A stretch of DNA of 64,000 bases from the NCBI GenBank assembly GCA_003212335.1, contig QCQA01000001.1, forward strand, positions 124,001 through 188,000, written 5' to 3'. A program made the position numbers and the translations under genes. The notes beneath the pieces were generated by a model. That model was not told the DNA's origin and ran no database searches. It saw nothing but the letters and a program-made list of their open reading frames with translations. Below are positions 1 to 64,000 of this stretch, piece after piece (positions within the stretch are counted from its first letter, which is position 1; each line of letters begins with the position of its first letter). This DNA comes from SAR86 cluster bacterium AG-447-A08. GTDB taxonomy: Bacteria > Pseudomonadota > Gammaproteobacteria > Magnimaribacterales > Magnimaribacteraceae.

Positions 1-4
1 AGCT

Positions 5-1261
5 ATGACTTTCGCTCTAGTTGACTGTAATAGCTTTTATGCATCCTGCGAAAGGATATTTAGACCAGATATAAAAAAACGACCTGTGGTGGTTTTATCA
101 AATAATGATGGTTGTGTAGTTGCTTTATCTAAAGAAGCAAAGCAACTAGGAATAAAGATGTGTGAACCTTGGTTCAAAATAGAAAAGTCCTTCTTAAAGA
201 AAGGAGGAGTAGCTTTCTCTTCAAATTATGAACTGTATGCAGATGTATCATCAAGGGTAATGCAAACCTTAGAATATCTAGCCCCAGAGGTAGAGGTTTA
301 CAGCATAGATGAAGCATTTTTAGATATTACAGGGTTAAGAGACTATGAAGAATTTGGTTATCAATGCAAGGAAACGATAGATCGCTGGGTGGGGATACCT
401 GTTTGTGTTGGTATAGGCCCTACAAAGACTTTAGCAAAAGTAGCAAACTATGGTGCTAAACACTATCCTGCAACTAAAGGTGTAGTGGATCTAACAGGTG
501 AGGATAGACGAAAAAAATTAATGGCTCTAATGCCGGTTAGAGAAGTATGGGGAGTTGGCAGTAGAATCAATAAAAAGCTAAACAACCTTGGAATAAAAAC
601 TGCCTTAGATCTAGCAGAGGTAGATACAAAATTAATAAAAAGAAAATTTAGTAGCGTCCTCGAGAGGACTGTAATGGAGTTAAAAGGATATCCATGCATA
701 GGCTTAGAGCAGCAGCCAAAGACAAAAAAACAAATAGTAGTGAGCAGAACTTTCAGTAAGAAGGTTAATGATCTTGATTCTATTAATGAAGCTGTCAGTG
801 ATTATGCATCTCGTGCATGTGAAAAGTTAAGAAGAGAAGATCAGTATTGCAAAATGGTCTCTGTTTTCATGAGAACTAACTACTTTCGAAAACAAGATCA
901 GCAATACCATGGATTCAGAAGTTATAAGTTATTTTCTCCAACAAATGATACTAGGGATATTTTGAATGCTACAAGACAGCTAACAAAACAAATCTTCAAA
1001 ACTGATATTAATTTTAATAAGGCAGGTGTAATGCTAAGCGATTTTTATGATGAAGACGTATATCAAGGTGATCTATTTAGAACAAGAGAAGAAAGAGTCA
1101 ATAGCAAAGAATTAATGAAAACAATTGATAAAATAAATTCTTCTGGAGTTGGAAAGATAACATTTGCTTCTCAAGGAATCACAAAATCATGGTCTATGAG
1201 AAGATTATTAAAATCACCTCGATATCTTACAAGTTGGGAAGAGATGCCAATCGTGAGGTAG
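5..1261 (+). CDS. umuC: UmuC, catalytic subunit of DNA polymerase V
   Basis: Y-family translesion polymerase, which copies past damaged bases as part of the SOS response. The 418-residue length is close to E. coli UmuC (422). The catalytic acidic residues are in place: D7 in the opening VDCNSFYASCER motif and D102-E103 in SIDEAFLD. A probable beta-clamp-binding motif, QGDLF, sits at residues 354-358, and the C-terminal tail (SPRYLTSWEEMPIVR) is the typical UmuC ending. The ATG is only four bases from the window edge, so any umuD partner and its SOS box would lie just outside. The stop codon is two bases from the convergent miaE-like stop. Identification is secure; regulation by LexA is inferred from the family. 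Confidence 0.95.
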   Translation: MTFALVDCNSFYASCERIFRPDIKKRPVVVLSNNDGCVVALSKEAKQLGIKMCEPWFKIEKSFLKKGGVAFSSNYELYADVSSRVMQTLEYLAPEVEVYSIDEAFLDITGLRDYEEFGYQCKETIDRWVGIPVCVGIGPTKTLAKVANYGAKHYPATKGVVDLTGEDRRKKLMALMPVREVWGVGSRINKKLNNLGIKTALDLAEVDTKLIKRKFSSVLERTVMELKGYPCIGLEQQPKTKKQIVVSRTFSKKVNDLDSINEAVSDYASRACEKLRREDQYCKMVSVFMRTNYFRKQDQQYHGFRSYKLFSPTNDTRDILNATRQLTKQIFKTDINFNKAGVMLSDFYDEDVYQGDLFRTREERVNSKELMKTIDKINSSGVGKITFASQGITKSWSMRRLLKSPRYLTSWEEMPIVR

Positions 1262-1263
1262 CA

Positions 1264-1851
1264 TTAAAGGCCGCTATGAAATCTAAAGAGGTTGTCTTTT
1301 TTATTTATAAAGTCAGATTCAATTGCAGATATATGGGAAAGCCTTTGTGACCAATCCTCATTATAGGTAGTAGTATAGAGATCTAAGTAAAGATCACAGT
1401 GACGAGCTTCAGCCTCATATAACTTGGAGTAAAAATTCTTAAGCATGGGGGGCAGATGAGGAATTAAGGCATGAAACCTTTCACAAGAGCGAGCTTCTAT
1501 CAATGAGCAAACAATAAATGTGTCCTTCAATCTCTCCGGTTCTTTGGAAGAGCAAGAATCATATAAAGTTTTAGCGTATTTACCTGACTTCAAATTCTTA
1601 TACTTGAATCCAAGCTTATTCATAATCCTAAGCACTTGCTCGAAGTGTAGTAACTCTTCTCTAGCAAGGGGTGAGAGGGACTTTGCTAAATTAAAATGTG
1701 GATACTTATGTATTAAAGAAATAGCTGTTGTAGCAGCCTTTTTTTCACAATGTGCATGGTCTATTAAAAGAATTTCTAAAGAATCTAAAGCTTTTTCTAT
1801 CCAAGCTTTAGGGGTAGGAGAGCTAAGAATAGTTTCCCAAGTATTAGACAT
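1264..1851 (-). CDS. miaE: tRNA-(ms2io6A37)-hydroxylase, MiaE-type
   Basis: Non-haem di-iron monooxygenase that hydroxylates the isopentenyl group of 2-methylthio-isopentenyl-adenosine 37 in tRNA. The 195-residue protein shows the carboxylate/histidine iron-binding pattern of the family: DHAHCEKKAA (residues 31-40), EELLHFEQV (about 65-73), IEARSCERF (about 118-126) and EARHCDLY (about 147-154). It is the second gene of a two-gene operon, its start overlapping the end of the DUF1289 gene by eight bases, and it ends two bases from umuC. MiaA and MiaB, which make its substrate, are not in the window. Confidence 0.9.
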   Translation of the reverse strand: MSNTWETILSSPTPKAWIEKALDSLEILLIDHAHCEKKAATTAISLIHKYPHFNLAKSLSPLAREELLHFEQVLRIMNKLGFKYKNLKSGKYAKTLYDSCSSKEPERLKDTFIVCSLIEARSCERFHALIPHLPPMLKNFYSKLYEAEARHCDLYLDLYTTTYNEDWSQRLSHISAIESDFINKKDNLFRFHSGL

Positions 1852-2299
1852 TAAAGTACTTCTCGGTGTTGAAGTATCTCTGGTAATGGGCTTCAGATAA
1901 TTTGAAAAGCTCCTCTTCCATAACTTTTTTCAGTTCAGAAAGATTTGATACTGAATCATCTTTTAACTCAAAACCAAAATCACTAGTGTTAACGATAGAT
2001 TGGCTACCTGAGCGAAGAAGATCAAATATCCAACATAGTGGATCATTATCCTCATCAAATTTTATCTTGTATTCGAGTAATTGAGACTGAAGTAGACCTT
2101 GATCAATGATACGAATCTTAGATTTCATAATTTGAACTTTTAATAATTCAAGCCTATTAAGTACAGATCTTTTTGCTGCATCATCATAACCATTCCACTG
2201 TATTATTTCATGCTGAAACCTTTTACAGCCTCTACAAACCTCATCTCCAAAGACTGTAGAGCAGACGCCTATGCATGGAGTTTTTACTGTCTTACTCAT
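1844..2299 (-). CDS. DUF1289-domain protein
   Basis: A 151-residue protein of unknown function. The N-terminal 40 residues form a DUF1289 domain with the four-cysteine pattern PCIGVC...VCRGCKR, probably a small metal-binding module. The remaining ~110 residues are hydrophilic, predicted mostly helical, and I do not recognise them; DUF1289 proteins are often much shorter, so the tail is an extension. It precedes and overlaps miaE, which suggests co-expression and possibly a role near tRNA modification, but that is inference. The likely promoter is in the 96-base gap shared with divergent acnB. Confidence 0.8.
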   Translation of the reverse strand: MSKTVKTPCIGVCSTVFGDEVCRGCKRFQHEIIQWNGYDDAAKRSVLNRLELLKVQIMKSKIRIIDQGLLQSQLLEYKIKFDEDNDPLCWIFDLLRSGSQSIVNTSDFGFELKDDSVSNLSELKKVMEEELFKLSEAHYQRYFNTEKYFNV

Positions 2300-2395
2300 C
2301 GAGTATCATGATATATCTATGTAACTTCAAAGCAACTTTAAATTGAAGATTATGATAATATGCCGCACCAAATATAAACTTCAACTTAAATTACC

Positions 2396-4975
2396 ATGCT
2401 AAAAAATTACAAGGAACATGTAGAAGAAAGATTGAGTCAAGGCATCCCTCCCCTACCCTTGAATGCCGAACAGGTTTCTGAGCTCGTAGAGCTTTTAAAA
2501 TCTCCTCCAAGTGGTGAAGAAGAATACATATTAGACCTCATTACAAATAGAACTCCTGCTGGAGTTGACCCTGCAGCTTACGTGAAAGCTGCCTTCTTAA
2601 CAGCAATTGCTAAAGGAGAGGCTAACTCACCACTCATTGATAAAAAACATGCTACCGAGCTATTAGGAACAATGTTGGGTGGCTATAATGTGGAATCACT
2701 AATAGGCTTATTAGAAGATGAAGAAGTAGGTTCTTTAGCAGCCGAGGGCTTAAGCAAAACTCTTTTAATGTTTAATGCAAAGCACGATGTAATTGAATTA
2801 GCCAAGAAAAATAAAAATGCTCAAAGAGTCGTTGATTCTTGGTCTAATGGTGAATGGTTTACAAATAAACCAAAACTTCCAGAAGTAATTAAAGCAATAG
2901 TCTTTCGTGTTGAAGGAGAAATTAATACTGATGACTTGTCTCCTGCTCCAGATGCACCCTCTAGACCTGATATCCCACTTCATGCTCTTGCAATGTTAAA
3001 GAAGACCATGGATGATCCAATAGGAACTATTGAAAAGTTAAAAGAATCAGGCCTTCCGGTAGTTTTTGTCGGCGATGTGGTAGGAACAGGCTCTTCAAGA
3101 AAATCAGCTACAAATTCACTTTTATGGCATATAGGAGAGGATATCCCCTTCATACCAAATAAAAAGCAAGCAGGTATATGTATAGGCGGCAAAATAGCTC
3201 CTATTTTCTTCAATACTCTAGAGGATTCTGGAGCTCTAGCTTTTGAGTGTGATGTTAGCAAAATAAATTTAGGGGATGTAATAGAAATTTATCCATATGA
3301 GCAGAAAGTTGTTAACTTCGATACAAAAGAGGTTTTATGTAACTACGAATATAAATCTAATACATTATTAGATGGAGTGAGGGCTGGCGGTAGAATACCT
3401 CTCATTATTGGTAGAAGCCTCACAGATGAGACAAGAGAAATTCTTAAGTTAGACTCTTCAGAAGTCTTTGTTCGTCCTGAGGAAGCAGAAAAAAGTGAAA
3501 AAGGTTTTACACTTGCACAAAAGATGGTCGGAAAAGCCTGCGGAGTTGAAGGAATAAGGCCTGGCATATACTGTGAACCAAGAATGTCGACCGTTGGTAG
3601 TCAAGATACCACAGGCCCCATGACAAGAGATGAATTGAAAGAGTTAGCTTGTTTAGGCTTTAACTCAGATTTGGTGATGCAATCTTTCTGTCACACCGCC
3701 GCTTATCCACTACCTAAAGACATAGAAATGCAACATACTCTTCCAGAGTTCATCCAAACTAGAGGCGGGGTAGCTCTAAGGCCTGGAGACGGCATTATTC
3801 ATTCTTGGTTAAACAGAATGTTGCTTCCAGATATGGTGGGCACAGGGGGAGACTCTCATACCCGTTTTCCATTAGGAATAAGTTTTCCAGCCGGATCTGG
3901 TTTAGTTGCTTTTGGAGCAGCTTTGGGAGTTATGCCCCTGGATATGCCTGAATCTGTTTTGGTTAGATTTAAAGGGGAAATACAACCAGGAATTACATTA
4001 AGAGATTTAGTAAATGCCATCCCTTATGCTGCCCTGCAATCAGGTCAACTGACACTACCTAAAGAGGGTAAGGTAAATATATTTTCTGGCAGATGTTTAG
4101 AAATAGAAGGTTTACCCGATTTAAAAGTTGAACAAGCCTTTGAATTGTCTGACGCTTCTGCTGAAAGATCAGCTTCAGGATGCACTATAAAACTCAATGA
4201 GGAACCAATTAGAGAATACTTAGAATCTAACATTACTCTTTTAAGATGGCTTATTTCAGAAGGTTATGAAGATAAAAAGACATTGGAGAGAAGAGCGCAA
4301 GCCATGGAAGCTTGGCTAGAGAATCCTGTACTTATGGAAGCTGATAATGATGCTGAGTATGCTGCTGTTATTGAAATAGATCTCAATGAAATAAAAGAAC
4401 CTCTTTTAGCATGTCCAAATGACCCAGATGATATAAAAACTTTATCTGAAGTTGCTAATACTCATATTGATGAAGTCTTCATTGGGTCTTGTATGACAAA
4501 TATAGGTCACTTCAGAGCTGCAGGTAAATTATTGGAAAATACATCAGAGCTACCCTCAAAACTATGGGTCTCACCTCCAACAAAAATGGACAAACATCAA
4601 CTTACTCAAGAAGGATATTATGAAATATTTGAAAACGCTGGCGTGCAATTAGAAATGCCAGGTTGTTCTCTATGTATGGGGAATCAGGCTAGAGTAGAAG
4701 CAGAAGCAACTGTGGTATCTACTTCAACTCGCAACTTTCCTAATAGATTGGGAGATGGTGCAAATGTATTCCTAGCCTCAGCAGAGGTTGCGGCGATATC
4801 TGCCACACTGGGACACATACCTACTGCAGAAGAATACTCAAATTATATGTCAGAAATAAATTCGATGGGTGCCGATGTCTATAGATACCTTAATTTTCAT
4901 GAGATAGCATCCTATAAAGAGGCTGCTAATGCAGCAATTTTGCCATCTATTACTATAGAGGAAGTAAAGAGTTAG
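2396..4975 (+). CDS. acnB: Aconitate hydratase B / 2-methylisocitrate dehydratase
   Basis: Cytoplasmic [4Fe-4S] enzyme interconverting citrate and isocitrate in the TCA cycle; AcnB also hydrates 2-methyl-cis-aconitate in the methylcitrate cycle. The 859-residue length matches E. coli AcnB (865), with the N-terminal HEAT-like domain and swivel domain placed first, as in the B family. The cluster ligands are C699 (IGSCMTN) and C757/C760 (PGCSLCMG). It is transcribed alone, divergent from the DUF1289-miaE pair, and its stop codon overlaps that of convergent purF by four bases. Since prpBCD lie 17 kb away with no acnD/prpF visible, AcnB plausibly serves both cycles. Confidence 0.97.
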
Positions 4976-6453
4976 TTGATTTGTCTTGAGATTTTGGATT
5001 TATCATTACGCACATCTTCCAAATTCTTCAAATATTTGTCGTCAATATCGTCAGTGACATACTTGCCATTAAATATCGAACATTCGAATTGCTTAATGTC
5101 CTCATTACCCTTTTGGGCAGCCATGATGAGATCTTCTAAATTTTGATAAATTAGCCAATCGGCTTTTATAAACTCTTCTATCTCTTCTTCTGATCTTTTG
5201 TGCGCGACTAACTCTGTGGTAGCTGCCATATCTATACCGTAAACATTTTGATATCTAATTGGTGGAGCAGCTGAAGCAAAATAAACCTTCTTAGCTCCAG
5301 AAGATCTGGCCATTTCAATTATCTGCCTACTGGTCGTTCCTCGAACAATTGAATCGTCAACCAATAAAACAACCTTATCTTGAAATTCAAGATCTATAGG
5401 ATTTAATTTTTGCTTAACTGACTTTTCGCGCTTTTCTTGAAAAGGCATGATAAAGGTCCTACCAATATACCTGTTCTTAACAAAACCTTCTCGATACTTA
5501 ACACCTAAAGTTGTAGCAAGTTGTAGTGCTGAAGTTGTGCTGCTATCAGGAATTGGTATCACAACATCAATATCATGTTCAGGCCTTTGATCCATTATCT
5601 TATTGGCTAGATATTCTCCCATTCTTAATCTAGATTTATGAACGGAAATCTTGTCTATCTTTGCATCAGGCCTTGCAAGATATACATACTCGAAAATACA
5701 AGGGGTAGGAATAGGGTTATTTATACAGGATTCGCTTTCTATTTCTCCCTCTGCACTAATAAATACAGCAGAACCTGCAGGAATATCATCAATAATCTCG
5801 TAGCCCAAAGAATCTAAAACGGTGCTCTCAGATGCAATCATGTAATCCTTGCCAATTAAGTCATTCTCTTTTGAACCAACAATTAGAGGTCTTATGCCAA
5901 ATGGATCCCTAAATCCTACAATACCGATACCATTGATCATAATTACGACTGAATAAGCGCCTCTTACTCTTTTATGCAATGATCTGACTGCAGCAAATAT
6001 CTCTTTTGATCTGGGTTTTACTGAACCTTGTTTCTGTAATTCATGAGCAAATACATTTAATAAAACTTCACTATCAGAATCAGTATTTAAATGTCTTAGG
6101 TCTTTGTTAACTAAAGTTTCTCTCAATTCCTCAATATTTGTAAGGTTACCATTATGAGAAATACTGATCCCAAAGGGAGAGTTAACGTACATTGGCTGCG
6201 CAAGCTCTCTATCTTCACTACCTGCGGTTGGATATCTGACATGGCCTATACCCATCTGCCCTCTTAGGGTCAGTATGTGTTGGTTTCTAATGACATCTCG
6301 AACTAGACCAAGTTGTTTACGAATAAAGAATCTATTATTAGTTGATGTGGCTATACCAGCTGCATCCTGTCCTCTATGTTGCAGTATGGTTAATGCATCA
6401 TAAATAAGAGGAGAAACCTCTGTTTGACTTACTATTCCAACTACGCCGCACAT
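4972..6453 (-). CDS. purF: Amidophosphoribosyltransferase
   Basis: First committed step of purine synthesis: PRPP plus glutamine gives 5-phosphoribosylamine. The 493-residue protein starts MCGVVGIV, so C2 becomes the N-terminal nucleophile of the Ntn glutaminase domain. The C-terminal half is the phosphoribosyltransferase, with the PRPP loop [14 protein letters not shown]. There is no propeptide, as in E. coli PurF. It lies downstream of cvpA (15-base gap), as in many gammaproteobacteria, and closes the long biosynthetic run on this strand. Confidence 0.97.
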
Positions 6454-6468
6454 GCTTTCTATTCTATA

Positions 6469-6996
6469 TCAAAGTGTGTTTTTAGAATTATCTTTCTGAA
6501 GAATAGTATCAGCTTTATTAATCCATTCATCAAAAACTGGTTTCGAATATTCATAAAACTTTATTGAATATATTCTTGTATAAGAATCTATCCACCATTT
6601 ATTTGTATCTAAATAAGTCAGATTAAAGATAAAGATACTACTCAATACAGCAACAGTTTTTAAAGCCCCAAAGAACATACCCAAAAACTTGTCTAAGCCC
6701 TTTAAGCCTATGGCATTCAAAAATTTGGAAACTATAGATCCGATTATCTTAAGCGTTATAAAAGAGATCAGAAAAAGTAAGATAAAACTAATAATATTTT
6801 TTATTGAATCAGTTTCAATGAATTCTTGTACATATGGGAAAAGAAGTGGTCCGTATAACCAAGATAAAGCCAAAGAGACAATCCAAGCAGCAGCTGAGAA
6901 TAATTCTTTTATAAAACCATTAAAAAAACCTGTTATGCCAAAAACTGCAATTAAAGTAATTGTTATCCAGTCTATTAATGCCAACTCTTCAATCAT
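6469..6996 (-). CDS. cvpA: CvpA family inner-membrane protein
   Basis: A 175-residue inner-membrane protein with four predicted hydrophobic segments (about residues 8-28, 30-50, 65-88 and 105-128). It carries the CvpA signature around GFFNGFIKELFSAAAW near the N-terminus and the glycine-rich stretch LGMFFGALKT. CvpA is named for colicin V production; its cellular role relates to envelope homeostasis and is not settled. Its position between the dedD-like gene (eight-base overlap) and purF is the classic gammaproteobacterial order. Confidence 0.9.
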   Translation of the reverse strand: MIEELALIDWITITLIAVFGITGFFNGFIKELFSAAAWIVSLALSWLYGPLLFPYVQEFIETDSIKNIISFILLFLISFITLKIIGSIVSKFLNAIGLKGLDKFLGMFFGALKTVAVLSSIFIFNLTYLDTNKWWIDSYTRIYSIKFYEYSKPVFDEWINKADTILQKDNSKNTL

Positions 6997-7441
6997 ACCT
7001 TACAACTTCTGGATTGAATCTCGGAATATTAGAAATTTCCTTCTGGATTTCTAATGAATCTTCCCTTTTTAGGGTGGGCCCAATAAATAAAGAATAATTG
7101 AGTTTGTCTTCGCCATCATATAGCGAATAAACTTTGTATCCCTTTTTCTTCAGTTCATTCAAATCACTTTCTAATTCGTTCAAATCGTCGTAAGAACCAA
7201 CTTTAACCGTCCAAGCTGAGGAAAAACTCGTTCTAATATCATCTTGCAGAGTATTGATATCGATGTCCGAAGACTCTGCTACAGATACATTATCATCAAG
7301 AGCAATATTGAGATTTATCTCTGGAAGATCATTTGAAAAATTAGTTTGGTTATTTTCCCCAAAACGTACAGGCTCAATTACAAAAGATAAAAAAATGAAA
7401 ATACTGATAAATAGTAATAAAGAATAATTAATTAACTTCAC
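6989..7441 (-). CDS. dedD: SPOR-domain membrane protein (DedD-like)
   Basis: A 150-residue protein with an N-terminal membrane anchor (residues 5-24), an acidic linker, and a C-terminal SPOR domain of about 75 residues beginning at AWTVKVGSYDDLNELE. SPOR domains bind denuded septal peptidoglycan, and DedD is a cell-division protein in this genomic position. The start is GTG and overlaps the folC stop as GTGA, indicating translational coupling. The family call rests on the SPOR pattern plus the folC-dedD-cvpA order. Confidence 0.85.
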   Translation of the reverse strand: MKLINYSLLLFISIFIFLSFVIEPVRFGENNQTNFSNDLPEINLNIALDDNVSVAESSDIDINTLQDDIRTSFSSAWTVKVGSYDDLNELESDLNELKKKGYKVYSLYDGEDKLNYSLFIGPTLKREDSLEIQKEISNIPRFNPEVVRYD

Positions 7442-8673
7442 AGCTGACTTTTTAATTTTTCTAAAGCTTTATAAGCCTCACTAACTGTTATAAAAGAACC
7501 AAAAACAATTTGAGGTGTACCTTCATGGTAACCTCTTTCAACGGCTGAATAAACTGTATTCAGTTTATTGATTTTAGTCTGTGTAAGGCTTTCAGTTAGC
7601 TCCGTCAAAGATTCAGTATCAAATCTATCATCAGAAATAGAGCAAATATTCCACTCATCAATTAAGTGGGATATTTCCTTTATGATTGAGACATTATCTT
7701 TATCATTCATAGAAGAAAATATTGCACTAAATTTTGTATCTTTATAGTTCTTAACAACAAAGGATATAAGGTTTTTTACTGAAGCCGGGTTATGTGAAAC
7801 ATCTAATATAAAATTATCAATCACATCACATCTTCCTTTTAAATTTGTTCTTTCAATAATCGATTTGAAGTCTATATGTTCTTCGCTCAAAAGCTGGAAT
7901 GCAGTAATGGCACTTGCGGCTGATTCTCTATTGAGATTTCCATAAGGTATGCCTTTTATCTCGAAATGTTTATCTAAAAAATTATAGGACCAGCCTGAGT
8001 CGCATTCCTGGATCAGGAAATCATTGTTGAGTTGATAATAGGTGCAAGTTTTTTTAGCTTGTGATGTTACAGATGCAGGCATTATCCCCGAACCCAAAAT
8101 AGCCGACTTTCCTGGTTTAAGGATAGCAGCCTTTTGAAGCCCTATTTCTTCTAGAGAAGAGCCAAGCCATTTCTCATGATCTAGTTCTATATTTGTGATA
8201 ATAGATAAGTCTGCATCAATAAGATTAACAGGGTCATACTTTCCTCCGATACCAATTTCCAGAATAGCTATATCCAGATCTTCTTTCGAAAAAATATCAA
8301 AAGCTGCAAGAGTGGCGAAGTCGAAGTATGTTAGACGTGTTTTATTCTTAATTTTATCAATCTTCTCAAAAGATTTAATAATCTCTTCATCAGAAGATGA
8401 AATATTATTAATCTTAATTCTTTCATTGAATTCAATTAGATGAGGAGAAGTGTAAACTCCTACTTTCTTTCCAGAAGCTATAAAAAAGTTTTTAAGATAT
8501 TCTGCTGTTGTGCCTTTACCGTTGGTTCCTCCAATTAAAACAGTCTTTTTTGCTATAGGTCTTTTGACGATTTCTAAATAAATTCCCTGTAATCTTTCTA
8601 AACCAAAATCACCCTCGTTTGGTCTGTTAGAATTTATATAAGTTAGCCAATCAGATAGAAGATCGGAATTCAT
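7438..8673 (-). CDS. folC: Folylpolyglutamate synthase / dihydrofolate synthase
   Basis: Mur-ligase-family enzyme that joins glutamate to dihydropteroate and extends the polyglutamate tail of folates. In 411 residues it has the P-loop IGGTNGKGTTAEYL (about residues 47-60), the metal-site region LEIGIGGKYDPVN and the C-terminal ligase-domain DVSHNPASV motif. It lies three bases after accD and overlaps the dedD-like start by four bases, as in the conserved accD-folC-dedD-cvpA-purF operon. Confidence 0.95.
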   Translation of the reverse strand: MNSDLLSDWLTYINSNRPNEGDFGLERLQGIYLEIVKRPIAKKTVLIGGTNGKGTTAEYLKNFFIASGKKVGVYTSPHLIEFNERIKINNISSSDEEIIKSFEKIDKIKNKTRLTYFDFATLAAFDIFSKEDLDIAILEIGIGGKYDPVNLIDADLSIITNIELDHEKWLGSSLEEIGLQKAAILKPGKSAILGSGIMPASVTSQAKKTCTYYQLNNDFLIQECDSGWSYNFLDKHFEIKGIPYGNLNRESAASAITAFQLLSEEHIDFKSIIERTNLKGRCDVIDNFILDVSHNPASVKNLISFVVKNYKDTKFSAIFSSMNDKDNVSIIKEISHLIDEWNICSISDDRFDTESLTELTESLTQTKINKLNTVYSAVERGYHEGTPQIVFGSFITVSEAYKALEKLKSQL

Positions 8674-8676
8674 TTT

Positions 8677-9537
8677 TTATTTTTTATTCGAAATCAAACT
8701 CGATATAAGACGATGGATAGTATCCTTAAGATCTTTTCTATGAACAATCATATCAATTGCACCGTGATCTAATAAAAATTCACTTCTTTGAAATCCTTCA
8801 GGAAGCTTTACATTTAATGTTTGCTCAATAACTCTTGGACCCGTAAAACCTACTAATGCTTTGGGTTCAGCTATATTTATATCTCCTAACATCGCTAGAC
8901 TTGCTGATACGCCCCCATAGATAGGATCAATCATTACTGAAATATAAGGGAGCTTTGCTTGTCTCATTTTTTCTATAGCTGCACTCGTTTTGGCCATTTG
9001 ATAAAGAGAAACAAGAGATTCTTGCATTCTGGCACCTCCACTAGTTGAGAAGCAGACCATTGGCAATTGATTTTCGAGGGCATAATTGACTGTATCTACA
9101 AATTTCTGACCTACTACTGAGCCCATAGATCCCCCCATATATCTAAACTCAAAAGCACAAGCAGCTACAGGCATCTTTTTAAGATATCCTTTCATCGCAA
9201 TTAAGGCTTCACTTTCATTGCTACTCTTTTCTGCAGAGTCTATTCTTTCTTTATAAGATTTAGTGTCCTTAAATTTCAACCAATCTTTTGGTGTTTTATC
9301 TTCAGAAATTTCTATGGTTTCGGCAGAATCTAGGAAAATTTCTAGTCTTTTTCTTGCGCCTATCCTTATATGATGGTCACACTTGGGACAAACAAACAAA
9401 TTGGATTCTAGTTCAGGTACATACAAAATATTGTTGCAAGAGTTACAGCTCTGCCATAAACCTTCAGGAATTGTTGACTTCTTAGTGGTTTCTTTTCTTA
9501 TGAAAGAGGGTAATATTTTCTCAAACCAATTAGCCAT
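8677..9537 (-). CDS. accD: Acetyl-CoA carboxylase carboxyltransferase subunit beta
   Basis: Beta half of the carboxyltransferase that makes malonyl-CoA for fatty-acid synthesis; it works with AccA. In 286 residues it has the N-terminal zinc ribbon (C31, C34, C50, C53) followed by the crotonase-fold carboxyltransferase domain, with the glycine-rich [11 protein letters not shown] segment that helps form the oxyanion hole. It sits two bases after trpA in the same transcription unit. Confidence 0.96.
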
Positions 9538-9539
9538 TT

Positions 9540-10331
9540 TTACTGTAGTACCTCAGAAAGTTCTTTGGTTTTTGCACTAACTTTCTCAATAATATTGCCA
9601 CCTTCACCTATTAAATCAACAAAAACGCTACCTACAACTATACCATCAGCAACTTCCATTACTGAAGAAGCTGAAGCTGCGTCTTTAATTCCAAACCCTA
9701 TTGCAATAGGTAATTCAGTGTGTTTTCTTAGTTCCCCAACTTTATTCTTTACATCAACTGCATCCATATTTGCCGCTCCAGTTATGCCCTTAACAGATAT
9801 GTAATAAACATAACCAGAGCATTGTGAACAAATCTTTTTGGCTCTTGAAGAACTTGTAGTAGGTGCTATTAGTCTTATTATGTCTATATTGGCCTTTTTA
9901 GCTGCGAGGTTAAAGTCAGAACTTTCCTCAGGAGGCATATCTACTATAAGGATTCCATCTAACTCCGATGAAGAAGCATGTTGCATAAATAGATCTGCAC
10001 CTAGAGATTCGAAAGTATTCATATACCCCATAAAGACAATGGGTGTTAGCTTGTTAGTAAGCCTAAACTCTTTTACTAATTCAAATGCATCATGCAAAGA
10101 AGCTCCTTTGTCTAAAGCTCTTTCATGACCTCTTTGTATTGATACTCCTTCGGCCATCGGGTCAGAAAAAGGTATTCCAAGCTCGATTATATCGGCACCC
10201 TCTTCAACCATGCAGTGCATGATATTAAGGGTTGTTTGTATATCTGGATCTCCAGATACTATGTAAGTAATTAAAGCCTTTCTTTTTTGAGCTTTAATGT
10301 TAGAAAAGACTTCTTTGATCTTGGAACTCAA
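9540..10331 (-). CDS. trpA: Tryptophan synthase alpha subunit
   Basis: Cleaves indole-3-glycerol phosphate to indole, which is passed to TrpB. The 263-residue TIM barrel keeps the first catalytic residue (E50 in [12 protein letters not shown], equal to E. coli E49) and the loop containing GITGAAN. The residue aligned with the second catalytic acid, E. coli D60, is glutamate here (E61, in PMAEG), and the following loop is also atypical. The start is a TTG that overlaps the trpB stop as TTGA; no ATG fits, and the resulting N-terminus aligns with the family. Either the enzyme works with a glutamate or its alpha activity is altered. Confidence 0.93.
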
Positions 10332-11527
10332 AGTTCTATTCCCTCTATCGAAGCTACAGTATTTATATCTTTATCTCCTCGACCAGAAACATTTACTACA
10401 ATAGAGCTGTCTTTACTCATTGTTGGAGCTACTTTTTTTACATAAGCAATTCCATGAGCTGTTTCAAGAGCAGGCATTATGCCTTCTACTCTAGTTAATT
10501 CCTTAAATGCGTCTAGAGCCTCCTCATCATCTGCAGCTTCATATTCGGCTCTTCCAATATCTTTCAACCATGCGTGTTCGGGTCCTACTCCCGGGTAATC
10601 TAATCCTGCCGAAACAGAATGTGTTTCGATAACCTGACCTGCATCATCCTGCATCAGATATGTTCTCATACCGTGAAGCACTCCTTCCTTTCCGTCATTT
10701 AGTGGAGCAGCATGTTTTCCTGTACTCAATCCTAATCCACCCGCTTCAACTCCTATCAATCTAACATTTTTTTTCTCGATAAATGGATAAAATAAACCCA
10801 TTGCATTAGAACCTCCTCCAACACAAGCTACCAACATATCAGGATCCTTCCCAATAATACTCTGACTTTGTTCTAAAACTTCTCTACCTACAACAGCATT
10901 GAAATCTCTCACAATTTGGGGATAGGGATGAGGCCCAGCAACACTACCGATAATATAATAAGTATCATCAACATTCGTTACCCAATCTCTCATCGCCTCA
11001 TTCATTGCGTCTTTAAGGGTAGATGTTCCAGAGCTAACACCAACTACTTTTGCTCCAAGCAATTTAATCCTAAAAACATTGAGTGACTGCCTCTTAATGT
11101 CTTCTTCTCCCATATAGATGATACATTCCAGTCCATGTCGCGCTGCTACAGATGCAGTAGCTACACCATGTTGTCCTGCACCGGTTTCAGCAATTATTCT
11201 TTTCTTACCCATATGTTTTGCAAGCAAAATTTGACCAACAGTATTGTTGATTTTATGCGCTCCAGTATGATTTAGATCTTCGCGTTTAAGAAAAATCTTT
11301 GCTCCACCTAACAACTCCGTCCATCGTTTTGCAAAATATAAAGGGGAAGGTCTTCCAACATAATATTTAAGATCGTCTGTAAATTCCTTAAGGAAGTTTT
11401 CATCATTTTTTATGATTTCATATTGCTCTGATAATTCCTCTAAGGCGGGCACTAAGGTTTCTGCTACGTACCTTCCACCGTATATACCAAATCTTCCATT
11501 TTTATCAGGCATTAATTCTTCAGACAT
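10328..11527 (-). CDS. trpB: Tryptophan synthase beta subunit
   Basis: PLP-dependent enzyme that condenses indole with serine to give tryptophan. In 399 residues it has the PLP-lysine motif [10 protein letters not shown], the following ETGAGQHG motif with the catalytic glutamate, and the phosphate-cup sequence [10 protein letters not shown]. It lies between trpF and trpA, overlapping trpF by eight bases and trpA by four, so the three are translationally coupled. trpE, trpG, trpD and trpC are not in the window. Confidence 0.97.
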
Positions 11528-12143
11528 GAAAACTCCTTACTTTTTCAATTAAATTTTTTAACTTGGAATGATCTTTAATTCCAGGTTCCTTCTCAACGCT
11601 TGAACAGACATCTATACCTATACAATTATTTAATAGTAGAGCTTCTTTAAAATTAGAATCATCAATTCCTCCTGCAACTAGATAGGGGGTTGTTATTCTA
11701 TCTCCTAAGAGATTTAGGTCGAAAGTCTGTCCTGTGCCTCCGTACTCCTCTTCATCAAAACTATCGAAGATGAGCATTTTAGCACTTTTATACTCTTGAT
11801 TAATCTTTTCTAGATCAGTATTTGGCCTAATCCTTATGGCCTTTACATAATTAGCCCCAAAACTTTCACAATATTCTCTATCTTCCTCTCCATGAAATTG
11901 CGGAATAGCATTTGGAATCTGCTTTAAACACTTTGAAACGAATTGTGCAGGTTGATTGACAAAGATTAAAAAGACTTGAAAGGAATTAGGAAGATATTCA
12001 GACAATGTCTTGGCTTCTACTAGCTCTATATGTCTCTTACTTTTTTTGTAAAGATTGAAGCCTACTGCATCAATATTTGTTTTACTAATAAAAGAGAGAT
12101 CTGTGGTATTTGTTATGCCGCAGACTTTAATGAAATGACTCAT
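11520..12143 (-). CDS. trpF: Phosphoribosylanthranilate isomerase
   Basis: Amadori-type isomerase of tryptophan synthesis. The 207-residue TIM barrel starts with FIKVCGIT, carrying the catalytic cysteine (C8), and has the catalytic-aspartate region [19 protein letters not shown]. As in Pseudomonas-type genomes it follows truA (36-base gap), but here trpB and trpA are added directly behind it. Confidence 0.95.
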
Positions 12144-12179
12144 GTTTTAGGATTATAGAATAGAAACACTTAATAGATT

Positions 12180-12962
12180 TTAAATTAGATTATCTTTAAA
12201 ATCTGGTAAGTGATATTTTGCAGGATACTTAGGCCCTAAAAAATATAAACCCGAAGAGCTGACTGTCTTACCTGCAATCCTTCTATCTTTTTCGTTAAGT
12301 ATATTCTTCATTTCTACAGGTTTAATTTCTCTTTTTCCTACCATCAACAATGTTCCAATAATTATTCTAACCATATGTAAAAGGAAAGCATTGGCTCTAA
12401 GTTCAAAGGTTATGAAATTATTTTTCTTCGTAATTTTTATATCTTCTATTGTTCTTACGGGTGAATTTGATTGGCAACCAGATCCTCTAAACGAGCTAAA
12501 ATCATATTCTCCAATGAGATATTTTGAAGCAGCTCTCATGGCCCTGATATCTAGCTTTTGAGGAACAAACAAAGCTCTTTTTGACCAAAGTGCTGAAGGT
12601 GTTTGATTATTCAAAATGCGGTATAAATATGATCGATGTGTAGCTGAATATCGTGCGTGAAATGTTTCGTCTAGCTCTTTTGACCAAAGGACTTTTATAT
12701 CATGTGGTAGATAGGAATTTATTCCTCTAACCCATTCACGTGTTGATCTTCTGGATTCAGTATCAAAATGAACAACTTGCATAAATGCGTGAACACCTGC
12801 ATCAGTTCTACCACTACAAAAAGTTTTAATAGAGTGATTAGCAACCTTGGAAATAGAATTTTCTAGATTCCCTTGAATGGTTTGTTCAGTACTCTTCTGC
12901 TTTTGAAATCCATAATATTCTGATCCATCATATTCAATGCCTAAAGCTACTCTTGATTGCAT
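12180..12962 (-). CDS. truA: tRNA pseudouridine(38-40) synthase
   Basis: Converts uridines 38-40 of the tRNA anticodon stem-loop to pseudouridine. The 260-residue protein has the catalytic motif SGRTDAGVHA with its aspartate, and the supporting motif FHARYSATHRSYLY. It starts three bases after the short fimV-like gene. The leucine/asd-fimV-truA-trpF gene order supports the call. Confidence 0.96.
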   Translation of the reverse strand: MQSRVALGIEYDGSEYYGFQKQKSTEQTIQGNLENSISKVANHSIKTFCSGRTDAGVHAFMQVVHFDTESRRSTREWVRGINSYLPHDIKVLWSKELDETFHARYSATHRSYLYRILNNQTPSALWSKRALFVPQKLDIRAMRAASKYLIGEYDFSSFRGSGCQSNSPVRTIEDIKITKKNNFITFELRANAFLLHMVRIIIGTLLMVGKREIKPVEMKNILNEKDRRIAGKTVSSSGLYFLGPKYPAKYHLPDFKDNLI

Positions 12963-12965
12963 AAA

Positions 12966-13301
12966 TCAGACTCCAATCTTGGATAATAATTGGTCAGCAT
13001 TCCTTTTTTCTTCTGGGCTTGGTCTATCTTCAAGAACTTCTTGCAACAGTCTAATTGCTTCGTCCTTTTGATCCATTTCTATCAAGCTCCTCGAGAGATT
13101 TATCTTCGCAAGCTTCTCATTCCCAATCTCATTCGAAAGATCGATATCATGAATTAAAATTTCCCTTTTCTTTTCAAACCTGAAAATGAATAAAAATAAA
13201 CAAAAGATTGTAAGGCCAAGAAATAGTCCGCTTATGCCTTCTAAGTCTATACCTGTAAATAAGTAAAATTCTGTTTCAAGATTCAATAAAAGGTTTTGCA
13301 T
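12966..13301 (-). CDS. Minimal FimV-like protein (C-terminal domain only)
   Basis: A 111-residue membrane protein with one hydrophobic segment (about residues 17-36), a basic juxtamembrane stretch, and a C-terminal helical TPR-like domain (INLSRSLIEMDQKDEAIRLL, then LQEVLED) that resembles the conserved C-terminus of FimV. FimV is the peptidoglycan-linked polar hub found between asd and truA in Pseudomonas-type genomes, and this gene occupies that position. The LysM domain and the long acidic region of full FimV are missing. I chose the ATG seven bases after the asd stop; an upstream in-frame TTG overlaps asd. The function is inferred from position and C-terminal pattern only. Confidence 0.72.
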   Translation of the reverse strand: MQNLLLNLETEFYLFTGIDLEGISGLFLGLTIFCLFLFIFRFEKKREILIHDIDLSNEIGNEKLAKINLSRSLIEMDQKDEAIRLLQEVLEDRPSPEEKRNADQLLSKIGV

Positions 13302-13308
13302 CTTTGGA

Positions 13309-14319
13309 TTAGTCAAATATCAGATTGGCGATCTGAATACTGTTTAAAGCAGCTCCCTTTAGAAGGTTATCTGCAACCACCCACATATTCATTCTACAAT
13401 CATCCCAAAGATCTTTCCTTAGCCTCCCTACGTGAACAAGGTAATCTCCGTCCGCGTCTGTAGCTGCTGTGGGATAGTCATTAGCACCAAGATCATAATG
13501 TAATTTTAATCCTGGAGAATTACTTAGCAATTTCACAACCACATCTTCTGTTAAGGGCTTTTCTGTAAGTATATGAATAGATTCTGAGTGACCATTAAGA
13601 ACTGGAACTCTTACACAAGTTGCAGCGACATGTATATTTGAATCAAGAATTTTGTGTGTTTCCTTCAAAAGTTTATTCTCTTCTTTAGTGTATCTATTCT
13701 CCTCCATTACATCACAGTGAGGTAATGCATTATTGGCAATTTGCTTAGGATAAACATTATTTTCAAGTTCATTATGTCCTTGGTAAGCACTTAATTGATC
13801 CAGTAATTCTTCAGTAGCTTCCTTACCGGTGCCTGAAACAGCCTGCAGGGTTGTGATATCTATCCGTTTAATCTTAAATTCTTCGTGAATAGGCTTAAGG
13901 GCAACTAACATCTGGATAGTTGAGCAATTTGGATTTGCTATGATTGAAGGTAAATCATAATTTGATAGCTCATCTCCATTAACCTCAGGAACAATAAGGG
14001 CTATTTCATCGTCGTACCTAAAACAAGAGGAATTATCTACAACCACACAACCTTGAGATACAGCTTTAGGTGCATATTCAGCAGAGACAGAAGCACCAGC
14101 CGAAAAGAGAGCCAAGTCAGTGTAACTAAAATCATATTCAGCAAGATCTTTTATAATATGTTCTTTTCCTCGAAAAGTAACTGATCTTCCTTTTGATTTT
14201 TGACTTGCTAGCAGATCTATTTCAGCCTCGGGGAAAAAATTATTTTCAAGCAAATTCTGGAAAGCTTGACCTACCATACCTGTTGCACCTGCTACGGCTA
14301 TTCTTTTTGCTTTTTTCAT
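13309..14319 (-). CDS. asd: Aspartate-semialdehyde dehydrogenase
   Basis: Reduces aspartyl phosphate to the semialdehyde on the way to lysine, threonine, methionine and diaminopimelate. It has the N-terminal NADP-binding motif AVAGATGMVG and the catalytic cysteine C132 in ANPNCSTIQM. The 336-residue length fits the shorter Pseudomonas-type branch rather than the 367-residue E. coli Asd. It lies two bases after leuB, and its stop region leads into the fimV-like gene. Confidence 0.96.
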   Translation of the reverse strand: MKKAKRIAVAGATGMVGQAFQNLLENNFFPEAEIDLLASQKSKGRSVTFRGKEHIIKDLAEYDFSYTDLALFSAGASVSAEYAPKAVSQGCVVVDNSSCFRYDDEIALIVPEVNGDELSNYDLPSIIANPNCSTIQMLVALKPIHEEFKIKRIDITTLQAVSGTGKEATEELLDQLSAYQGHNELENNVYPKQIANNALPHCDVMEENRYTKEENKLLKETHKILDSNIHVAATCVRVPVLNGHSESIHILTEKPLTEDVVVKLLSNSPGLKLHYDLGANDYPTAATDADGDYLVHVGRLRKDLWDDCRMNMWVVADNLLKGAALNSIQIANLIFD

Positions 14320-14321
14320 CT

Positions 14322-15392
14322 TTATATCAATTTTTCAATAATCTTATTACCCATATCTGAGGTAGATAATTTTTTATTATCATCTCCTTCAAGATCATGA
14401 GTTATATAACCCTCAGATAATACTTCTTGAATAGCATTTTCTATCGCAGATGAGGCTTTGTTTAAGCTAAAACTGTACTTTAACATCATGGCAACTGAAA
14501 GAATTGCTGCTATGGGATTGGCAAGTCCTTTACCAGAAATATCCGGTGCCGAACCATGAACAGGTTCGTATAAACCTTGATTTTTAGAGTTTAAAGAAGC
14601 TGAAGGAAGCATACCTATCGAACCGGTAAGCATTGCTGCAATATCCGAAAGTATGTCGCCAAATAAATTTCCAGTAACTATTACATCGAATTGTTTCGGT
14701 TCTCTAACTAATTGCATAGCGGCATTATCAACAAGCATATGAGATAAGTGAACATCAGGGTACTCGCTAGCCAATTTTGAAATTACTTCTCTCCACAAAA
14801 CACTAACCTCTAGTACATTAGCTTTATCTACAGAGCATAAATGTTTATTTCTTTTTTGAGCCGCTTCGAAAGCAACTCTACCAATTCTTTCAATTTCATC
14901 TCTTGAATAAACCATAGTATTGAAAGCTGATTGATTAGAATCAGAAGTACCCCTAGGTTCTCCAAAATATATTCCACCTGTTAGTTCCCTAATAATTAGA
15001 AGATCAAGATCTAGAACTTTTTCTGATTTTAAAGAGGAGGAGTCACTCAAATATTTTGATAAGATTGCGGGTCTGAGGTTTGCAAATAAATCTAGTTCTG
15101 ATCGTAAACCAAGTAAAGCTCTCTCTGGTCTGAGGTCATATTGAAGATTATCCCATGCAGGACCTCCAACAGCCCCTAGTAGTATCGCATCTGATTTTTT
15201 AGCTGCCTCTAATGTTGCCTCAGGCAAGGGTTTACCAAACTCTTCATATGCACATCCGCCAACAACTGATTGCGAAATATTTATCCCTAAATCTTGAGCA
15301 TCATTTAAATACTCGAGAACTTTTCTTGCTTCGTTGCTAACTTCGGGTCCTATTCCATCTCCTGGTAGAAATAGAACTTCTCTACTTTTCAT
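14322..15392 (-). CDS. leuB: 3-isopropylmalate dehydrogenase
   Basis: NAD-dependent oxidative decarboxylation of 3-isopropylmalate in leucine synthesis. From the chosen start the protein is 356 residues, beginning [18 protein letters not shown], and it has the substrate-loop sequence [13 protein letters not shown] and the nucleotide-site motif [12 protein letters not shown]. The ATG at 15392 lies within the leuD tail with a GGGG ribosome-binding stretch 6-10 bases upstream, overlapping leuD by 11 bases. A longer reading from 15446 adds 18 residues not found in the family and was rejected. Confidence 0.96.
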
Positions 15393-16038
15393 TTTTATTC
15401 CCCATTTTAAAAATCCAAGGTGACTCCATTGCCCTTTTCTCTTCAAATTCTTTTATTTCTGCTGCATGAATGAGACTTAATCCGATTTCATCTAAACCCT
15501 CTAGAATGCATTTCTTTCTGAAAGGATCTATCTCAAAAGTAGCAATTTCATTATCTTCAAAGAAGATAACTTGATTTTCTAAATCGATTTCAATTTCTTT
15601 ACCTTCCTCTGCAATATTGAGCATCATAGAAATCTCTTCAGATGAGAGAGTTATTGGTAAAAGACCGTTGTTAAAACAGTTGTTATAAAAAATATCTGCA
15701 AAACTCTCAGCAATAACAACCTTGAAACCAAAATCCATTAAGGACCAAACTGCATGTTCGCGACTAGAACCACAACCAAAGTTTTTCTTGCTAATCAATA
15801 TGTCAGCACCGTTGAATCTCTCTTGATTCAGAATAAATTCTTTATTTGGCTTTCTCTGACTAACATCTTGTCCGGGAAAACCTTCGTCTTCATACCTCCA
15901 TGCATCGAATAGATTAGGTCCAAAACCACTCTTTTTAATAGATTTTAGAAACTGTTTAGGGATGATTTGATCGGTATCTATATTGTCTCTGTCAATGGGA
16001 ACAGCCCTTCCACGATGAAAAGTGAATGTATTTTTCAT
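15382..16038 (-). CDS. leuD: 3-isopropylmalate dehydratase small subunit
   Basis: Swivel-domain subunit that completes the LeuC active site. The 218-residue protein has [16 protein letters not shown] near the N-terminus and the substrate-recognition motif [12 protein letters not shown]. The start overlaps the leuC stop by four bases (ATGA), and the end contains the leuB ribosome-binding site, so leuC, leuD and leuB are tightly coupled. Confidence 0.96.
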
Positions 16039-17429
16039 GGCAAGTACTCCCTTACATCAACGAAATGGCCTTCTATAGCTGAAGCTGCAGCCGTACTAGG
16101 AGAGACAAGATGTGTTCTACCACCATATCCCTGTCTTCCTTCAAAATTCCTATTTGAAGTTGATGCACAATGCTCTCCATCACCAAGTTGATCTGGATTC
16201 ATGGCTAAACACATAGAACATCCTGGTGCTCTCCATTCAAATCCTGAATCCATAAACACCTTATCAAGACCTTCCTCAACGGCTTGTTTAGAAACTAGAC
16301 CAGATCCAGGCACTACAATTGCTCGTTTAATTGAGTCTGATATCTTTTTTCCTTCCAACACTTTCGCAGCCTCTCTCAAATCTTCGATCCTAGAATTAGT
16401 ACAAGAACCTATAAATACTTGATCAAGCTTTATATCTTTAATTTTTTTACCAGGTTCCAAATCCATATAATCTAGGGCATGTTGAATAGATTCACTGTCA
16501 GGTTCAGGAATAAAACCGTCAATGTCAATCACCATCTCTGGGGATGTTCCCCAGGTAACTTGAGGTGCAATTAAAGATCCGTCTATCTCTATTTCTTTAT
16601 CAAATTTAGCATCCTCATCGCTAATCAATTCTTCCCATTGACTCTTTGCATGAATCCATTGCTCTCCGGTGGGAGCAAATGGTCTATTTTTGATATAAGC
16701 CTCTGTAGTCTGGTCATAGGCAACTAAGCCAGCTCTTGCTCCTGCTTCTATTGCCATATTGCAAACAGTCATTCTTCCTTCAATAGACATGTTTTCTATT
16801 ACAGATCCCGCGTACTCTATTGCATAACCAGTACCCCCTGCCGTTCCTATCTTTCCTATTACTGCGAGAGTAACGTCCTTGGGAGTTACTCCTTTCTGTA
16901 AATCACCATTGATTATGACTCTCATGTTTTGCAATTTAGAAGTTTTGAGGCATTGCGTTGCAAGGACATGCTCTACTTCGGATGTACCTATACCCATGGA
17001 AAGTGTAGCCAATGCCCCGTGAGTTGAAGTGTGTGAGTCCCCACATACAATTGTCATGCCTGGAAGTGTTAAACCTTGCTCTGGGCCTACGACATGGACG
17101 ATACCCTGACGTATATCATGAATATCAAATTGTAAAATATCATGTTGTTTGCAGTTTTCATCCAAGGTGACTACTTGTAACTTAGCGACCTCATCATTTA
17201 TACCTTGAATACCCTTTGCTCTGTCCGTAGTTGGAACATTATGATCGGGGGTGGCAATATTTGATGAAATTCTCCACGGTTTTCTTCCGGCTATTTTTAG
17301 ACCTTCGAAAGCTTGAGGAGAGGTAACTTCATGAATTAAATGTCTGTCTATATATAATAGATGAGTGCCGTCCTCCCTTTGTGCAACTTCATGAAGGTTC
17401 CATAACTTATCGTATAAAGTCTGTGGCAT
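16035..17429 (-). CDS. leuC: 3-isopropylmalate dehydratase large subunit
   Basis: [4Fe-4S] isomerase of leucine synthesis, related to aconitase. The 464-residue protein has the cluster cysteines in FIGSCTNSR and [11 protein letters not shown] and the conserved [11 protein letters not shown] motif. It is the first of the leuCDB genes and starts eight bases after the aroC stop, so aroC and the leu genes may share a transcript. leuA is not in the window. Confidence 0.97.
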
Positions 17430-17437
17430 AAGATAAT

Positions 17438-18526
17438 TTAAGAATAGTCAGGTATATCAGTTACGACATCCGCATTCTGTGCTCTGTTTCGTAGGAAATG
17501 ATCCATAATAACAAGAGCTGTCATTGCCTCAGCAATTGGAGTTGCTCTAACACCTACACAAGGATCATGCCTTCCTTTAACTTGTATTTCTTGAGACTCA
17601 CCAGAACTATCTATCGTTTTACCTTCCTTGTTAATACTGGAGGTAGGTTTTAAAGCTATTGAAAGATTTATATCCTGTCCTGTACTTATACCTCCGGAAA
17701 TTCCTCCTGAATTATTCGACAAGAAACCATCTGGAGACATTTCATCTCTTGCATCTGAACCTTTAGAGGCTATCAGACCAAAACCCTTACCGATTTCAAA
17801 ACCTTTGACAGCATTGATACTCATCAACCCTTTTGCTAAATCAGCTTCAAGTTTATCGAAGACTGGCTCACCCAAACCTATTGGCATATTAGAAACAGTA
17901 ACTTCAATTTTAGCACCTATAGAATCACCTTCTTTTCTAAGATTATCTATCAAAGTTTCTATATCCTCTAAAACTTCAGAATCAGGACAAAAGAATGGAT
18001 TTTTATCTATTTGGGTAAGATCAATTTTATTAACTTCAATCGTACCGATCTGAGATAAATATCCTTTAACGTTAATGCCTTGTTTATCGCTTAAATATTT
18101 TTTTGCTATTGCACCTGCAGCAACTCTCATAGCTGTTTCTCTAGCAGAAGATCTTCCTCCTCCCCTGTGATCTCTGTGACCATATTTTTTTGAATAAACG
18201 TAATCAGCATGGGAGGGTCTAAAAACATCTTTTAAGTCATCATAATCTTTTGATTTCTGATCTTTATTTCTGATGAGCAAACCAATTGGTGTTCCCGTCG
18301 TCTTGCCTTCAAAAACTCCAGATAGAATTTCTACCTCATCATCTTCTTTCCTTTGAGTAGTATATTTTGAAGAACCTGGCTTTCTTTTATCTAGTTCGCT
18401 CTGTATATCCTCTTTTGATAAATCTAATCCGGGAGGACAACCATCAATGACACACCCCAGGGCTATGCCATGACTCTCACCGAAAGTGGTCACAACAAAT
18501 GAATTTCCAAAAGAATTTCCTGACAT
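17438..18526 (-). CDS. aroC: Chorismate synthase
   Basis: Reduced-flavin-dependent last step of the shikimate pathway, making chorismate for the aromatic amino acids and folate. In 362 residues it has the FGESHG motif near the N-terminus, [18 protein letters not shown] in the middle and the late [11 protein letters not shown] motif. It is divergent from the HAD gene. Chorismate feeds the trp genes downstream on this strand, though trpE is not here. Confidence 0.97.
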
Positions 18527-18647
18527 ATATTTATCTAATTACTCTACTGGGGGTGCGATTATAGAATTTTTAAGGATTTTGGGTATTAAATTTGATATTT
18601 ATTTGAAAACATCCAATATACTTCATCTAAAAAAAGATAGACGTCAT

Positions 18648-19289
18648 ATGATTAAAGCAGTTTTTTGGGATTTTGGAGGAGTTATAACCAGTAGCCCTTT
18701 TGAATCCTTCAATAGGTTTGAAAAAGAAAATGATTTACCAAAAGACTTTCTTCGTTCAGTGAATTCTACCAACCCTGACTCAAATGCATGGGCCAAGCTA
18801 GAAAGAAACGAGGTAAATTTAGAAGAATTCGACAAATTGTTTGAGATAGAGAGTAAAAAACTAGGCCATCCAGTAAAAGGAAAAGATGTAATTGCTCTTT
18901 TAAGAGGCCAGGTCAGACCTGAAATGATTGCAGCTTTAAAAAAAATTAAAGGTAACCTGCTTCAGGCATGTCTTACAAATAATATTCAATCAATGGGTGA
19001 TATAGACTTTGATGGCAATGTCTCAGCCTCTGGAAAACATGATCAAGTGATGGAATTATTTGACTTCGTTTTTGAATCTAGCAAAGAGAATGTAAGAAAA
19101 CCTGATCCTGACTTCTACTTACGCGCTTGCAAGAGGGGTAATGTAGATCCTGCAGATGTAGTTTTTTTAGATGATCTTGGTATAAACCTCAAGCCCGCCA
19201 GAGAACTAGGAATGAAAACAATAAAAGTTATTCAACCAATGGATGCCCTATCAGAGCTAAATGCTTACTTAGATATCAATATTGATTAA
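18648..19289 (+). CDS. HAD-superfamily hydrolase (subfamily IA phosphatase)
   Basis: A 213-residue phosphatase-like protein. HAD motif I is atypical at the first position: VFWDFGGVI has D and then G where many members have DxD, which is usual in the subgroup related to the N-terminal domains of ACAD10 and soluble epoxide hydrolase. Motif III is KPDPDFY and motif IV is FLDDLGINLKPARELGM. The ATG at 18648 starts the domain cleanly; a longer reading runs back into aroC and was rejected. The substrate is unknown. It ends one base before convergent yqhA. Confidence 0.8.
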   Translation: MIKAVFWDFGGVITSSPFESFNRFEKENDLPKDFLRSVNSTNPDSNAWAKLERNEVNLEEFDKLFEIESKKLGHPVKGKDVIALLRGQVRPEMIAALKKIKGNLLQACLTNNIQSMGDIDFDGNVSASGKHDQVMELFDFVFESSKENVRKPDPDFYLRACKRGNVDPADVVFLDDLGINLKPARELGMKTIKVIQPMDALSELNAYLDINID

Positions 19290-19805
19290 TTAGATACTCT
19301 TTGACTTGGAGGTAACAAAGTCCATGAGAGCAAGTAGTACTCCGGAAAGTATAAAGATTAGATGAACAACTACCATCCAGAAAATTTCTCTATCACTTAT
19401 CTGTGATAAATCCATAAAAGCTGCAAGAAGATTAATACCAGAAATAGTGACAATGGATGCTACTAGTTTTAATTTTAATTCGCTGAAATCTACAGTGCCC
19501 ATCCAGGTAGGTCTATCTTCGCTCTCTTCTGCCACATGTATCTTGGAAACGAAATTTTCATATCCAGCAAAAATAATCATCAAAACTAAGTTGCCTACCA
19601 AGACTAAATCCACAATGTGCAAAACAAAAAGCATAATGCCTTTCACGTCCTGTAGAAGCATTACAGGTAAGTAGTTAACTGTTTCTTGGATAACTTTTAC
19701 TGTAATAAATAGGAGAGATAAACAGAGCACTATGTATATAGGTGCCAGAAGCCACCTACTCGCGAATATAAGGCGCTCTAAAAAATCTTCTAGAAAGTCT
19801 CTCAT
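19290..19805 (-). CDS. yqhA: YqhA family inner-membrane protein (UPF0114)
   Basis: A 171-residue protein with four predicted membrane segments and the family's opening pattern (LERLIFASRWLLAPIY), plus the region EESEDRPTWMGTVDFSELKLK between segments. The function of the family is not known. It starts three bases after prpD, so it is probably the last gene of the thrH-prp operon. Confidence 0.85.
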   Translation of the reverse strand: MRDFLEDFLERLIFASRWLLAPIYIVLCLSLLFITVKVIQETVNYLPVMLLQDVKGIMLFVLHIVDLVLVGNLVLMIIFAGYENFVSKIHVAEESEDRPTWMGTVDFSELKLKLVASIVTISGINLLAAFMDLSQISDREIFWMVVVHLIFILSGVLLALMDFVTSKSKSI

Positions 19806-19808
19806 GAA

Positions 19809-21257
19809 TTATTCAGCAACGAAAAGATCCATGAAGTCTAGAACAGAAGTTTTTTCTAGATTGTTTTGATCCATACACAAGTTTAAGATATTTTGGCATC
19901 TTTCTTCTGAAAATTGAGTGGCTAAGTTCCTCTCAAACTTTTCAACAAGCAGAGGGATTCCCTGTTCTCTTCTGCGTCTATGACCTATTGGATATTCAAC
20001 CTCAATTTTATCAGTTGAAGTACCATCCTTAAAAAGAATCTGTATAGCATTAGCAATCGAGCGTTTATCAGATTCTAGATACTCCTCTGTATATCTGATA
20101 TCTTCTTCAATCACCATTTTTTCTCTTAATTGATCTACCAATGGATCAGAAGCCACGTCATCTTCATAGTCCTCAGCAACTAAATCTCCTTTTAGGAGTC
20201 CGATTGCGGTCATATATTGAAGACAATGATCTCTGTCAGCCGGATTATTGAGGACGCCTTCTTTGCTTATGATTCTTATTGCTGACTCATGAGTTGAAAT
20301 TAAGATCTTATCAATATCATCTAATTTATCTTTAACTTGATCGTGAAGTGTAACAGCTGCTTCAACTGCAGTTTGAGCATGGAACTCAGCAGGGAAGGAG
20401 ATTTTAAAAAGCACATTCTCCATAACATATGAATCAAAATTTCTAGGAAGACTGAATGAATTCCCTTTAAATTGAACGTCATAAAAACCCCATGTAGGCG
20501 CAGTAAGAACACTTGGATAGCCTATCTGACCCTTTTGAGTTAATAAAACTAACTGAAGAGCTCTACTTGTTGCGTCTCCAGCTGCCCAGGACTTTCTTGG
20601 ACCTGCATTTGGAGCATGTCTATAAGTTCTTAAACTCTGTCCATCTACCCATGCTTGCGATAATGCATCAATGGTTTGGTCTTTACTCAAACCAAACATT
20701 GAAGAAATGACGGCAGTAGAGGCAACCTTTACCAGAACAACATGATCAAGTCCTACTCTATTGAAACTATTTTCTAGAGCTAAAACACCTTGAATCTCAT
20801 GTGCTTTAATCATATTGGTCAAAACATCTTTCATAGTAAGAGGATCCTTACCCTCTGATACATTCTTTTGAGATAAATAATCAGCAGCAGCTAATATTCC
20901 TCCAAGATTATCTGACGGATGTCCCCACTCAGCTGCCAACCAAGTATCATTAAAGTCTAGCCATCTGATAATTGCACCAATATCCCAAGCGCCCTTCACA
21001 GGATCTAAAACATGATTTGTTCCAGGAACTCTTACACCACCAGGTACTTCTGTTCCTTCAACGTAAGGGCCTAGTAAATTTTTGCAATCTGGAAAAGTAA
21101 GTGCAAGCAATCCACAACCCAACGTGTCCATTAAGCAATTTCGAGCCGTATCATACGCTTCTGCACTTTCTATATTTTTATCTAATACATAATCTGCTAT
21201 TTTAACTAGTACGTCATCAGGGTTAGGACGTACGTTTGTTTCAACGTTTCCAGACAT
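19809..21257 (-). CDS. prpD: 2-methylcitrate dehydratase (MmgE/PrpD family)
   Basis: Dehydrates 2-methylcitrate to 2-methyl-cis-aconitate in propionate breakdown. The 482-residue length matches E. coli PrpD (483), and the protein has the family motifs [33 protein letters not shown] and [22 protein letters not shown]. It follows prpC by 15 bases in a thrH-prpB-prpC-prpD-yqhA operon, which makes the 2-methylcitrate assignment firm. AcnB can perform the next hydration. Confidence 0.93.
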
Positions 21258-21272
21258 AATTTTTTCCTTTAA

Positions 21273-22397
21273 TTAACGATCAGACATGTCGACCCAAACA
21301 GAGTTATCTGGTCCGATATACTCTTCGCTTGGTCGAATAATTCTATTATCAGCTCTTTGTTCCATTATATTTGCAGCCCAGCCAGAAGTTCTTCCAATTA
21401 CAAATAACGGAGTGAATATAGCAGTCGGAATACCTAAATAGTTATAGGCAGAAGCCATAAAGAAGTCAGTATTAGCAAACATTCCTTTCTCTTCATCCAT
21501 CACTTTTTCGATCTCTTCAGAGACTTCATATAAGGTTGTATTGCCATCCAATTTAGAAAGTTTTTCCGCCCAAACTTTAATAATGGCGTTTCTTGGATCC
21601 TCTGAGCTATAAACAGCATGACCAAATCCCATTATCTTTTCTTTCTTAGCTAGTAAATCAAGTACACCCGCTTTGGCCTCTTCTCTAGTAGAGTATAGTT
21701 CAATCATTTCCATCGCAGCTTCATTAGCGCCACCATGTAGTGGGCCTCTTAGGGTGCCTATCGCGCCTGTTATACATGAATGCATGTCAGACAATGTTGA
21801 AGCGCAGGTTCTTGCGGTAAAAGTTGAAGCATTAAATCCATGTTCAGCATAAAGAATTAATGAAACATCAAGTGCTCTAGCATGCTCTTCAGAAGGTTCT
21901 TTGCCAGTCAGTAAAGATAAAAACTGACCCCCAATAGTTGGGTGATCTGTTTCTGTTTCTACTCGAACTCCATCATGAGAGTATCTGTACCAATATGTAA
22001 CTATAGAAGCAAAAGCTGCCATAATCCTATCAGCAGTCTCATTTTGGTTAGAAAAATCTCCTTCTGGTTCTAAGTTACCCAGCATAGAGCAACCTGTTCT
22101 CATTACGTCCATAGGATGTGCATCTGCTGGTATTCTCTCAAGAACTTCTTTGAGGGCTTCTGGTAAGGCCCTATAAGATTTTAGTTTTGCTGAATATTGA
22201 TCATATTCAGATTGATTGGGTAATTTTCCATATAAAAGCATATAAGCTACTTCTTCAAAGGAAGCCTTTTCGGCGAGCTCTTCTATGGCATAACCCCTGT
22301 AGGTTAAACCTTTTCCTTCTTTGCCAACGGTTGAAAGAGCAGTTTTGCCTGCTACTTGACCTCTTAAACCTGCTCCATCTAATTTCTTCTCACCCAT
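21273..22397 (-). CDS. prpC: 2-methylcitrate synthase
   Basis: Condenses propionyl-CoA with oxaloacetate. The citrate-synthase fold of 374 residues is the short, NADH-insensitive type. It has the histidine motif YAEHGFNASTF, the second histidine in GPLHGGANE and the catalytic aspartate in FANTDFF. Position between prpB and prpD distinguishes it from TCA citrate synthase. It begins 14 bases after prpB, and the intervening GGAAAC can act as a ribosome-binding site. Confidence 0.94.
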   Translation of the reverse strand: MGEKKLDGAGLRGQVAGKTALSTVGKEGKGLTYRGYAIEELAEKASFEEVAYMLLYGKLPNQSEYDQYSAKLKSYRALPEALKEVLERIPADAHPMDVMRTGCSMLGNLEPEGDFSNQNETADRIMAAFASIVTYWYRYSHDGVRVETETDHPTIGGQFLSLLTGKEPSEEHARALDVSLILYAEHGFNASTFTARTCASTLSDMHSCITGAIGTLRGPLHGGANEAAMEMIELYSTREEAKAGVLDLLAKKEKIMGFGHAVYSSEDPRNAIIKVWAEKLSKLDGNTTLYEVSEEIEKVMDEEKGMFANTDFFMASAYNYLGIPTAIFTPLFVIGRTSGWAANIMEQRADNRIIRPSEEYIGPDNSVWVDMSDR

Positions 22398-22410
22398 TTT
22401 GTTTCCTAAT

Positions 22411-23283
22411 CTAGTTTTTGAATAGCTCGTCCAACTTATTTTCGAACGAATGATAATCTAGTACGTCATAAAGTTCATCTCTAGTTTGCATATTTTTGAT
22501 AAGGCTCTCCTGATTGTCAGACTTTTTAATTTCTTTAAATACTTCTTCAGCCGCTTTACTCATTGCCCTAAAGGCAGATAAAGGATAAAGAACCATGTCT
22601 ACTCCTGACTGACTTAGTTCTTCACAACCAAAAAGGGGTGTCTTGCCAAACTCTGTAATATTAGCCAGGATAGGTATATTAACGCTCTTCTTAAGTTCTT
22701 TATACTGATCTAGTTCAATAAAGGCTTCAGGAAAAAGGGCGTCTGCTCCGGCTTCTTGATAAGCAAAAGCTCTTTCTATTGCAGCATCCAATCCTTCATT
22801 AGCTAATGCATCAGTTCTTGCCATTACTACAAAATCTTCATCTGTTTTGGCATCTACTGCAGCCTTAATCCTATCAACCATTTCCTCAGTAGAAACAATC
22901 TCTTTATTTGGTCTATGGCCGCATCTCTTTTGTGATACTTGATCTTCTATATGCAGCCCTGCAGCTCCATAATTGATAAAAGATTTAACAGTTCTTGCAA
23001 TGTTAAATGCTCCGCCCCAACCAGTATCAGCATCAACTAGTAAAGGCACTGAGGTTACATTTGTAATCCTCTCTACATCAATCAGCACATCTTGAAGCGA
23101 GGATATACCTAGATCAGGAACACCTAGGCTAGAAGCAGCCACACCACCTCCAGATAAGTAAATTGCATTGTGACCTTCCTTTTCTGCCAATAAGGCTGAA
23201 TAAGCGTTGATCGTGCCAACAATCTTCAAAGGATTATTGCTAGCTATAGCCTCTCTAAGTTTTTTTCCTTGAGATTGACTCAT
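22411..23283 (-). CDS. prpB: 2-methylisocitrate lyase
   Basis: Splits 2-methylisocitrate to pyruvate and succinate, closing the methylcitrate cycle. The 290-residue TIM barrel has D84 and D86 for the metal (VDADTGWGG) and the catalytic cysteine C121 in KRCGHRP. The ATG at 23283 follows a GGAGG ribosome-binding site inside the end of thrH, six bases away. A TTG five codons upstream would overlap that site and was rejected. The start codon lies one base after the thrH stop. Confidence 0.95.
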
Positions 23284-23284
23284 A

Positions 23285-23899
23285 TTATGTCCTCCCAATG
23301 AAAGAAGAATTCTCTATCAGCAAATTTTTTAAATCTGCATGACTTTCAACTCCATCAATTTCTTTGAACTCTTCTCTAATATGTTTTGGAGCCTGAAAAA
23401 ATACTCCTAAATCTGCCTCTTGAAGCATCTGTATATCATTATAAGAATCACCTGAAGCAAACACTTTGAACTTCATATCTTTTAGAGACTGAACAACTTT
23501 CTTTTTATTTTCTAATTGTCTCAAGGTATAACCTTTCAATTGATTATTTTCTATATCTAAATAATGACAGTTAATGGCAGGAGTGCCAAGTTTCCTAAGT
23601 AAAGGCCATGCCAGTTCATAAAAAGAATCTGAGACGATAGTTAGTTGAAAATTATCTCTTACCCAGTCAATAAATTCTCTTGCTCCATCAAAAGGCTCCA
23701 TTTTATCTACCAAGGATTGAATCTCAGAAAAAGATAAACCGATAGATTCGACAAGATTGATTCTCATGTCCATTAATTCCGAATAATCTTTGAGATCTTG
23801 AGTAGTAAGTTTAAATTGCTCCTCCCCAGTATATTCAGCGACTTCAGCCCAAATTTCCGGTATTAATACGCCTTCGAGATCAAGACAGACATGTTCCAT
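23285..23899 (-). CDS. thrH: ThrH bifunctional phosphoserine phosphatase / homoserine phosphotransferase
   Basis: HAD-family enzyme known from Pseudomonas that hydrolyses phosphoserine and can transfer phosphate to homoserine. The 204-residue protein has the ThrH-type first motif [13 protein letters not shown] (Asp-Leu-Glu rather than Asp-x-Asp), VSDSFYE as the second motif and [10 protein letters not shown] as the last. It heads the operon with prpBCD. Threonine breakdown produces propionyl-CoA, so coupling threonine synthesis and propionate use is conceivable, but that is inference. Confidence 0.9.
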
Positions 23900-23951
23900 T
23901 ATTAGTTTTACTCACTCTATGATTGAGGTGAGGATTATACATTTTTTGAAT

Positions 23952-24830
23952 TTAAATTCTCGTATTAAAGTTTATTACTTGACCTGTAGGTACCTCTAAA
24001 CTTGCAGCCAAGCAATTATCTATTTGATCATCAAAAAAAATATCAGCTCCAAAATCTTTCAGAAATTCTTTTTTTTCTAATCCACCTAAAAAAAGAGACT
24101 CATCGATCCTAATGTTCCAATCTCTTAGGGTTTTTATAACTCTTTCATGAGACGGAGCTGATCTGGCTGTAACAAGTGAAATTCTTATAGGGCACTCTGT
24201 CCTAGAGAAACTTTGTTGAATTTTATAAAGCTCAATTAAGAAAGATTTAAATGGTCCTCCAACTAAAGGCGTATCTGCTAAATCCTTCTCATTTTTATTG
24301 AATGCATCTAAGCCATATTGATCATAAATTTTTTGAGATTCTTCCGAAAATAGAACTGAATCTCCATCAAAAGCCACTCTTAGAACTTTCTCATCTAAAA
24401 GAGATTTTTTGGAAGGCATAATTCTGGCTGAAGCCACTCCATTTTCTATAGAACATTTACAATCTTCTAGTTCGGTGGAAAGAAAAAGATCGGCTTTAAA
24501 TGATTTTGCATAAATATGGGGGCTGTTGCCACCACAAAAGGCTGCTTTTTTGATGTCTAGTCCATGATATTGAATTGAGTTAAAAATTCTTAATCCAGTA
24601 TCAGCAGTATTGCGGCTAAGCAACATTACCTCCACAAGGTTTTCACCTTTATATAAATCATTAAGATTTAGGAGTTTTTTCACAAGCGTAAATGCCTCGC
24701 CCGGATTCAAAGGGGTATTTTCTTGAGATATTTGATATTCTTTATAAGCTTCCAAGCCATCATTGGTAAATACTAGATGGCTAGCATCTAGATCAAAAAG
24801 GGCTCTTGAAGTTATAGCTATTCTCAACAT
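23952..24830 (-). CDS. Cytosolic 5'-nucleotidase I-like protein
   Basis: A 292-residue member of the 5_nucleotid (cN-I) family, predicted to dephosphorylate nucleoside 5'-monophosphates. The N-terminal half has ITSRALFDLDASHLVF and EVMLLSRNTADTGLR. The aspartate motif typical of the family appears as VAFDGDSVLFSEES, and the C-terminal motif is FGADIFFDDQ. Its start codon lies 17 bases from a perfect LexA box shared with divergent lexA, so it may be SOS-regulated. Confidence 0.85.
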   Translation of the reverse strand: MLRIAITSRALFDLDASHLVFTNDGLEAYKEYQISQENTPLNPGEAFTLVKKLLNLNDLYKGENLVEVMLLSRNTADTGLRIFNSIQYHGLDIKKAAFCGGNSPHIYAKSFKADLFLSTELEDCKCSIENGVASARIMPSKKSLLDEKVLRVAFDGDSVLFSEESQKIYDQYGLDAFNKNEKDLADTPLVGGPFKSFLIELYKIQQSFSRTECPIRISLVTARSAPSHERVIKTLRDWNIRIDESLFLGGLEKKEFLKDFGADIFFDDQIDNCLAASLEVPTGQVINFNTRI

Positions 24831-24832
24831 TC

Positions 24833-24860
24833 TTGCATATTACAATATACTGTATATAAT
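24833..24860 (+). promoter_or_regulatory. Predicted lexA promoter
   Basis: A sigma-70-like promoter with -35 TTGCAT (24833-24838), a 16-base spacer and a perfect -10 TATAAT (24855-24860). The -10 element lies inside the SOS box, so bound LexA would block polymerase directly, which fits lexA autoregulation. Confidence 0.7.
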
Positions 24861-24867
24861 TACAGTA
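24848..24867. promoter_or_regulatory. LexA operator (SOS box)
   Basis: The sequence TACTGTATATAATTACAGTA matches the gammaproteobacterial SOS consensus CTGT-N8-ACAG exactly (core 24850-24865) and the flanking TA bases as well. It lies 48 bases before the lexA start and 17 bases before the start of the divergent 5'-nucleotidase gene, so it can control both. Confidence 0.93.
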
Positions 24868-24915
24868 AGTGTTTAATATTTTAACTATAACTAACGACAC
24901 CTAATGTCGCAAAGA

Positions 24916-25521
24916 ATGAAAAATTTAACTAAGAGACAAGAAGAGATCTTAAACTTAATAAAAACACATATATCGGATTTTGGGTTTCCCCCTACTAGAG
25001 CTGATATTGCTAAAACATTAGGTTTTAAATCTCCGAATGCAGCAGAACAACACCTTAGGGCAATAGAAAAAAAAGGCTTTATAAAAATACTCTCTGGAGC
25101 CTCTCGCGGAATAGTCTTAAGCGAATCTGAGAACAACGAAATACCTGTAATAGGATTAGTTGCAGCAGGAGGGCCAATCCTGGCTCAAGAAAATATTGAA
25201 AAGACCATTCCTAAATCAAGAAACCTCTTTTCTGATGATATTGATTATTATTTGAGAGTTAAAGGCGACAGCATGGTTGATGTGGGTATCTATGAAGAAG
25301 ATTTAATTGGTGTAAGTAAATCGAAAGATTTTAAAGTAGGTAATGTTGTTGTAGCTCGGATCAATGATGAAGTTACAGTCAAAACTTTGATAGAAATGTC
25401 TCAAACTAAAGTGGTCTTAAGACCTGAAAATCAAAACTACAAAGATATTATAGTCAACCCTGAAACAGATGAATTGGCAATTGAAGGTTCATGTGTTGCA
25501 CTAGTGAGAGAATCTATCTAA
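24916..25521 (+). CDS. lexA: LexA repressor, SOS regulator
   Basis: Transcriptional repressor that self-cleaves when stimulated by RecA filaments. The N-terminal winged helix has the FGFPPTRADIAKTLGF recognition region and the C-terminal domain is a serine/lysine peptidase. With the ATG at 24916 the protein has 201 residues, and the cleavage site A84-G85 (VAAGGP), S119 (GDSM) and K156 (VTVK) have exactly the E. coli numbers, which supports this start over the ATG four codons upstream at 24904. The perfect SOS box upstream indicates autoregulation. It overlaps convergent topA by four bases. Confidence 0.97.
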   Translation: MKNLTKRQEEILNLIKTHISDFGFPPTRADIAKTLGFKSPNAAEQHLRAIEKKGFIKILSGASRGIVLSESENNEIPVIGLVAAGGPILAQENIEKTIPKSRNLFSDDIDYYLRVKGDSMVDVGIYEEDLIGVSKSKDFKVGNVVVARINDEVTVKTLIEMSQTKVVLRPENQNYKDIIVNPETDELAIEGSCVALVRESI

Positions 25522-28130
25522 ATTACTTTAGATTCTTCTAAAGATACAAACCTTTCTCCTTTCTTTAGCTTCAAAACTTCATTGATTATGAAGTCCTGTC
25601 CTTCGGGATCAAGTTTATACCAATCATTAGGTATTTCAGTTTCTACCTCACCAACTTTTATATTCTTGATAAATTTAAACGCTTTTCCGGGTTTTCTTAT
25701 TTTTATACCTACCGGTAAAACAGACTTATCTTCTTTATAAAGGAATCCTAAAATTCTTAAAGAATTTAATACATATCTTCGACCGGACTCTGACTGATAA
25801 TCTATTGTTTCAGGCTCGTAATAAGACACTTTAGGGCTTGGTTCTTTATCTTCAGGCTTAAGCTTAGTTGCTTTATTAAACCCATCAAATTCGGTATATT
25901 CTCCAAACCTTCCATTCTTTAAAACAATAGGTAGATTGGTATTGATTTCAGTGAATAAAATATTTTCTGCATTACTTCTATCTATGAGCTCAATTGCCCG
26001 ATTCAAACCTATATCTAGGATAAACTCATCTTCATCAGGAGTGCCAAATAGTTTTTTTTCTTCTTCGTTCAGTGTCCACACGCAAGGGCCATTAACACTG
26101 AGATCTGCATATATTGGATTACCAAGATCAGGATGATTTCCTAAATCTTTTGGAAGTTCTTGATATGTTTCAAAAGATGTATTGAACTCGAAAGGTTTTT
26201 TTGTCCATTTACATTCTGAACAGCCAACGAAATAGCCCCAAGCTCCTGATTTAAGACTTATTGGACTGGAGCACTTAGGACATTCTTTTCTGATATTTCC
26301 TAATTCATCTTTTGGGAAAATTACAGATCCAAGCTCTTCATTAAGCAAATCAAGAACCTGACGAGTTTTAAATTCATCTTGATTACTTATTTCAATATCA
26401 TTTATTTTTCTATTGAGGTAATTTTGCAGTTCTTCCCAAAACTTATCTAGTACTTGTTCGTAGTTTTTGTTTCCTGAAGCTATATCATCCAGATCAGCTT
26501 CCATGTGTGCAGTAAATTTTGTTTCAATAAAAAAATCTTCAAATACTTTCTTGAGGTATGAAGTTAGAACTCTTCCAAGATCAGAAGGTATTATAGATTT
26601 AGCACCGTATGCATATTTCTTTGTTCGCAATCCTTTGACTATTGAGGCATAAGTTGAAGGCCGTCCAATACCCTCCTCTTCCATTTTCTTAATTAAAGAA
26701 GCTTCAGAATATCTATTAGGAGGAGTTGTAAATTTTTGTTCATATTTGTTAGATACCAACAACAATTCATTGCCCTCTTCGAGCCCTTCAGGAAAAATTG
26801 TTTCGGACTCTTCTTCAGAGCCTGTCAATATTTCGTAGCCTTTAAAAATATTTTTCCTAGAGGATGCTCTGAACTCATATTTATTGTCAATTGATTCAAT
26901 AATTAGAGTTTTTCTTTCGTATTTAGAGCTTTGCATTTGACTAGCTACTGTTCTATTCCATATAAGTTTATAAAGTCTTTCTTCATCTCCACTTAATGTG
27001 AGATCAGAAGGCGTTTTAGATATATCCGTGGGCCTTATTGCTTCATGGGCTTCTTGAGAGTTTTGTACTTTAGATTTATAGATTCTAGGTTCCTTAGATA
27101 AATAAGAAGTATCATAATTTGAAGCAATATAGTTTCTTATTTCTTCCAAAGGAGGAGGTCCAGGATTTTCTTCTGAAAAAGGCTCTCCTGTATTAGGAGA
27201 AGTGCTAATAGAAATTCCATCAGTTCTCAAGTATGTTATGTGACCTCCTTCGTATAGCTTCTGAGCAGATTGCATGGTTCTGTCCGCAGTAAAACCTAAT
27301 CCGCTTGCAGCAGACATTTGCAGAGTAGATGTTCTAAAAGGAGGCTTTGGACTGCTTGATTGAGGTTTAGACTCTATTTTTTGTAAAATAAAAGAAGATG
27401 ATGTTATTTCATTTACTACCTTGTTAACTTCTAATTCACTCTCCAAAGGATTTTTAGAAATATTCCTCCCCTCCAATCGAGTAAGCTTGGCTTCAAATGG
27501 AGTACCCAAATAGTCAAAACTAGACTCAAAGGGCCAATATTCTTTAGGAATATGCAGGTCTCTCTGATCTTCTTTTTCACATAGTATTCTTAAAGTGGGA
27601 GATTGAACTCTTCCAGCTGATTTTGCTCTTGATATATGCCTCCATAGTAATGGAGAAACTTTAAAACCGATTAAATGATCTAAGATCCTTCTTGCCAAAT
27701 ATGCGTCTACTAAATCCTGGTCAATCTCTCTAGGAGAATCTATTGCTTTCTTGATAGCTGAAGATGTAATTTCATTAAAAGTAACTCTCTTTACATCGAC
27801 ACCTTCTATTAATTTTTTTTCCTTAAAATCGCTTAACAAATGCCAAGCAATTGCTTCACCCTCTCGATCAGGGTCAGTAGCCAAGTATAGCAACTCTGAA
27901 TCTTTACAAAACTTTCTAAGTTCTCTCATAACTTTTTTTCCTTTAGAGGAAAATTCCCATTTCAGATTAGTCCAATCACCAGGATCAACAGCATTCTCTT
28001 TGTCAGAAAGATCTCTGACATGTCCAACACAAGCCTCGACTGTCCAATCTCGATCAGGAAAATTAGAATCTAGATAACCTTTAATTTTTTTTGCCTTGGC
28101 ACCAGATTCAACAATAACTAATGACTTCAT
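25518..28130 (-). CDS. topA: DNA topoisomerase I
   Basis: Type IA topoisomerase that relaxes negative supercoils. In 870 residues it has the Toprim acids E8 and D86/D88 (LATDPDREGEA), the active-site tyrosine Y300 (ITYLRTDGISIS) and a single C-terminal four-cysteine zinc motif (CPKC...CSEC), fewer than the three of E. coli TopA. Past the zinc motif are DUF-like C-terminal repeats with a FGEYTEFDG segment. A TTGACA promoter precedes it, and its stop overlaps that of lexA. Confidence 0.96.
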   Translation of the reverse strand: MKSLVIVESGAKAKKIKGYLDSNFPDRDWTVEACVGHVRDLSDKENAVDPGDWTNLKWEFSSKGKKVMRELRKFCKDSELLYLATDPDREGEAIAWHLLSDFKEKKLIEGVDVKRVTFNEITSSAIKKAIDSPREIDQDLVDAYLARRILDHLIGFKVSPLLWRHISRAKSAGRVQSPTLRILCEKEDQRDLHIPKEYWPFESSFDYLGTPFEAKLTRLEGRNISKNPLESELEVNKVVNEITSSSFILQKIESKPQSSSPKPPFRTSTLQMSAASGLGFTADRTMQSAQKLYEGGHITYLRTDGISISTSPNTGEPFSEENPGPPPLEEIRNYIASNYDTSYLSKEPRIYKSKVQNSQEAHEAIRPTDISKTPSDLTLSGDEERLYKLIWNRTVASQMQSSKYERKTLIIESIDNKYEFRASSRKNIFKGYEILTGSEEESETIFPEGLEEGNELLLVSNKYEQKFTTPPNRYSEASLIKKMEEEGIGRPSTYASIVKGLRTKKYAYGAKSIIPSDLGRVLTSYLKKVFEDFFIETKFTAHMEADLDDIASGNKNYEQVLDKFWEELQNYLNRKINDIEISNQDEFKTRQVLDLLNEELGSVIFPKDELGNIRKECPKCSSPISLKSGAWGYFVGCSECKWTKKPFEFNTSFETYQELPKDLGNHPDLGNPIYADLSVNGPCVWTLNEEEKKLFGTPDEDEFILDIGLNRAIELIDRSNAENILFTEINTNLPIVLKNGRFGEYTEFDGFNKATKLKPEDKEPSPKVSYYEPETIDYQSESGRRYVLNSLRILGFLYKEDKSVLPVGIKIRKPGKAFKFIKNIKVGEVETEIPNDWYKLDPEGQDFIINEVLKLKKGERFVSLEESKVI

Positions 28131-28160
28131 AAATCAATAAAATGATAATTTGTTTTACAG

Positions 28161-28190
28161 TATAAAGTTTAAGTTTGGGTACTCTGTCAA
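28161..28190 (-). promoter_or_regulatory. Predicted topA promoter
   Basis: On the minus strand, a perfect -35 TTGACA (28185-28190) and a -10-like TTTATA (28161-28166) are separated by 18 bases, placing a start point about 20-25 bases before the topA ATG. It lies in the 67-base gap between topA and pyrD. Confidence 0.5.
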
Positions 28191-28197
28191 GTCTTAA

Positions 28198-29196
28198 TTA
28201 ATCAGAACTATGCTTAATGATATCTTGAATAAGTTTCGGACCCTCATAAATGAACCCTGTATATATCTGAACAAGATCCGCTCCTAATGTAAGTTTTTCT
28301 TTATAATCTTTAACAGACATAACTCCTCCTGAAGCGATAATTGGAAAATCTTTACCTACTTCATCTTTTACAAAAGTTAGAATTTGATTAGATATAATCC
28401 TCAGCGGGGTCCCGCTCAAACCTCCGGAACCAAATTCTTCTTTATGCTTAACCGTTGTATTGCTGCAAATAATTCCATCCATTTCATTAGATACAATTAA
28501 TTGACACATTAGCTTCAAGTTTTCAGGAGACTCGTCTGGGCTTATTTTTATAAAAATTGGTCTATAGCCAAATTTTACAGATAACTCAGAGCGAGAATCT
28601 TTTAATTTTTTTAGCAGATAATCAAAAAAATCCTGATTGCTTAGCCTTCTAAGATCTTTTGTATTTGGTGAAGAAATATTTACAGCAATATAGTCAGAAA
28701 ACTGATAAACCTTTTTCAAACAATGAATATAATCTTCGTAAGCTTTATCATTAGGGGTATCGAAATTTTTTCCAATACTTGACCCTACAATTATTTCCGA
28801 TTTTCTTTCTTTTAATTTTTCTACTAGATAATCCACTCCTTTGTTGTTAAATCCCAACCTGTTTAAAAGAGATTTATCTTTTTTGTTCCTAAAAATTCTT
28901 GGTTTTGGATTTCCCTCTTGAGGTTTCGGAGTAACAGTGCCAACTTCAATAAATCCTATGCCAAGACTGGATAAGCAATCTATATAGTCACCGTTTTTAT
29001 CTAGACCAGCAGCAATTCCAACCATATTTGTTCTATTTCTGATGTCTCTTTCACTGAAATCATAGGTCTTAGTAATGCGGAAGAGCTTCATAAGTCCGGA
29101 AGAATTTAGAAATTTTAAACTTCTTAAGGCTATGGAGTGAGATAACTCTCCAGGTAGGTAGTGTAAAATCTTAGTAAAGAGAGAAATTATGATCAT
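28198..29196 (-). CDS. pyrD: Dihydroorotate dehydrogenase (quinone), class 2
   Basis: Membrane-associated FMN enzyme oxidising dihydroorotate with ubiquinone in pyrimidine synthesis. The 332-residue protein has the N-terminal amphipathic helix of class 2 enzymes, the FMN-site region GIAAGLDKNGDYI, GFIEVGTVTPKPQEGNPKPR and the class 2 serine in VNISSPNTKDLR. Its upstream neighbour is the divergent yjbE-like gene, and topA lies downstream on the same strand. Confidence 0.95.
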   Translation of the reverse strand: MIIISLFTKILHYLPGELSHSIALRSLKFLNSSGLMKLFRITKTYDFSERDIRNRTNMVGIAAGLDKNGDYIDCLSSLGIGFIEVGTVTPKPQEGNPKPRIFRNKKDKSLLNRLGFNNKGVDYLVEKLKERKSEIIVGSSIGKNFDTPNDKAYEDYIHCLKKVYQFSDYIAVNISSPNTKDLRRLSNQDFFDYLLKKLKDSRSELSVKFGYRPIFIKISPDESPENLKLMCQLIVSNEMDGIICSNTTVKHKEEFGSGGLSGTPLRIISNQILTFVKDEVGKDFPIIASGGVMSVKDYKEKLTLGADLVQIYTGFIYEGPKLIQDIIKHSSD

Positions 29197-29277
29197 TCTT
29201 TTGAGTTGAAAGGTTATTCTACAACAGCTAGATTGTAAATTCTGTTAGGAAAAGAATCTAAAATGATGAAAATAAAG

Positions 29278-29307
29278 TTGACACAGTGACGTAAATTGAA
29301 CTTTAAT
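29278..29307 (+). promoter_or_regulatory. Predicted promoter of the yjbE-like gene
   Basis: A perfect -35 TTGACA (29278-29283) and a -10-like TTTAAT (29302-29307) are separated by 18 bases, in the 174-base gap between pyrD and the repeat-protein gene. The leader would be about 55 bases; AGGG lies about ten bases before the ATG as a ribosome-binding site. Apart from a five-base inverted repeat (CCAAT/ATTGG), I see nothing else in the gap. Confidence 0.55.
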
Positions 29308-29370
29308 ACGCAAAGTAGTTCCCAATCCCTACAAAAATTGGAAAAAATTAATTAATCAGGGTTTAAAAAA

Positions 29371-30207
29371 ATGAAAGAATTATCTAAGAACATATTGGCT
29401 ACACTTTCAGGAATAGCTTTATTAGTTTTCCCTTCCACAGGCTTTTCTGACGAAAGTGCAGCTCAAGGAACATCAGGCGGATCCGCCGCTGGTGATGCAG
29501 CTGCAAAATCTGCCATAGGTGGAGTCAGTGCCGGTACTATAGCAGCCGTTGTGGCTATAGCTGCTGCTGCCGCTGCCATTTCTGATAGTGGATCAGGAGG
29601 ATCTGGAGTTACGCCTACGCCTACGCCTACTCCTACACCTACTCCTACTCCTACACCTACTCCCACACCTACACCTACTCCCGTGATAGAGGAGTACGAG
29701 ATAGAAGTTGTGGTAGATGTTCCTGGTGAAGCAGCTTACGCTACAGCAGGGCCAACAGCTACAAGAACTACTGGAGCTACAGCCACAAGAACTACTGGGG
29801 CTACAGCCACAAGAACTACTGGGGCTACAGCAACAAGAACTACCGGAGCTACAGCGACTAGATTTACCGGAGCTACAGCAACGAGACTTACTGGTGATAC
29901 AGCGACTAGACTATCAAGCGCCACAACAACGCAATTTAATGGCTCAGGAACGATTGGAACTATAGCCGATGACCAAGTAGCGGGTGGAGTATCGAATCTT
30001 TACTATGCCGACGAAGTATACGAGGTTGAAGAAGTGTACAATGTTGAGGAAGTCTATGATGTTGAAGAAGTTTACGATGTTGTAGAAGAATATGAGGTTG
30101 AAGAAGTTTACGAGGTAGAAGAAGAATATACTACAACTGTTACAGTACCAGCTGTACCAGCTTCTACTGCTACAGCAACAGCAACAGCAACAAGATTCAA
30201 ACAATAG
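29371..30207 (+). CDS. YjbE/GfcA-like secreted protein with tandem repeats
   Basis: A 278-residue predicted secreted protein of striking composition. A signal peptide (residues 1-26) is followed by a Gly/Ala/Ser stretch, a small hydrophobic Ala/Val segment (54-70) and SDSGSGGSG. Then come twelve TP repeats (81-104), eight eight-residue units of the type GATATRTT (127-190) and an acidic EVYxVEE series (215-253), ending in a Thr/Ala tail. The first 80 residues have the layout of E. coli YjbE and GfcA, small Thr/Ala-rich proteins that head exopolysaccharide operons, and yjbF, yjbH and a Wza-like gene lie next door. The extended tail is far longer than in those proteins. The function is not known. 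Confidence 0.75.
   Translation: MKELSKNILATLSGIALLVFPSTGFSDESAAQGTSGGSAAGDAAAKSAIGGVSAGTIAAVVAIAAAAAAISDSGSGGSGVTPTPTPTPTPTPTPTPTPTPTPTPVIEEYEIEVVVDVPGEAAYATAGPTATRTTGATATRTTGATATRTTGATATRTTGATATRFTGATATRLTGDTATRLSSATTTQFNGSGTIGTIADDQVAGGVSNLYYADEVYEVEEVYNVEEVYDVEEVYDVVEEYEVEEVYEVEEEYTTTVTVPAVPASTATATATATRFKQ
29611..29682 (+). repeat. Threonine-proline codon repeat (12 units)
   Basis: Twelve six-base units of the form ACN-CCN encode (Thr-Pro)12 inside the YjbE-like protein. The third positions vary, so the repeat is preserved at protein level and not just as a DNA satellite. Confidence 0.9.
29749..29940 (+). repeat. 24-base tandem repeat, eight units
   Basis: Eight consecutive 24-base units encode the eight-residue motif G-A-T-A-T-R-(T/F/L)-T, with the outer units more diverged than the central ones. 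They lie in frame within the YjbE-like protein and are coding repeats, not CRISPR. Confidence 0.9.
30013..30129 (+). repeat. Acidic EVYxVEE coding repeat
   Basis: Six imperfect units of about 18 bases encode the series EVYEVE-EVYNVE-EVYDVE-EVYDVV-EEYEVE-EVYEVE. The Tyr/Val/Glu alternation would favour a highly charged beta strand or metal-binding tail. Confidence 0.8.
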
Positions 30208-30232
30208 AATTTTCTAAACAATAGAATCTTTG

Positions 30233-30264
30233 CAAAAAAAACCTGCTTTAAGCAGGTTTTTTTG
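30233..30264. terminator. Bidirectional terminator between yjbE-like and yjbF-like genes
   Basis: ACCTGC-TTTAA-GCAGGT with a run of A before and T after gives a stem of up to 12 pairs that can terminate on both strands. The yjbF-like stop codon (30248-30250) lies in the loop, and the hairpin arm encodes its last residues. Confidence 0.9.
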
Positions 30265-30910
30265 TTATTACAAATGTGAAAGATGGTAATTTAGGCGATA
30301 TATACTGGGTTGACTTCCAGACATACCCTTCTTCATCCAACCAGAAAATATTTTTTCTTTTCCATCCAAGGTAATCATTACTTATGCTTTCTTCAAATCT
30401 TCTTAATACTTTCTTGGAAGTATAAAGATCAACCTCTTCAGTTCCTGCATACTCTATAGTTGCTTTTATTTTAAGTCCTACTAATTGAGGAATATCGTAA
30501 GAATAATAGGTAAAGTAATCTAAAGTTTCAGTGTTGTCATGAAGCTCACTAAGAAGGAAAGGTACTTTGAGCTCAGTTAAATTGTTAGATAAACCAGAAG
30601 TGTTAACTATTCTTCCTTCCTCAATTGATATGTAGATAGAATCTGAGCTTACATAGTGATAAGTTTTGTTATTAATACTTTCTAGTATTATTAAACTTCT
30701 ACTTGAGCCTCCAAGACTAATCAGAGCAGAAGCATAAGGAATATTATTAATTATTCGGGGGGTTATTGATTCATCGTCTTTTGGAAAAAAATACGAACTT
30801 ATTCCTTCGTAAGCAGCCCTATACCCGGGTGCTATATTATTAGAACTTAAAATACTGCAGGCGCTTAAAAAAGTTGTACTAATTGTAAGTAAAATTAATG
30901 GTTTCAACAT
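30248..30910 (-). CDS. YjbF/GfcB-like outer-membrane lipoprotein
   Basis: A 220-residue lipoprotein with a signal peptide and lipobox LSAC (C18). The rest matches the YjbF/GfcB family in length, predicted beta-rich structure and its position before a yjbH-like gene. YjbF belongs to exopolysaccharide (yjb) and group 4 capsule (gfc) operons. It lies three bases after the yjbH-like gene on the minus strand. No catalytic motif is visible; the call rests on architecture plus context. Confidence 0.78.
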   Translation of the reverse strand: MLKPLILLTISTTFLSACSILSSNNIAPGYRAAYEGISSYFFPKDDESITPRIINNIPYASALISLGGSSRSLIILESINNKTYHYVSSDSIYISIEEGRIVNTSGLSNNLTELKVPFLLSELHDNTETLDYFTYYSYDIPQLVGLKIKATIEYAGTEEVDLYTSKKVLRRFEESISNDYLGWKRKNIFWLDEEGYVWKSTQYISPKLPSFTFVITKKPA

Positions 30911-30913
30911 GGA

Positions 30914-33043
30914 TTAATCTAAAATGTGTAGCCAGTCTCTCAAGATTGATTTTTTATTTGTGTCACTCATGATGCTGTATAGGGAGTTATGATAATTTAA
31001 GAGTGCTCCTCCGTCTTTAGTTAAAGGATGCATGCCAAAGGGTATAGCTCCTCGCCTGTAGTCTGTATAAAACAACTCTGTTGGTATAGCAAAATAAAAT
31101 CCTTTATCAAAACTTCCTTCACCAAATTCTTCCGCTGATAAATCTGTAAAAGTTGCAAACACACCTAAAGTGAAGCCGGTCTCAAATCTACGAGATAGAT
31201 CTAAGGTAAACCCCTTATCGCCAGCAAGGTATTCTCCAACCAATAAATGTGAAGTTACTCCTCCTGGCCAGTCATAATACATACTTATATTTGCAACTGT
31301 ATTTTCGTAATCCCTAAAACCAAACCTTTGTTCATAACCTCTCTGTCTGACCCTGTGAGCATTTAACCCAAAGGAATAAGGTTTATTAAAAGGCCTATAA
31401 TATAACTCTCCTCCTAGACCTCCGAACATTTCTTCTAATAAACCAAAATCCATTCTTATGTAAACATCATCTAAAGGAGCAACAAGATATTCAAACTTAA
31501 ACATTTGAATATTATTCTGTCCTTGCTTCAAGTATTCTTGAATATCACTTCTAACCCGTGGAATGGTACTTTGGCTGGGGTTATTTAATTCATTAAAATT
31601 ATTATAGATATCAAGACCAATAGTAGTGTACAGAGTAAGATTCCTCCTAAATTTAACCGATAGATCTGTTTTCCACCAAAGTTGGCCTAAGTAAAAGGCT
31701 TCAGGGCCACCAATTTGATGTCGTAACGCAGGATTCATAGTCCAGTCAAACTGAGGTAAATTAACAGTAGGCTTGAAATCACTTACTTCATGAAAAGGCT
31801 TGGAAGATTCTGATTTAATAGAACTGCTTATTAAGAGCTCAGAAGGAGAGGAATTTAATTTATTAGCCCTATCAAATTCTTTTCTATCAAAGTTTATTTT
31901 GAAAGCTTCATATTCTCCATTCATTACATGAACATTTATAAGATCCACTTCTTCAGGGGATAAAGCTGAGGTGATCCTAGCCGTTCTTCCAGCTAGTCTA
32001 GGGAAGCTATTGAATTTTGATGAAGCTACAGAAACATCGACTATTTCTTCTTCTATTGATGCACCTTGTATAAAAATTGATTCATCCCTTAAGCTTCTAT
32101 TAAGAGATCTATAAAAAAGCATCTTATCTTTTCTTATTCTTTCACTTTGATCATCATTTAGATTCTGAACTGTTTTAGGTGAAGCTTTAGGGATTGTATC
32201 TTTTGAATATGTCCCCTTTAAAGTGAAAGATAGTCTAAATTGATTTCCTCTATCTATACCTATTCCTACCCTTAAAAAGTCTGTAAAAAAATAATCTATT
32301 CCAAAATTGAACCTACTCTGAACAGGAACAGGTGTTCTATTTGGGGCTAATTGATCAGGTTCTGATGTGTCATATTCTAGTTTAAATTTGAGGCCGTATT
32401 TTTTTAGATCATACTCTAAGCCCCCTAAAAGGGAGAATTTTCCTGAAAACCAGTCTTTGTAATTGAAATCTCCGCCCAACTCATAACCACTTTGAGAATT
32501 ACGTGTTCTAAATCTGTCATCCAAAGAGGCAAAAGGGTTAGCATACGTGCCATTAACTGCTAAATTTCCCCAACCCATTCCGGATGTAATGTCAAAAGGT
32601 CCTAGTCTTTTTGTAGCTACAAGATATTCGGAAGAAAATAGTCCCGTACCTGCTATATCCCGCAGACCCAGAGCTACTTGAGGTAGATAGTAACCTTCTT
32701 TTAGTAGTCTGACTTTAAAATCAAAGCCCTTATCTTTATAACTTTGGTTTCCACTATAAAATGATTGGCCATATTTTTGATTCTCTACTTCAACGTACCT
32801 ATAAGTTGCTTCTAGCCAATCAAACGGGCTTGCGGTTATGCCAGTAAATTCATTTGGAAAGGAAGATGAATAAGAAAATGATAATGTTCCCTCATCTAGA
32901 AACCTTGCATTTGGAATTTCAAGAATACCCGTCTCACCATAATAACCCGCCGAACTGGTAACATTATGAGAAAAATAGTCATCTATATCAGCAAATATAT
33001 TAACGCATAGCAATGCTATCGATACAGAGAGGATAAATTTCAA
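30914..33043 (-). CDS. YjbH/GfcD-like outer-membrane beta-barrel protein
   Basis: A large predicted outer-membrane protein of the YjbH family. The N-terminal mature region has AGYYGETGILEIPNARFLDEG, the alternating pattern then continues to the end, as expected for strands of two barrels joined by a middle linker region. No ATG is near; I chose the TTG at 33043 because it gives a clean signal peptide (residues 1-18, ending NIFA) and 709 residues, near YjbH (698). An upstream TTG at 33076 overlaps the exporter gene and adds an acidic leader. YjbH is thought to help move or modify the polysaccharide at the outer membrane. Confidence 0.85.
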   Translation of the reverse strand: MKFILSVSIALLCVNIFADIDDYFSHNVTSSAGYYGETGILEIPNARFLDEGTLSFSYSSSFPNEFTGITASPFDWLEATYRYVEVENQKYGQSFYSGNQSYKDKGFDFKVRLLKEGYYLPQVALGLRDIAGTGLFSSEYLVATKRLGPFDITSGMGWGNLAVNGTYANPFASLDDRFRTRNSQSGYELGGDFNYKDWFSGKFSLLGGLEYDLKKYGLKFKLEYDTSEPDQLAPNRTPVPVQSRFNFGIDYFFTDFLRVGIGIDRGNQFRLSFTLKGTYSKDTIPKASPKTVQNLNDDQSERIRKDKMLFYRSLNRSLRDESIFIQGASIEEEIVDVSVASSKFNSFPRLAGRTARITSALSPEEVDLINVHVMNGEYEAFKINFDRKEFDRANKLNSSPSELLISSSIKSESSKPFHEVSDFKPTVNLPQFDWTMNPALRHQIGGPEAFYLGQLWWKTDLSVKFRRNLTLYTTIGLDIYNNFNELNNPSQSTIPRVRSDIQEYLKQGQNNIQMFKFEYLVAPLDDVYIRMDFGLLEEMFGGLGGELYYRPFNKPYSFGLNAHRVRQRGYEQRFGFRDYENTVANISMYYDWPGGVTSHLLVGEYLAGDKGFTLDLSRRFETGFTLGVFATFTDLSAEEFGEGSFDKGFYFAIPTELFYTDYRRGAIPFGMHPLTKDGGALLNYHNSLYSIMSDTNKKSILRDWLHILD

Positions 33044-33053
33044 TTTATCTAGA

Positions 33054-34850
33054 TCAGTCGTTACTAATTGCTGCAATAGCAGCAGCAGAAGTTGCTAAAT
33101 CTGCAAGTATAGGTGTAACAATTTGAGTTAATTGTATTGCATCAAAAGGTCTTGTGTCTCTTGAGACAACAATCGTTGTTCCGGGAAGTATTTTATTTGC
33201 ATTATTATTAAATAGTCTTTTTTTATGCAGAATAGATTGGCCATTAGGTTGTATGACTAGGATTCTTGAAGTATCTGCTTCGTTAGTTAAACCTCCTGAT
33301 GACATAATGTAGTCGTCTACACTAAGTCCAGAGTCATACCTGTGAGTTGTTGAATTAAGCACCTCACCTACGACACTCACAGATTCTGGTCTTTTTGGAA
33401 CATGCAACTCATCTCCATCTACAACTTTGAAATTAAGAGAGGGATTAGTTTTTAATTTTATAGGATTAAAATCTATTACTTGTCTTCCTACGGGTTCAGT
33501 ACTTCTTAGCCTCTCGATGAGTTTAGAAAGTGGAGCAAATGTAAATTCATCAACAGCTATATTCCCCAAGGTTATTATATTGACTATAGTATTTTCTAAG
33601 TCGTCAGCATTTCTTCTGAAGGCTTCTCTTTGTTGAAGAGCAACTTCTTTTCTTGTAAAAACGGCACCAATTGGAAAAGCATCAGTAGTCAAGCCTCCTG
33701 CCCTTTGAAGAACATCCTCTAAAGTATCTCCTGATTTTAGTGAATATACTCCCGGATATTTAAATTCTCCACTAAGGGTTATAGATTTATATTCAACACC
33801 TGAGATTGAGGATACCCCAATGGCATCACCATTAGATAATGGTTTTTGAAGTTCATTTAAATCTAAATAGGTTATTTCTCTATCACCTTTCACAAGGTCT
33901 ACTCTGCTAAGCTCTATTCTAGGATTGGAAATAACATCAGATTTATACCCCCCTGCTAAAAAAACAGCATCTTGTATTGTTTCTCCCGGTAGAAATTCGA
34001 AATATGATTCTCTTTTGAATGCTCCTTGAGATTTAAATTTATTTTCTATGAATGGCACGAAAATCGTATCACCATCTTGCAGTCTATAATCATTTTGCGT
34101 TTTGCCGGAAAGTACAATGTCGTAAAAGTCATAACTTTTAGGTTCCTCTCCATTTCTCCTAACTATAATATTTCTAAGAGAACCATTTTCTGAAACACCT
34201 CCACTCTGAAATAGAGCATTTGTTACAGTACTTAGAGAACTTAGGGTGTAAGACCCTGGTTTATAAGCCTGCCCAAGTATATATACGGTTATTGACCTCA
34301 ATTCAGTAAGACTGATAGAAATTTCAGTACCTAACATCTTTTCCTCTACTCTTTTATTAAGCTCTTCAACAGCTTGAGAGTAAGTTAGTCCTGTTAAGAA
34401 GATTGGTCCCAATTCAGGAATAACTATAGAACCATCTCTAGAAATAAATTTTTCAAGTTTCTTTTGCTCATTGCCAAAAAAAGTTATTTCTAATTTATCT
34501 CCTGGTCCTAAAGAGTAATTTGCACTAACAGGAACTTTGTTAGAAGGAGCAAAAGTTGTAGGAGAGTATTTGAATAAGTTGTACCCATAAATACAATCTT
34601 CACAATATCCCTCAAGGTTCTTTTCATCAATAATTTCTGGCTTGATTGTTAAGGTTGATTCTTCTTCAAACGTTTCTTCTATCTCGGTCTGTAGTTTTTC
34701 TGTTGTAAGCATTTTTTGCATTACAGATTCTCTTTGATCAGGAGGCAAAGTATCTAACATATCTTTTTGGGCGGGAGTTATTTCAGCAGAAAGTTTGATG
34801 GCAAAAACTATTAATGATGTGAAAATAAATCGGTATAGAATGTTCATCAT
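33054..34850 (-). CDS. Wza/KpsD-like polysaccharide export protein with SLBB domains
   Basis: A 598-residue periplasmic/outer-membrane exporter. After a signal peptide (1-22) and an acidic stretch comes the poly-export domain (about residues 110-185, beginning YSLGPGDKLEITFFG). Then follow several SLBB-type domains, recognisable by VYILGQAYKPGSY, LSGEFKYPGVYSL and VVGEVLNSTTHRYD. The hydrophobic C-terminus ends near IAAISND and has no lipobox at the N-terminus, which looks more like KpsD than Wza. It is the first gene of the minus-strand export set; no GfcC/YjbG gene is present, and the extra SLBB domains might replace it. Confidence 0.88.
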   Translation of the reverse strand: MMNILYRFIFTSLIVFAIKLSAEITPAQKDMLDTLPPDQRESVMQKMLTTEKLQTEIEETFEEESTLTIKPEIIDEKNLEGYCEDCIYGYNLFKYSPTTFAPSNKVPVSANYSLGPGDKLEITFFGNEQKKLEKFISRDGSIVIPELGPIFLTGLTYSQAVEELNKRVEEKMLGTEISISLTELRSITVYILGQAYKPGSYTLSSLSTVTNALFQSGGVSENGSLRNIIVRRNGEEPKSYDFYDIVLSGKTQNDYRLQDGDTIFVPFIENKFKSQGAFKRESYFEFLPGETIQDAVFLAGGYKSDVISNPRIELSRVDLVKGDREITYLDLNELQKPLSNGDAIGVSSISGVEYKSITLSGEFKYPGVYSLKSGDTLEDVLQRAGGLTTDAFPIGAVFTRKEVALQQREAFRRNADDLENTIVNIITLGNIAVDEFTFAPLSKLIERLRSTEPVGRQVIDFNPIKLKTNPSLNFKVVDGDELHVPKRPESVSVVGEVLNSTTHRYDSGLSVDDYIMSSGGLTNEADTSRILVIQPNGQSILHKKRLFNNNANKILPGTTIVVSRDTRPFDAIQLTQIVTPILADLATSAAAIAAISND

Positions 34851-34891
34851 ATTATTTTAACCTTCAAATTATATAAATCATAGAAATTGAA

Positions 34892-35752
34892 CTAATTAGT
34901 AATTCCAGAACTCCAGCCTAACTTGTTCCTGCATGCGGAAAAGAAATCATGCCCCAATGGATGAACTAAGGTTAATTTCATGACTGATTTCTTTATCTTT
35001 ATTATGTCACCTTTTTTTAGATCAACTAAGTTGTGGCTATCCATGCTTAACTTTGCTTTGTTACTTTTACCTACTAATTCAATCATTATTTCGCAGTTAT
35101 CTTTTATTATTAGTGGGCTAGAATTTAGGCTATGAGGAAACATAGGCAAAAGAATGATAGACTCAAGACTTGGATGAACAATAGGACCTCCACCTGAAAG
35201 AGAATAGGCAGTGGAGCCTGTTGGTGAACTAATTATGAGTCCATCAGCTTGTTGTCTAAAAACAAAAACACCATCAATGAAAACTTGATAACCAATCAAT
35301 TTAGCAACTGCACCAGAATGTATTACAGCTTCGTTTAATGCCAAGAGGTTATTGCTTTTTTCATTAATCGATATATCAAGAAAAGATCTTTTTTCCTCTG
35401 TGTAGGAACCTTTAACTACTTCTAAGAGACGAGATGTTATTTCTTCAGGAGCTATATCGGTTAAGAATCCTAAGTTTCCTAGGTTGATACCTAATATAGG
35501 CACACCGAAATATCCTAATTCTCTTGAACAACTCAGCATTGTGCCATCTCCGCCTATTGAAATAATTAAATCAGAGTTTGATGCAATTTTTTTAAAATTT
35601 ACTTTTTTACTTTTATTGATTTCACCTAGATTGATAATAGACTCGATCTTGACATCGATATTTTCAAGAACTTCTTTACATTGATTTATGATCGCTTGAA
35701 TGTCTTTATCAAAAGAATTACAAGTTATTGTTACCTTCTTAAACTTCTTCAC
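34892..35752 (-). CDS. nadK: NAD kinase
   Basis: Phosphorylates NAD to NADP. In 286 residues it has the ISIGGDGTML motif with the catalytic aspartate and the conserved SPTGSTAYSLSGGGPIVHP segment. The start is GTG, directly behind the stop codon of the queuosine-transporter gene, giving tight coupling. The only intergenic sequence after it is a 41-base AT-rich gap before the export gene. Confidence 0.96.
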   Translation of the reverse strand: MKKFKKVTITCNSFDKDIQAIINQCKEVLENIDVKIESIINLGEINKSKKVNFKKIASNSDLIISIGGDGTMLSCSRELGYFGVPILGINLGNLGFLTDIAPEEITSRLLEVVKGSYTEEKRSFLDISINEKSNNLLALNEAVIHSGAVAKLIGYQVFIDGVFVFRQQADGLIISSPTGSTAYSLSGGGPIVHPSLESIILLPMFPHSLNSSPLIIKDNCEIMIELVGKSNKAKLSMDSHNLVDLKKGDIIKIKKSVMKLTLVHPLGHDFFSACRNKLGWSSGITN

Positions 35753-36499
35753 TTAGTTCCATCTTTTTACCCAATAGATGAATATTGTATCAATTGCAGC
35801 AATTAAAACCTTAAAAACATATTTTGTCATAGCAAGCATAAACGCTGTACTCCAATCCATTCCAGTAGCGATTACCCAAGTGCATTGATAAATAAGAGTA
35901 TCAATAAGTTGAGAGGTCATAGTAGATAAATTATTTCTAAGCCATAACTTCGATCCGTTTGTTTTTTCTTTTAGCCAATTAAAAAACCAAACATCAAAGC
36001 TTTGACTCACTAAATAAGCTGTTAATGAGCCGACTACAAAAGCAGGAGAGTAATAAGCCAGAGTGCTGATTGCATTATGCACTTCCAAGGCAGATCCTGT
36101 TATCTGAGAGGGTTTAAATTGAACACTTAGGACCAAAGTTATCATTACGGCTATATTGGCCACAAAACCTAGCATCACAGCTCTATTTGCTTCTTCTCTA
36201 CCATATTTTTCGTTGAGAACGTCTGTAGCGAAATAAATACCTGAATAAAGTATAGCGCCCATGCTAACTTTATAGGCTGTTCCAAAAATTATTAATTCGC
36301 TTACTTTACCTCCTTGAAGATTTCCCAAAACTATACCTAAAACTACAGCCACATAGAGTCCATATTTTCCGAAAAATCTATATAACAGGAGAGCAAGCCC
36401 AAGGTCATAAACTACAGTGAGCAGCCAAAGAGATTCCTGACTAAGATTAAAGATATCCAAGGTGATTAATTTTTGTTTATATATTATCTTAAAGAGCAC
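35753..36499 (-). CDS. Queuosine precursor transporter (YhhQ family)
   Basis: A predicted inner-membrane protein with about six hydrophobic segments and the family motif FATDVLNEKYGREEANRA, where substrate-binding and gating residues of the 7-cyano-7-deazaguanine transporters lie. The start is uncertain: the reading shown begins at a GTG, and a TTG at 36460 would give an N-terminus (DIFNLSQESLW) that aligns better with the family. It is divergent from the sirtuin gene with only five bases between them, so promoters must overlap coding sequence if the GTG is used. Confidence 0.85.
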   Translation of the reverse strand: MLFKIIYKQKLITLDIFNLSQESLWLLTVVYDLGLALLLYRFFGKYGLYVAVVLGIVLGNLQGGKVSELIIFGTAYKVSMGAILYSGIYFATDVLNEKYGREEANRAVMLGFVANIAVMITLVLSVQFKPSQITGSALEVHNAISTLAYYSPAFVVGSLTAYLVSQSFDVWFFNWLKEKTNGSKLWLRNNLSTMTSQLIDTLIYQCTWVIATGMDWSTAFMLAMTKYVFKVLIAAIDTIFIYWVKRWN

Positions 36500-36504
36500 G
36501 AAAG

Positions 36505-37236
36505 ATGTCTTTAAAACTTGAAGAATTAATTAAAAAAAGTAAAAAACTAGTTTTTTTTACTGGTGCTGGTATAAGCACAAATTCCGGAATACCTGATTTT
36601 AGGGGCCCTAAGGGTGTCTGGAAAACAGCTACACCTATTTACTTTCAAGATTTTATTTCTTCAAAACAAAAAAGAATAGAATCTTGGCAAAGGAAGTTTG
36701 GAAACGAATTGAGCATAGATTCTGCCCTACCTAATGAAGGTCACAAAAAAATAGCTGAAATTATGAAAATTAAGGATTCCTTCTTGATAACCCAGAATGT
36801 AGACAACTTGCATCAAAATTCTGGAGTTGATGAAGAAAAAATATCTGAATTACATGGCAATGCCACTTACGCTAAATGTCTCGATTGCAGTAAGAGGTAT
36901 GAATTAGAGGCATTAAAAAGAAAATTTCTTGAAACAAATGAACCTCCTTTGTGTTCTATCTGCGATGGAATTTTAAAAACAGCAACTATATCTTTTGGAC
37001 AAGCAATGCCAGAAAGGGAGATGCAAATCTCTCAACGAAGGGCTATAGAATCAGATCTTTTTATTTGTATTGGAACTTCTTTAGCAGTTTTTCCAGCTGC
37101 CGATTTACCACTTCTTGCAAAGGAAACGGGAGCTACTCTGGTTATTCTTAATAACGAACCAACCCAAATGGATCAATATGCAGATTTAGTAATCAATAGA
37201 GATATTTCTGAAGTCTTCTCGGAAATATCAATTTAG
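36505..37236 (+). CDS. cobB: NAD-dependent protein deacetylase, sirtuin family
   Basis: Removes acyl groups from protein lysines using NAD. In 243 residues it has the NAD motif FTGAGISTNSGIPDFRG, TQNVDNLHQNSG, the catalytic H117 (ELHGN) and a four-cysteine zinc site (C125, C128, C150, C153). It lacks the Tyr-xx-Arg pair that marks the desuccinylase class of E. coli CobB, so plain deacetylation is more likely. The stop lies four bases from convergent adh. The symbol is given by family and should be read loosely. Confidence 0.9.
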   Translation: MSLKLEELIKKSKKLVFFTGAGISTNSGIPDFRGPKGVWKTATPIYFQDFISSKQKRIESWQRKFGNELSIDSALPNEGHKKIAEIMKIKDSFLITQNVDNLHQNSGVDEEKISELHGNATYAKCLDCSKRYELEALKRKFLETNEPPLCSICDGILKTATISFGQAMPEREMQISQRRAIESDLFICIGTSLAVFPAADLPLLAKETGATLVILNNEPTQMDQYADLVINRDISEVFSEISI

Positions 37237-37240
37237 TCTT

Positions 37241-38293
37241 TTAATCATGAGTAAGAGCTACAAGGCCTAATAATTTTCCTTCTTTCATTTCTTCTAAAGT
37301 TCTATTCGCCTCTGAGACGTTTCTTGTCTCTACATCCACAGGGTCAATTTTACCGGCAACTACTAGCTCCATTAGTTCTTCCATATCACCTAAAGGTCCT
37401 ACGTAAGAACCCATTAATTTCTTTTCAGTAAGTGCCTGCATAGGAAGAGGTAAAGTTAACTGTCCTCCGAAAAGTCCTACTACTACATAGCTTCCTCCTC
37501 TTGCAAGAAGGTTATATCCAAAATTAACAGAAGCTTCAGCTCCTACAAAATCCACAATTGATCTAGCACCACCTTCAGTTAATTCCATTATCTGTTCTGC
37601 AGCTCCCTCTTCAGAAGAATTTACTGTTGCAGAAGCTCCTAATTGCCTTGCCATCCCAAGTTTCTCGTCATCAATATCTACAACAATAGGATTTATACCA
37701 TAGGCCGCTTTAGCAATTTTAAGCGCGAGCAGTCCAAGTCCTCCCGCAGAAACTATTACTAGCGAATTATCCTTATTATAGGGTCCGGCTTTCTTAAGAG
37801 CACTATAAGCAGTTAATCCTCTACATGCATAACTACCTGCCAAACTATCTGGTGTATCTCCAGCATCAAATAAATATTTAGTATCCGGAACAAGTACATG
37901 GTCTCCGTAACCACCAGCAACATGAATTCCCAGATTGGAATTGTTTGCACAGTAGTGGGTCATGTCATCATTACAAAGATCACAATCTCCGCATCCCATC
38001 CAAGGATAAGCTACATATTTATTTCCAATTTCTATTCCTTCAACATCTTCTCCAACTGCAACTACCTCTCCAAAAATTTCATGCCCCATAGTTAGTGGCT
38101 CTCCTCCGGGTAGCGGTGACGGTAATTGAACTCCTCCTCCTAAATCAAAATAACCATCATGAATATGCACATCTGAATGACACACTCCACATGCAACAGT
38201 CTTTAGAAGAACTTCCTTGCCTTTTGGCTCAGGAGTCTCGATTTCTCTTTGTTCTAATGGTTTGCCATTTTCTACTACTTGATAAGCCTTCAT
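37241..38293 (-). CDS. Zinc-dependent alcohol dehydrogenase
   Basis: A 350-residue medium-chain dehydrogenase. Catalytic zinc ligands are C38 (GVCHSD) and H71 (GHE), with structural zinc at C101, C104, C107 and C115. The nucleotide-binding motif is SAGGLGLLALKIA. Substrate is unknown; the family includes primary and secondary alcohol dehydrogenases and formaldehyde-related enzymes. It is divergent from the acyl-CoA dehydrogenase pair, with an 81-base promoter gap between. Confidence 0.9.
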   Translation of the reverse strand: MKAYQVVENGKPLEQREIETPEPKGKEVLLKTVACGVCHSDVHIHDGYFDLGGGVQLPSPLPGGEPLTMGHEIFGEVVAVGEDVEGIEIGNKYVAYPWMGCGDCDLCNDDMTHYCANNSNLGIHVAGGYGDHVLVPDTKYLFDAGDTPDSLAGSYACRGLTAYSALKKAGPYNKDNSLVIVSAGGLGLLALKIAKAAYGINPIVVDIDDEKLGMARQLGASATVNSSEEGAAEQIMELTEGGARSIVDFVGAEASVNFGYNLLARGGSYVVVGLFGGQLTLPLPMQALTEKKLMGSYVGPLGDMEELMELVVAGKIDPVDVETRNVSEANRTLEEMKEGKLLGLVALTHD

Positions 38294-38374
38294 AAATCTT
38301 CCCCAGTTAATGTTTTGTTATGCTTAGATTATATCTATAATCAGAACATTACAAACCAACATTAAAGGATTTAA

Positions 38375-39571
38375 ATGACAGATCTACAAACTTTTAGAGA
38401 AGAAACGAGAGATTGGCTCGAAGCAAATTGCCCGCCGGAAATGAGAAAACCTGGTGATGTCGCCTGGGGTGGAAGAAATGCACAATTTTCTCATCCAGAC
38501 CAAAAGCTATGGCTTGAGAGAATGGGCGAAAAGGGTTGGACCTGTCCTACCTGGCCAAGTGAGTACGGTGGAGGTGGACTTTCTAAAGAAGAAAACAAAA
38601 TTCTTCAAGAAGAAATGGGCGCAATCGGAGCAAGATCACCGCTAGGAAGTTTTGGTATTTGGATGCTTGGACCTGCTCTTCTTGAATTTGCTACTGAGGA
38701 GCAAAAAAAAGAACACTTACCTCCTATTGTAAGAGGCGAAGTATGGTGGTGTCAGGGCTATAGCGAACCAGGCTCTGGTTCAGATCTTGCTTCTTTGAGT
38801 ACTAAGGCAGTAGAGGAAGGAGACGAGTACATAATAAATGGACAAAAGATTTGGACATCCTATGCGGATAAAGCAGATAAAATCTTCTGCTTGGTAAGAA
38901 CGGGACCACAAGAGCCAAAACATGATGGGATAAGTTTTCTGTTAATCGATATGGATCAACCAGGTGTAACTACAAGACCAATTACATTGATCAGCGGAAA
39001 ATCTCCTTTTTGTGAAACTTTCTTTGATGATGCAAAGGCACCTGTTAAAGACTTAGTTGGAGGTTTAAATAAAGGATGGACAGTTGCTAAAAGGTTGTTG
39101 GAACACGAAAGAACTATGATTTCTGCTATGGGATTATCCGGAGGTGGAGATGGCAGTAAAAAAACTAAGTCAGGATTAGCCGAAATAGGCAAGAAATATG
39201 CTGGTGTTGATTCTGAAAATCAAATTTCAGATAAAGCACTTAGAAGAAAAGTTGCTTTACATGACTTAAACTCAAGAGCATTTGGTTTAACAATGCAAAG
39301 AGTTGGTGAAGAAACAAAGGTTGGACAGCCGAGTCCCGCAGCAGCTATGGCTAAGCTTTATGGAACTGAACATAACAAACTTAGGTATGAACTCATGCTC
39401 GAAGCAATGGGAACACAAGGTATCGGTTGGGATGGTGAAGGCTTCTCAATGGAAGAGCTTGCCATAACAAGAGACTGGTTAAGAACTAAAGCTAATTCAA
39501 TAGAAGGTGGAACTTCTGAAGTACAACTTAACGTTATTTCCAAAAGAGTTTTAGGATTACCAGATAAATAA
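38375..39571 (+). CDS. Acyl-CoA dehydrogenase, catalytic-type subunit
   Basis: A 398-residue flavoprotein of the acyl-CoA dehydrogenase family, with YSEPGSGSDLASL for flavin/substrate contacts and the C-terminal IEGGTSEVQLNVISKRVLG. The usual catalytic glutamate of medium-chain enzymes is replaced by glycine at that C-terminal site, but E245 in HERTMIS aligns with the alternative glutamate of long-chain and isovaleryl-CoA enzymes. It is followed one base later by a second dehydrogenase, suggesting a heteromeric pair as in bacterial steroid side-chain enzymes. The substrate is unknown. Confidence 0.9.
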   Translation: MTDLQTFREETRDWLEANCPPEMRKPGDVAWGGRNAQFSHPDQKLWLERMGEKGWTCPTWPSEYGGGGLSKEENKILQEEMGAIGARSPLGSFGIWMLGPALLEFATEEQKKEHLPPIVRGEVWWCQGYSEPGSGSDLASLSTKAVEEGDEYIINGQKIWTSYADKADKIFCLVRTGPQEPKHDGISFLLIDMDQPGVTTRPITLISGKSPFCETFFDDAKAPVKDLVGGLNKGWTVAKRLLEHERTMISAMGLSGGGDGSKKTKSGLAEIGKKYAGVDSENQISDKALRRKVALHDLNSRAFGLTMQRVGEETKVGQPSPAAAMAKLYGTEHNKLRYELMLEAMGTQGIGWDGEGFSMEELAITRDWLRTKANSIEGGTSEVQLNVISKRVLGLPDK

Positions 39572-39572
39572 A

Positions 39573-40712
39573 ATGGCACTAGTACTTAATGAGGAACAGC
39601 AATCCCTCAAAGATATTGCTAAAGAATTTTTACAAAAAAATGCTCCTGTCACTCATTTTAGAGAGATAAGAGATACTGAAAGTGAGCTTGGATATGACCC
39701 TGATCTTTGGAAACAGATGGTTGATCTTGGATGGTCAGGAATCCTTGTGCCTGAAGAATATGGTGGTTTCGATTTTGGAATGGTAGGAATGGGAAGCATC
39801 CTTGAAGAGATGGGAAAAATGCTCACTCCTTCTCCCTTATTTTCAACAGGAGTTCTGGGAGCGAGTCTCATCTCTCTTGGAGGGAATGACAAACAAAAAC
39901 AAACTTACTTACCTCAAATTGTAGACGGTTCAATTACTACTGCATTAGCGTTAGAAGAGGGAAATAGGCACTCTCCTCTTTCAATTAATACAGAGGCAAA
40001 AAAAGAAGGAAAAAATTACACTCTTACAGGGAGTAAAACTTTTGTAATCGATGGACATAGCTCAAATCTCCTGATTGTTGCAGCAAGAACAAGTGGGTCT
40101 GAAAATGATTCATCAGGTATTACTTTATTTTTAGTTGACCCGAGTATAGATGGAGTTGAAGTGAGTAAAACGAGTATGGTTGATTCGCGAAATTCTGCAA
40201 ATATAACTCTCAATGAGGTTATTGTGTCTTTAGACGACGTCTTGAGTGAAGAAAATAATGGAGCTGCTCTACTTGAGGAAGTTTTAGATAGAGCCCAAAT
40301 AGCAATATCAGCAGAAATGTTAGGCAATGCCAGTCAGGCATTTGATATCACACTTGAGTACCTAAAAGAGAGAAAACAATTCGGCGCTGTCATAGGTTCC
40401 TTTCAAGCACTACAGCATCGCGCTGCAGAAATGTATTCTGAACTTGAACTCACTAAGTCTTCTGTAATTGCAGCTTGTGTTGCAGCAGATGAGCAATCAA
40501 ATGATTTGAGAAGAATGGCTAGCTTAGCGAAGTTCAAAGCTGGAGAAACGAATCATCTAGTAACTAATGAAGCTGTGCAAATGCACGGCGGGGTTGGAGT
40601 AACTGATGAATATGATGTTGGTCTTTATCTCAAAAGAGCTAGAGTAACTGAACAAATATTCGGAAACTCTGAGTATCATTTAGACAGGTACGCATCTCTC
40701 AGCGAATACTAA
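39573..40712 (+). CDS. Acyl-CoA dehydrogenase, partner subunit
   Basis: A 379-residue acyl-CoA dehydrogenase with the C-terminal pattern LKERKQFGAVIGSFQALQHRAA and VQMHGGVGVTDEYDVGLYLKRA. At both possible catalytic-base sites it lacks glutamate: glycine in the IFGNSEYH region, and D239 (LDRAQIA) where its partner has E245. It is therefore probably the flavin-site or structural half of a heteromer with the preceding gene, one base upstream. Confidence 0.9.
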   Translation: MALVLNEEQQSLKDIAKEFLQKNAPVTHFREIRDTESELGYDPDLWKQMVDLGWSGILVPEEYGGFDFGMVGMGSILEEMGKMLTPSPLFSTGVLGASLISLGGNDKQKQTYLPQIVDGSITTALALEEGNRHSPLSINTEAKKEGKNYTLTGSKTFVIDGHSSNLLIVAARTSGSENDSSGITLFLVDPSIDGVEVSKTSMVDSRNSANITLNEVIVSLDDVLSEENNGAALLEEVLDRAQIAISAEMLGNASQAFDITLEYLKERKQFGAVIGSFQALQHRAAEMYSELELTKSSVIAACVAADEQSNDLRRMASLAKFKAGETNHLVTNEAVQMHGGVGVTDEYDVGLYLKRARVTEQIFGNSEYHLDRYASLSEY

Positions 40713-40743
40713 ACTGAGCAATATAGAAAAACTCCTCCAAGTA

Positions 40744-41490
40744 ATGTCTCAATTAAGAGACAAAGAAAATGGCTGTGAGTGGGATAAAGAGCAAACCTTT
40801 GAAACCATCGCTCCTTATACCATTGAAGAAGCTTATGAAGTTGCCGATGCAATAGAGAGATCAGATAAAGAAGATCTAAAGGAAGAATTGGGAGATCTTT
40901 TGCTTCAAGTAGTATTCTTGTCTCAGATTGCTAAGGAGGAAAAGTCTTTTGAATTTAATGATGTTGTACAGGTAATAACTGACAAGTTGATTAGAAGGCA
41001 TCCTTATGTTTTTTCAAAAAAGAGAGGTCACTCTGCCGATGAGCAGATAGATAAATGGGAAGAAATTAAAGTCCAAGAAAGAAAAGAAAAGAAACAAAAT
41101 AGAGTGCTTGATGGTATTGCTCAAAATTTACCGGCTCTTAACAGATCACAAAAAATACAAAAAAGAGCATCGAAAGTTGGTTTTGACTGGCCAGATGTAA
41201 TCGGGGTTTTTGAAAAAATAAAAGAAGAAACTTACGAACTTGAAGAAGCTATGGGCACTAAGGACAAAGAATCAATTGAAGAAGAAATTGGAGATCTTCT
41301 AATGATTATTACTAATTTGGCTCAGAAATTAGATGTGAATTCAGAGCAGGCCCTCAAAAAATCTAATGAGAAATTTATAAAAAGATTTAATTTCTTGGAG
41401 GAGGAATTAAACGAGAGAAATAAAACCTTTTCTGAAACTTCTTTTGAAGAGCTTGATTCGCTCTGGGATCAATCTAAGAAATTAAGTTAG
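40744..41490 (+). CDS. mazG: Nucleoside triphosphate pyrophosphohydrolase MazG
   Basis: House-cleaning enzyme that hydrolyses NTPs to NMP and pyrophosphate; in E. coli it lowers ppGpp. The 248 residues hold two MazG modules. The first has the EEAYEV...EELGDLLLQVVF metal-binding acids, the second repeats them in EETYELEEAM...EEIGDLLMI. The ATG may not be the true start: the ten codons before it, beginning at a CTG at 40714 just after the upstream stop, encode SNIEKLLQV, matching the N-terminal helix of E. coli MazG. Confidence 0.93.
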   Translation: MSQLRDKENGCEWDKEQTFETIAPYTIEEAYEVADAIERSDKEDLKEELGDLLLQVVFLSQIAKEEKSFEFNDVVQVITDKLIRRHPYVFSKKRGHSADEQIDKWEEIKVQERKEKKQNRVLDGIAQNLPALNRSQKIQKRASKVGFDWPDVIGVFEKIKEETYELEEAMGTKDKESIEEEIGDLLMIITNLAQKLDVNSEQALKKSNEKFIKRFNFLEEELNERNKTFSETSFEELDSLWDQSKKLS

Positions 41491-41499
41491 AATCTATCT

Positions 41500-42372
41500 A
41501 TGGAGAACATAAAAGGAGTTCTGGGTTTTTTGGCTGTGGTCATTAACACCCTATTCTGGTGTTTATTTCTCCTTACCATAGCAATTTTTAAGCTACTCAT
41601 ACCCACGGAGTCCTGGAAGCGGCTTTGCACAAAATTAATTATAAATATTGGAGAGTGTTGGATCTATTGTAACGGCTTGTGGATACAAGCTTTACATAGA
41701 CCAAGGTGGAATGTTGAAGGTTTTGAGGAGTTAGATTCATCAAATTGGTACCTAGCAGTAGCCAATCATCAATCCTGGGCCGATATATTTGTATTGCAAG
41801 GTATTACTAATAGAAAGATACCTATGCTGAAGTTTTTTATGAAACACGTACTCATTTGGGTACCTGTAATTGGTTTGGCATGGTGGGCACTAGATATGCC
41901 TTTTTTGAAGAGGTACACGAAAGAAGAAATTCAAAAAAATCCTGAGCTGAGAGGTAAAGATATAAAAGCCATGGAAAAATCTTTTGAAAGGTATAGTAGA
42001 TATCCTGTTTCAATTTTTAGTTTTGCTGAAGGAACAAGATTTACTAAAGAGAAGAAGGATAATCAGTTATCTCAGTTTGAATATCTGCTTAATCCAAAAA
42101 TTGGGGGGATAGGCCTGACCTTAACAACTATGCCTTATATTAAGTTACTTCTAGACTTTACTATCCACTATGAAGATGAAAAGAGGTCCTTTTGGGACTT
42201 TTTATGCGGGCGAATGTCTAAAGCAGATGTCAGGGTAAGGCAAATAAATATACCTGATAATTTACTTAGTAAAAATTATGAGGATGATCCTATCTTTAGA
42301 GAAAATCTAAAAGAATGGGTTTATGATATTTGGTCAGATAAGGAAAAATACCTTGAGGAGGTAAGAAAATGA
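41500..42372 (+). CDS. 1-acyl-glycerol-3-phosphate acyltransferase-like (YihG type)
   Basis: A 290-residue membrane acyltransferase of the PlsC superfamily. Two N-terminal hydrophobic stretches (residues 5-30 and about 46-65) precede the catalytic HX4D motif NHQSWAD and the FAEGTRFT motif. Length and arrangement resemble YihG/YihG-like enzymes rather than the shorter PlsC. It follows mazG by nine bases and overlaps the glutathione transferase gene by four. Confidence 0.88.
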   Translation: MENIKGVLGFLAVVINTLFWCLFLLTIAIFKLLIPTESWKRLCTKLIINIGECWIYCNGLWIQALHRPRWNVEGFEELDSSNWYLAVANHQSWADIFVLQGITNRKIPMLKFFMKHVLIWVPVIGLAWWALDMPFLKRYTKEEIQKNPELRGKDIKAMEKSFERYSRYPVSIFSFAEGTRFTKEKKDNQLSQFEYLLNPKIGGIGLTLTTMPYIKLLLDFTIHYEDEKRSFWDFLCGRMSKADVRVRQINIPDNLLSKNYEDDPIFRENLKEWVYDIWSDKEKYLEEVRK

Positions 42373-43100
42373 TAGATTTATACTACGCCCCTACGCCTAA
42401 TGGCTGGAAAATTTCAATCATGCTTGAAGAATGTAACTTGCCTTATAACGTCATCCCAGTAAACCTAGGAAAAGGAGATCAATTCAAGCCTGACTTCTTA
42501 AAAATTAGTCCTAACAATAGAATGCCTGTAATAGTTGACCATGAAAATCTAACTGATGGAGATCCTCTGAGTATTTTTGAATCTGGGGCAATTTTGATGT
42601 ATTTGGGTGAAAAGACAGGTAAATTTTTTCCACAAGAATCTCCCTCCAAAGAAAAGGTTCTTGAATGGTTATTTTGGCAAGTTGGTGGCCTCGGACCGAT
42701 GGCTGGTCAAGTCAGTCATTTTGTTAACTATGCTCCTAACTTTCCTGGTGATCATTCTTATTCTGAAAAACGCTATAAAGATGAATACGATCGCCTATTA
42801 GGAGTCATGGATAATGTGTTGGAAGATAAAGAGTATTTGGCTGGAGACTACTCGATAGCAGATATGGCATCTTTCCCTTGGATTACAGCATACAAAAGAT
42901 ACGAAGTTGATCTGGATTCTTTTTCAAACGTCAGAAGATGGTTCGATAATATTAAATCCAGGCCTGCAGTAAGAAAAGGTATAGAGGTTGGTAAAGAAAA
43001 TAGAAGCTTTGGAAAGGGTATTACCAAAGAAGCACTAAAAACCATGTTTGGTCAGAACTCTAAAAATATTTCGGATATGGCAAAGGAAAAAAAGGAATAG
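42369..43100 (+). CDS. Glutathione S-transferase, Nu class (YghU/YfcG-like)
   Basis: A 243-residue GST with a thioredoxin-like N-terminal domain (TPNGWKISIMLEE, with Asn/Thr in place of the usual Tyr/Ser/Cys) and the cis-proline and gamma-glutamyl motif SPNNRMPVIVD. The helical C-terminal domain holds the SIADMASFPW N-capping motif. Nu-class enzymes act as disulfide-bond reductases with two glutathiones. The start overlaps the acyltransferase stop. Confidence 0.88.
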   Translation: MIDLYYAPTPNGWKISIMLEECNLPYNVIPVNLGKGDQFKPDFLKISPNNRMPVIVDHENLTDGDPLSIFESGAILMYLGEKTGKFFPQESPSKEKVLEWLFWQVGGLGPMAGQVSHFVNYAPNFPGDHSYSEKRYKDEYDRLLGVMDNVLEDKEYLAGDYSIADMASFPWITAYKRYEVDLDSFSNVRRWFDNIKSRPAVRKGIEVGKENRSFGKGITKEALKTMFGQNSKNISDMAKEKKE

Positions 43101-43103
43101 AGT

Positions 43104-43697
43104 CTAAACAATGTCTTCTATTAGTTGGATTCGATCATTACCAAAATACATATCATCATCGCCAAGAAAGAAAGTTGGAGATCCAAATCCACCTCTATCC
43201 ATAAGTTCTTGGGTATTTGCAATTAATCTATCTTTAATTTCTTGAGTGGAAATAAATTCTAAAAATTCTGTCTCGTTTGCTGCATTACTTAAAGCAATTT
43301 CAGTCAGGACATTAATATCAGATATGTCTTTACCTTCATTCCAGTATGCATGAAATACATCTTCTAGATAAGTCTCTATATTTCCATTATCTATAAAATA
43401 AAAGGCTCCACGCATTGCCTTAACACTATTTACAGGAAATATGGTTGGCCAGTTTATTTGAATCTTTCTTAGGCGAGCCCAATCTTGAAGATCCTTTTGA
43501 GAATATTGTAATTTTTCTTTTACAGGATTTTTTCTATTTTCGTAAACACTAGGGTTAATAGAATTGAAGATACCACCTACTAAAATTGGTTTCCAAATGA
43601 TTTCTAAATCCTTTTTTTTCTTTAATTCTAGAATCCCTCGAAAAGAAAGATAAGTCCATGGACTGCTACAATCTAGGTAATATTCTATTGTCTTCAT
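43104..43697 (-). CDS. 2-hydroxychromene-2-carboxylate isomerase-like (kappa GST / DsbA family)
   Basis: A 197-residue DsbA-fold protein with the active serine motif YLDCSSPWTYLS in place of a CxxC pair, a helical insertion, and FGSPTFFLGDD, the cis-proline region, near the end. Members isomerise aromatic-degradation intermediates or conjugate glutathione. It begins two bases after the metallo-beta-lactamase-fold gene on this strand, so the two are probably one operon. The natural substrate is not deducible. Confidence 0.86.
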   Translation of the reverse strand: MKTIEYYLDCSSPWTYLSFRGILELKKKKDLEIIWKPILVGGIFNSINPSVYENRKNPVKEKLQYSQKDLQDWARLRKIQINWPTIFPVNSVKAMRGAFYFIDNGNIETYLEDVFHAYWNEGKDISDINVLTEIALSNAANETEFLEFISTQEIKDRLIANTQELMDRGGFGSPTFFLGDDDMYFGNDRIQLIEDIV

Positions 43698-43699
43698 TC

Positions 43700-44680
43700 T
43701 TATTTACTAAAATGCAGTTCTGCCATTTGGGAAAAAAGAAGCGTCACGTCTTCTCGGATTTTTTCTCCTTTAAATTCTCTATATAAAGAGTTCACATTAA
43801 CTGCAATTCTTTCGGAATCGCCCCAACTATCAAAATCGCTAAAATTTATGTCCCTGCAGGCTTCCATGGAATCCATTCCAGAATCATAACGCTGTTTTGC
43901 CTCATGGTGTATATAGGTTAAATATTCTTTTACTGCATTTACTCCCCTCGCGTCTGTAATGGGTCCATGTCCAGGTACCACAGATTCAGGTTTCAGTTCC
44001 AAGATCATATCGCAAGCCTTAATCCAGTTAGAGACAGGGCCAGCCCATAGTATTGGATGTCCTTCAATGAATAATATATCTCCCGTATAAACAATATTGT
44101 CTTGTGGAACGTGGACGATAACGTCACCATCAGTATGAGCAGGACCTACTTCATATAAATTAACTTGCTTATCGCCAACTTTTAATTTCTTTTCTCCAGT
44201 AAATGTTTCATTAGGCAATCTCCTTGTAATACCTTCAAATTTAAAGTCCCCAAAACATTCAAGGAAATATTTACCTAAATCTCCCATTGATTTGGCTTGA
44301 AGGAGCAAATTAGCCATCATTTCAGGAGATTCATGTTGCATCTCTGTTAGAGTAGACTCGCTCGATATAATAACATCGGTATTTACACAGCTATTTCCAT
44401 TACAATGATCGCCATTTGAGTGGCTATTAACCAAGGCGACTACACTTTCCATGGCTTGCTTCTCTGCATTTTTCATCTGCTTAAGCATCTCTTCTGTCAA
44501 ATGCTCATCGAAAAGAGTGTCTACAATTAAAGATTGATCTCCATCGCAAATAAGACCTGCATTACTCCAACCCCAACCTCCATCAGGTTGAAGATATGCG
44601 TAAGAATTATTGCCCAAATCCAGAAGGCCTTTTTCATATGGCTTCGTGCCTAAATTGATATAGTTTTGATGTCCTGACAT
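43700..44680 (-). CDS. Metallo-beta-lactamase-fold hydrolase
   Basis: A 326-residue protein with the zinc motif HSNGDHCNGN (variant of HxHxDH, with the first His and Asp-His present), the second-shell GPAHTDGDVIVH histidine-aspartate, and VPGHGPITD later. No signal peptide is apparent, so it is probably cytoplasmic. Relatives include glyoxalase II-like and lactonase-like hydrolases; substrate is unknown. It shares its promoter gap with divergent prc. Confidence 0.85.
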   Translation of the reverse strand: MSGHQNYINLGTKPYEKGLLDLGNNSYAYLQPDGGWGWSNAGLICDGDQSLIVDTLFDEHLTEEMLKQMKNAEKQAMESVVALVNSHSNGDHCNGNSCVNTDVIISSESTLTEMQHESPEMMANLLLQAKSMGDLGKYFLECFGDFKFEGITRRLPNETFTGEKKLKVGDKQVNLYEVGPAHTDGDVIVHVPQDNIVYTGDILFIEGHPILWAGPVSNWIKACDMILELKPESVVPGHGPITDARGVNAVKEYLTYIHHEAKQRYDSGMDSMEACRDINFSDFDSWGDSERIAVNVNSLYREFKGEKIREDVTLLFSQMAELHFSK

Positions 44681-44760
44681 ATTCTAAAGATATATCAAAA
44701 TAATAATTTAATGAATCAAATTTTTATATAGAATGTAACTTGCTCCTCTCCTAAGACATT

Positions 44761-46812
44761 ATGATAAATAGATTTTTCCTCATATTTTTACTATCTCTTC
44801 CCTTTCAAGTTCATGCATCTAAGTTGAATGAAATTAATGCATTCAACTTTACTGAAGAACAGATTCAACTGGCTATAGAGATTATTCAAAAACTAGAATC
44901 TAACCATTTAGTAAAGAAAGAGTATAGAGAAATTAAATATGAAGCTTTTGAGGTCTTCATAGAGAGACTTGACCCTAACAAGAACATTTACACCGATAAA
45001 GAAGTGCTAAAAGTTTTAAGTAATATAAATAGAGAATCCGACATAAAAGAAGATTTACAAATAGCTTTTGACTTATTCAATAAATATATCGATCGTTATC
45101 AAGAGAGGTACGAAGTTCAAATTGAATTCCTAAAAGTAGTTGATGAAGAAGATCTTCAAGGTGATAGAAAGATAGAAAGATCGCTTTCTGAAGCTTCGAG
45201 ACAAATATCATCAGAAGCTTTGAGGGGTTTGTGGCAGGATCTTAGTACCAATGATGTCATTCAGTTAATGTTAGCCGGAAATTCTCTAGATGAGTCAGTT
45301 GAAAAGACCATCAAAAGAATGAATAACCAGCTAAATTACTTTCAGCAAACCAGAGGAGAAGACGTATTTAACATTTTTGTAAATTCTATAGCTTCTATTT
45401 ACGGACCGCATACCTCTTATATGTCACCCAAGACCTCAGAAGATTTTGATATAAACATGAGCCTTTCTCTTGAAGGCATTGGAGCCCTTCTTTCTTCAGA
45501 TGGACTTTATACCTCAATATCATCTTTAGTACCTGGTGGGCCAGCTGAAAAAACTGACTCTCTAAAACCAGAAGACAAAATTATAGGCGTGGGACAGGAT
45601 GCAGAAGGTGAGATCGTAGATGTGATTGGTTGGAGGATTGATGATGTAGTTGATCTCATAAGGGGTCCAAAAGGCTCTAAAGTTAGATTAGAAATTATTC
45701 CTTCTACTGCCTTAAGTGATACAGAAACGAAAGAAGTTGAAATCATCAGAAATGTTGTAAAGCTGGAAGACCAGGCTGCTGAAAAGAAAATTCTTTCCCT
45801 TACAAGAAATAATAAGGAATATAAAGTTGGAGTAATTCAACTTCCTGCATTTTATTTTGATTTTGATGCATACCAAAAAAGAGATTACAACTATAAAAGT
45901 AGCAGCAAAGATGTAAAAAGACTTCTAAAGGAATTGAAGATTCAAAATGTTGACGGTTTGGTATTTGATTTAAGGAATAATGGTGGAGGTTCGCTATACG
46001 AAGCAAATGCTTTAGCACATTTATTCCTTGGGAGAGGTACTACTGTTCAAGTAAAAAGCTCTAACGGAAATATTCAAGGTTTGGGTGAGCGCTGGGGTTA
46101 TCAATTCTTTGATAAACCACTTGTTGTTTTAGTAAATAAGTTTAGTGCTTCTGCATCAGAAATATTAGCGGGCGCTATTCAGGATTATGATAGAGGACTA
46201 GTTGTAGGTACTAGCACGTTTGGTAAGGGAACAGTACAAAAAGTAGATTTACTATCGTCAGGTCAAATCAAATTTACCGAATCAAAATTCTACAGAGTAT
46301 CGGGAAGCAGTACGCAGAATCTCGGGGTAGAGCCAGACATAAAACTACCATCTCTATTTAAAATTGAAGAATTGGGGGAAAGTAATTTAGACAGGGCTCT
46401 GGAACATGACAATATTCCCAAAACATCTTTTAAAAATTTTAATAGGGTCAGTACTTTTTTGGAGCCTCTAAGAGAGAAAAGTATGACTAGAATAACAAAA
46501 TCAGCGCTCTTCGATAGCGTTGAAGCAAAAAAGAAATGGCAAGCTGAAAACGAAATAAACTTTTTAGATCTAAATCTAAAAACTAGAATACAGCAAAAAG
46601 ATAAAATTGAAGAATTTTTACTGTCAAATGAGAACTCCTTAAGAAAAGCTCTTAATCTCCCTACTTATGAGTCTTATAAAGACTTTGTGGAAAGGGAAGA
46701 TGATCCAGAAATTCTTGATGTGGATGAGGAAGTGCTAGGGGAAGCAGCTAACATACTGATAGATCTCATAGAGTTAAAAGAAAAACCTCTTTTAGCTTTA
46801 AATGAAAAATAA
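44761..46812 (+). CDS. prc: Tail-specific (C-terminal processing) protease
   Basis: Periplasmic S41 serine protease that trims lipoprotein and penicillin-binding protein tails. Signal peptide 1-19 is followed by an N-terminal helical domain, a PDZ domain (about residues 230-320, around GIGALLSSDGLYTSISSLVPGG) and the catalytic domain with the serine in NKFSASASEILAGA and the lysine in TFGKGTVQ. The C-terminal tail resembles the DUF3340 extension of Prc. Length 683 matches E. coli Prc (682). Confidence 0.95.
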   Translation: MINRFFLIFLLSLPFQVHASKLNEINAFNFTEEQIQLAIEIIQKLESNHLVKKEYREIKYEAFEVFIERLDPNKNIYTDKEVLKVLSNINRESDIKEDLQIAFDLFNKYIDRYQERYEVQIEFLKVVDEEDLQGDRKIERSLSEASRQISSEALRGLWQDLSTNDVIQLMLAGNSLDESVEKTIKRMNNQLNYFQQTRGEDVFNIFVNSIASIYGPHTSYMSPKTSEDFDINMSLSLEGIGALLSSDGLYTSISSLVPGGPAEKTDSLKPEDKIIGVGQDAEGEIVDVIGWRIDDVVDLIRGPKGSKVRLEIIPSTALSDTETKEVEIIRNVVKLEDQAAEKKILSLTRNNKEYKVGVIQLPAFYFDFDAYQKRDYNYKSSSKDVKRLLKELKIQNVDGLVFDLRNNGGGSLYEANALAHLFLGRGTTVQVKSSNGNIQGLGERWGYQFFDKPLVVLVNKFSASASEILAGAIQDYDRGLVVGTSTFGKGTVQKVDLLSSGQIKFTESKFYRVSGSSTQNLGVEPDIKLPSLFKIEELGESNLDRALEHDNIPKTSFKNFNRVSTFLEPLREKSMTRITKSALFDSVEAKKKWQAENEINFLDLNLKTRIQQKDKIEEFLLSNENSLRKALNLPTYESYKDFVEREDDPEILDVDEEVLGEAANILIDLIELKEKPLLALNEK

Positions 46813-46819
46813 ATAAATT

Positions 46820-47632
46820 ATGAAATTAATCTCATTCAATATAAATAGTCTTAGGGCTAGACCGCATCAGGTAGAAGCAATTGTCAAAAAGCACAATCCT
46901 GATGCCATAGGTCTTCAGGAAACAAAAGTTCATGATGATGATTTTCCTTATGACATACCTGAATCCTTAGGATACAAAGCGCACATTCATGGTCAAAAAG
47001 GTCATTATGGTGTGGCCATTTTTACAAAGGATGAACCAGAATCAGTTAGTAAGGGATTTGCAACAGATACTGAAGAATCTCAAAAAAGATTCATATCAGT
47101 CACCTTAAAAAGAGAAAAAAAGAAAATTCATATATTGAATGGGTATTTCCCTCAAGGCGAGGAAAGAAATCATCCTGTTAAATTTCCTTATAAGGTTAAG
47201 TTTTATAAAGATTTATTAAAGCATATTAAAAAGAACTATGATCCTAAAGACTATTTAGTTGTGATGGGTGATTTAAATATCTCTCCCGAAGATATTGATA
47301 TAGGGATTGGTGAAGAAAATAAGAAGAGATGGCTAAGGACCGGTAAATGCAGCTTTCTGCCGGAAGAAAGAGAAATGTTATCTAAGCTAACTGATTGGGG
47401 TTTGTTTGATTCTTACAGAACCTTATACCCGGAAAGAGATGATGAATACAGTTGGTTTGATTATAGAAGCAAAGGTTTTGAAGATACTCCTAAAAGAGGA
47501 TTAAGAATAGACCATATATGGGTTACCAAAAAACTTAACACAGTCGTTAAAGAAGCAGGTATTGACTACGATATAAGGGGAATGGAAAAACCTTCAGATC
47601 ATGCGCCTATATGGACTCATTTCGATTTATAA
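46820..47632 (+). CDS. xthA: Exodeoxyribonuclease III (AP endonuclease)
   Basis: Cuts DNA at abasic sites and trims 3' blocking groups during base-excision repair. In 270 residues it has LQETKVHDD with the metal-binding glutamate, GDLNISP, and the catalytic histidine in SDHAPIW. It begins seven bases after prc and overlaps convergent tadA by six bases. Confidence 0.95.
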   Translation: MKLISFNINSLRARPHQVEAIVKKHNPDAIGLQETKVHDDDFPYDIPESLGYKAHIHGQKGHYGVAIFTKDEPESVSKGFATDTEESQKRFISVTLKREKKKIHILNGYFPQGEERNHPVKFPYKVKFYKDLLKHIKKNYDPKDYLVVMGDLNISPEDIDIGIGEENKKRWLRTGKCSFLPEEREMLSKLTDWGLFDSYRTLYPERDDEYSWFDYRSKGFEDTPKRGLRIDHIWVTKKLNTVVKEAGIDYDIRGMEKPSDHAPIWTHFDL

Positions 47633-48079
47633 GCGTCTAGCACGAAAAAAACTTTTTAATAATTCAGAAGATTGTTTCTCTAGAGGTCCTTGAGAATAAT
47701 TCACTTTGTGATTAATGAATTCTGCATCTAGTAAGTTTGCATTGCTCATCACAGCTCCAGATTTTGGATCCAATGCGGCAAATATCAAATTTTCTATTCG
47801 TGAATGGATTAGCAACCCGCAGCACATGGAGCATGGCTCAAGAGTTACATATAGGGAGGTCTTTTCTAATCGATAATTTTCTAAAACTCTAGCAGCTTCT
47901 CGTATGGTATTTACTTCAGCATGACAACTAGGATCGTTTGAAGAAATGGGAGTATTATGACCTTTAGCAATAATTTTATTCTTATAAGTTAGGACAGCGC
48001 CAACTGGAACCTCACCTTCAGCTAAGCCTTTTTTTGCCTCTTCCAAAGCCTCTTCCATAAAGAAAAGATCTCTATTCAT
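47627..48079 (-). CDS. tadA: tRNA-specific adenosine(34) deaminase
   Basis: Converts A34 to inosine in tRNA-Arg(ACG). In 150 residues the zinc site is made by CHAEVNTI (histidine plus catalytic glutamate) and PCSMCCG (two cysteines). It is the last gene of a three-gene run (GNAT, DUF2237, tadA) with four-base overlaps, and its stop overlaps xthA. Confidence 0.95.
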   Translation of the reverse strand: MNRDLFFMEEALEEAKKGLAEGEVPVGAVLTYKNKIIAKGHNTPISSNDPSCHAEVNTIREAARVLENYRLEKTSLYVTLEPCSMCCGLLIHSRIENLIFAALDPKSGAVMSNANLLDAEFINHKVNYSQGPLEKQSSELLKSFFRARRL

Positions 48080-48453
48080 ACTATATCAATTGCAAATTCT
48101 TTAATTATCTCCATTGGAATTATGTCTAATGCTTTTAGATTAGTTGCTTTTGCGATGATTGCTGGAGCGGAATCAGATTTATAAGCCTCGAGCCATCTGT
48201 TTGCACAGAGGCACCACCTATCGCCCTCTTTTAGTCCTGGGAAATTATATTGAGGAACGGGAGTGGAAAGATCATTACCCTTTGCAATGCTAAACTTAAG
48301 AAAATCTTCAGTCATTAGGGCACAAACAGTATGACTTCCCAAGTCTTGATCCGAAGTATCACAACAACCTGTTCTAAAAAATCCAGTTAAAGGTTCACAG
48401 CTACACTCTTCGATTATTTCACTAAAGAGATTTAATTGAGGTTTATCATCCAT
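48076..48453 (-). CDS. DUF2237 family protein
   Basis: A 125-residue protein of unknown function. It has the family's FRTGCCDTSDQDLGSHTVCA and GDRWCLCANRW, with several conserved cysteines and histidine that may bind metal. It overlaps tadA by four bases and the GNAT gene by eight. Confidence 0.85.
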   Translation of the reverse strand: MDDKPQLNLFSEIIEECSCEPLTGFFRTGCCDTSDQDLGSHTVCALMTEDFLKFSIAKGNDLSTPVPQYNFPGLKEGDRWCLCANRWLEAYKSDSAPAIIAKATNLKALDIIPMEIIKEFAIDIV

Positions 48454-48979
48454 GAATAGTTTTCTCCATTTTGTACATAGGCACTTTATTGCCTAACTTA
48501 CTTTCGTATTCTATTTCTTCTACTACTTTGTAACCGCGCTTTTCATACAAAAGAATACCAGATACAGTTGCCATTAGTTCAGCTTTATTGAATCCAAGTT
48601 GGACAATGGAGTTTTCTGCTAAATTCAATATGTAAGAACCAACACCTTTGCGTATCCAAGAGGGGTCAGTATACATGGCCCTCACTTTAGCAGCGTCTTT
48701 ACCAGGAACTAATAAATCGTCAGATCTGTTTGGTGTATGATTTCCTCCAAATAAAGTCTTTCTATAGCTATAACCCCCCGAACCTATAAGTTCTTCTTCT
48801 TTTTTGACTAAAAAATAAGTTCCATCCTCTATCAGCTGAGTATCAAGACCCATTGATTCTTTTGCTGCTTCTAATTGATGATCATTCAACAGTTCACCTA
48901 ATAAGGTAGAAATAGAAGATGCCATTAAAACCTCTATTTGAGGTACATCCTCTAGATTAGCTATAGAGTGGGAGTACAT
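48446..48979 (-). CDS. GNAT-family N-acetyltransferase
   Basis: A predicted acetyl-CoA-dependent acyltransferase. The pattern DPSWIRKGVGSYIL (motif A with the pyrophosphate loop) and the later LYEKRGYKV mark the fold. The ATG at 48979 gives 178 residues beginning MYSHSIANLEDVP; a TTG at 49069 would add 30 basic and aromatic residues not seen in the family, so I rejected it. The substrate is unknown. Confidence 0.82.
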   Translation of the reverse strand: MYSHSIANLEDVPQIEVLMASSISTLLGELLNDHQLEAAKESMGLDTQLIEDGTYFLVKKEEELIGSGGYSYRKTLFGGNHTPNRSDDLLVPGKDAAKVRAMYTDPSWIRKGVGSYILNLAENSIVQLGFNKAELMATVSGILLYEKRGYKVVEEIEYESKLGNKVPMYKMEKTIHG

Positions 48980-49043
48980 AAGAAAGGTACAGAAAAAGGT
49001 ACATAATTTTGTAAATTTTTTAAATTTAAATAATTCGTGTACC
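48973..49043. promoter_or_regulatory. Repeated GTAC motifs in the GNAT/TonB-receptor gap
   Basis: AAAGGTAC occurs twice 12 bases apart (48983 and 48995), and GGTACA (48998) forms an inverted pair with TGTACC (49038). The AT-rich gap between the divergent GNAT and receptor genes is a plausible site for a regulator, but no known operator is recognised. The rest of the gap to 49207 shows only a GGGG ribosome-binding stretch before the receptor ATG. Confidence 0.3.
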
Positions 49044-49207
49044 TTATTTAAGTTTGCATATAAAGACAAGCCCCTTTAAAATGCACTCTATCGAGCTTTG
49101 GTCCTATTGCAGCGATGTAAAAAAATGGCTAAAACGGAATATGTTTTATTCTTTTTCTCACTACTCTTGGACGAAGTAAATTTTAATTAAACTTTGGGGT
49201 AAACATT

Positions 49208-51748
49208 ATGTTTAAAACAAGAATAAGTGGAATAGCAGTTGCTGTTTCTCTGCTTATACTACCTACGGTTCCATCTTTAGTTTCTGCTGCGGACGAAATT
49301 GAAGAAGTTGTTGCCGTTGGTACAAGAAGAGAGGCAAGATCAGTTGGTGATTCCCCTGCTCCTGTAGATATTATTAGTGGTTCTGACTTCACTAATCAAG
49401 GTGCTGCGGATCTACCAGATATGATTAGAACTTTAGTTCCTTCATTTAATGTAAACACACAACCTATAAGTGATGCAGCGACATTAATAAGACCTGCAAA
49501 CTTAAGAGGTCTACCACCCGACAATATGTTGGTTTTGGTTAATGGTAAAAGAAGACACAGAGGTGCGGTAATATCCTTCTTAGGAAGCGGCATATCTGAT
49601 GGAGCTCAAGGTCCAGACATTTCTGCCATCCCTTCTATCGCACTAAAGCAAGTTGAAGTCTTAAGAGACGGTGCTGCAGCGCAGTATGGTTCAGATGCTA
49701 TCGCAGGTATTATGAACTTCGTATACAAAGATAACTCAGAAGGTACTCAAATTGAGATTAGAAGCGGTGAGTATTCTGATGGTGATGGTGACATGTACAG
49801 AGTTGCTGCAAACGTAGGAATGCCATTTACCGCTAATGGTTTTGCTAATGTTTCAATAGAGCTTCAAGATACTGATCCAACTAGCAGAAGTGTTCAAAGA
49901 GGTGACGCACAAGCTCTCTATGACGGCGGAAATGCTGCTATATGGAATTATCCTAATCCTGCACAGATATGGGGTTCTCCAGAAGTAAGTGATGATATAA
50001 AACTTGTCGCTAACATAGGTCTAGAACTCGACTCTAGCAAAGAATTCTATCTTTTCGGTAACTATGCTGAAAGGAAAGTTTTAGGAGGTTTCTTCTTCAG
50101 AAATCCTACAAATAGAGGTGGTATTTTCTCAACTGATGGTGGTGCAACACGTATGGTTCTTGACGTAGCTCAAGCAACTACAGGCGCTGCTAGAACATGT
50201 CCTGTTGTTCCTGTACCGGCTTCAGGAGCTGGTTCAGCTTCAGATACTGCTTTAGCTGCTATTATGGCTAACCCTAACTGTTTCGTATTCAACGAAATGT
50301 TCCCTGGTGGATTTACACCTAGCTTTGGTGGAGACGTAATGGACTGGAGCATCGCTTCAGGTATTAAAGGAACTACTGAGTCTGGAACTATGTACGATAT
50401 TAGCGTTAGCATTGGTGAAAACTCTGCTGATTACCTAATTAAAAATACTCTAAACGGATCTTTAGGGCCTGATTCACCAACTCAATTTAACCCAGGTAGT
50501 TACATACAGCTTGAAAAAAACTTCAATGTTGATTTCGTAACTCCGGTAAGCGTTGACGGATGGGCTTCTGATCTTAACGTTGCATATGGTCTAGAATTTA
50601 GAGAAGAACAATTTACTGTTGTTTCTGGAAACAAAGAAAGTTGGGAAATCGGACCTTACTTCAACCAAGGAGCTGGAATAGGTTCAAATGGTTTCGGTGG
50701 TTTCAATCCTGATATGGCAGGAGTTTGGGACAGAAGTAATGTTGCTCTATATTTAGATTTAGAGGGAGATATTACTGAAAACTTCTTGGTAGGATTGGCA
50801 GCTAGATACGAAGACTTTGATACTTTTGGATCTACAAGCAACTACAAATTCTCAGGTCTATATAGAGCTAGTGATAGCTTAAGCCTAAGGTTTACTACCA
50901 GTACTGGATTTAGAGCCCCTACTCCAGGTCAAGGAAATATTTCTAATATTTCTACTGTTTCTGGAAGTGATGGTGTCTTATTCCAAAAAGGAACACTGGC
51001 TCCGACTAACCCTGTCTCTATGGCGTATGGCGGAAAAGAGCTTCAACCAGAAGAATCTACAAACTATTCTTACGGTTTAGTTTGGGATGCAACAGATTCT
51101 CTTTCTATAACACTTGATGCTTATTCTATTGAGTTAGAAGATAGAATTACTCAAGGTGATGATGTTCAGTTAACAGCTGCTGACATTGCCAACCTTACAG
51201 CTCAAGGTATTCCTGGTGCTGGCGATCTTACTAACTTTAGATTCTATGTTAATGACTTCGACACAACTACTGAAGGAGTTGATTTAGTTGCAACATACTC
51301 TGCTGAGATGTTCAATGGAAATACAGACTTCACATTTGTCTGGAGTACAGTTGAGACTGAAGTTGATAAAACTAGTGGACTAGTTGGTGGAGCCAGAATT
51401 GGTCAGTTAGAAAGTCTTCTTCCTGAATCAAGATGGAATCTTACAGCAGTTCACAATACTGGTGATTATAGAATCTTAGCTAGATACAACTGGGTTGATG
51501 AGTGGATTTGGTGGGATATATATTCTGATCCAGTTTTCTCTGAAACAGTTGATGATATGTTTACTCTTGATTTAGAAGTAAGCAGAGATCTAGGTGCTTA
51601 TACTCTTACTTTAGGTGCACAGAATGCTACTGATGAGTATCCTGATAATCCTGCTTCAACTTTATGTTGTGGTATGAAGTACCCTGAAGGATCTCCTTTA
51701 GGATTTAATGGTGCTTTCTACTACTTTAAAGTAGGCTTAGATTTCTAA
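49208..51748 (+). CDS. TonB-dependent outer-membrane receptor
   Basis: An 846-residue receptor for active uptake across the outer membrane. A signal peptide (1-27) is followed by a TonB box (EEVVAVGTR), the plug domain with the DMIRTLVPSFN and LEVLRDGAAAQYGSDAIAG patterns (the latter as VEVLRDGAAA), then a long beta-barrel ending in the terminal phenylalanine (FKVGLDF) typical for outer-membrane insertion. It is followed by a strong terminator. The substrate cannot be told; no neighbouring transport genes indicate iron or vitamin B12. GCT- and AGA-rich coding suggests high expression. Confidence 0.95.
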   Translation: MFKTRISGIAVAVSLLILPTVPSLVSAADEIEEVVAVGTRREARSVGDSPAPVDIISGSDFTNQGAADLPDMIRTLVPSFNVNTQPISDAATLIRPANLRGLPPDNMLVLVNGKRRHRGAVISFLGSGISDGAQGPDISAIPSIALKQVEVLRDGAAAQYGSDAIAGIMNFVYKDNSEGTQIEIRSGEYSDGDGDMYRVAANVGMPFTANGFANVSIELQDTDPTSRSVQRGDAQALYDGGNAAIWNYPNPAQIWGSPEVSDDIKLVANIGLELDSSKEFYLFGNYAERKVLGGFFFRNPTNRGGIFSTDGGATRMVLDVAQATTGAARTCPVVPVPASGAGSASDTALAAIMANPNCFVFNEMFPGGFTPSFGGDVMDWSIASGIKGTTESGTMYDISVSIGENSADYLIKNTLNGSLGPDSPTQFNPGSYIQLEKNFNVDFVTPVSVDGWASDLNVAYGLEFREEQFTVVSGNKESWEIGPYFNQGAGIGSNGFGGFNPDMAGVWDRSNVALYLDLEGDITENFLVGLAARYEDFDTFGSTSNYKFSGLYRASDSLSLRFTTSTGFRAPTPGQGNISNISTVSGSDGVLFQKGTLAPTNPVSMAYGGKELQPEESTNYSYGLVWDATDSLSITLDAYSIELEDRITQGDDVQLTAADIANLTAQGIPGAGDLTNFRFYVNDFDTTTEGVDLVATYSAEMFNGNTDFTFVWSTVETEVDKTSGLVGGARIGQLESLLPESRWNLTAVHNTGDYRILARYNWVDEWIWWDIYSDPVFSETVDDMFTLDLEVSRDLGAYTLTLGAQNATDEYPDNPASTLCCGMKYPEGSPLGFNGAFYYFKVGLDF

Positions 51749-51759
51749 GTTAAATCTAT

Positions 51760-51790
51760 AAAAAAGGGCACCTAGGTGCCCTTTTTTTTA
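51760..51790. terminator. Bidirectional terminator after the TonB receptor
   Basis: The perfect palindrome GGGCACCTAGGTGCCC (51766-51781) is flanked by A-runs and T-runs, giving strong intrinsic termination on both strands. The convergent amidohydrolase gene ends within the T-run (stop 51788-51790). Confidence 0.95.
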
Positions 51791-53470
51791 TTTTGAATAA
51801 ACTATCCTACCATCAACAATCGTCATCAGAACTTCAGAAGACATAATTTCTTCTTCAGGTATAACCATTAAATCTTTCGAAAAAATTGTTAAATCAGCTA
51901 GCTTGCCGACCTCTATTGTTCCTTTGATGTCTTCTTCAAATACAGAATAAGCAGCCCACTTAGTAAACATGTAAAGAGCCTCTTCCCTACTTACAGACTC
52001 TTCTAAGTTCCAGTAATCTTGATAATAACCATCCAAATCCTTTCTTCCTATTGCTGCCTTAAATTCTATTCTTGGGTCTCCAATTTCTACAGGAGCGTCT
52101 GAACCTCCTGCAATAACTACACCTAAATCGATCAAACTTCGCCATGTATAAGCATTATTAAGTCTATCTAGACCCAACCTTTTATGTGCAAAATGGAGAT
52201 CACCTATCGCGTGTGAAGGTTGCATAGAAGCTATCACTTTCATATCTGCAAATCTTTGTTGATCTTTAGGTAATATATTTTGGGAGTGCTCTATTCGCCA
52301 ACGAGGTTCTATAATCATTCTATTTGCATCAGATACTGCTTTAAAAGCTTCTTGATACCAATCTAAGGTGACGCTGTTCGCTAGATCTCCTATTGCATGG
52401 GTTTGTATTTGAATTCCATTTACGAGAGCCTTGATTAATTTTGGCATGGTTTCTTCTTTCTGAAAAATTAGAAACCCTTTAGTTTCATAATCATCATATT
52501 TTGTGAAGAAGGCAGCCCCTCTAGAACCGATAGCTCCATCAGCATAGAGCTTGACCCCTCTGGCAGTTAGTATGTGCTCTGGATCGAGGTATGGCCCACT
52601 ATCTATGAATTTTATTGCGTCTTCACCATCACTAATATACATATGTATCCTGACAGGTAAGTTTTCTTCTGACTTAATTTCTCTCAATAGTTCAAGGTCA
52701 GACAATGGTGAGCCTGCATCCTGTAGTTGGGTCCAACCCATCTGAGCTGTTCTGTATAAACCTTCTCTTAAGGCCTTCTTTTCATCTGCTCGAGTCCTTT
52801 TTGGAATAATTGTTTCAACCAATAATGAAGCCTTATCAATTAGAACACCATTAGGCTCTCCATCAATATCCTTGTCTATTTTTCCACCTATGGGGTTAGG
52901 TGTATTTCTATCAATGCCAGCTAACTTCATTGCAAGACTATTTACAATAATTGCATGACCGTCAGCACGCTCTAGAGCTATTGGCTTATCAGATGAAATA
53001 GCATTCAATTCTTCTAAAGTTGGAAACCTTCCTTCGGGCCATTTCTTTTCAATCCAACCCCTCCCTATTACCCAATCTCCTGGCTGGATTTTATTCGAGT
53101 GAATAGTCACTTGAGTAAGCATACTCTTTAGGCTTTCAGCACCTTGTAGATTGAGATTCATCTCTCGGTAACCTATTCCCTTCAAATGAGCATGAGCATC
53201 TATGAATCCGGGATATACAAATGAACCTTCTAAATCTAATACTTTGGCTTCACCACAGTTAAAGTTTTCTGCCTCAGAATTTGAGCCAATGAATGAAAAT
53301 TTGCCATTTTTAATCGCTAAAGCGTCTGCATCTGGTTCTTCAGGATTGGCTGTGTATATTTTGGTATTGATTAAGACTAAGTCTGATTCTATACAGATTT
53401 CTTCTGAGGAACACCCAATAACTAAGAAGATAAAGGTTGCAAAAATGAAGGGTATTTTGTACATATTCAT
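51788..53470 (-). CDS. Amidohydrolase family lipoprotein (YtcJ-like)
   Basis: A 560-residue predicted lipoprotein: signal peptide ending LVIGC (C20), then an amidohydrolase_3-type fold with DAHAHLKGIG (metal-binding histidines), HAIGDLANS, and the catalytic-aspartate region GGSDAPVE. Relatives hydrolyse amides, esters or formyl groups on varied substrates; the substrate here is unknown. The ATG at 53470 follows AGGAT and fits the lipoprotein signal; a longer reading from 53512 was rejected. It starts four bases after the CoA transferase. Confidence 0.88.
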   Translation of the reverse strand: MNMYKIPFIFATFIFLVIGCSSEEICIESDLVLINTKIYTANPEEPDADALAIKNGKFSFIGSNSEAENFNCGEAKVLDLEGSFVYPGFIDAHAHLKGIGYREMNLNLQGAESLKSMLTQVTIHSNKIQPGDWVIGRGWIEKKWPEGRFPTLEELNAISSDKPIALERADGHAIIVNSLAMKLAGIDRNTPNPIGGKIDKDIDGEPNGVLIDKASLLVETIIPKRTRADEKKALREGLYRTAQMGWTQLQDAGSPLSDLELLREIKSEENLPVRIHMYISDGEDAIKFIDSGPYLDPEHILTARGVKLYADGAIGSRGAAFFTKYDDYETKGFLIFQKEETMPKLIKALVNGIQIQTHAIGDLANSVTLDWYQEAFKAVSDANRMIIEPRWRIEHSQNILPKDQQRFADMKVIASMQPSHAIGDLHFAHKRLGLDRLNNAYTWRSLIDLGVVIAGGSDAPVEIGDPRIEFKAAIGRKDLDGYYQDYWNLEESVSREEALYMFTKWAAYSVFEEDIKGTIEVGKLADLTIFSKDLMVIPEEEIMSSEVLMTIVDGRIVYSK

Positions 53471-53474
53471 TTTT

Positions 53475-54707
53475 TTATCCTTTTTTCTCAGGCCAATAAA
53501 TTGAGTTCTCATTTTTAAGCTCTTCTAGATCAGATCTTTCATAACCCATCTCAGTCAATACTTGCTCAGTATGCTCTCCTATTTTTGGAGCTCGTGAAAA
53601 GTTAATTTTGTTTTCTCCTACAATGTTAAAAGGACTATTCACAGTATATAAATCTTCAAAAGATTCATGTTCAAGAGGAACGAGTGTTTCAGTTTCTAAA
53701 AATTGAGAGTCTTCTCTATGATCTGTTGTCCTTCCTAAGACACCATAAGTAACTGCAGAATTACGTAGCAACTCATCTACTTCCTTGAGTTTTCTGTTTT
53801 TAAATTCATCGGATAACTCTGCTCTTAATATATCAGCATTATCAAAAGGATTTTCGAAATCAAATAACTCTCTGTCGATCCAATCTTTACGGTCTAAAAT
53901 ATCTGCCAATTTTGGCCATTCAATTCGAGAATTTATCATCCCAAGAGCGAATTCTCTTTCATCTTTTGTGGTATAAAAATCATAAAAAGGATGTCTTGGT
54001 AGTGGCTCAGGTCTATCTGGAAACTCAACATCCATCAAAGCTGCTTGAATGAAAACTCCATTAGCCCATGCTCCATTTGACATCAAAGAGGTAGAAACCT
54101 CAGAACCCTCTCCTGTCCGTTCTCTTTTATAAAGTGCTGTCATTATAGCTCCATAAAGTGCCATTCCAGTTGGATGATCCCCCATACCAGGTGTTGACCA
54201 GGCCACTGGAGAATTATTAGAAGGTCTTACAAAGTCCATCAAGCCACTTCTAGCCCACCAGGCCATTGAGTCGTAAGCAGTTCTATCAGCATCTGGTCCT
54301 ACTTCTCCATAACCTGTTAATGATGCATATATGATTCTTTCATTGTGAGGCATGATATCTTTGGCAGTTATCTTTAATTTCTTCCTTATAGGAAAAGGCA
54401 TATTGGTTATAAATACATCTGCTTCTTTAACTAAATCTAAAAGAATATTTTGTGCCTTTACATCCTTCAGATTTAAAGAAATGCTTTTTTTATTTCTTGA
54501 GGTGAGTTCCCAACAATAATTTTCAGGCCCAATAGGCATTCTCCCATTGATAATTAGGTTTCTGAGACTATCGCCACTTTGAGGTTCTATTTTTATCACT
54601 TCAGCACCATAATCAGACATAATTGTGGCTGCTGAGGGCCCAGCAATAAAGCTTGCCGCATCTATAACTTTAATTCCTTCTAACAGATGATCAGATTTTG
54701 TATTCAA
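53475..54707 (-). CDS. Class III (CaiB/BaiF) acyl-CoA transferase
   Basis: A 410-residue CoA transferase that moves CoA between organic acids. It has the N-terminal LEGIKVIDAASFIAGP pattern, the CoA-site region SISLNLKD, and GMGDHPTGMAL, which contains the probable catalytic aspartate. The start is TTG, with GGGGAGAG a good ribosome-binding stretch just upstream, and no nearby ATG. It begins an operon with the amidohydrolase and is divergent from the MFS gene. Confidence 0.9.
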   Translation of the reverse strand: MNTKSDHLLEGIKVIDAASFIAGPSAATIMSDYGAEVIKIEPQSGDSLRNLIINGRMPIGPENYCWELTSRNKKSISLNLKDVKAQNILLDLVKEADVFITNMPFPIRKKLKITAKDIMPHNERIIYASLTGYGEVGPDADRTAYDSMAWWARSGLMDFVRPSNNSPVAWSTPGMGDHPTGMALYGAIMTALYKRERTGEGSEVSTSLMSNGAWANGVFIQAALMDVEFPDRPEPLPRHPFYDFYTTKDEREFALGMINSRIEWPKLADILDRKDWIDRELFDFENPFDNADILRAELSDEFKNRKLKEVDELLRNSAVTYGVLGRTTDHREDSQFLETETLVPLEHESFEDLYTVNSPFNIVGENKINFSRAPKIGEHTEQVLTEMGYERSDLEELKNENSIYWPEKKG

Positions 54708-54814
54708 AACTCTCTCCCCTTTATTTATAAAAATATCATAACTAATTTCTTAAATGATTTTAATTAATCTAAGAAAAATGTATCTTATAGACTTAAAAAA
54801 GGGGAAAGAAAAGG

Positions 54815-56062
54815 ATGCTTCAAAGATATAAGGTTATTTCACTAACAGTAGCCGCGGTCTTTATTTGCTACATTGATAGAGTAGTAATTTCTTTAGCTAT
54901 TATACCGATGAGTGAAGGCATGGGTTGGTCTGAAACGCAAAGAGGTTTCATTTTATCTAGCTTCTATATTGGTTATATTTTGACTCAAATAATAGGTGGA
55001 CTTCTTTCAGATAGGATGGGCGCAAAAATTGTTCTTGGTGTTGGTCTAATCGTCTGGTCAATCTTTACCTTCATCACTCCGTGGGCTTTCTATGGTGGAT
55101 TTGCTGCTCTTATAATTGCCAGGATAGGCATGGGACTGGGTGAAGGTATTACTTTTCCTGCCTGGCATAGTCTTTATGCTAGATGGATTCCTTTCAGTGA
55201 AAGAGCACGTTCAGTAGCTATTACAAATAGTGCTATACCAATTGGTACTATATTTGGACTTGTTGTAACACCAATAATTATTTTAAGACTTGGGTGGGAA
55301 TGGGCGTTCTATCTTTATGGAGGATTAGGTTTTATTTGGTATATATATTGGCAAAAGATTGTTTTCTCGACACCAAAAGAAGATCCAAACATTTCGGAAG
55401 AAGAATTAGAATATATAACTAATAATGCACCTGCTTCTAACAAAGCTGAAACGCTGGCTTTTTCTAAATGGCGAGGCAATTTACCTCTGTGGGCAATAGC
55501 TGTTGCACATTTTTGTAATAACTATAGCCTTTTTGTTTTTTTATCATGGCTTCCAATTTTTATAAAAGATGGTTTAGGGGTGCCAATGGCCGCAGTTGGT
55601 CTATTGGCAATGCTTCCTCACATAGCATCTTTTTTATTCTTAAATATAGGAGGTTATTTTGCTGACTATCTGACAAACAAGGGTGTAAAACTAATTACAG
55701 TGAGGAAACTCTGCAATTCGATAGCTTTCGGTGGGAGCGGTATTTGTCTTTGTATTGTTCCAGAACTCAACAGCGTGGCTGGAGTTATAGCTATTATGTG
55801 CTTAGGAAATGTATTCGGAGGTTTCAGCGCAGGTGGGTTTATTGTCAATCATGCAGATATTGGACCTGAACACACTGGAAGGCTAATGGGAATAACTAAC
55901 ATGGTAGCTGCGATTCCAGGATTCATTGGAGCTATTGTTACTGGAATGATTTTGGATGCGACAAATTCTTGGGATATGGTATTTTATGTTGTTGCAGGTA
56001 TTACTTTCTTTGGAGGTATCTTTTACTTCCTTTTTGCTAGTACAGAAAAACAATTTGACTAG
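54815..56062 (+). CDS. MFS transporter (anion:cation symporter type)
   Basis: A 415-residue inner-membrane carrier with 12 predicted segments. The loop motif GGLLSDRMGAKIVLG (motif A) and the ACS-like pattern GLGEGITFPAWHSLYARWIP suggest organic-anion transport, as in glucarate, phthalate and sialate carriers. It is co-directional with and ten bases before the enoyl-CoA hydratase gene, and GGGGAAAG before the ATG is a likely ribosome-binding site. Confidence 0.88.
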   Translation: MLQRYKVISLTVAAVFICYIDRVVISLAIIPMSEGMGWSETQRGFILSSFYIGYILTQIIGGLLSDRMGAKIVLGVGLIVWSIFTFITPWAFYGGFAALIIARIGMGLGEGITFPAWHSLYARWIPFSERARSVAITNSAIPIGTIFGLVVTPIIILRLGWEWAFYLYGGLGFIWYIYWQKIVFSTPKEDPNISEEELEYITNNAPASNKAETLAFSKWRGNLPLWAIAVAHFCNNYSLFVFLSWLPIFIKDGLGVPMAAVGLLAMLPHIASFLFLNIGGYFADYLTNKGVKLITVRKLCNSIAFGGSGICLCIVPELNSVAGVIAIMCLGNVFGGFSAGGFIVNHADIGPEHTGRLMGITNMVAAIPGFIGAIVTGMILDATNSWDMVFYVVAGITFFGGIFYFLFASTEKQFD

Positions 56063-56071
56063 GAGATTAAA

Positions 56072-56881
56072 ATGAATGGAGCGATTGAAAAAAGTTTAAA
56101 TGATAAAGGTGTTTTAACACTTAAATTAAATAGACCGGAAGTTTTAAATGCGATGAATGCTGATTTAATTCTTGGTCTTCTTGATTGCATGAATGATGCC
56201 AAGTCAGATAAACAAGTGAGAGCAATAATCATAACTGGCAGCGGCCGAGGTTTTTGCTCTGGGGCGGACTTAGTCGATGGAGGTTGGCCAAAAACAAAGG
56301 GGCTTTCTTCGGGTGAGGCTACCTTTACTAATATGGAAAATGCCTTCAATCCCTTAGTCAAAGCAATAACTCAATCAAATAAACCAGTAATTACTGCGAT
56401 TAATGGAATAGCTGCAGGTGGAGGAGTTGGATTAGCTCTTTGTGGAGATATAGTAATTGCCTCAACATCAGCAAAATTCAAACTAGTCTTTGGACCCAAC
56501 TTAGGTATCATCTCTGACGTAGGTGCGTCTTGGTTTGTTCCAAACTTAATAGGTAGAGCAAGAGCAAATGGGATGGGTCTACTAGGTGATGACCTGTCAG
56601 CAGAATTAGCCAAGGAATGGGGTCTTATTTGGGATTGTGTACCTGATGATGAACTCATTAGTAGGGCTAATGAGATTGCTGAAAGAATAGCCGATGGACC
56701 AATTGAAGGGCTGAAAGCTATTGTAAAAGCGCATGATAAAGCTTTGTCTGGTACCTTGAGTGAACAATTAGATTATGAAAAAGAAACTCAAAGGGTAAGA
56801 ACAGATTCTAAGGAATTTAAAGAGGGTGTTTCAGCTTTTGTAGAGAAAAGGAAACCTAATTTTAGAGACCTAGATCAATAA
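56072..56881 (+). CDS. Enoyl-CoA hydratase/isomerase family protein
   Basis: A 269-residue crotonase-fold protein. Oxyanion-hole motifs are SGRGFCSGADL and NGIAAGGGVGLAL, and residues SDVGASW in the third region are where the catalytic acids lie. Sequence pattern alone cannot separate hydratase from isomerase. AGGAG precedes the ATG closely, and the stop overlaps convergent cia30-like by seven bases. Confidence 0.88.
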   Translation: MNGAIEKSLNDKGVLTLKLNRPEVLNAMNADLILGLLDCMNDAKSDKQVRAIIITGSGRGFCSGADLVDGGWPKTKGLSSGEATFTNMENAFNPLVKAITQSNKPVITAINGIAAGGGVGLALCGDIVIASTSAKFKLVFGPNLGIISDVGASWFVPNLIGRARANGMGLLGDDLSAELAKEWGLIWDCVPDDELISRANEIAERIADGPIEGLKAIVKAHDKALSGTLSEQLDYEKETQRVRTDSKEFKEGVSAFVEKRKPNFRDLDQ

Positions 56882-57435
56882 AGCTCTAAACCAGCAACAT
56901 CAATATCTGCATAAAAATCTTTTCCATAAGCTACTATTCCTATGCTTTTAATGCTTTCTATATCAAATTCCTTTGGAAGAAATCTACTAAATCTTCCATC
57001 ACTTTTTTTGAACGAAGAAAAAGGTAGTTCGATCCATTGCCATTTCTCAGTAGTATTGAAAGACGAACCATAATATAGCCATGGCAATCTAGTTTTAGTA
57101 GTTCTGATAAAAAGATAATATTCCTCTCCATTACCTCTAGTCTTAATTTTGAGGCCTTTATAATCTTTGTCTTCAATTTCTACTTCGGCTCTGAATTGAA
57201 TAAATCCTCCATTATTCTCAGTACTGACGTTACCTTCCATATGATAGAAAGACAGACCATCTTCTTCTTTTTCCAAAAAATTTACTTCAGAAACTCCTCC
57301 CATCACCTGATCAGAAAACGGTATCCATTTGACTCTTTGGTTGTCTAAATTATCAATTGCTTGTGCCATGACGTTTGAAGAAAGATTTAATATTATGATA
57401 CCCAAAAGGGTCTTAAAAAGTGTCGTTAAATTCAT
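56875..57435 (-). CDS. CIA30-domain secreted protein
   Basis: A 186-residue protein with a signal peptide (1-25, ending NVMAQA) and a CIA30 beta-sandwich domain, seen in FSDQVMGGVSEV, GLKIKTRGNGEEYYLFIRT and WQWIELPFSSFKK. Mitochondrial CIA30 assists complex I assembly; the bacterial secreted forms have no known role and may bind carbohydrate. It is divergent from the PQQ dehydrogenase gene. Confidence 0.83.
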   Translation of the reverse strand: MNLTTLFKTLLGIIILNLSSNVMAQAIDNLDNQRVKWIPFSDQVMGGVSEVNFLEKEEDGLSFYHMEGNVSTENNGGFIQFRAEVEIEDKDYKGLKIKTRGNGEEYYLFIRTTKTRLPWLYYGSSFNTTEKWQWIELPFSSFKKSDGRFSRFLPKEFDIESIKSIGIVAYGKDFYADIDVAGLELY

Positions 57436-57509
57436 ACTAATATTATGAGTAAGTTATATTCCAAAAGTCAAAAAAAAGAGTTAGAGTAAAAGTAAATATG
57501 GAGATGAAT

Positions 57510-59720
57510 ATGAAAAATAAATTCAACTTTTTGGGGCTCATATTAATTACTTTCCTTGTGAGCTGCAGTACCTCTGAGGAAGAGCAAATTAAAGAAGAAT
57601 TAACTACGTTAGGTTCAACACAAATAGGTTTAATTGATGACCAAAGAATATTGGATGCAGAATCTGAACCTGGAAATTGGCTAGCTCACGGAAGAACATA
57701 TGAAGAGCGCAGATTTTCCCCATTGACAGGCATAAATAAAGAAAATGTATCTGAGTTAGGCCTTGTATGGTCTAAAGATATGGGAACAAACAGAGCATTA
57801 GAGGCTACCCCTATTGTAGTTGATGGAATTATGTTCTTCACAAGTACTTGGAGTAGAGTTTACGCAGTTGATGCTTTGACTGGAGAAACAATTTGGAAAT
57901 TTGATCCTAAAGTACCTGGAGAATGGGCCAGGAAAGCTTGTTGCGATATTGTAAATAGAGGAGTTGCTGTTTATAACGGCAAAGTTTACTCAGCAAGCTT
58001 AGATGGAAGGCTGTTTGCAATAAATGCTGAAACTGGAGAGTTGGTTTGGGAAGTTGATACTATAATTGATCGAACAAGATCTTATACAATCACAGGTGCA
58101 CCCAGGGTAGCAAAAGGTAAAGTTTATATAGGTAACGGTGGTGCGGAATACGGCGTAAGAGGATATGTTACTGCTTACGATACCGAAAATGGTGATCAAG
58201 TATGGCGTTTCTTTACTGTTCCTGGAAATCCAGACCTAGGGTTTGAAGATCCTGCTATGGAAATGGCTGCCAAAACATGGAAAGGAACTAACTGGTGGGA
58301 ATTTGGTGGTGGTGGAACTGTCTGGAACTCCATAGTCTATGATCCAGATTTCAATAATGTATATCTAGGCGTTGGAAATGGATCTCCTTGGACAAGAGAT
58401 ATCAGATCTCCAGGTGGTGGTGATAACCTTTTCCTATCCTCCATTGTTGCTGTAGATGCTGATACTGGTGTTTATAAATGGCATTATCAAACCACACCTG
58501 AAGATAATTGGGACTATACCGCCGTTCAAGATATGGCTCTAGCAGATATGGAAATTGATGGAGAAATGAAAAAAGTCCTTCTTCAAGCTCCAAAAAATGG
58601 TTTCTTTTATGTTATTGACCGTCAAGACGGAAAAGTTCTAAGAGCTCATCCTTTTGCTGCTGTCACATGGGCTACTCATGTAGATCTAGAAACAGGAAGG
58701 CCAGTTGAGAACCCGGCTGTTGACTATACTGATAATGGAGCTTGGGTTTTACCTGGTCCACTAGGAGCCCACAACTGGCAAGCCATGTCTATAGATCTTG
58801 AAGCTGGATTGGCTTATATACCTACGCAAGAAAATCCTTTTTTCTATGCAATACAAGAAGATTATAAAAAAACCGGAGTATTTAAATGGACTCCTGGTCA
58901 ATGGAATATGGGTATTGAAATGAGTTCTTTAGCTCAAAATATTCTTAATAATCTAGAATCTCAGCCAAAACCAGGAGGTTTTTTGAAAGCTTTTGATCCA
59001 CTCACGGGTGAAACAAAATGGTCAGTACCAATTCCTCATTACTGGAATGGAGGCGTTCTAGGCACAGCTGGGGGGCTCGTATTCCAAGGAGATGCCCTTG
59101 GCATGTTCTCAGCTTATGATAAGGATACTGGAGAGAGATTATGGGAATTTAATACCTATACCTCAATGTTAGCTCCACCTATAACATTCGAAATAGATGG
59201 AGAACAGTATGTTTCTATCCTGACAGGTTCTGGAGGAGGTGATTTATTTGGCGGAGAGCCTTTGCCTCCAATAGAAATCCAAGCTTCATTAACTTACAAC
59301 AATTTTGGTAGATTATTAGTTTTTAAGTTGGGCGGTAAAGAGACGTTACCAATTCCTGATGTTAGAGACAAAACAATACCTGAGCAAAAACTTGTACAGG
59401 TTAGTATTGATCAATTGCAAGATGGAGAAAGCAAATACAATCAAAACTGTGCTGTTTGCCATGGATTTGTTGTCAAGTCTGCAGGTGGCATACCCGACTT
59501 ACGTAAAATGACAGCAGGAACGCATGATGCATTTAACCAAATTGTACTAGAAGGTCTTTTGGCTAGTAATGGAATGGCTTCCTTTTCAGATGTACTCTCT
59601 GAACAAGAAGTTGAAAACATACATCATTATGTCAGAGCCAGAGCGCACGAGGATAGAGAAGTTGCCTTAGGAAATATGGAAGCTCCTCAGTTTACTTGGT
59701 TTGGTCAAGAGGAAGAATAG
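57510..59720 (+). CDS. PQQ-dependent dehydrogenase lipoprotein with C-terminal cytochrome c
   Basis: Periplasmic quinoprotein that oxidises alcohols or sugars and passes electrons to its own haem. Signal peptide and lipobox FLVSC (C19) precede an eight-bladed propeller. The PQQ-site vicinal cysteines are in RKACCDIVNRG, and the W-box-like repeats (EAGLAYIPTQENPFF and others) are visible. The C-terminal domain has the haem motif CAVCH. ATG 57510 is preferred because GGAG lies six bases ahead; ATGs at 57498 and 57504 are alternatives. Length is 736 residues. Confidence 0.92.
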   Translation: MKNKFNFLGLILITFLVSCSTSEEEQIKEELTTLGSTQIGLIDDQRILDAESEPGNWLAHGRTYEERRFSPLTGINKENVSELGLVWSKDMGTNRALEATPIVVDGIMFFTSTWSRVYAVDALTGETIWKFDPKVPGEWARKACCDIVNRGVAVYNGKVYSASLDGRLFAINAETGELVWEVDTIIDRTRSYTITGAPRVAKGKVYIGNGGAEYGVRGYVTAYDTENGDQVWRFFTVPGNPDLGFEDPAMEMAAKTWKGTNWWEFGGGGTVWNSIVYDPDFNNVYLGVGNGSPWTRDIRSPGGGDNLFLSSIVAVDADTGVYKWHYQTTPEDNWDYTAVQDMALADMEIDGEMKKVLLQAPKNGFFYVIDRQDGKVLRAHPFAAVTWATHVDLETGRPVENPAVDYTDNGAWVLPGPLGAHNWQAMSIDLEAGLAYIPTQENPFFYAIQEDYKKTGVFKWTPGQWNMGIEMSSLAQNILNNLESQPKPGGFLKAFDPLTGETKWSVPIPHYWNGGVLGTAGGLVFQGDALGMFSAYDKDTGERLWEFNTYTSMLAPPITFEIDGEQYVSILTGSGGGDLFGGEPLPPIEIQASLTYNNFGRLLVFKLGGKETLPIPDVRDKTIPEQKLVQVSIDQLQDGESKYNQNCAVCHGFVVKSAGGIPDLRKMTAGTHDAFNQIVLEGLLASNGMASFSDVLSEQEVENIHHYVRARAHEDREVALGNMEAPQFTWFGQEEE

Positions 59721-59721
59721 A

Positions 59722-60282
59722 TTACTGATCTAAGATCAGTGTTTTGGGGGGAAGTTCAGGCGGAGGCACTTCAACAAATTCGAACGAAGGCCTTCCTTGT
59801 TCTGGCTCCCCTTCCGTTACATCATAAGGGGTAGATTTCTCACCTTTGTTATCCTTATTTAGGACTCCATAAGTTTTCTTTCCATTCAATCTTTCGCCTT
59901 CTTGCAATTTATGCAGTGCTTCTTGAGCAATTCTATGGTTTTCCTTATTCCACTGTAAATTGAATGCTCTGGGGTCTCCTATTGGCTTTTTGTACTCATC
60001 TATTTCTTTTATCCAGAGGAACAATTCTCCTTCATTGCTTTTACTTTTATTAGGCTCTTGAATAACTACCCATAGAATATTGAAATCATCAGGTAAATCC
60101 TCCGATGTTGGCCATCCTAAGACCCCGACATAACCCTTCCAGCTGTAAATATAGAATAAAGAAACAGCAAAAATTGATATTAGTTTTACTTTCTTAGTGA
60201 AATTTGTATAAAAACAAAAAACTAAGAGAAGTGCTGCAATTACAGCATAAGAAATGCTTAAAATTAATCTCTCCTCTAGCAT
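59722..60282 (-). CDS. Unrecognised membrane protein of the ExbB/ExbD-like operon
   Basis: A 186-residue protein I do not recognise. Two hydrophobic segments (about residues 6-28 and 32-48) are followed by a hydrophilic domain with FNILWVVIQEPNK and GELFLWIKEID, then an acidic, proline-rich tail ending EVPPPELPPKTLILDQ. It is third in an operon after a channel-like and an ExbD-like gene, with a one-base gap to the latter, and ends two bases from convergent PQQ dehydrogenase. A subunit of the same complex is the simplest reading. Confidence 0.65.
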   Translation of the reverse strand: MLEERLILSISYAVIAALLLVFCFYTNFTKKVKLISIFAVSLFYIYSWKGYVGVLGWPTSEDLPDDFNILWVVIQEPNKSKSNEGELFLWIKEIDEYKKPIGDPRAFNLQWNKENHRIAQEALHKLQEGERLNGKKTYGVLNKDNKGEKSTPYDVTEGEPEQGRPSFEFVEVPPPELPPKTLILDQ

Positions 60283-60283
60283 G

Positions 60284-60898
60284 CTATTTTCTTCCTAAAG
60301 CCTTTGTGAGTAATCTTTTCGGTAATTGATTAAGGTTAGAGATTTCTTTAGCTCCATCTACTGAAAACCTAAGTGCTGTTATTTCATCACCCACTCCATT
60401 CAAGAAATGTTGACCATAGTATATTAGCTCAACAGTTGGGTTTAGTTTTTCTACTTTTACAGTTACTGGTAAAGGTTCTTTGTAGTTTGATTTATAGTGC
60501 AATAAATTAATTACATACTCGCCTGTTTGAAGCCCTCTAACTGTAACAGTCTCTTGGTTTATAGGATTTGATACAACTTCTCCTTCCGTCTTTATAGAAT
60601 CAGCTAAATTGCCTCTATCATCTCGGTCTAAATGCATCAAACCAGTGTCTCTATTGTGATACCAGACAAGGCCCCCTTGAGGATCTTCAACTACTGCATC
60701 AACATCATCTGGATGTTCATCAGGCCATTGAACAGAAATTAAGACTTCTGCTTTAGTATTAATATTCCCAGATTCTTCAGAATTATTGATAAGCATGAAA
60801 GCTATAGCAAACATGAATGCAAAACCAAGAAGAGCATTAAAAAGGAGATCAGTGAATACATCTTGCTCTTCTGATTTAAGCAAAGTTTTATGCTTCAT
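60284..60898 (-). CDS. ExbD/MotB-like protein with an unusual periplasmic domain
   Basis: A 204-residue single-span protein. The segment VFTDLLFNALLGFAFMFAIA (14-33) carries D17 at the cytoplasmic end, as in ExbD, TolR and MotB. The periplasmic domain (from residue 45) has VQWPDEHPDDVDAVVEDPQG and NRDTGLMHLDRDDRGN, resembling the acidic DPxG/LDxD pattern of DUF2135-type beta-sandwich domains, then LQTGEYVINLLHY. The start overlaps the ExbB-like stop by four bases. I know of no named function for this combination. Confidence 0.72.
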   Translation of the reverse strand: MKHKTLLKSEEQDVFTDLLFNALLGFAFMFAIAFMLINNSEESGNINTKAEVLISVQWPDEHPDDVDAVVEDPQGGLVWYHNRDTGLMHLDRDDRGNLADSIKTEGEVVSNPINQETVTVRGLQTGEYVINLLHYKSNYKEPLPVTVKVEKLNPTVELIYYGQHFLNGVGDEITALRFSVDGAKEISNLNQLPKRLLTKALGRK

Positions 60899-61500
60899 TT
60901 ATACTTGGAGCTAATGTGATTGAGAGTCTGGCTCAAACTTGTATCAAGAATAAAATACTGAAATTTGAGTATCATGCTAGTCAATAGGCCAGTCAAAGTT
61001 GTGTACAAAGCAACAGCCATTCCACCACTCATAGTGGATAATAATTTTTGGAGAATCTGAGGATCAAAATCCTTTATTTCTCCAATAGGGAGTAGCATGA
61101 GGATAAAACCTATGACAGTACCTGTTAGCCCTAATTTGAGCAATACATCTATAGCTAAATAACCCAAGGAGTGCCTGTTACTGAGCTCATCCTCAACAAG
61201 AGAAATGTCTCTTTCTTCTTGAGATTTATTTTTTTCTAAAAGCAATCTTCCAATTAAAGTCTTGCTAGAAGGATCATCTAAACTAGATATTTCTTTATCT
61301 AAAGAAATGGCAATATAGAACCAATGAATGGTAGACAAAAAATAGATAGCAAGAATTAGTAACGAAATCTTGCTTCTGTCTGACTCTATTATCAAAGCAA
61401 TCAGGTCTAGTTGATACAATAAATAGAAAGAGAAAAGTATCAGAGTAAGTACTAGCGATGCTTTTAGTAACAAGTAATTTGGCCTTTTAGAAATTAACAT
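60895..61500 (-). CDS. MotA/TolQ/ExbB-like proton channel protein
   Basis: A 201-residue inner-membrane protein with four predicted segments (about residues 11-29, 45-65, 115-138 and 158-180). The channel signature is in the last two: LKLGLTGTVIGFILML and MSGGMAVALYTTLTGLL, with threonines at the positions that line the ExbB/TolQ proton path. It lacks a long cytoplasmic loop. It is the first gene of the three-gene operon, starting two bases after the GFA gene's stop. Confidence 0.85.
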   Translation of the reverse strand: MLISKRPNYLLLKASLVLTLILFSFYLLYQLDLIALIIESDRSKISLLILAIYFLSTIHWFYIAISLDKEISSLDDPSSKTLIGRLLLEKNKSQEERDISLVEDELSNRHSLGYLAIDVLLKLGLTGTVIGFILMLLPIGEIKDFDPQILQKLLSTMSGGMAVALYTTLTGLLTSMILKFQYFILDTSLSQTLNHISSKYK

Positions 61501-61502
61501 AA

Positions 61503-61859
61503 TTAATCGTGACTAGCTCCATCTATCAGGTTTATCTTTGTTTCGGTTGGTATCAATATATCATCAACACACATTATATTAATACTTATCTGAGATGGGT
61601 CCCTTCTTCGAACATGATGGGTATAAACACCACAAATATTACAAAAAAAGTGTTTAGCGATTTTTTTATTCCACTGATAAATTTGCAAATTATTTTGTCC
61701 ACTTTGAAGTACAAAGTTTTCTTTACTTATCGGCTTCATAATAATTGCTTTCTTTAAACACAAAGTGCAGTTGCACTCGTAAAGCCCATCCAATATTTGA
61801 TCAGTAAAAAAACTAAATCTGACTTCTTTACAATGGCAAGATCCGAAATACTCCGTCAT
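61503..61859 (-). CDS. GFA/CENP-V family zinc protein
   Basis: A 118-residue protein with the glutathione-dependent formaldehyde-activating (GFA) fold: CHC (residues 8-10), CNCTLC and CNICGV provide the zinc cysteines. Many members are of unknown activity; only some react with S-hydroxymethyl-glutathione. It overlaps the SDR gene by one base. Confidence 0.85.
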   Translation of the reverse strand: MTEYFGSCHCKEVRFSFFTDQILDGLYECNCTLCLKKAIIMKPISKENFVLQSGQNNLQIYQWNKKIAKHFFCNICGVYTHHVRRRDPSQISINIMCVDDILIPTETKINLIDGASHD

Positions 61860-62641
61860 TAGATATGTCCTGCTTGACCTCCATCAACTTCAATGGAAGT
61901 GCCGCTTATGTAAGAGGCTGCTTCGGAGCATAAAAAAGTAACCAAAGATGCTACTTCTTCTGAAGTACCATAGCGCCCTACTGGTACTGAGGATCCATTT
62001 GCCTTGATGACATCTTCCATCTTACCACCAGTAGCTTCAGCAATTTCTGTTGCAGCCCTCTCCCACATAGCGGTATGAATAAGACCAGGAAGAACAGAAT
62101 TAATAAGGACTCCATCTGATCCATACTTTTTTGCCAATGATTTTGATATAGAAATCATGGCAGCTTTAGTAGCTCCATAATCAATTAATGCTGCATTAGG
62201 ATACTTTCCTGCCGAACTAGAAATCATAACAACTCTGCCCCATTTATTTTCTCGCATAGCAGGCAGAAATGCTCTTGTACATCTTACAGCAGACAAAAGA
62301 TTAAGTTCATGCAATTCTTGCCAATCTTCATCAGTCATATATAAAAAATTTCTAGATGGTGAAGCGCCAACATTATTAACTAAAATATCAACTTCACCTT
62401 CAGATAAAGTACTATCTATAAAAGATTGCGTTGACTCTTTGTTACCCATATCAGCAACAAAGCCCTTTATAGAGCCCTTATTGACTTCTAAAGATGCTAA
62501 CTTCTTAACTGACTCTTCTGTTCGAGCACAAAAGAAAACATCAGCTCCATGTTCGGCAAGCATCTTCACTGTTGCTTCACCGATACCTAAACTTGCACCT
62601 GTTACAACTGCCTTTTTACCACTTAGGTCTAAATTAATCAT
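61859..62641 (-). CDS. Short-chain dehydrogenase/reductase
   Basis: A 260-residue Rossmann-fold oxidoreductase with the cofactor motif VTGASLGIGEATV, NNVGAS, the catalytic serine in MISSSAGKYP and the YxxxK motif YGATKAA. The C-terminal GGQAGHI end is typical of the family. Cofactor and substrate are not determined. It overlaps the GNAT gene by eight bases and the GFA gene by one. Confidence 0.9.
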   Translation of the reverse strand: MINLDLSGKKAVVTGASLGIGEATVKMLAEHGADVFFCARTEESVKKLASLEVNKGSIKGFVADMGNKESTQSFIDSTLSEGEVDILVNNVGASPSRNFLYMTDEDWQELHELNLLSAVRCTRAFLPAMRENKWGRVVMISSSAGKYPNAALIDYGATKAAMISISKSLAKKYGSDGVLINSVLPGLIHTAMWERAATEIAEATGGKMEDVIKANGSSVPVGRYGTSEEVASLVTFLCSEAASYISGTSIEVDGGQAGHI

Positions 62642-63113
62642 TTTCCTCTCCTAAAATTAAATTCATTTTTGTATTTCCCCTATCATACCTATCATCGTCG
62701 TTAAGTTCATTTAATACAAAGCCAGCTGAGAGGTATAGATTTAAAGCAGGTTTCAATACATCGTTGGTAATTAAGAAAATCTCACTCGCGTTCTTTTCTA
62801 TTGAGAAGTCTATACAACGTCTTAATAGTTTTTTTCCAATGCCTAGTCCTTGAAGATTTTTTGCAACAGCCATTTTTGCTAACTCATAAACACCGTTACT
62901 TGTTGGAATCATTGCTGCAGTGCCAACTACATCATCATTCAAAATAGCAAAAAAAATCTCGCCTCCCTTTTCCATTACATAAGACTCAGGATTTTGAAGT
63001 GTTTTAAGATCTTCTTCCTCCATGACAAAATACTCTTCTATCCATTGTCTGTTTAGGTATTCAAAATCTGATTTGTAATCTAGCTTAAAAGGAACTATTT
63101 TTAGATTATCCAT
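62634..63113 (-). CDS. GNAT-family N-acetyltransferase
   Basis: A 159-residue acetyltransferase with the acetyl-CoA-binding motif AVAKNLQGLGIGKKLLRRC and the later LYLSAGFVL. The opening NLKIVPFKLDYKSDFEYLNRQWIEEYF is typical of a substrate-variable GNAT subgroup. It overlaps the nucleosidase gene by eight bases and the SDR gene by eight, in one operon. Confidence 0.88.
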   Translation of the reverse strand: MDNLKIVPFKLDYKSDFEYLNRQWIEEYFVMEEEDLKTLQNPESYVMEKGGEIFFAILNDDVVGTAAMIPTSNGVYELAKMAVAKNLQGLGIGKKLLRRCIDFSIEKNASEIFLITNDVLKPALNLYLSAGFVLNELNDDDRYDRGNTKMNLILGEEND

Positions 63114-63666
63114 TGAGAGATTCCAAATAAATTTGAAAAGCTTTGCTTCCGTTGGTTACATTCTTTTTCCAATCATCAGATGCACCTTCATTAGCTTGAT
63201 CACTAATGTATTTGAAACAAAAGTAGTTAATTTCTTCTTTTAGGCAAAGCTTCGCAAGTGCGTATGCTTCCATGTCATATAAATCAGTTTTAATTTCTTG
63301 GTTTGTAGTAACGAAATTATCTCCCGTACCACAACTCAATCCAGGTCTATCTAAAGTAATATCATTTATCTCATCATTGAGAGTTACACCAAGCGGTAGC
63401 CCTATATCCCTTAAGTCCATGTCTCTTTGCTTGAAAGTAGTTACTTCGTGTAGACCTTGCAAATCTGACCTCGAAGAACCTGCAGTTCCAAAATTTATAA
63501 TATTAACCGGCTTATCTTCCTTCAATGCCCGGTAAACTGAGATTAAAGCATTCACTTTTCCAATCCCGGTATAGACAATCCTCCATCCATTCGCTTGTTC
63601 TAAATTGAATTCCTCTTCCATTGCAATTGCAATGAGAGTATTTTCTTTTGTTAAGCTAGTCTTCAT
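63106..63666 (-). CDS. Short MTA/SAH nucleosidase-like protein
   Basis: A 186-residue protein of the purine-nucleosidase (PNP/UDP phosphorylase) fold. It keeps IAMEEEF (residue cluster of the catalytic glutamate), FGTAGSS, the DMEAYALAKL substrate-binding segment and the catalytic aspartate of ISDQANE. It is shorter than typical MTA/SAH nucleosidases (about 230). It overlaps apt by 11 bases, so it probably frees adenine that apt salvages. Confidence 0.8.
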   Translation of the reverse strand: MKTSLTKENTLIAIAMEEEFNLEQANGWRIVYTGIGKVNALISVYRALKEDKPVNIINFGTAGSSRSDLQGLHEVTTFKQRDMDLRDIGLPLGVTLNDEINDITLDRPGLSCGTGDNFVTTNQEIKTDLYDMEAYALAKLCLKEEINYFCFKYISDQANEGASDDWKKNVTNGSKAFQIYLESLNG

Positions 63667-64000
63667 AGCTTATGAGGCTGATAATGGGCATATTGAGAGC
63701 AGATGAACCCTTAAGAGACTTCAGTTCAATGACAACAGCCCCTGCTACTACATTGGCACCAAGAGACTCTAATAGTTCTTTAGAACATTGCATTGACCCT
63801 CCTGTTGCTAACAGATCATCTACAATAACTATTGATTTACCCTCTAGATCTTTCTTTTGAACAGTTAATGAATTACTGCCGTATTCAAGCTCATAACTCT
63901 TTTCAATGAGCTCTCCTGGAAGCTTATTGGGCTTTCTTATCATTAATGCACCTTGGCCCAAGTTTTCTGCAACTAAAGTACAAAATAAAAAACCTCTAGC
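63656..64000 (-). CDS. apt: Adenine phosphoribosyltransferase, partial
   Basis: The 3' part of a gene running off the window; 114 residues are visible, beginning ARGFLF. The PRPP-binding motif is IVIVDDLLATGGSMQ, and the earlier RKPNKLPGELIEK is characteristic of Apt. The frame is open to the window edge, so the true start lies beyond it and an internal TTG at 63961 is not a start. Confidence 0.9.
   Translation of the reverse strand, partial: ARGFLFCTLVAENLGQGALMIRKPNKLPGELIEKSYELEYGSNSLTVQKKDLEGKSIVIVDDLLATGGSMQCSKELLESLGANVVAGAVVIELKSLKGSSALNMPIISLISYED

Follow-up and report, generated by a model that had tools for sequence, protein, structure and literature searches.

The ExbB/MotA motor superfamily has few known functions, and according to a 2025 survey its non-flagellar relatives differ in structure and carry extra domains to which no function is assigned (PMC12505986). 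The ExbB/ExbD-TonB and TolQ/TolR-TolA systems combine a family channel, a partner with a single Asp-bearing helix and a third membrane protein encoded alongside. We analysed a window of 64,000 nucleotides from the SAR86 cluster bacterium AG-447-A08 (contig QCQA01000001.1, positions 124,001 to 188,000), in which three genes, here called P1, P2 and P3, share this composition. The trio differs from both systems in that P2 has no ExbD/TolR domain match and P3 has two helices and no TonB/TolA match, and the genome's other ExbB/TolQ-family genes lie apart from it. Similar to MotA of the MotAB stator, P1 seemingly has four helices, and its top-scoring profile match is a MotA chain, but the trio lacks the torque-generating cytoplasmic domain and the OmpA-like domain, and no flagellar genes were seen nearby. 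ZorAB of Zorya belongs to the same motor superfamily, whereas the trio shows no match to ZorB, ZorC or ZorD, no long tail and another periplasmic domain. Zorya, Ton, Tol and flagellar identities were tried and each failed the domain tests (Pfam, NCBIfam, PADLOC). Within the limited literature searched, we found no paper describing the trio.

Gene organization of the locus

All three genes are encoded on the minus strand. P1 (60895–61500) encodes the MotA/TolQ/ExbB-family channel subunit of 201 aa, P2 (60284–60898) an ExbD/MotB-like subunit of 204 aa that carries D17 and a putative periplasmic beta-sandwich, and P3 (59722–60282) a protein of 186 aa with two N-terminal helices, a small beta domain and a proline-rich C-terminus. 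The reading frames of P1 and P2 overlap by four bases and P3 begins one base past P2, which confirms the original prediction of three genes that overlap or lie one base apart. The boundary which that prediction drew at 59722 does not hold. A type II quinohemoprotein alcohol dehydrogenase dependent on PQQ (57498–59720, plus strand) converges on the trio, with its stop at 59720 one base from the end of P3 at 59722. Because this dehydrogenase is a conserved neighbour, the conserved unit extends past the trio. Two bases upstream of P1 lies a GFA-like gene (61503–61859, minus strand, assigned by eye), which we place outside the conserved unit because its position is kept only in part of SAR86. Three further MotA_ExbB genes are found elsewhere in the same SAR86 genome, and the trio is therefore not its usual Ton or Tol set. 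A secreted-looking gene beside the dehydrogenase (56875–57435, CIA30-like by eye) is kept in much of SAR86.

Domain structure of P1, P2 and P3

P1 scores above the Pfam cut-off for MotA_ExbB (E 2e-9, 37.7 bits, cut-off 22.9), in line with its first description as a MotA/TolQ/ExbB-type channel protein. Among solved chains, a ZorA-like protein and TolQ join the top-ranking MotA as best profile matches. The tolQ model TIGR02796 gives only 11.1 bits against a cut-off of 221, and PADLOC matches P1 weakly to ZorA (8.8e-5). Residues G124, G127, T168 and G171 are invariant in the alignment and the GLxGTxxG motif is kept. In its layout P1 resembles MotA, apparently with four helices and a short cytoplasmic part. 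Phage forms are shorter, with lengths of 113–148 aa.

Conservation within the trio is highest for P2. Its D17 is located in a single N-terminal membrane helix, and the Asp is present in 52 of 52 aligned rows, as expected from the proposal that it occupies the ExbD/MotB proton-site position. The proposed acidic, beta-sandwich-like domain is likewise borne out: the DPxG and LDRDDRG motifs are present, and the AF2 model (mean pLDDT 83.7) contains a beta-sandwich at residues ~50–190. D65, D67, D93, D94 and E116 are invariant in 53/53 aligned rows, and E172 never varies in the same alignment. Pfam and NCBIfam contain no reliable family for P2, with no match up to an E-value of 5. PDB profile searches gave nothing usable for P2 or P3, and Foldseek alone matched neither model at an E-value of 0.001 or lower. 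With VIA-align, the P2 model aligns with four TerD-type chains at an rmsd of 3.6–3.9 over 130–139 residues, with Z scores of 11.5 for 3ibz, 10.4 for 2qng, 10.0 for 2qz7 and 9.3 for the calcium-binding 2kxt. Among non-TerD chains, a radial-spoke chain reaches a Z score of 9.8 and the next one 6.2.

Sequence profiles tie the P2 domain more closely to DUF2135/YfaP (PF09906) than to TerD (PF02342). HHalign gives a P-value of 1.2e-7 for DUF2135 (probability 94%, score 53.8; 40 shuffles scored at most 20.7), compared to 0.0068 for the TerD profile (score 24.2, shuffles up to 20.4). The P2 domain shares the W..DxDLxV.PxG..Y.NR and GxYxV motifs with DUF2135/YfaP, but it falls below the Pfam model, sits on an ExbD-like membrane anchor and differs in the second acidic loop region. 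With TerD it shares the overall beta-sandwich fold, but sequence similarity is weak and without a Pfam match, and the P2 domain is membrane-anchored and presumably periplasmic. We conclude that the periplasmic domain of P2 is distantly related to the DUF2135/YfaP group and has a TerD-like fold. The module had been called unfamiliar, which stands in so far as Pfam and NCBIfam hold no family for it and is to be corrected for its distant kinship with DUF2135/YfaP. Calcium binding by this domain is a plausible prediction, since its model adopts the fold of calcium-binding TerD proteins and its Asp pairs are invariant. P2 has no Pfam match to the OmpA-like peptidoglycan-binding domain. Neither P2 nor P3 matches models for TonB, TolA or OmpA-like domains, P2 has no ExbD-family match and neither tonB nor tolA is part of the unit, in agreement with the original prediction of a complex free of TonB, TolA and an OmpA-like domain. 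The P2 domain weakly resembles part of phrog_1735, a large family of phage proteins with no assigned function (E 1.5e-4).

In the AF2 model of P3 (mean pLDDT 75.4), helices at residues 2–25 and 30–55 are followed by a small beta-beta-beta-alpha-beta-beta domain. The proline-rich C-terminal tail, FEFxxVPPPxLPxK, is conserved across the cellular family, so that the earlier description of a two-span protein with a proline-rich tail agrees with both model and alignment. The loop between the two helices is positive, from which we infer that the beta domain is probably periplasmic. Its fold has no confident structural match, and Pfam and NCBIfam returned no reliable family and no TonB model for P3. 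In some loci of the dnaE context described below (L200, L239, L240 and L241), P3 is seemingly duplicated in tandem.

Distribution of the trio

Relatives of P2 were gathered at 80 loci of genome contigs, and tblastn recovered trio genes in GC-rich loci that simple ORF picking had missed. Wherever the contig extends far enough, P1 and P3 flank P2 in unchanged order at essentially all of the 80 loci, one exception being an orphan P2 without P1 or P3 at locus L113. The carriers are SAR86 and other gammaproteobacteria, Myxococcota, Bradyrhizobium-like genomes of 6–9 Mb, Azospirillum, on plasmids, phages of Rhizobium and Sinorhizobium, and IMG/VR contigs. The latter were found with Azospirillum and phage queries, while the SAR86 P2 found no relatives in IMG/VR. 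In phage 16-3, p038, p040 and p042 are the counterparts of the trio by position, helices and motifs. Among 274 gammaproteobacterial genomes, the P2 profile matches 32, in one case through a weak domain match, and it matches 19 of 398 genomes across the phylum, a few of them weakly and with the Bradyrhizobium-like group included. Nearly all genomes with a P2 match in these separately drawn samples have the complete trio. Since the order recurs in ~80 loci and in separately drawn genomes, the pattern is not due to chance. The expectation that the three genes co-occur across lineages, with the third conserved beside the pair, is thereby confirmed for bacteria and phages.

The trio is found in several contexts. 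In the compact block it adjoins a dehydrogenase, as in the window, and in other lineages it lies inside larger PQQ-dehydrogenase clusters. A third context holds the trio beside genes for dnaE, YkuD (L,D-transpeptidase), DUF302 and FHA-VWA, without PQQ genes. Genomes of ~1 Mb (G201 and G313; loci L195 and L245) also keep the trio, with no PQQ dehydrogenase over the cut-off.

Link with PQQ dehydrogenases

The convergent neighbour matches 1kv9 over residues 46–720 (phmmer 1e-211) and consists of a PQQ domain and a haem c domain with one CxxCH site. An N-terminal lipobox (LVSC) predicts a lipoprotein here and in many SAR86 relatives; the lipobox was not found in the dehydrogenases of many other lineages. 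A D-Y-D motif marks lanthanide-type PQQ enzymes. This type was rejected for the dehydrogenases, whose motif is W-D-Y/F-T rather than D-Y-D, and W-D-Y-T in the window.

At 67 of the 80 loci, a convergent PQQ alcohol dehydrogenase lies next to the trio or nearly so; these 67 loci are not independent because adjacency within the compact clade may have been inherited or co-transferred as one block. The arrangement extends to Myxococcota and to loci with otherwise different flanks. Of 61 genomes in the SAR86 order, 29 carry the trio, and the same 29 carry a dehydrogenase of at least 70% identity. Among the 274 gammaproteobacteria, TIGR03075 exceeds its cut-off in 21 of the 31 genomes with the trio and in 25 of the remaining 243, an association with an odds ratio of 18 and a Fisher p of 8e-12 in a test that ignores relatedness. 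Where the trio lies inside PQQ-dehydrogenase clusters, gene order differs and the neighbours include TIGR03075, the SoxYZ-like carrier TIGR04557, the MoxJ-like TIGR03871, PedF (TIGR04494), the zinc hydrolase TIGR04558 and a DUF3108-like gene. The five TIGR families are those of exa/ped-type quinoprotein alcohol dehydrogenase clusters, for which we found no paper that names an ExbBD-like trio. In the P2 tree, a single clade contains the compact type, with the Bradyrhizobium-like type as its neighbour; members of the PQQ-cluster type are spread over several branches. The PQQ alcohol dehydrogenase is likely a client of the trio in the SAR86 lineage, and the best-supported one.

Discussion

The family of P1, the conserved Asp, the domain relationship of P2, the conserved trio and the link with PQQ dehydrogenases come from sequence comparison, and on this ground the assignment of the trio as a motor is well supported. 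We tentatively favour an envelope motor of the 5:2 superfamily, powered by protons, which in this lineage would load or supply cofactor or metal for the PQQ dehydrogenase. P1 would form an ion channel ring in the inner membrane, P2 would contribute the membrane Asp and place a DUF2135/TerD-like, probably calcium-binding domain in the periplasm, and P3 would add a second periplasmic domain. The proton motive force would drive ion flow and thereby generate force, with the work probably delivered on the periplasmic side because P1 has little or no cytoplasmic domain. The motor could then power the loading of the dehydrogenase with its cofactor or metal (PQQ, Ca2+) or the supply of either, or help in some other way to assemble the enzyme at the envelope.

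The role of the trio goes beyond PQQ. Phages, the dnaE context and the ~1 Mb genomes with no PQQ dehydrogenase over the cut-off keep the trio, which shows a broader core activity. The same contexts, including the proximity to L,D-transpeptidase, DUF302 and FHA-VWA genes, would fit a general envelope motor for cell-wall or outer-membrane maintenance or envelope protein assembly, with PQQ dehydrogenases as one of several clients or passengers. We consider this possible but on balance somewhat unlikely, given that co-occurrence with PQQ dehydrogenases is strong and linkage is found on separate branches of the P2 tree.

A second question is where the cofactor comes from. PqqE is over the cut-off in none of 13 SAR86 genomes and in none of the other compact-block genomes tested, and PqqC is absent from 27/27 compact-block genomes tested. 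Most genomes are incomplete, so that a single absence means little and the agreement across genomes constitutes the evidence. The cofactor is thus presumably external in compact-block genomes. PQQ import is common in Gram-negative bacteria and proceeds in E. coli via the TonB-dependent PqqU (PMC12124388). The trio could accordingly work in the manner of the Ton system and energise specifically the import of PQQ, or of an alcohol that serves as substrate, through the outer membrane; P3 with its conserved proline-rich end would then stand in for TonB. SAR86 has only partial, generic matches to E. coli PqqU, which could fit such a system but carries little weight because TonB-dependent receptors are diverse. 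Yet HTCC2143, with a trio that has no adjacent dehydrogenase, contains both PqqE and PqqC, as do all five genomes of the PQQ-cluster or Bradyrhizobium type in which the two were sought. Since PQQ-making genomes carry it too, import of PQQ cannot be all that the trio does. Its conserved neighbours include no receptor gene, P3 has no resemblance to a TonB domain and other ExbB-type genes are available in the genome, all of which makes uptake improbable as its dedicated role.

Phage copies and the weak PADLOC match of P1 to ZorA would be in accordance with an anti-phage membrane system akin to Zorya, in which chromosomal copies serve defence and phage copies superinfection exclusion. We regard this as very unlikely, as PADLOC matches neither P2 nor P3, the OmpA-like domain and the long cytoplasmic tail of P1 are missing and chromosomal contexts are stable across whole families. 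Least credible is hitch-hiking, in which many genomes would have inherited a single transferred block and the linkage would mean nothing for function: the compact type occurs in only one clade of the P2 tree and the dehydrogenase is convergent and not co-transcribed with the trio, but the PQQ-cluster type with its different gene order lies on several other branches and the genome-level association goes beyond adjacency.

The favoured reading of a motor that serves the PQQ dehydrogenase can be extended to a new class of proton-driven envelope motors, which would carry a calcium-binding DUF2135/TerD-like domain on the ExbD-like subunit and power dehydrogenase maturation or cofactor supply, also in bacteria unable to make PQQ, and which tailed phages would have taken over for an envelope task of their own. 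In this full form we rate the proposal as rather unlikely. With the trio, the superfamily would gain a branch whose periplasmic domain is of another kind, which has a third conserved subunit and of which phages carry a minimal form. Because the trio is tied to PQQ-dependent alcohol oxidation in ocean bacteria that are abundant and lack PQQ synthesis, it becomes testable how such cells acquire the cofactor and load the enzyme with it. As a further observation on the phage loci, a trypsin-like protease gene lies directly upstream of the trio in phage 16-3 and its relatives, annotated at L115, L130 and L132 and recognised by sequence at L123.
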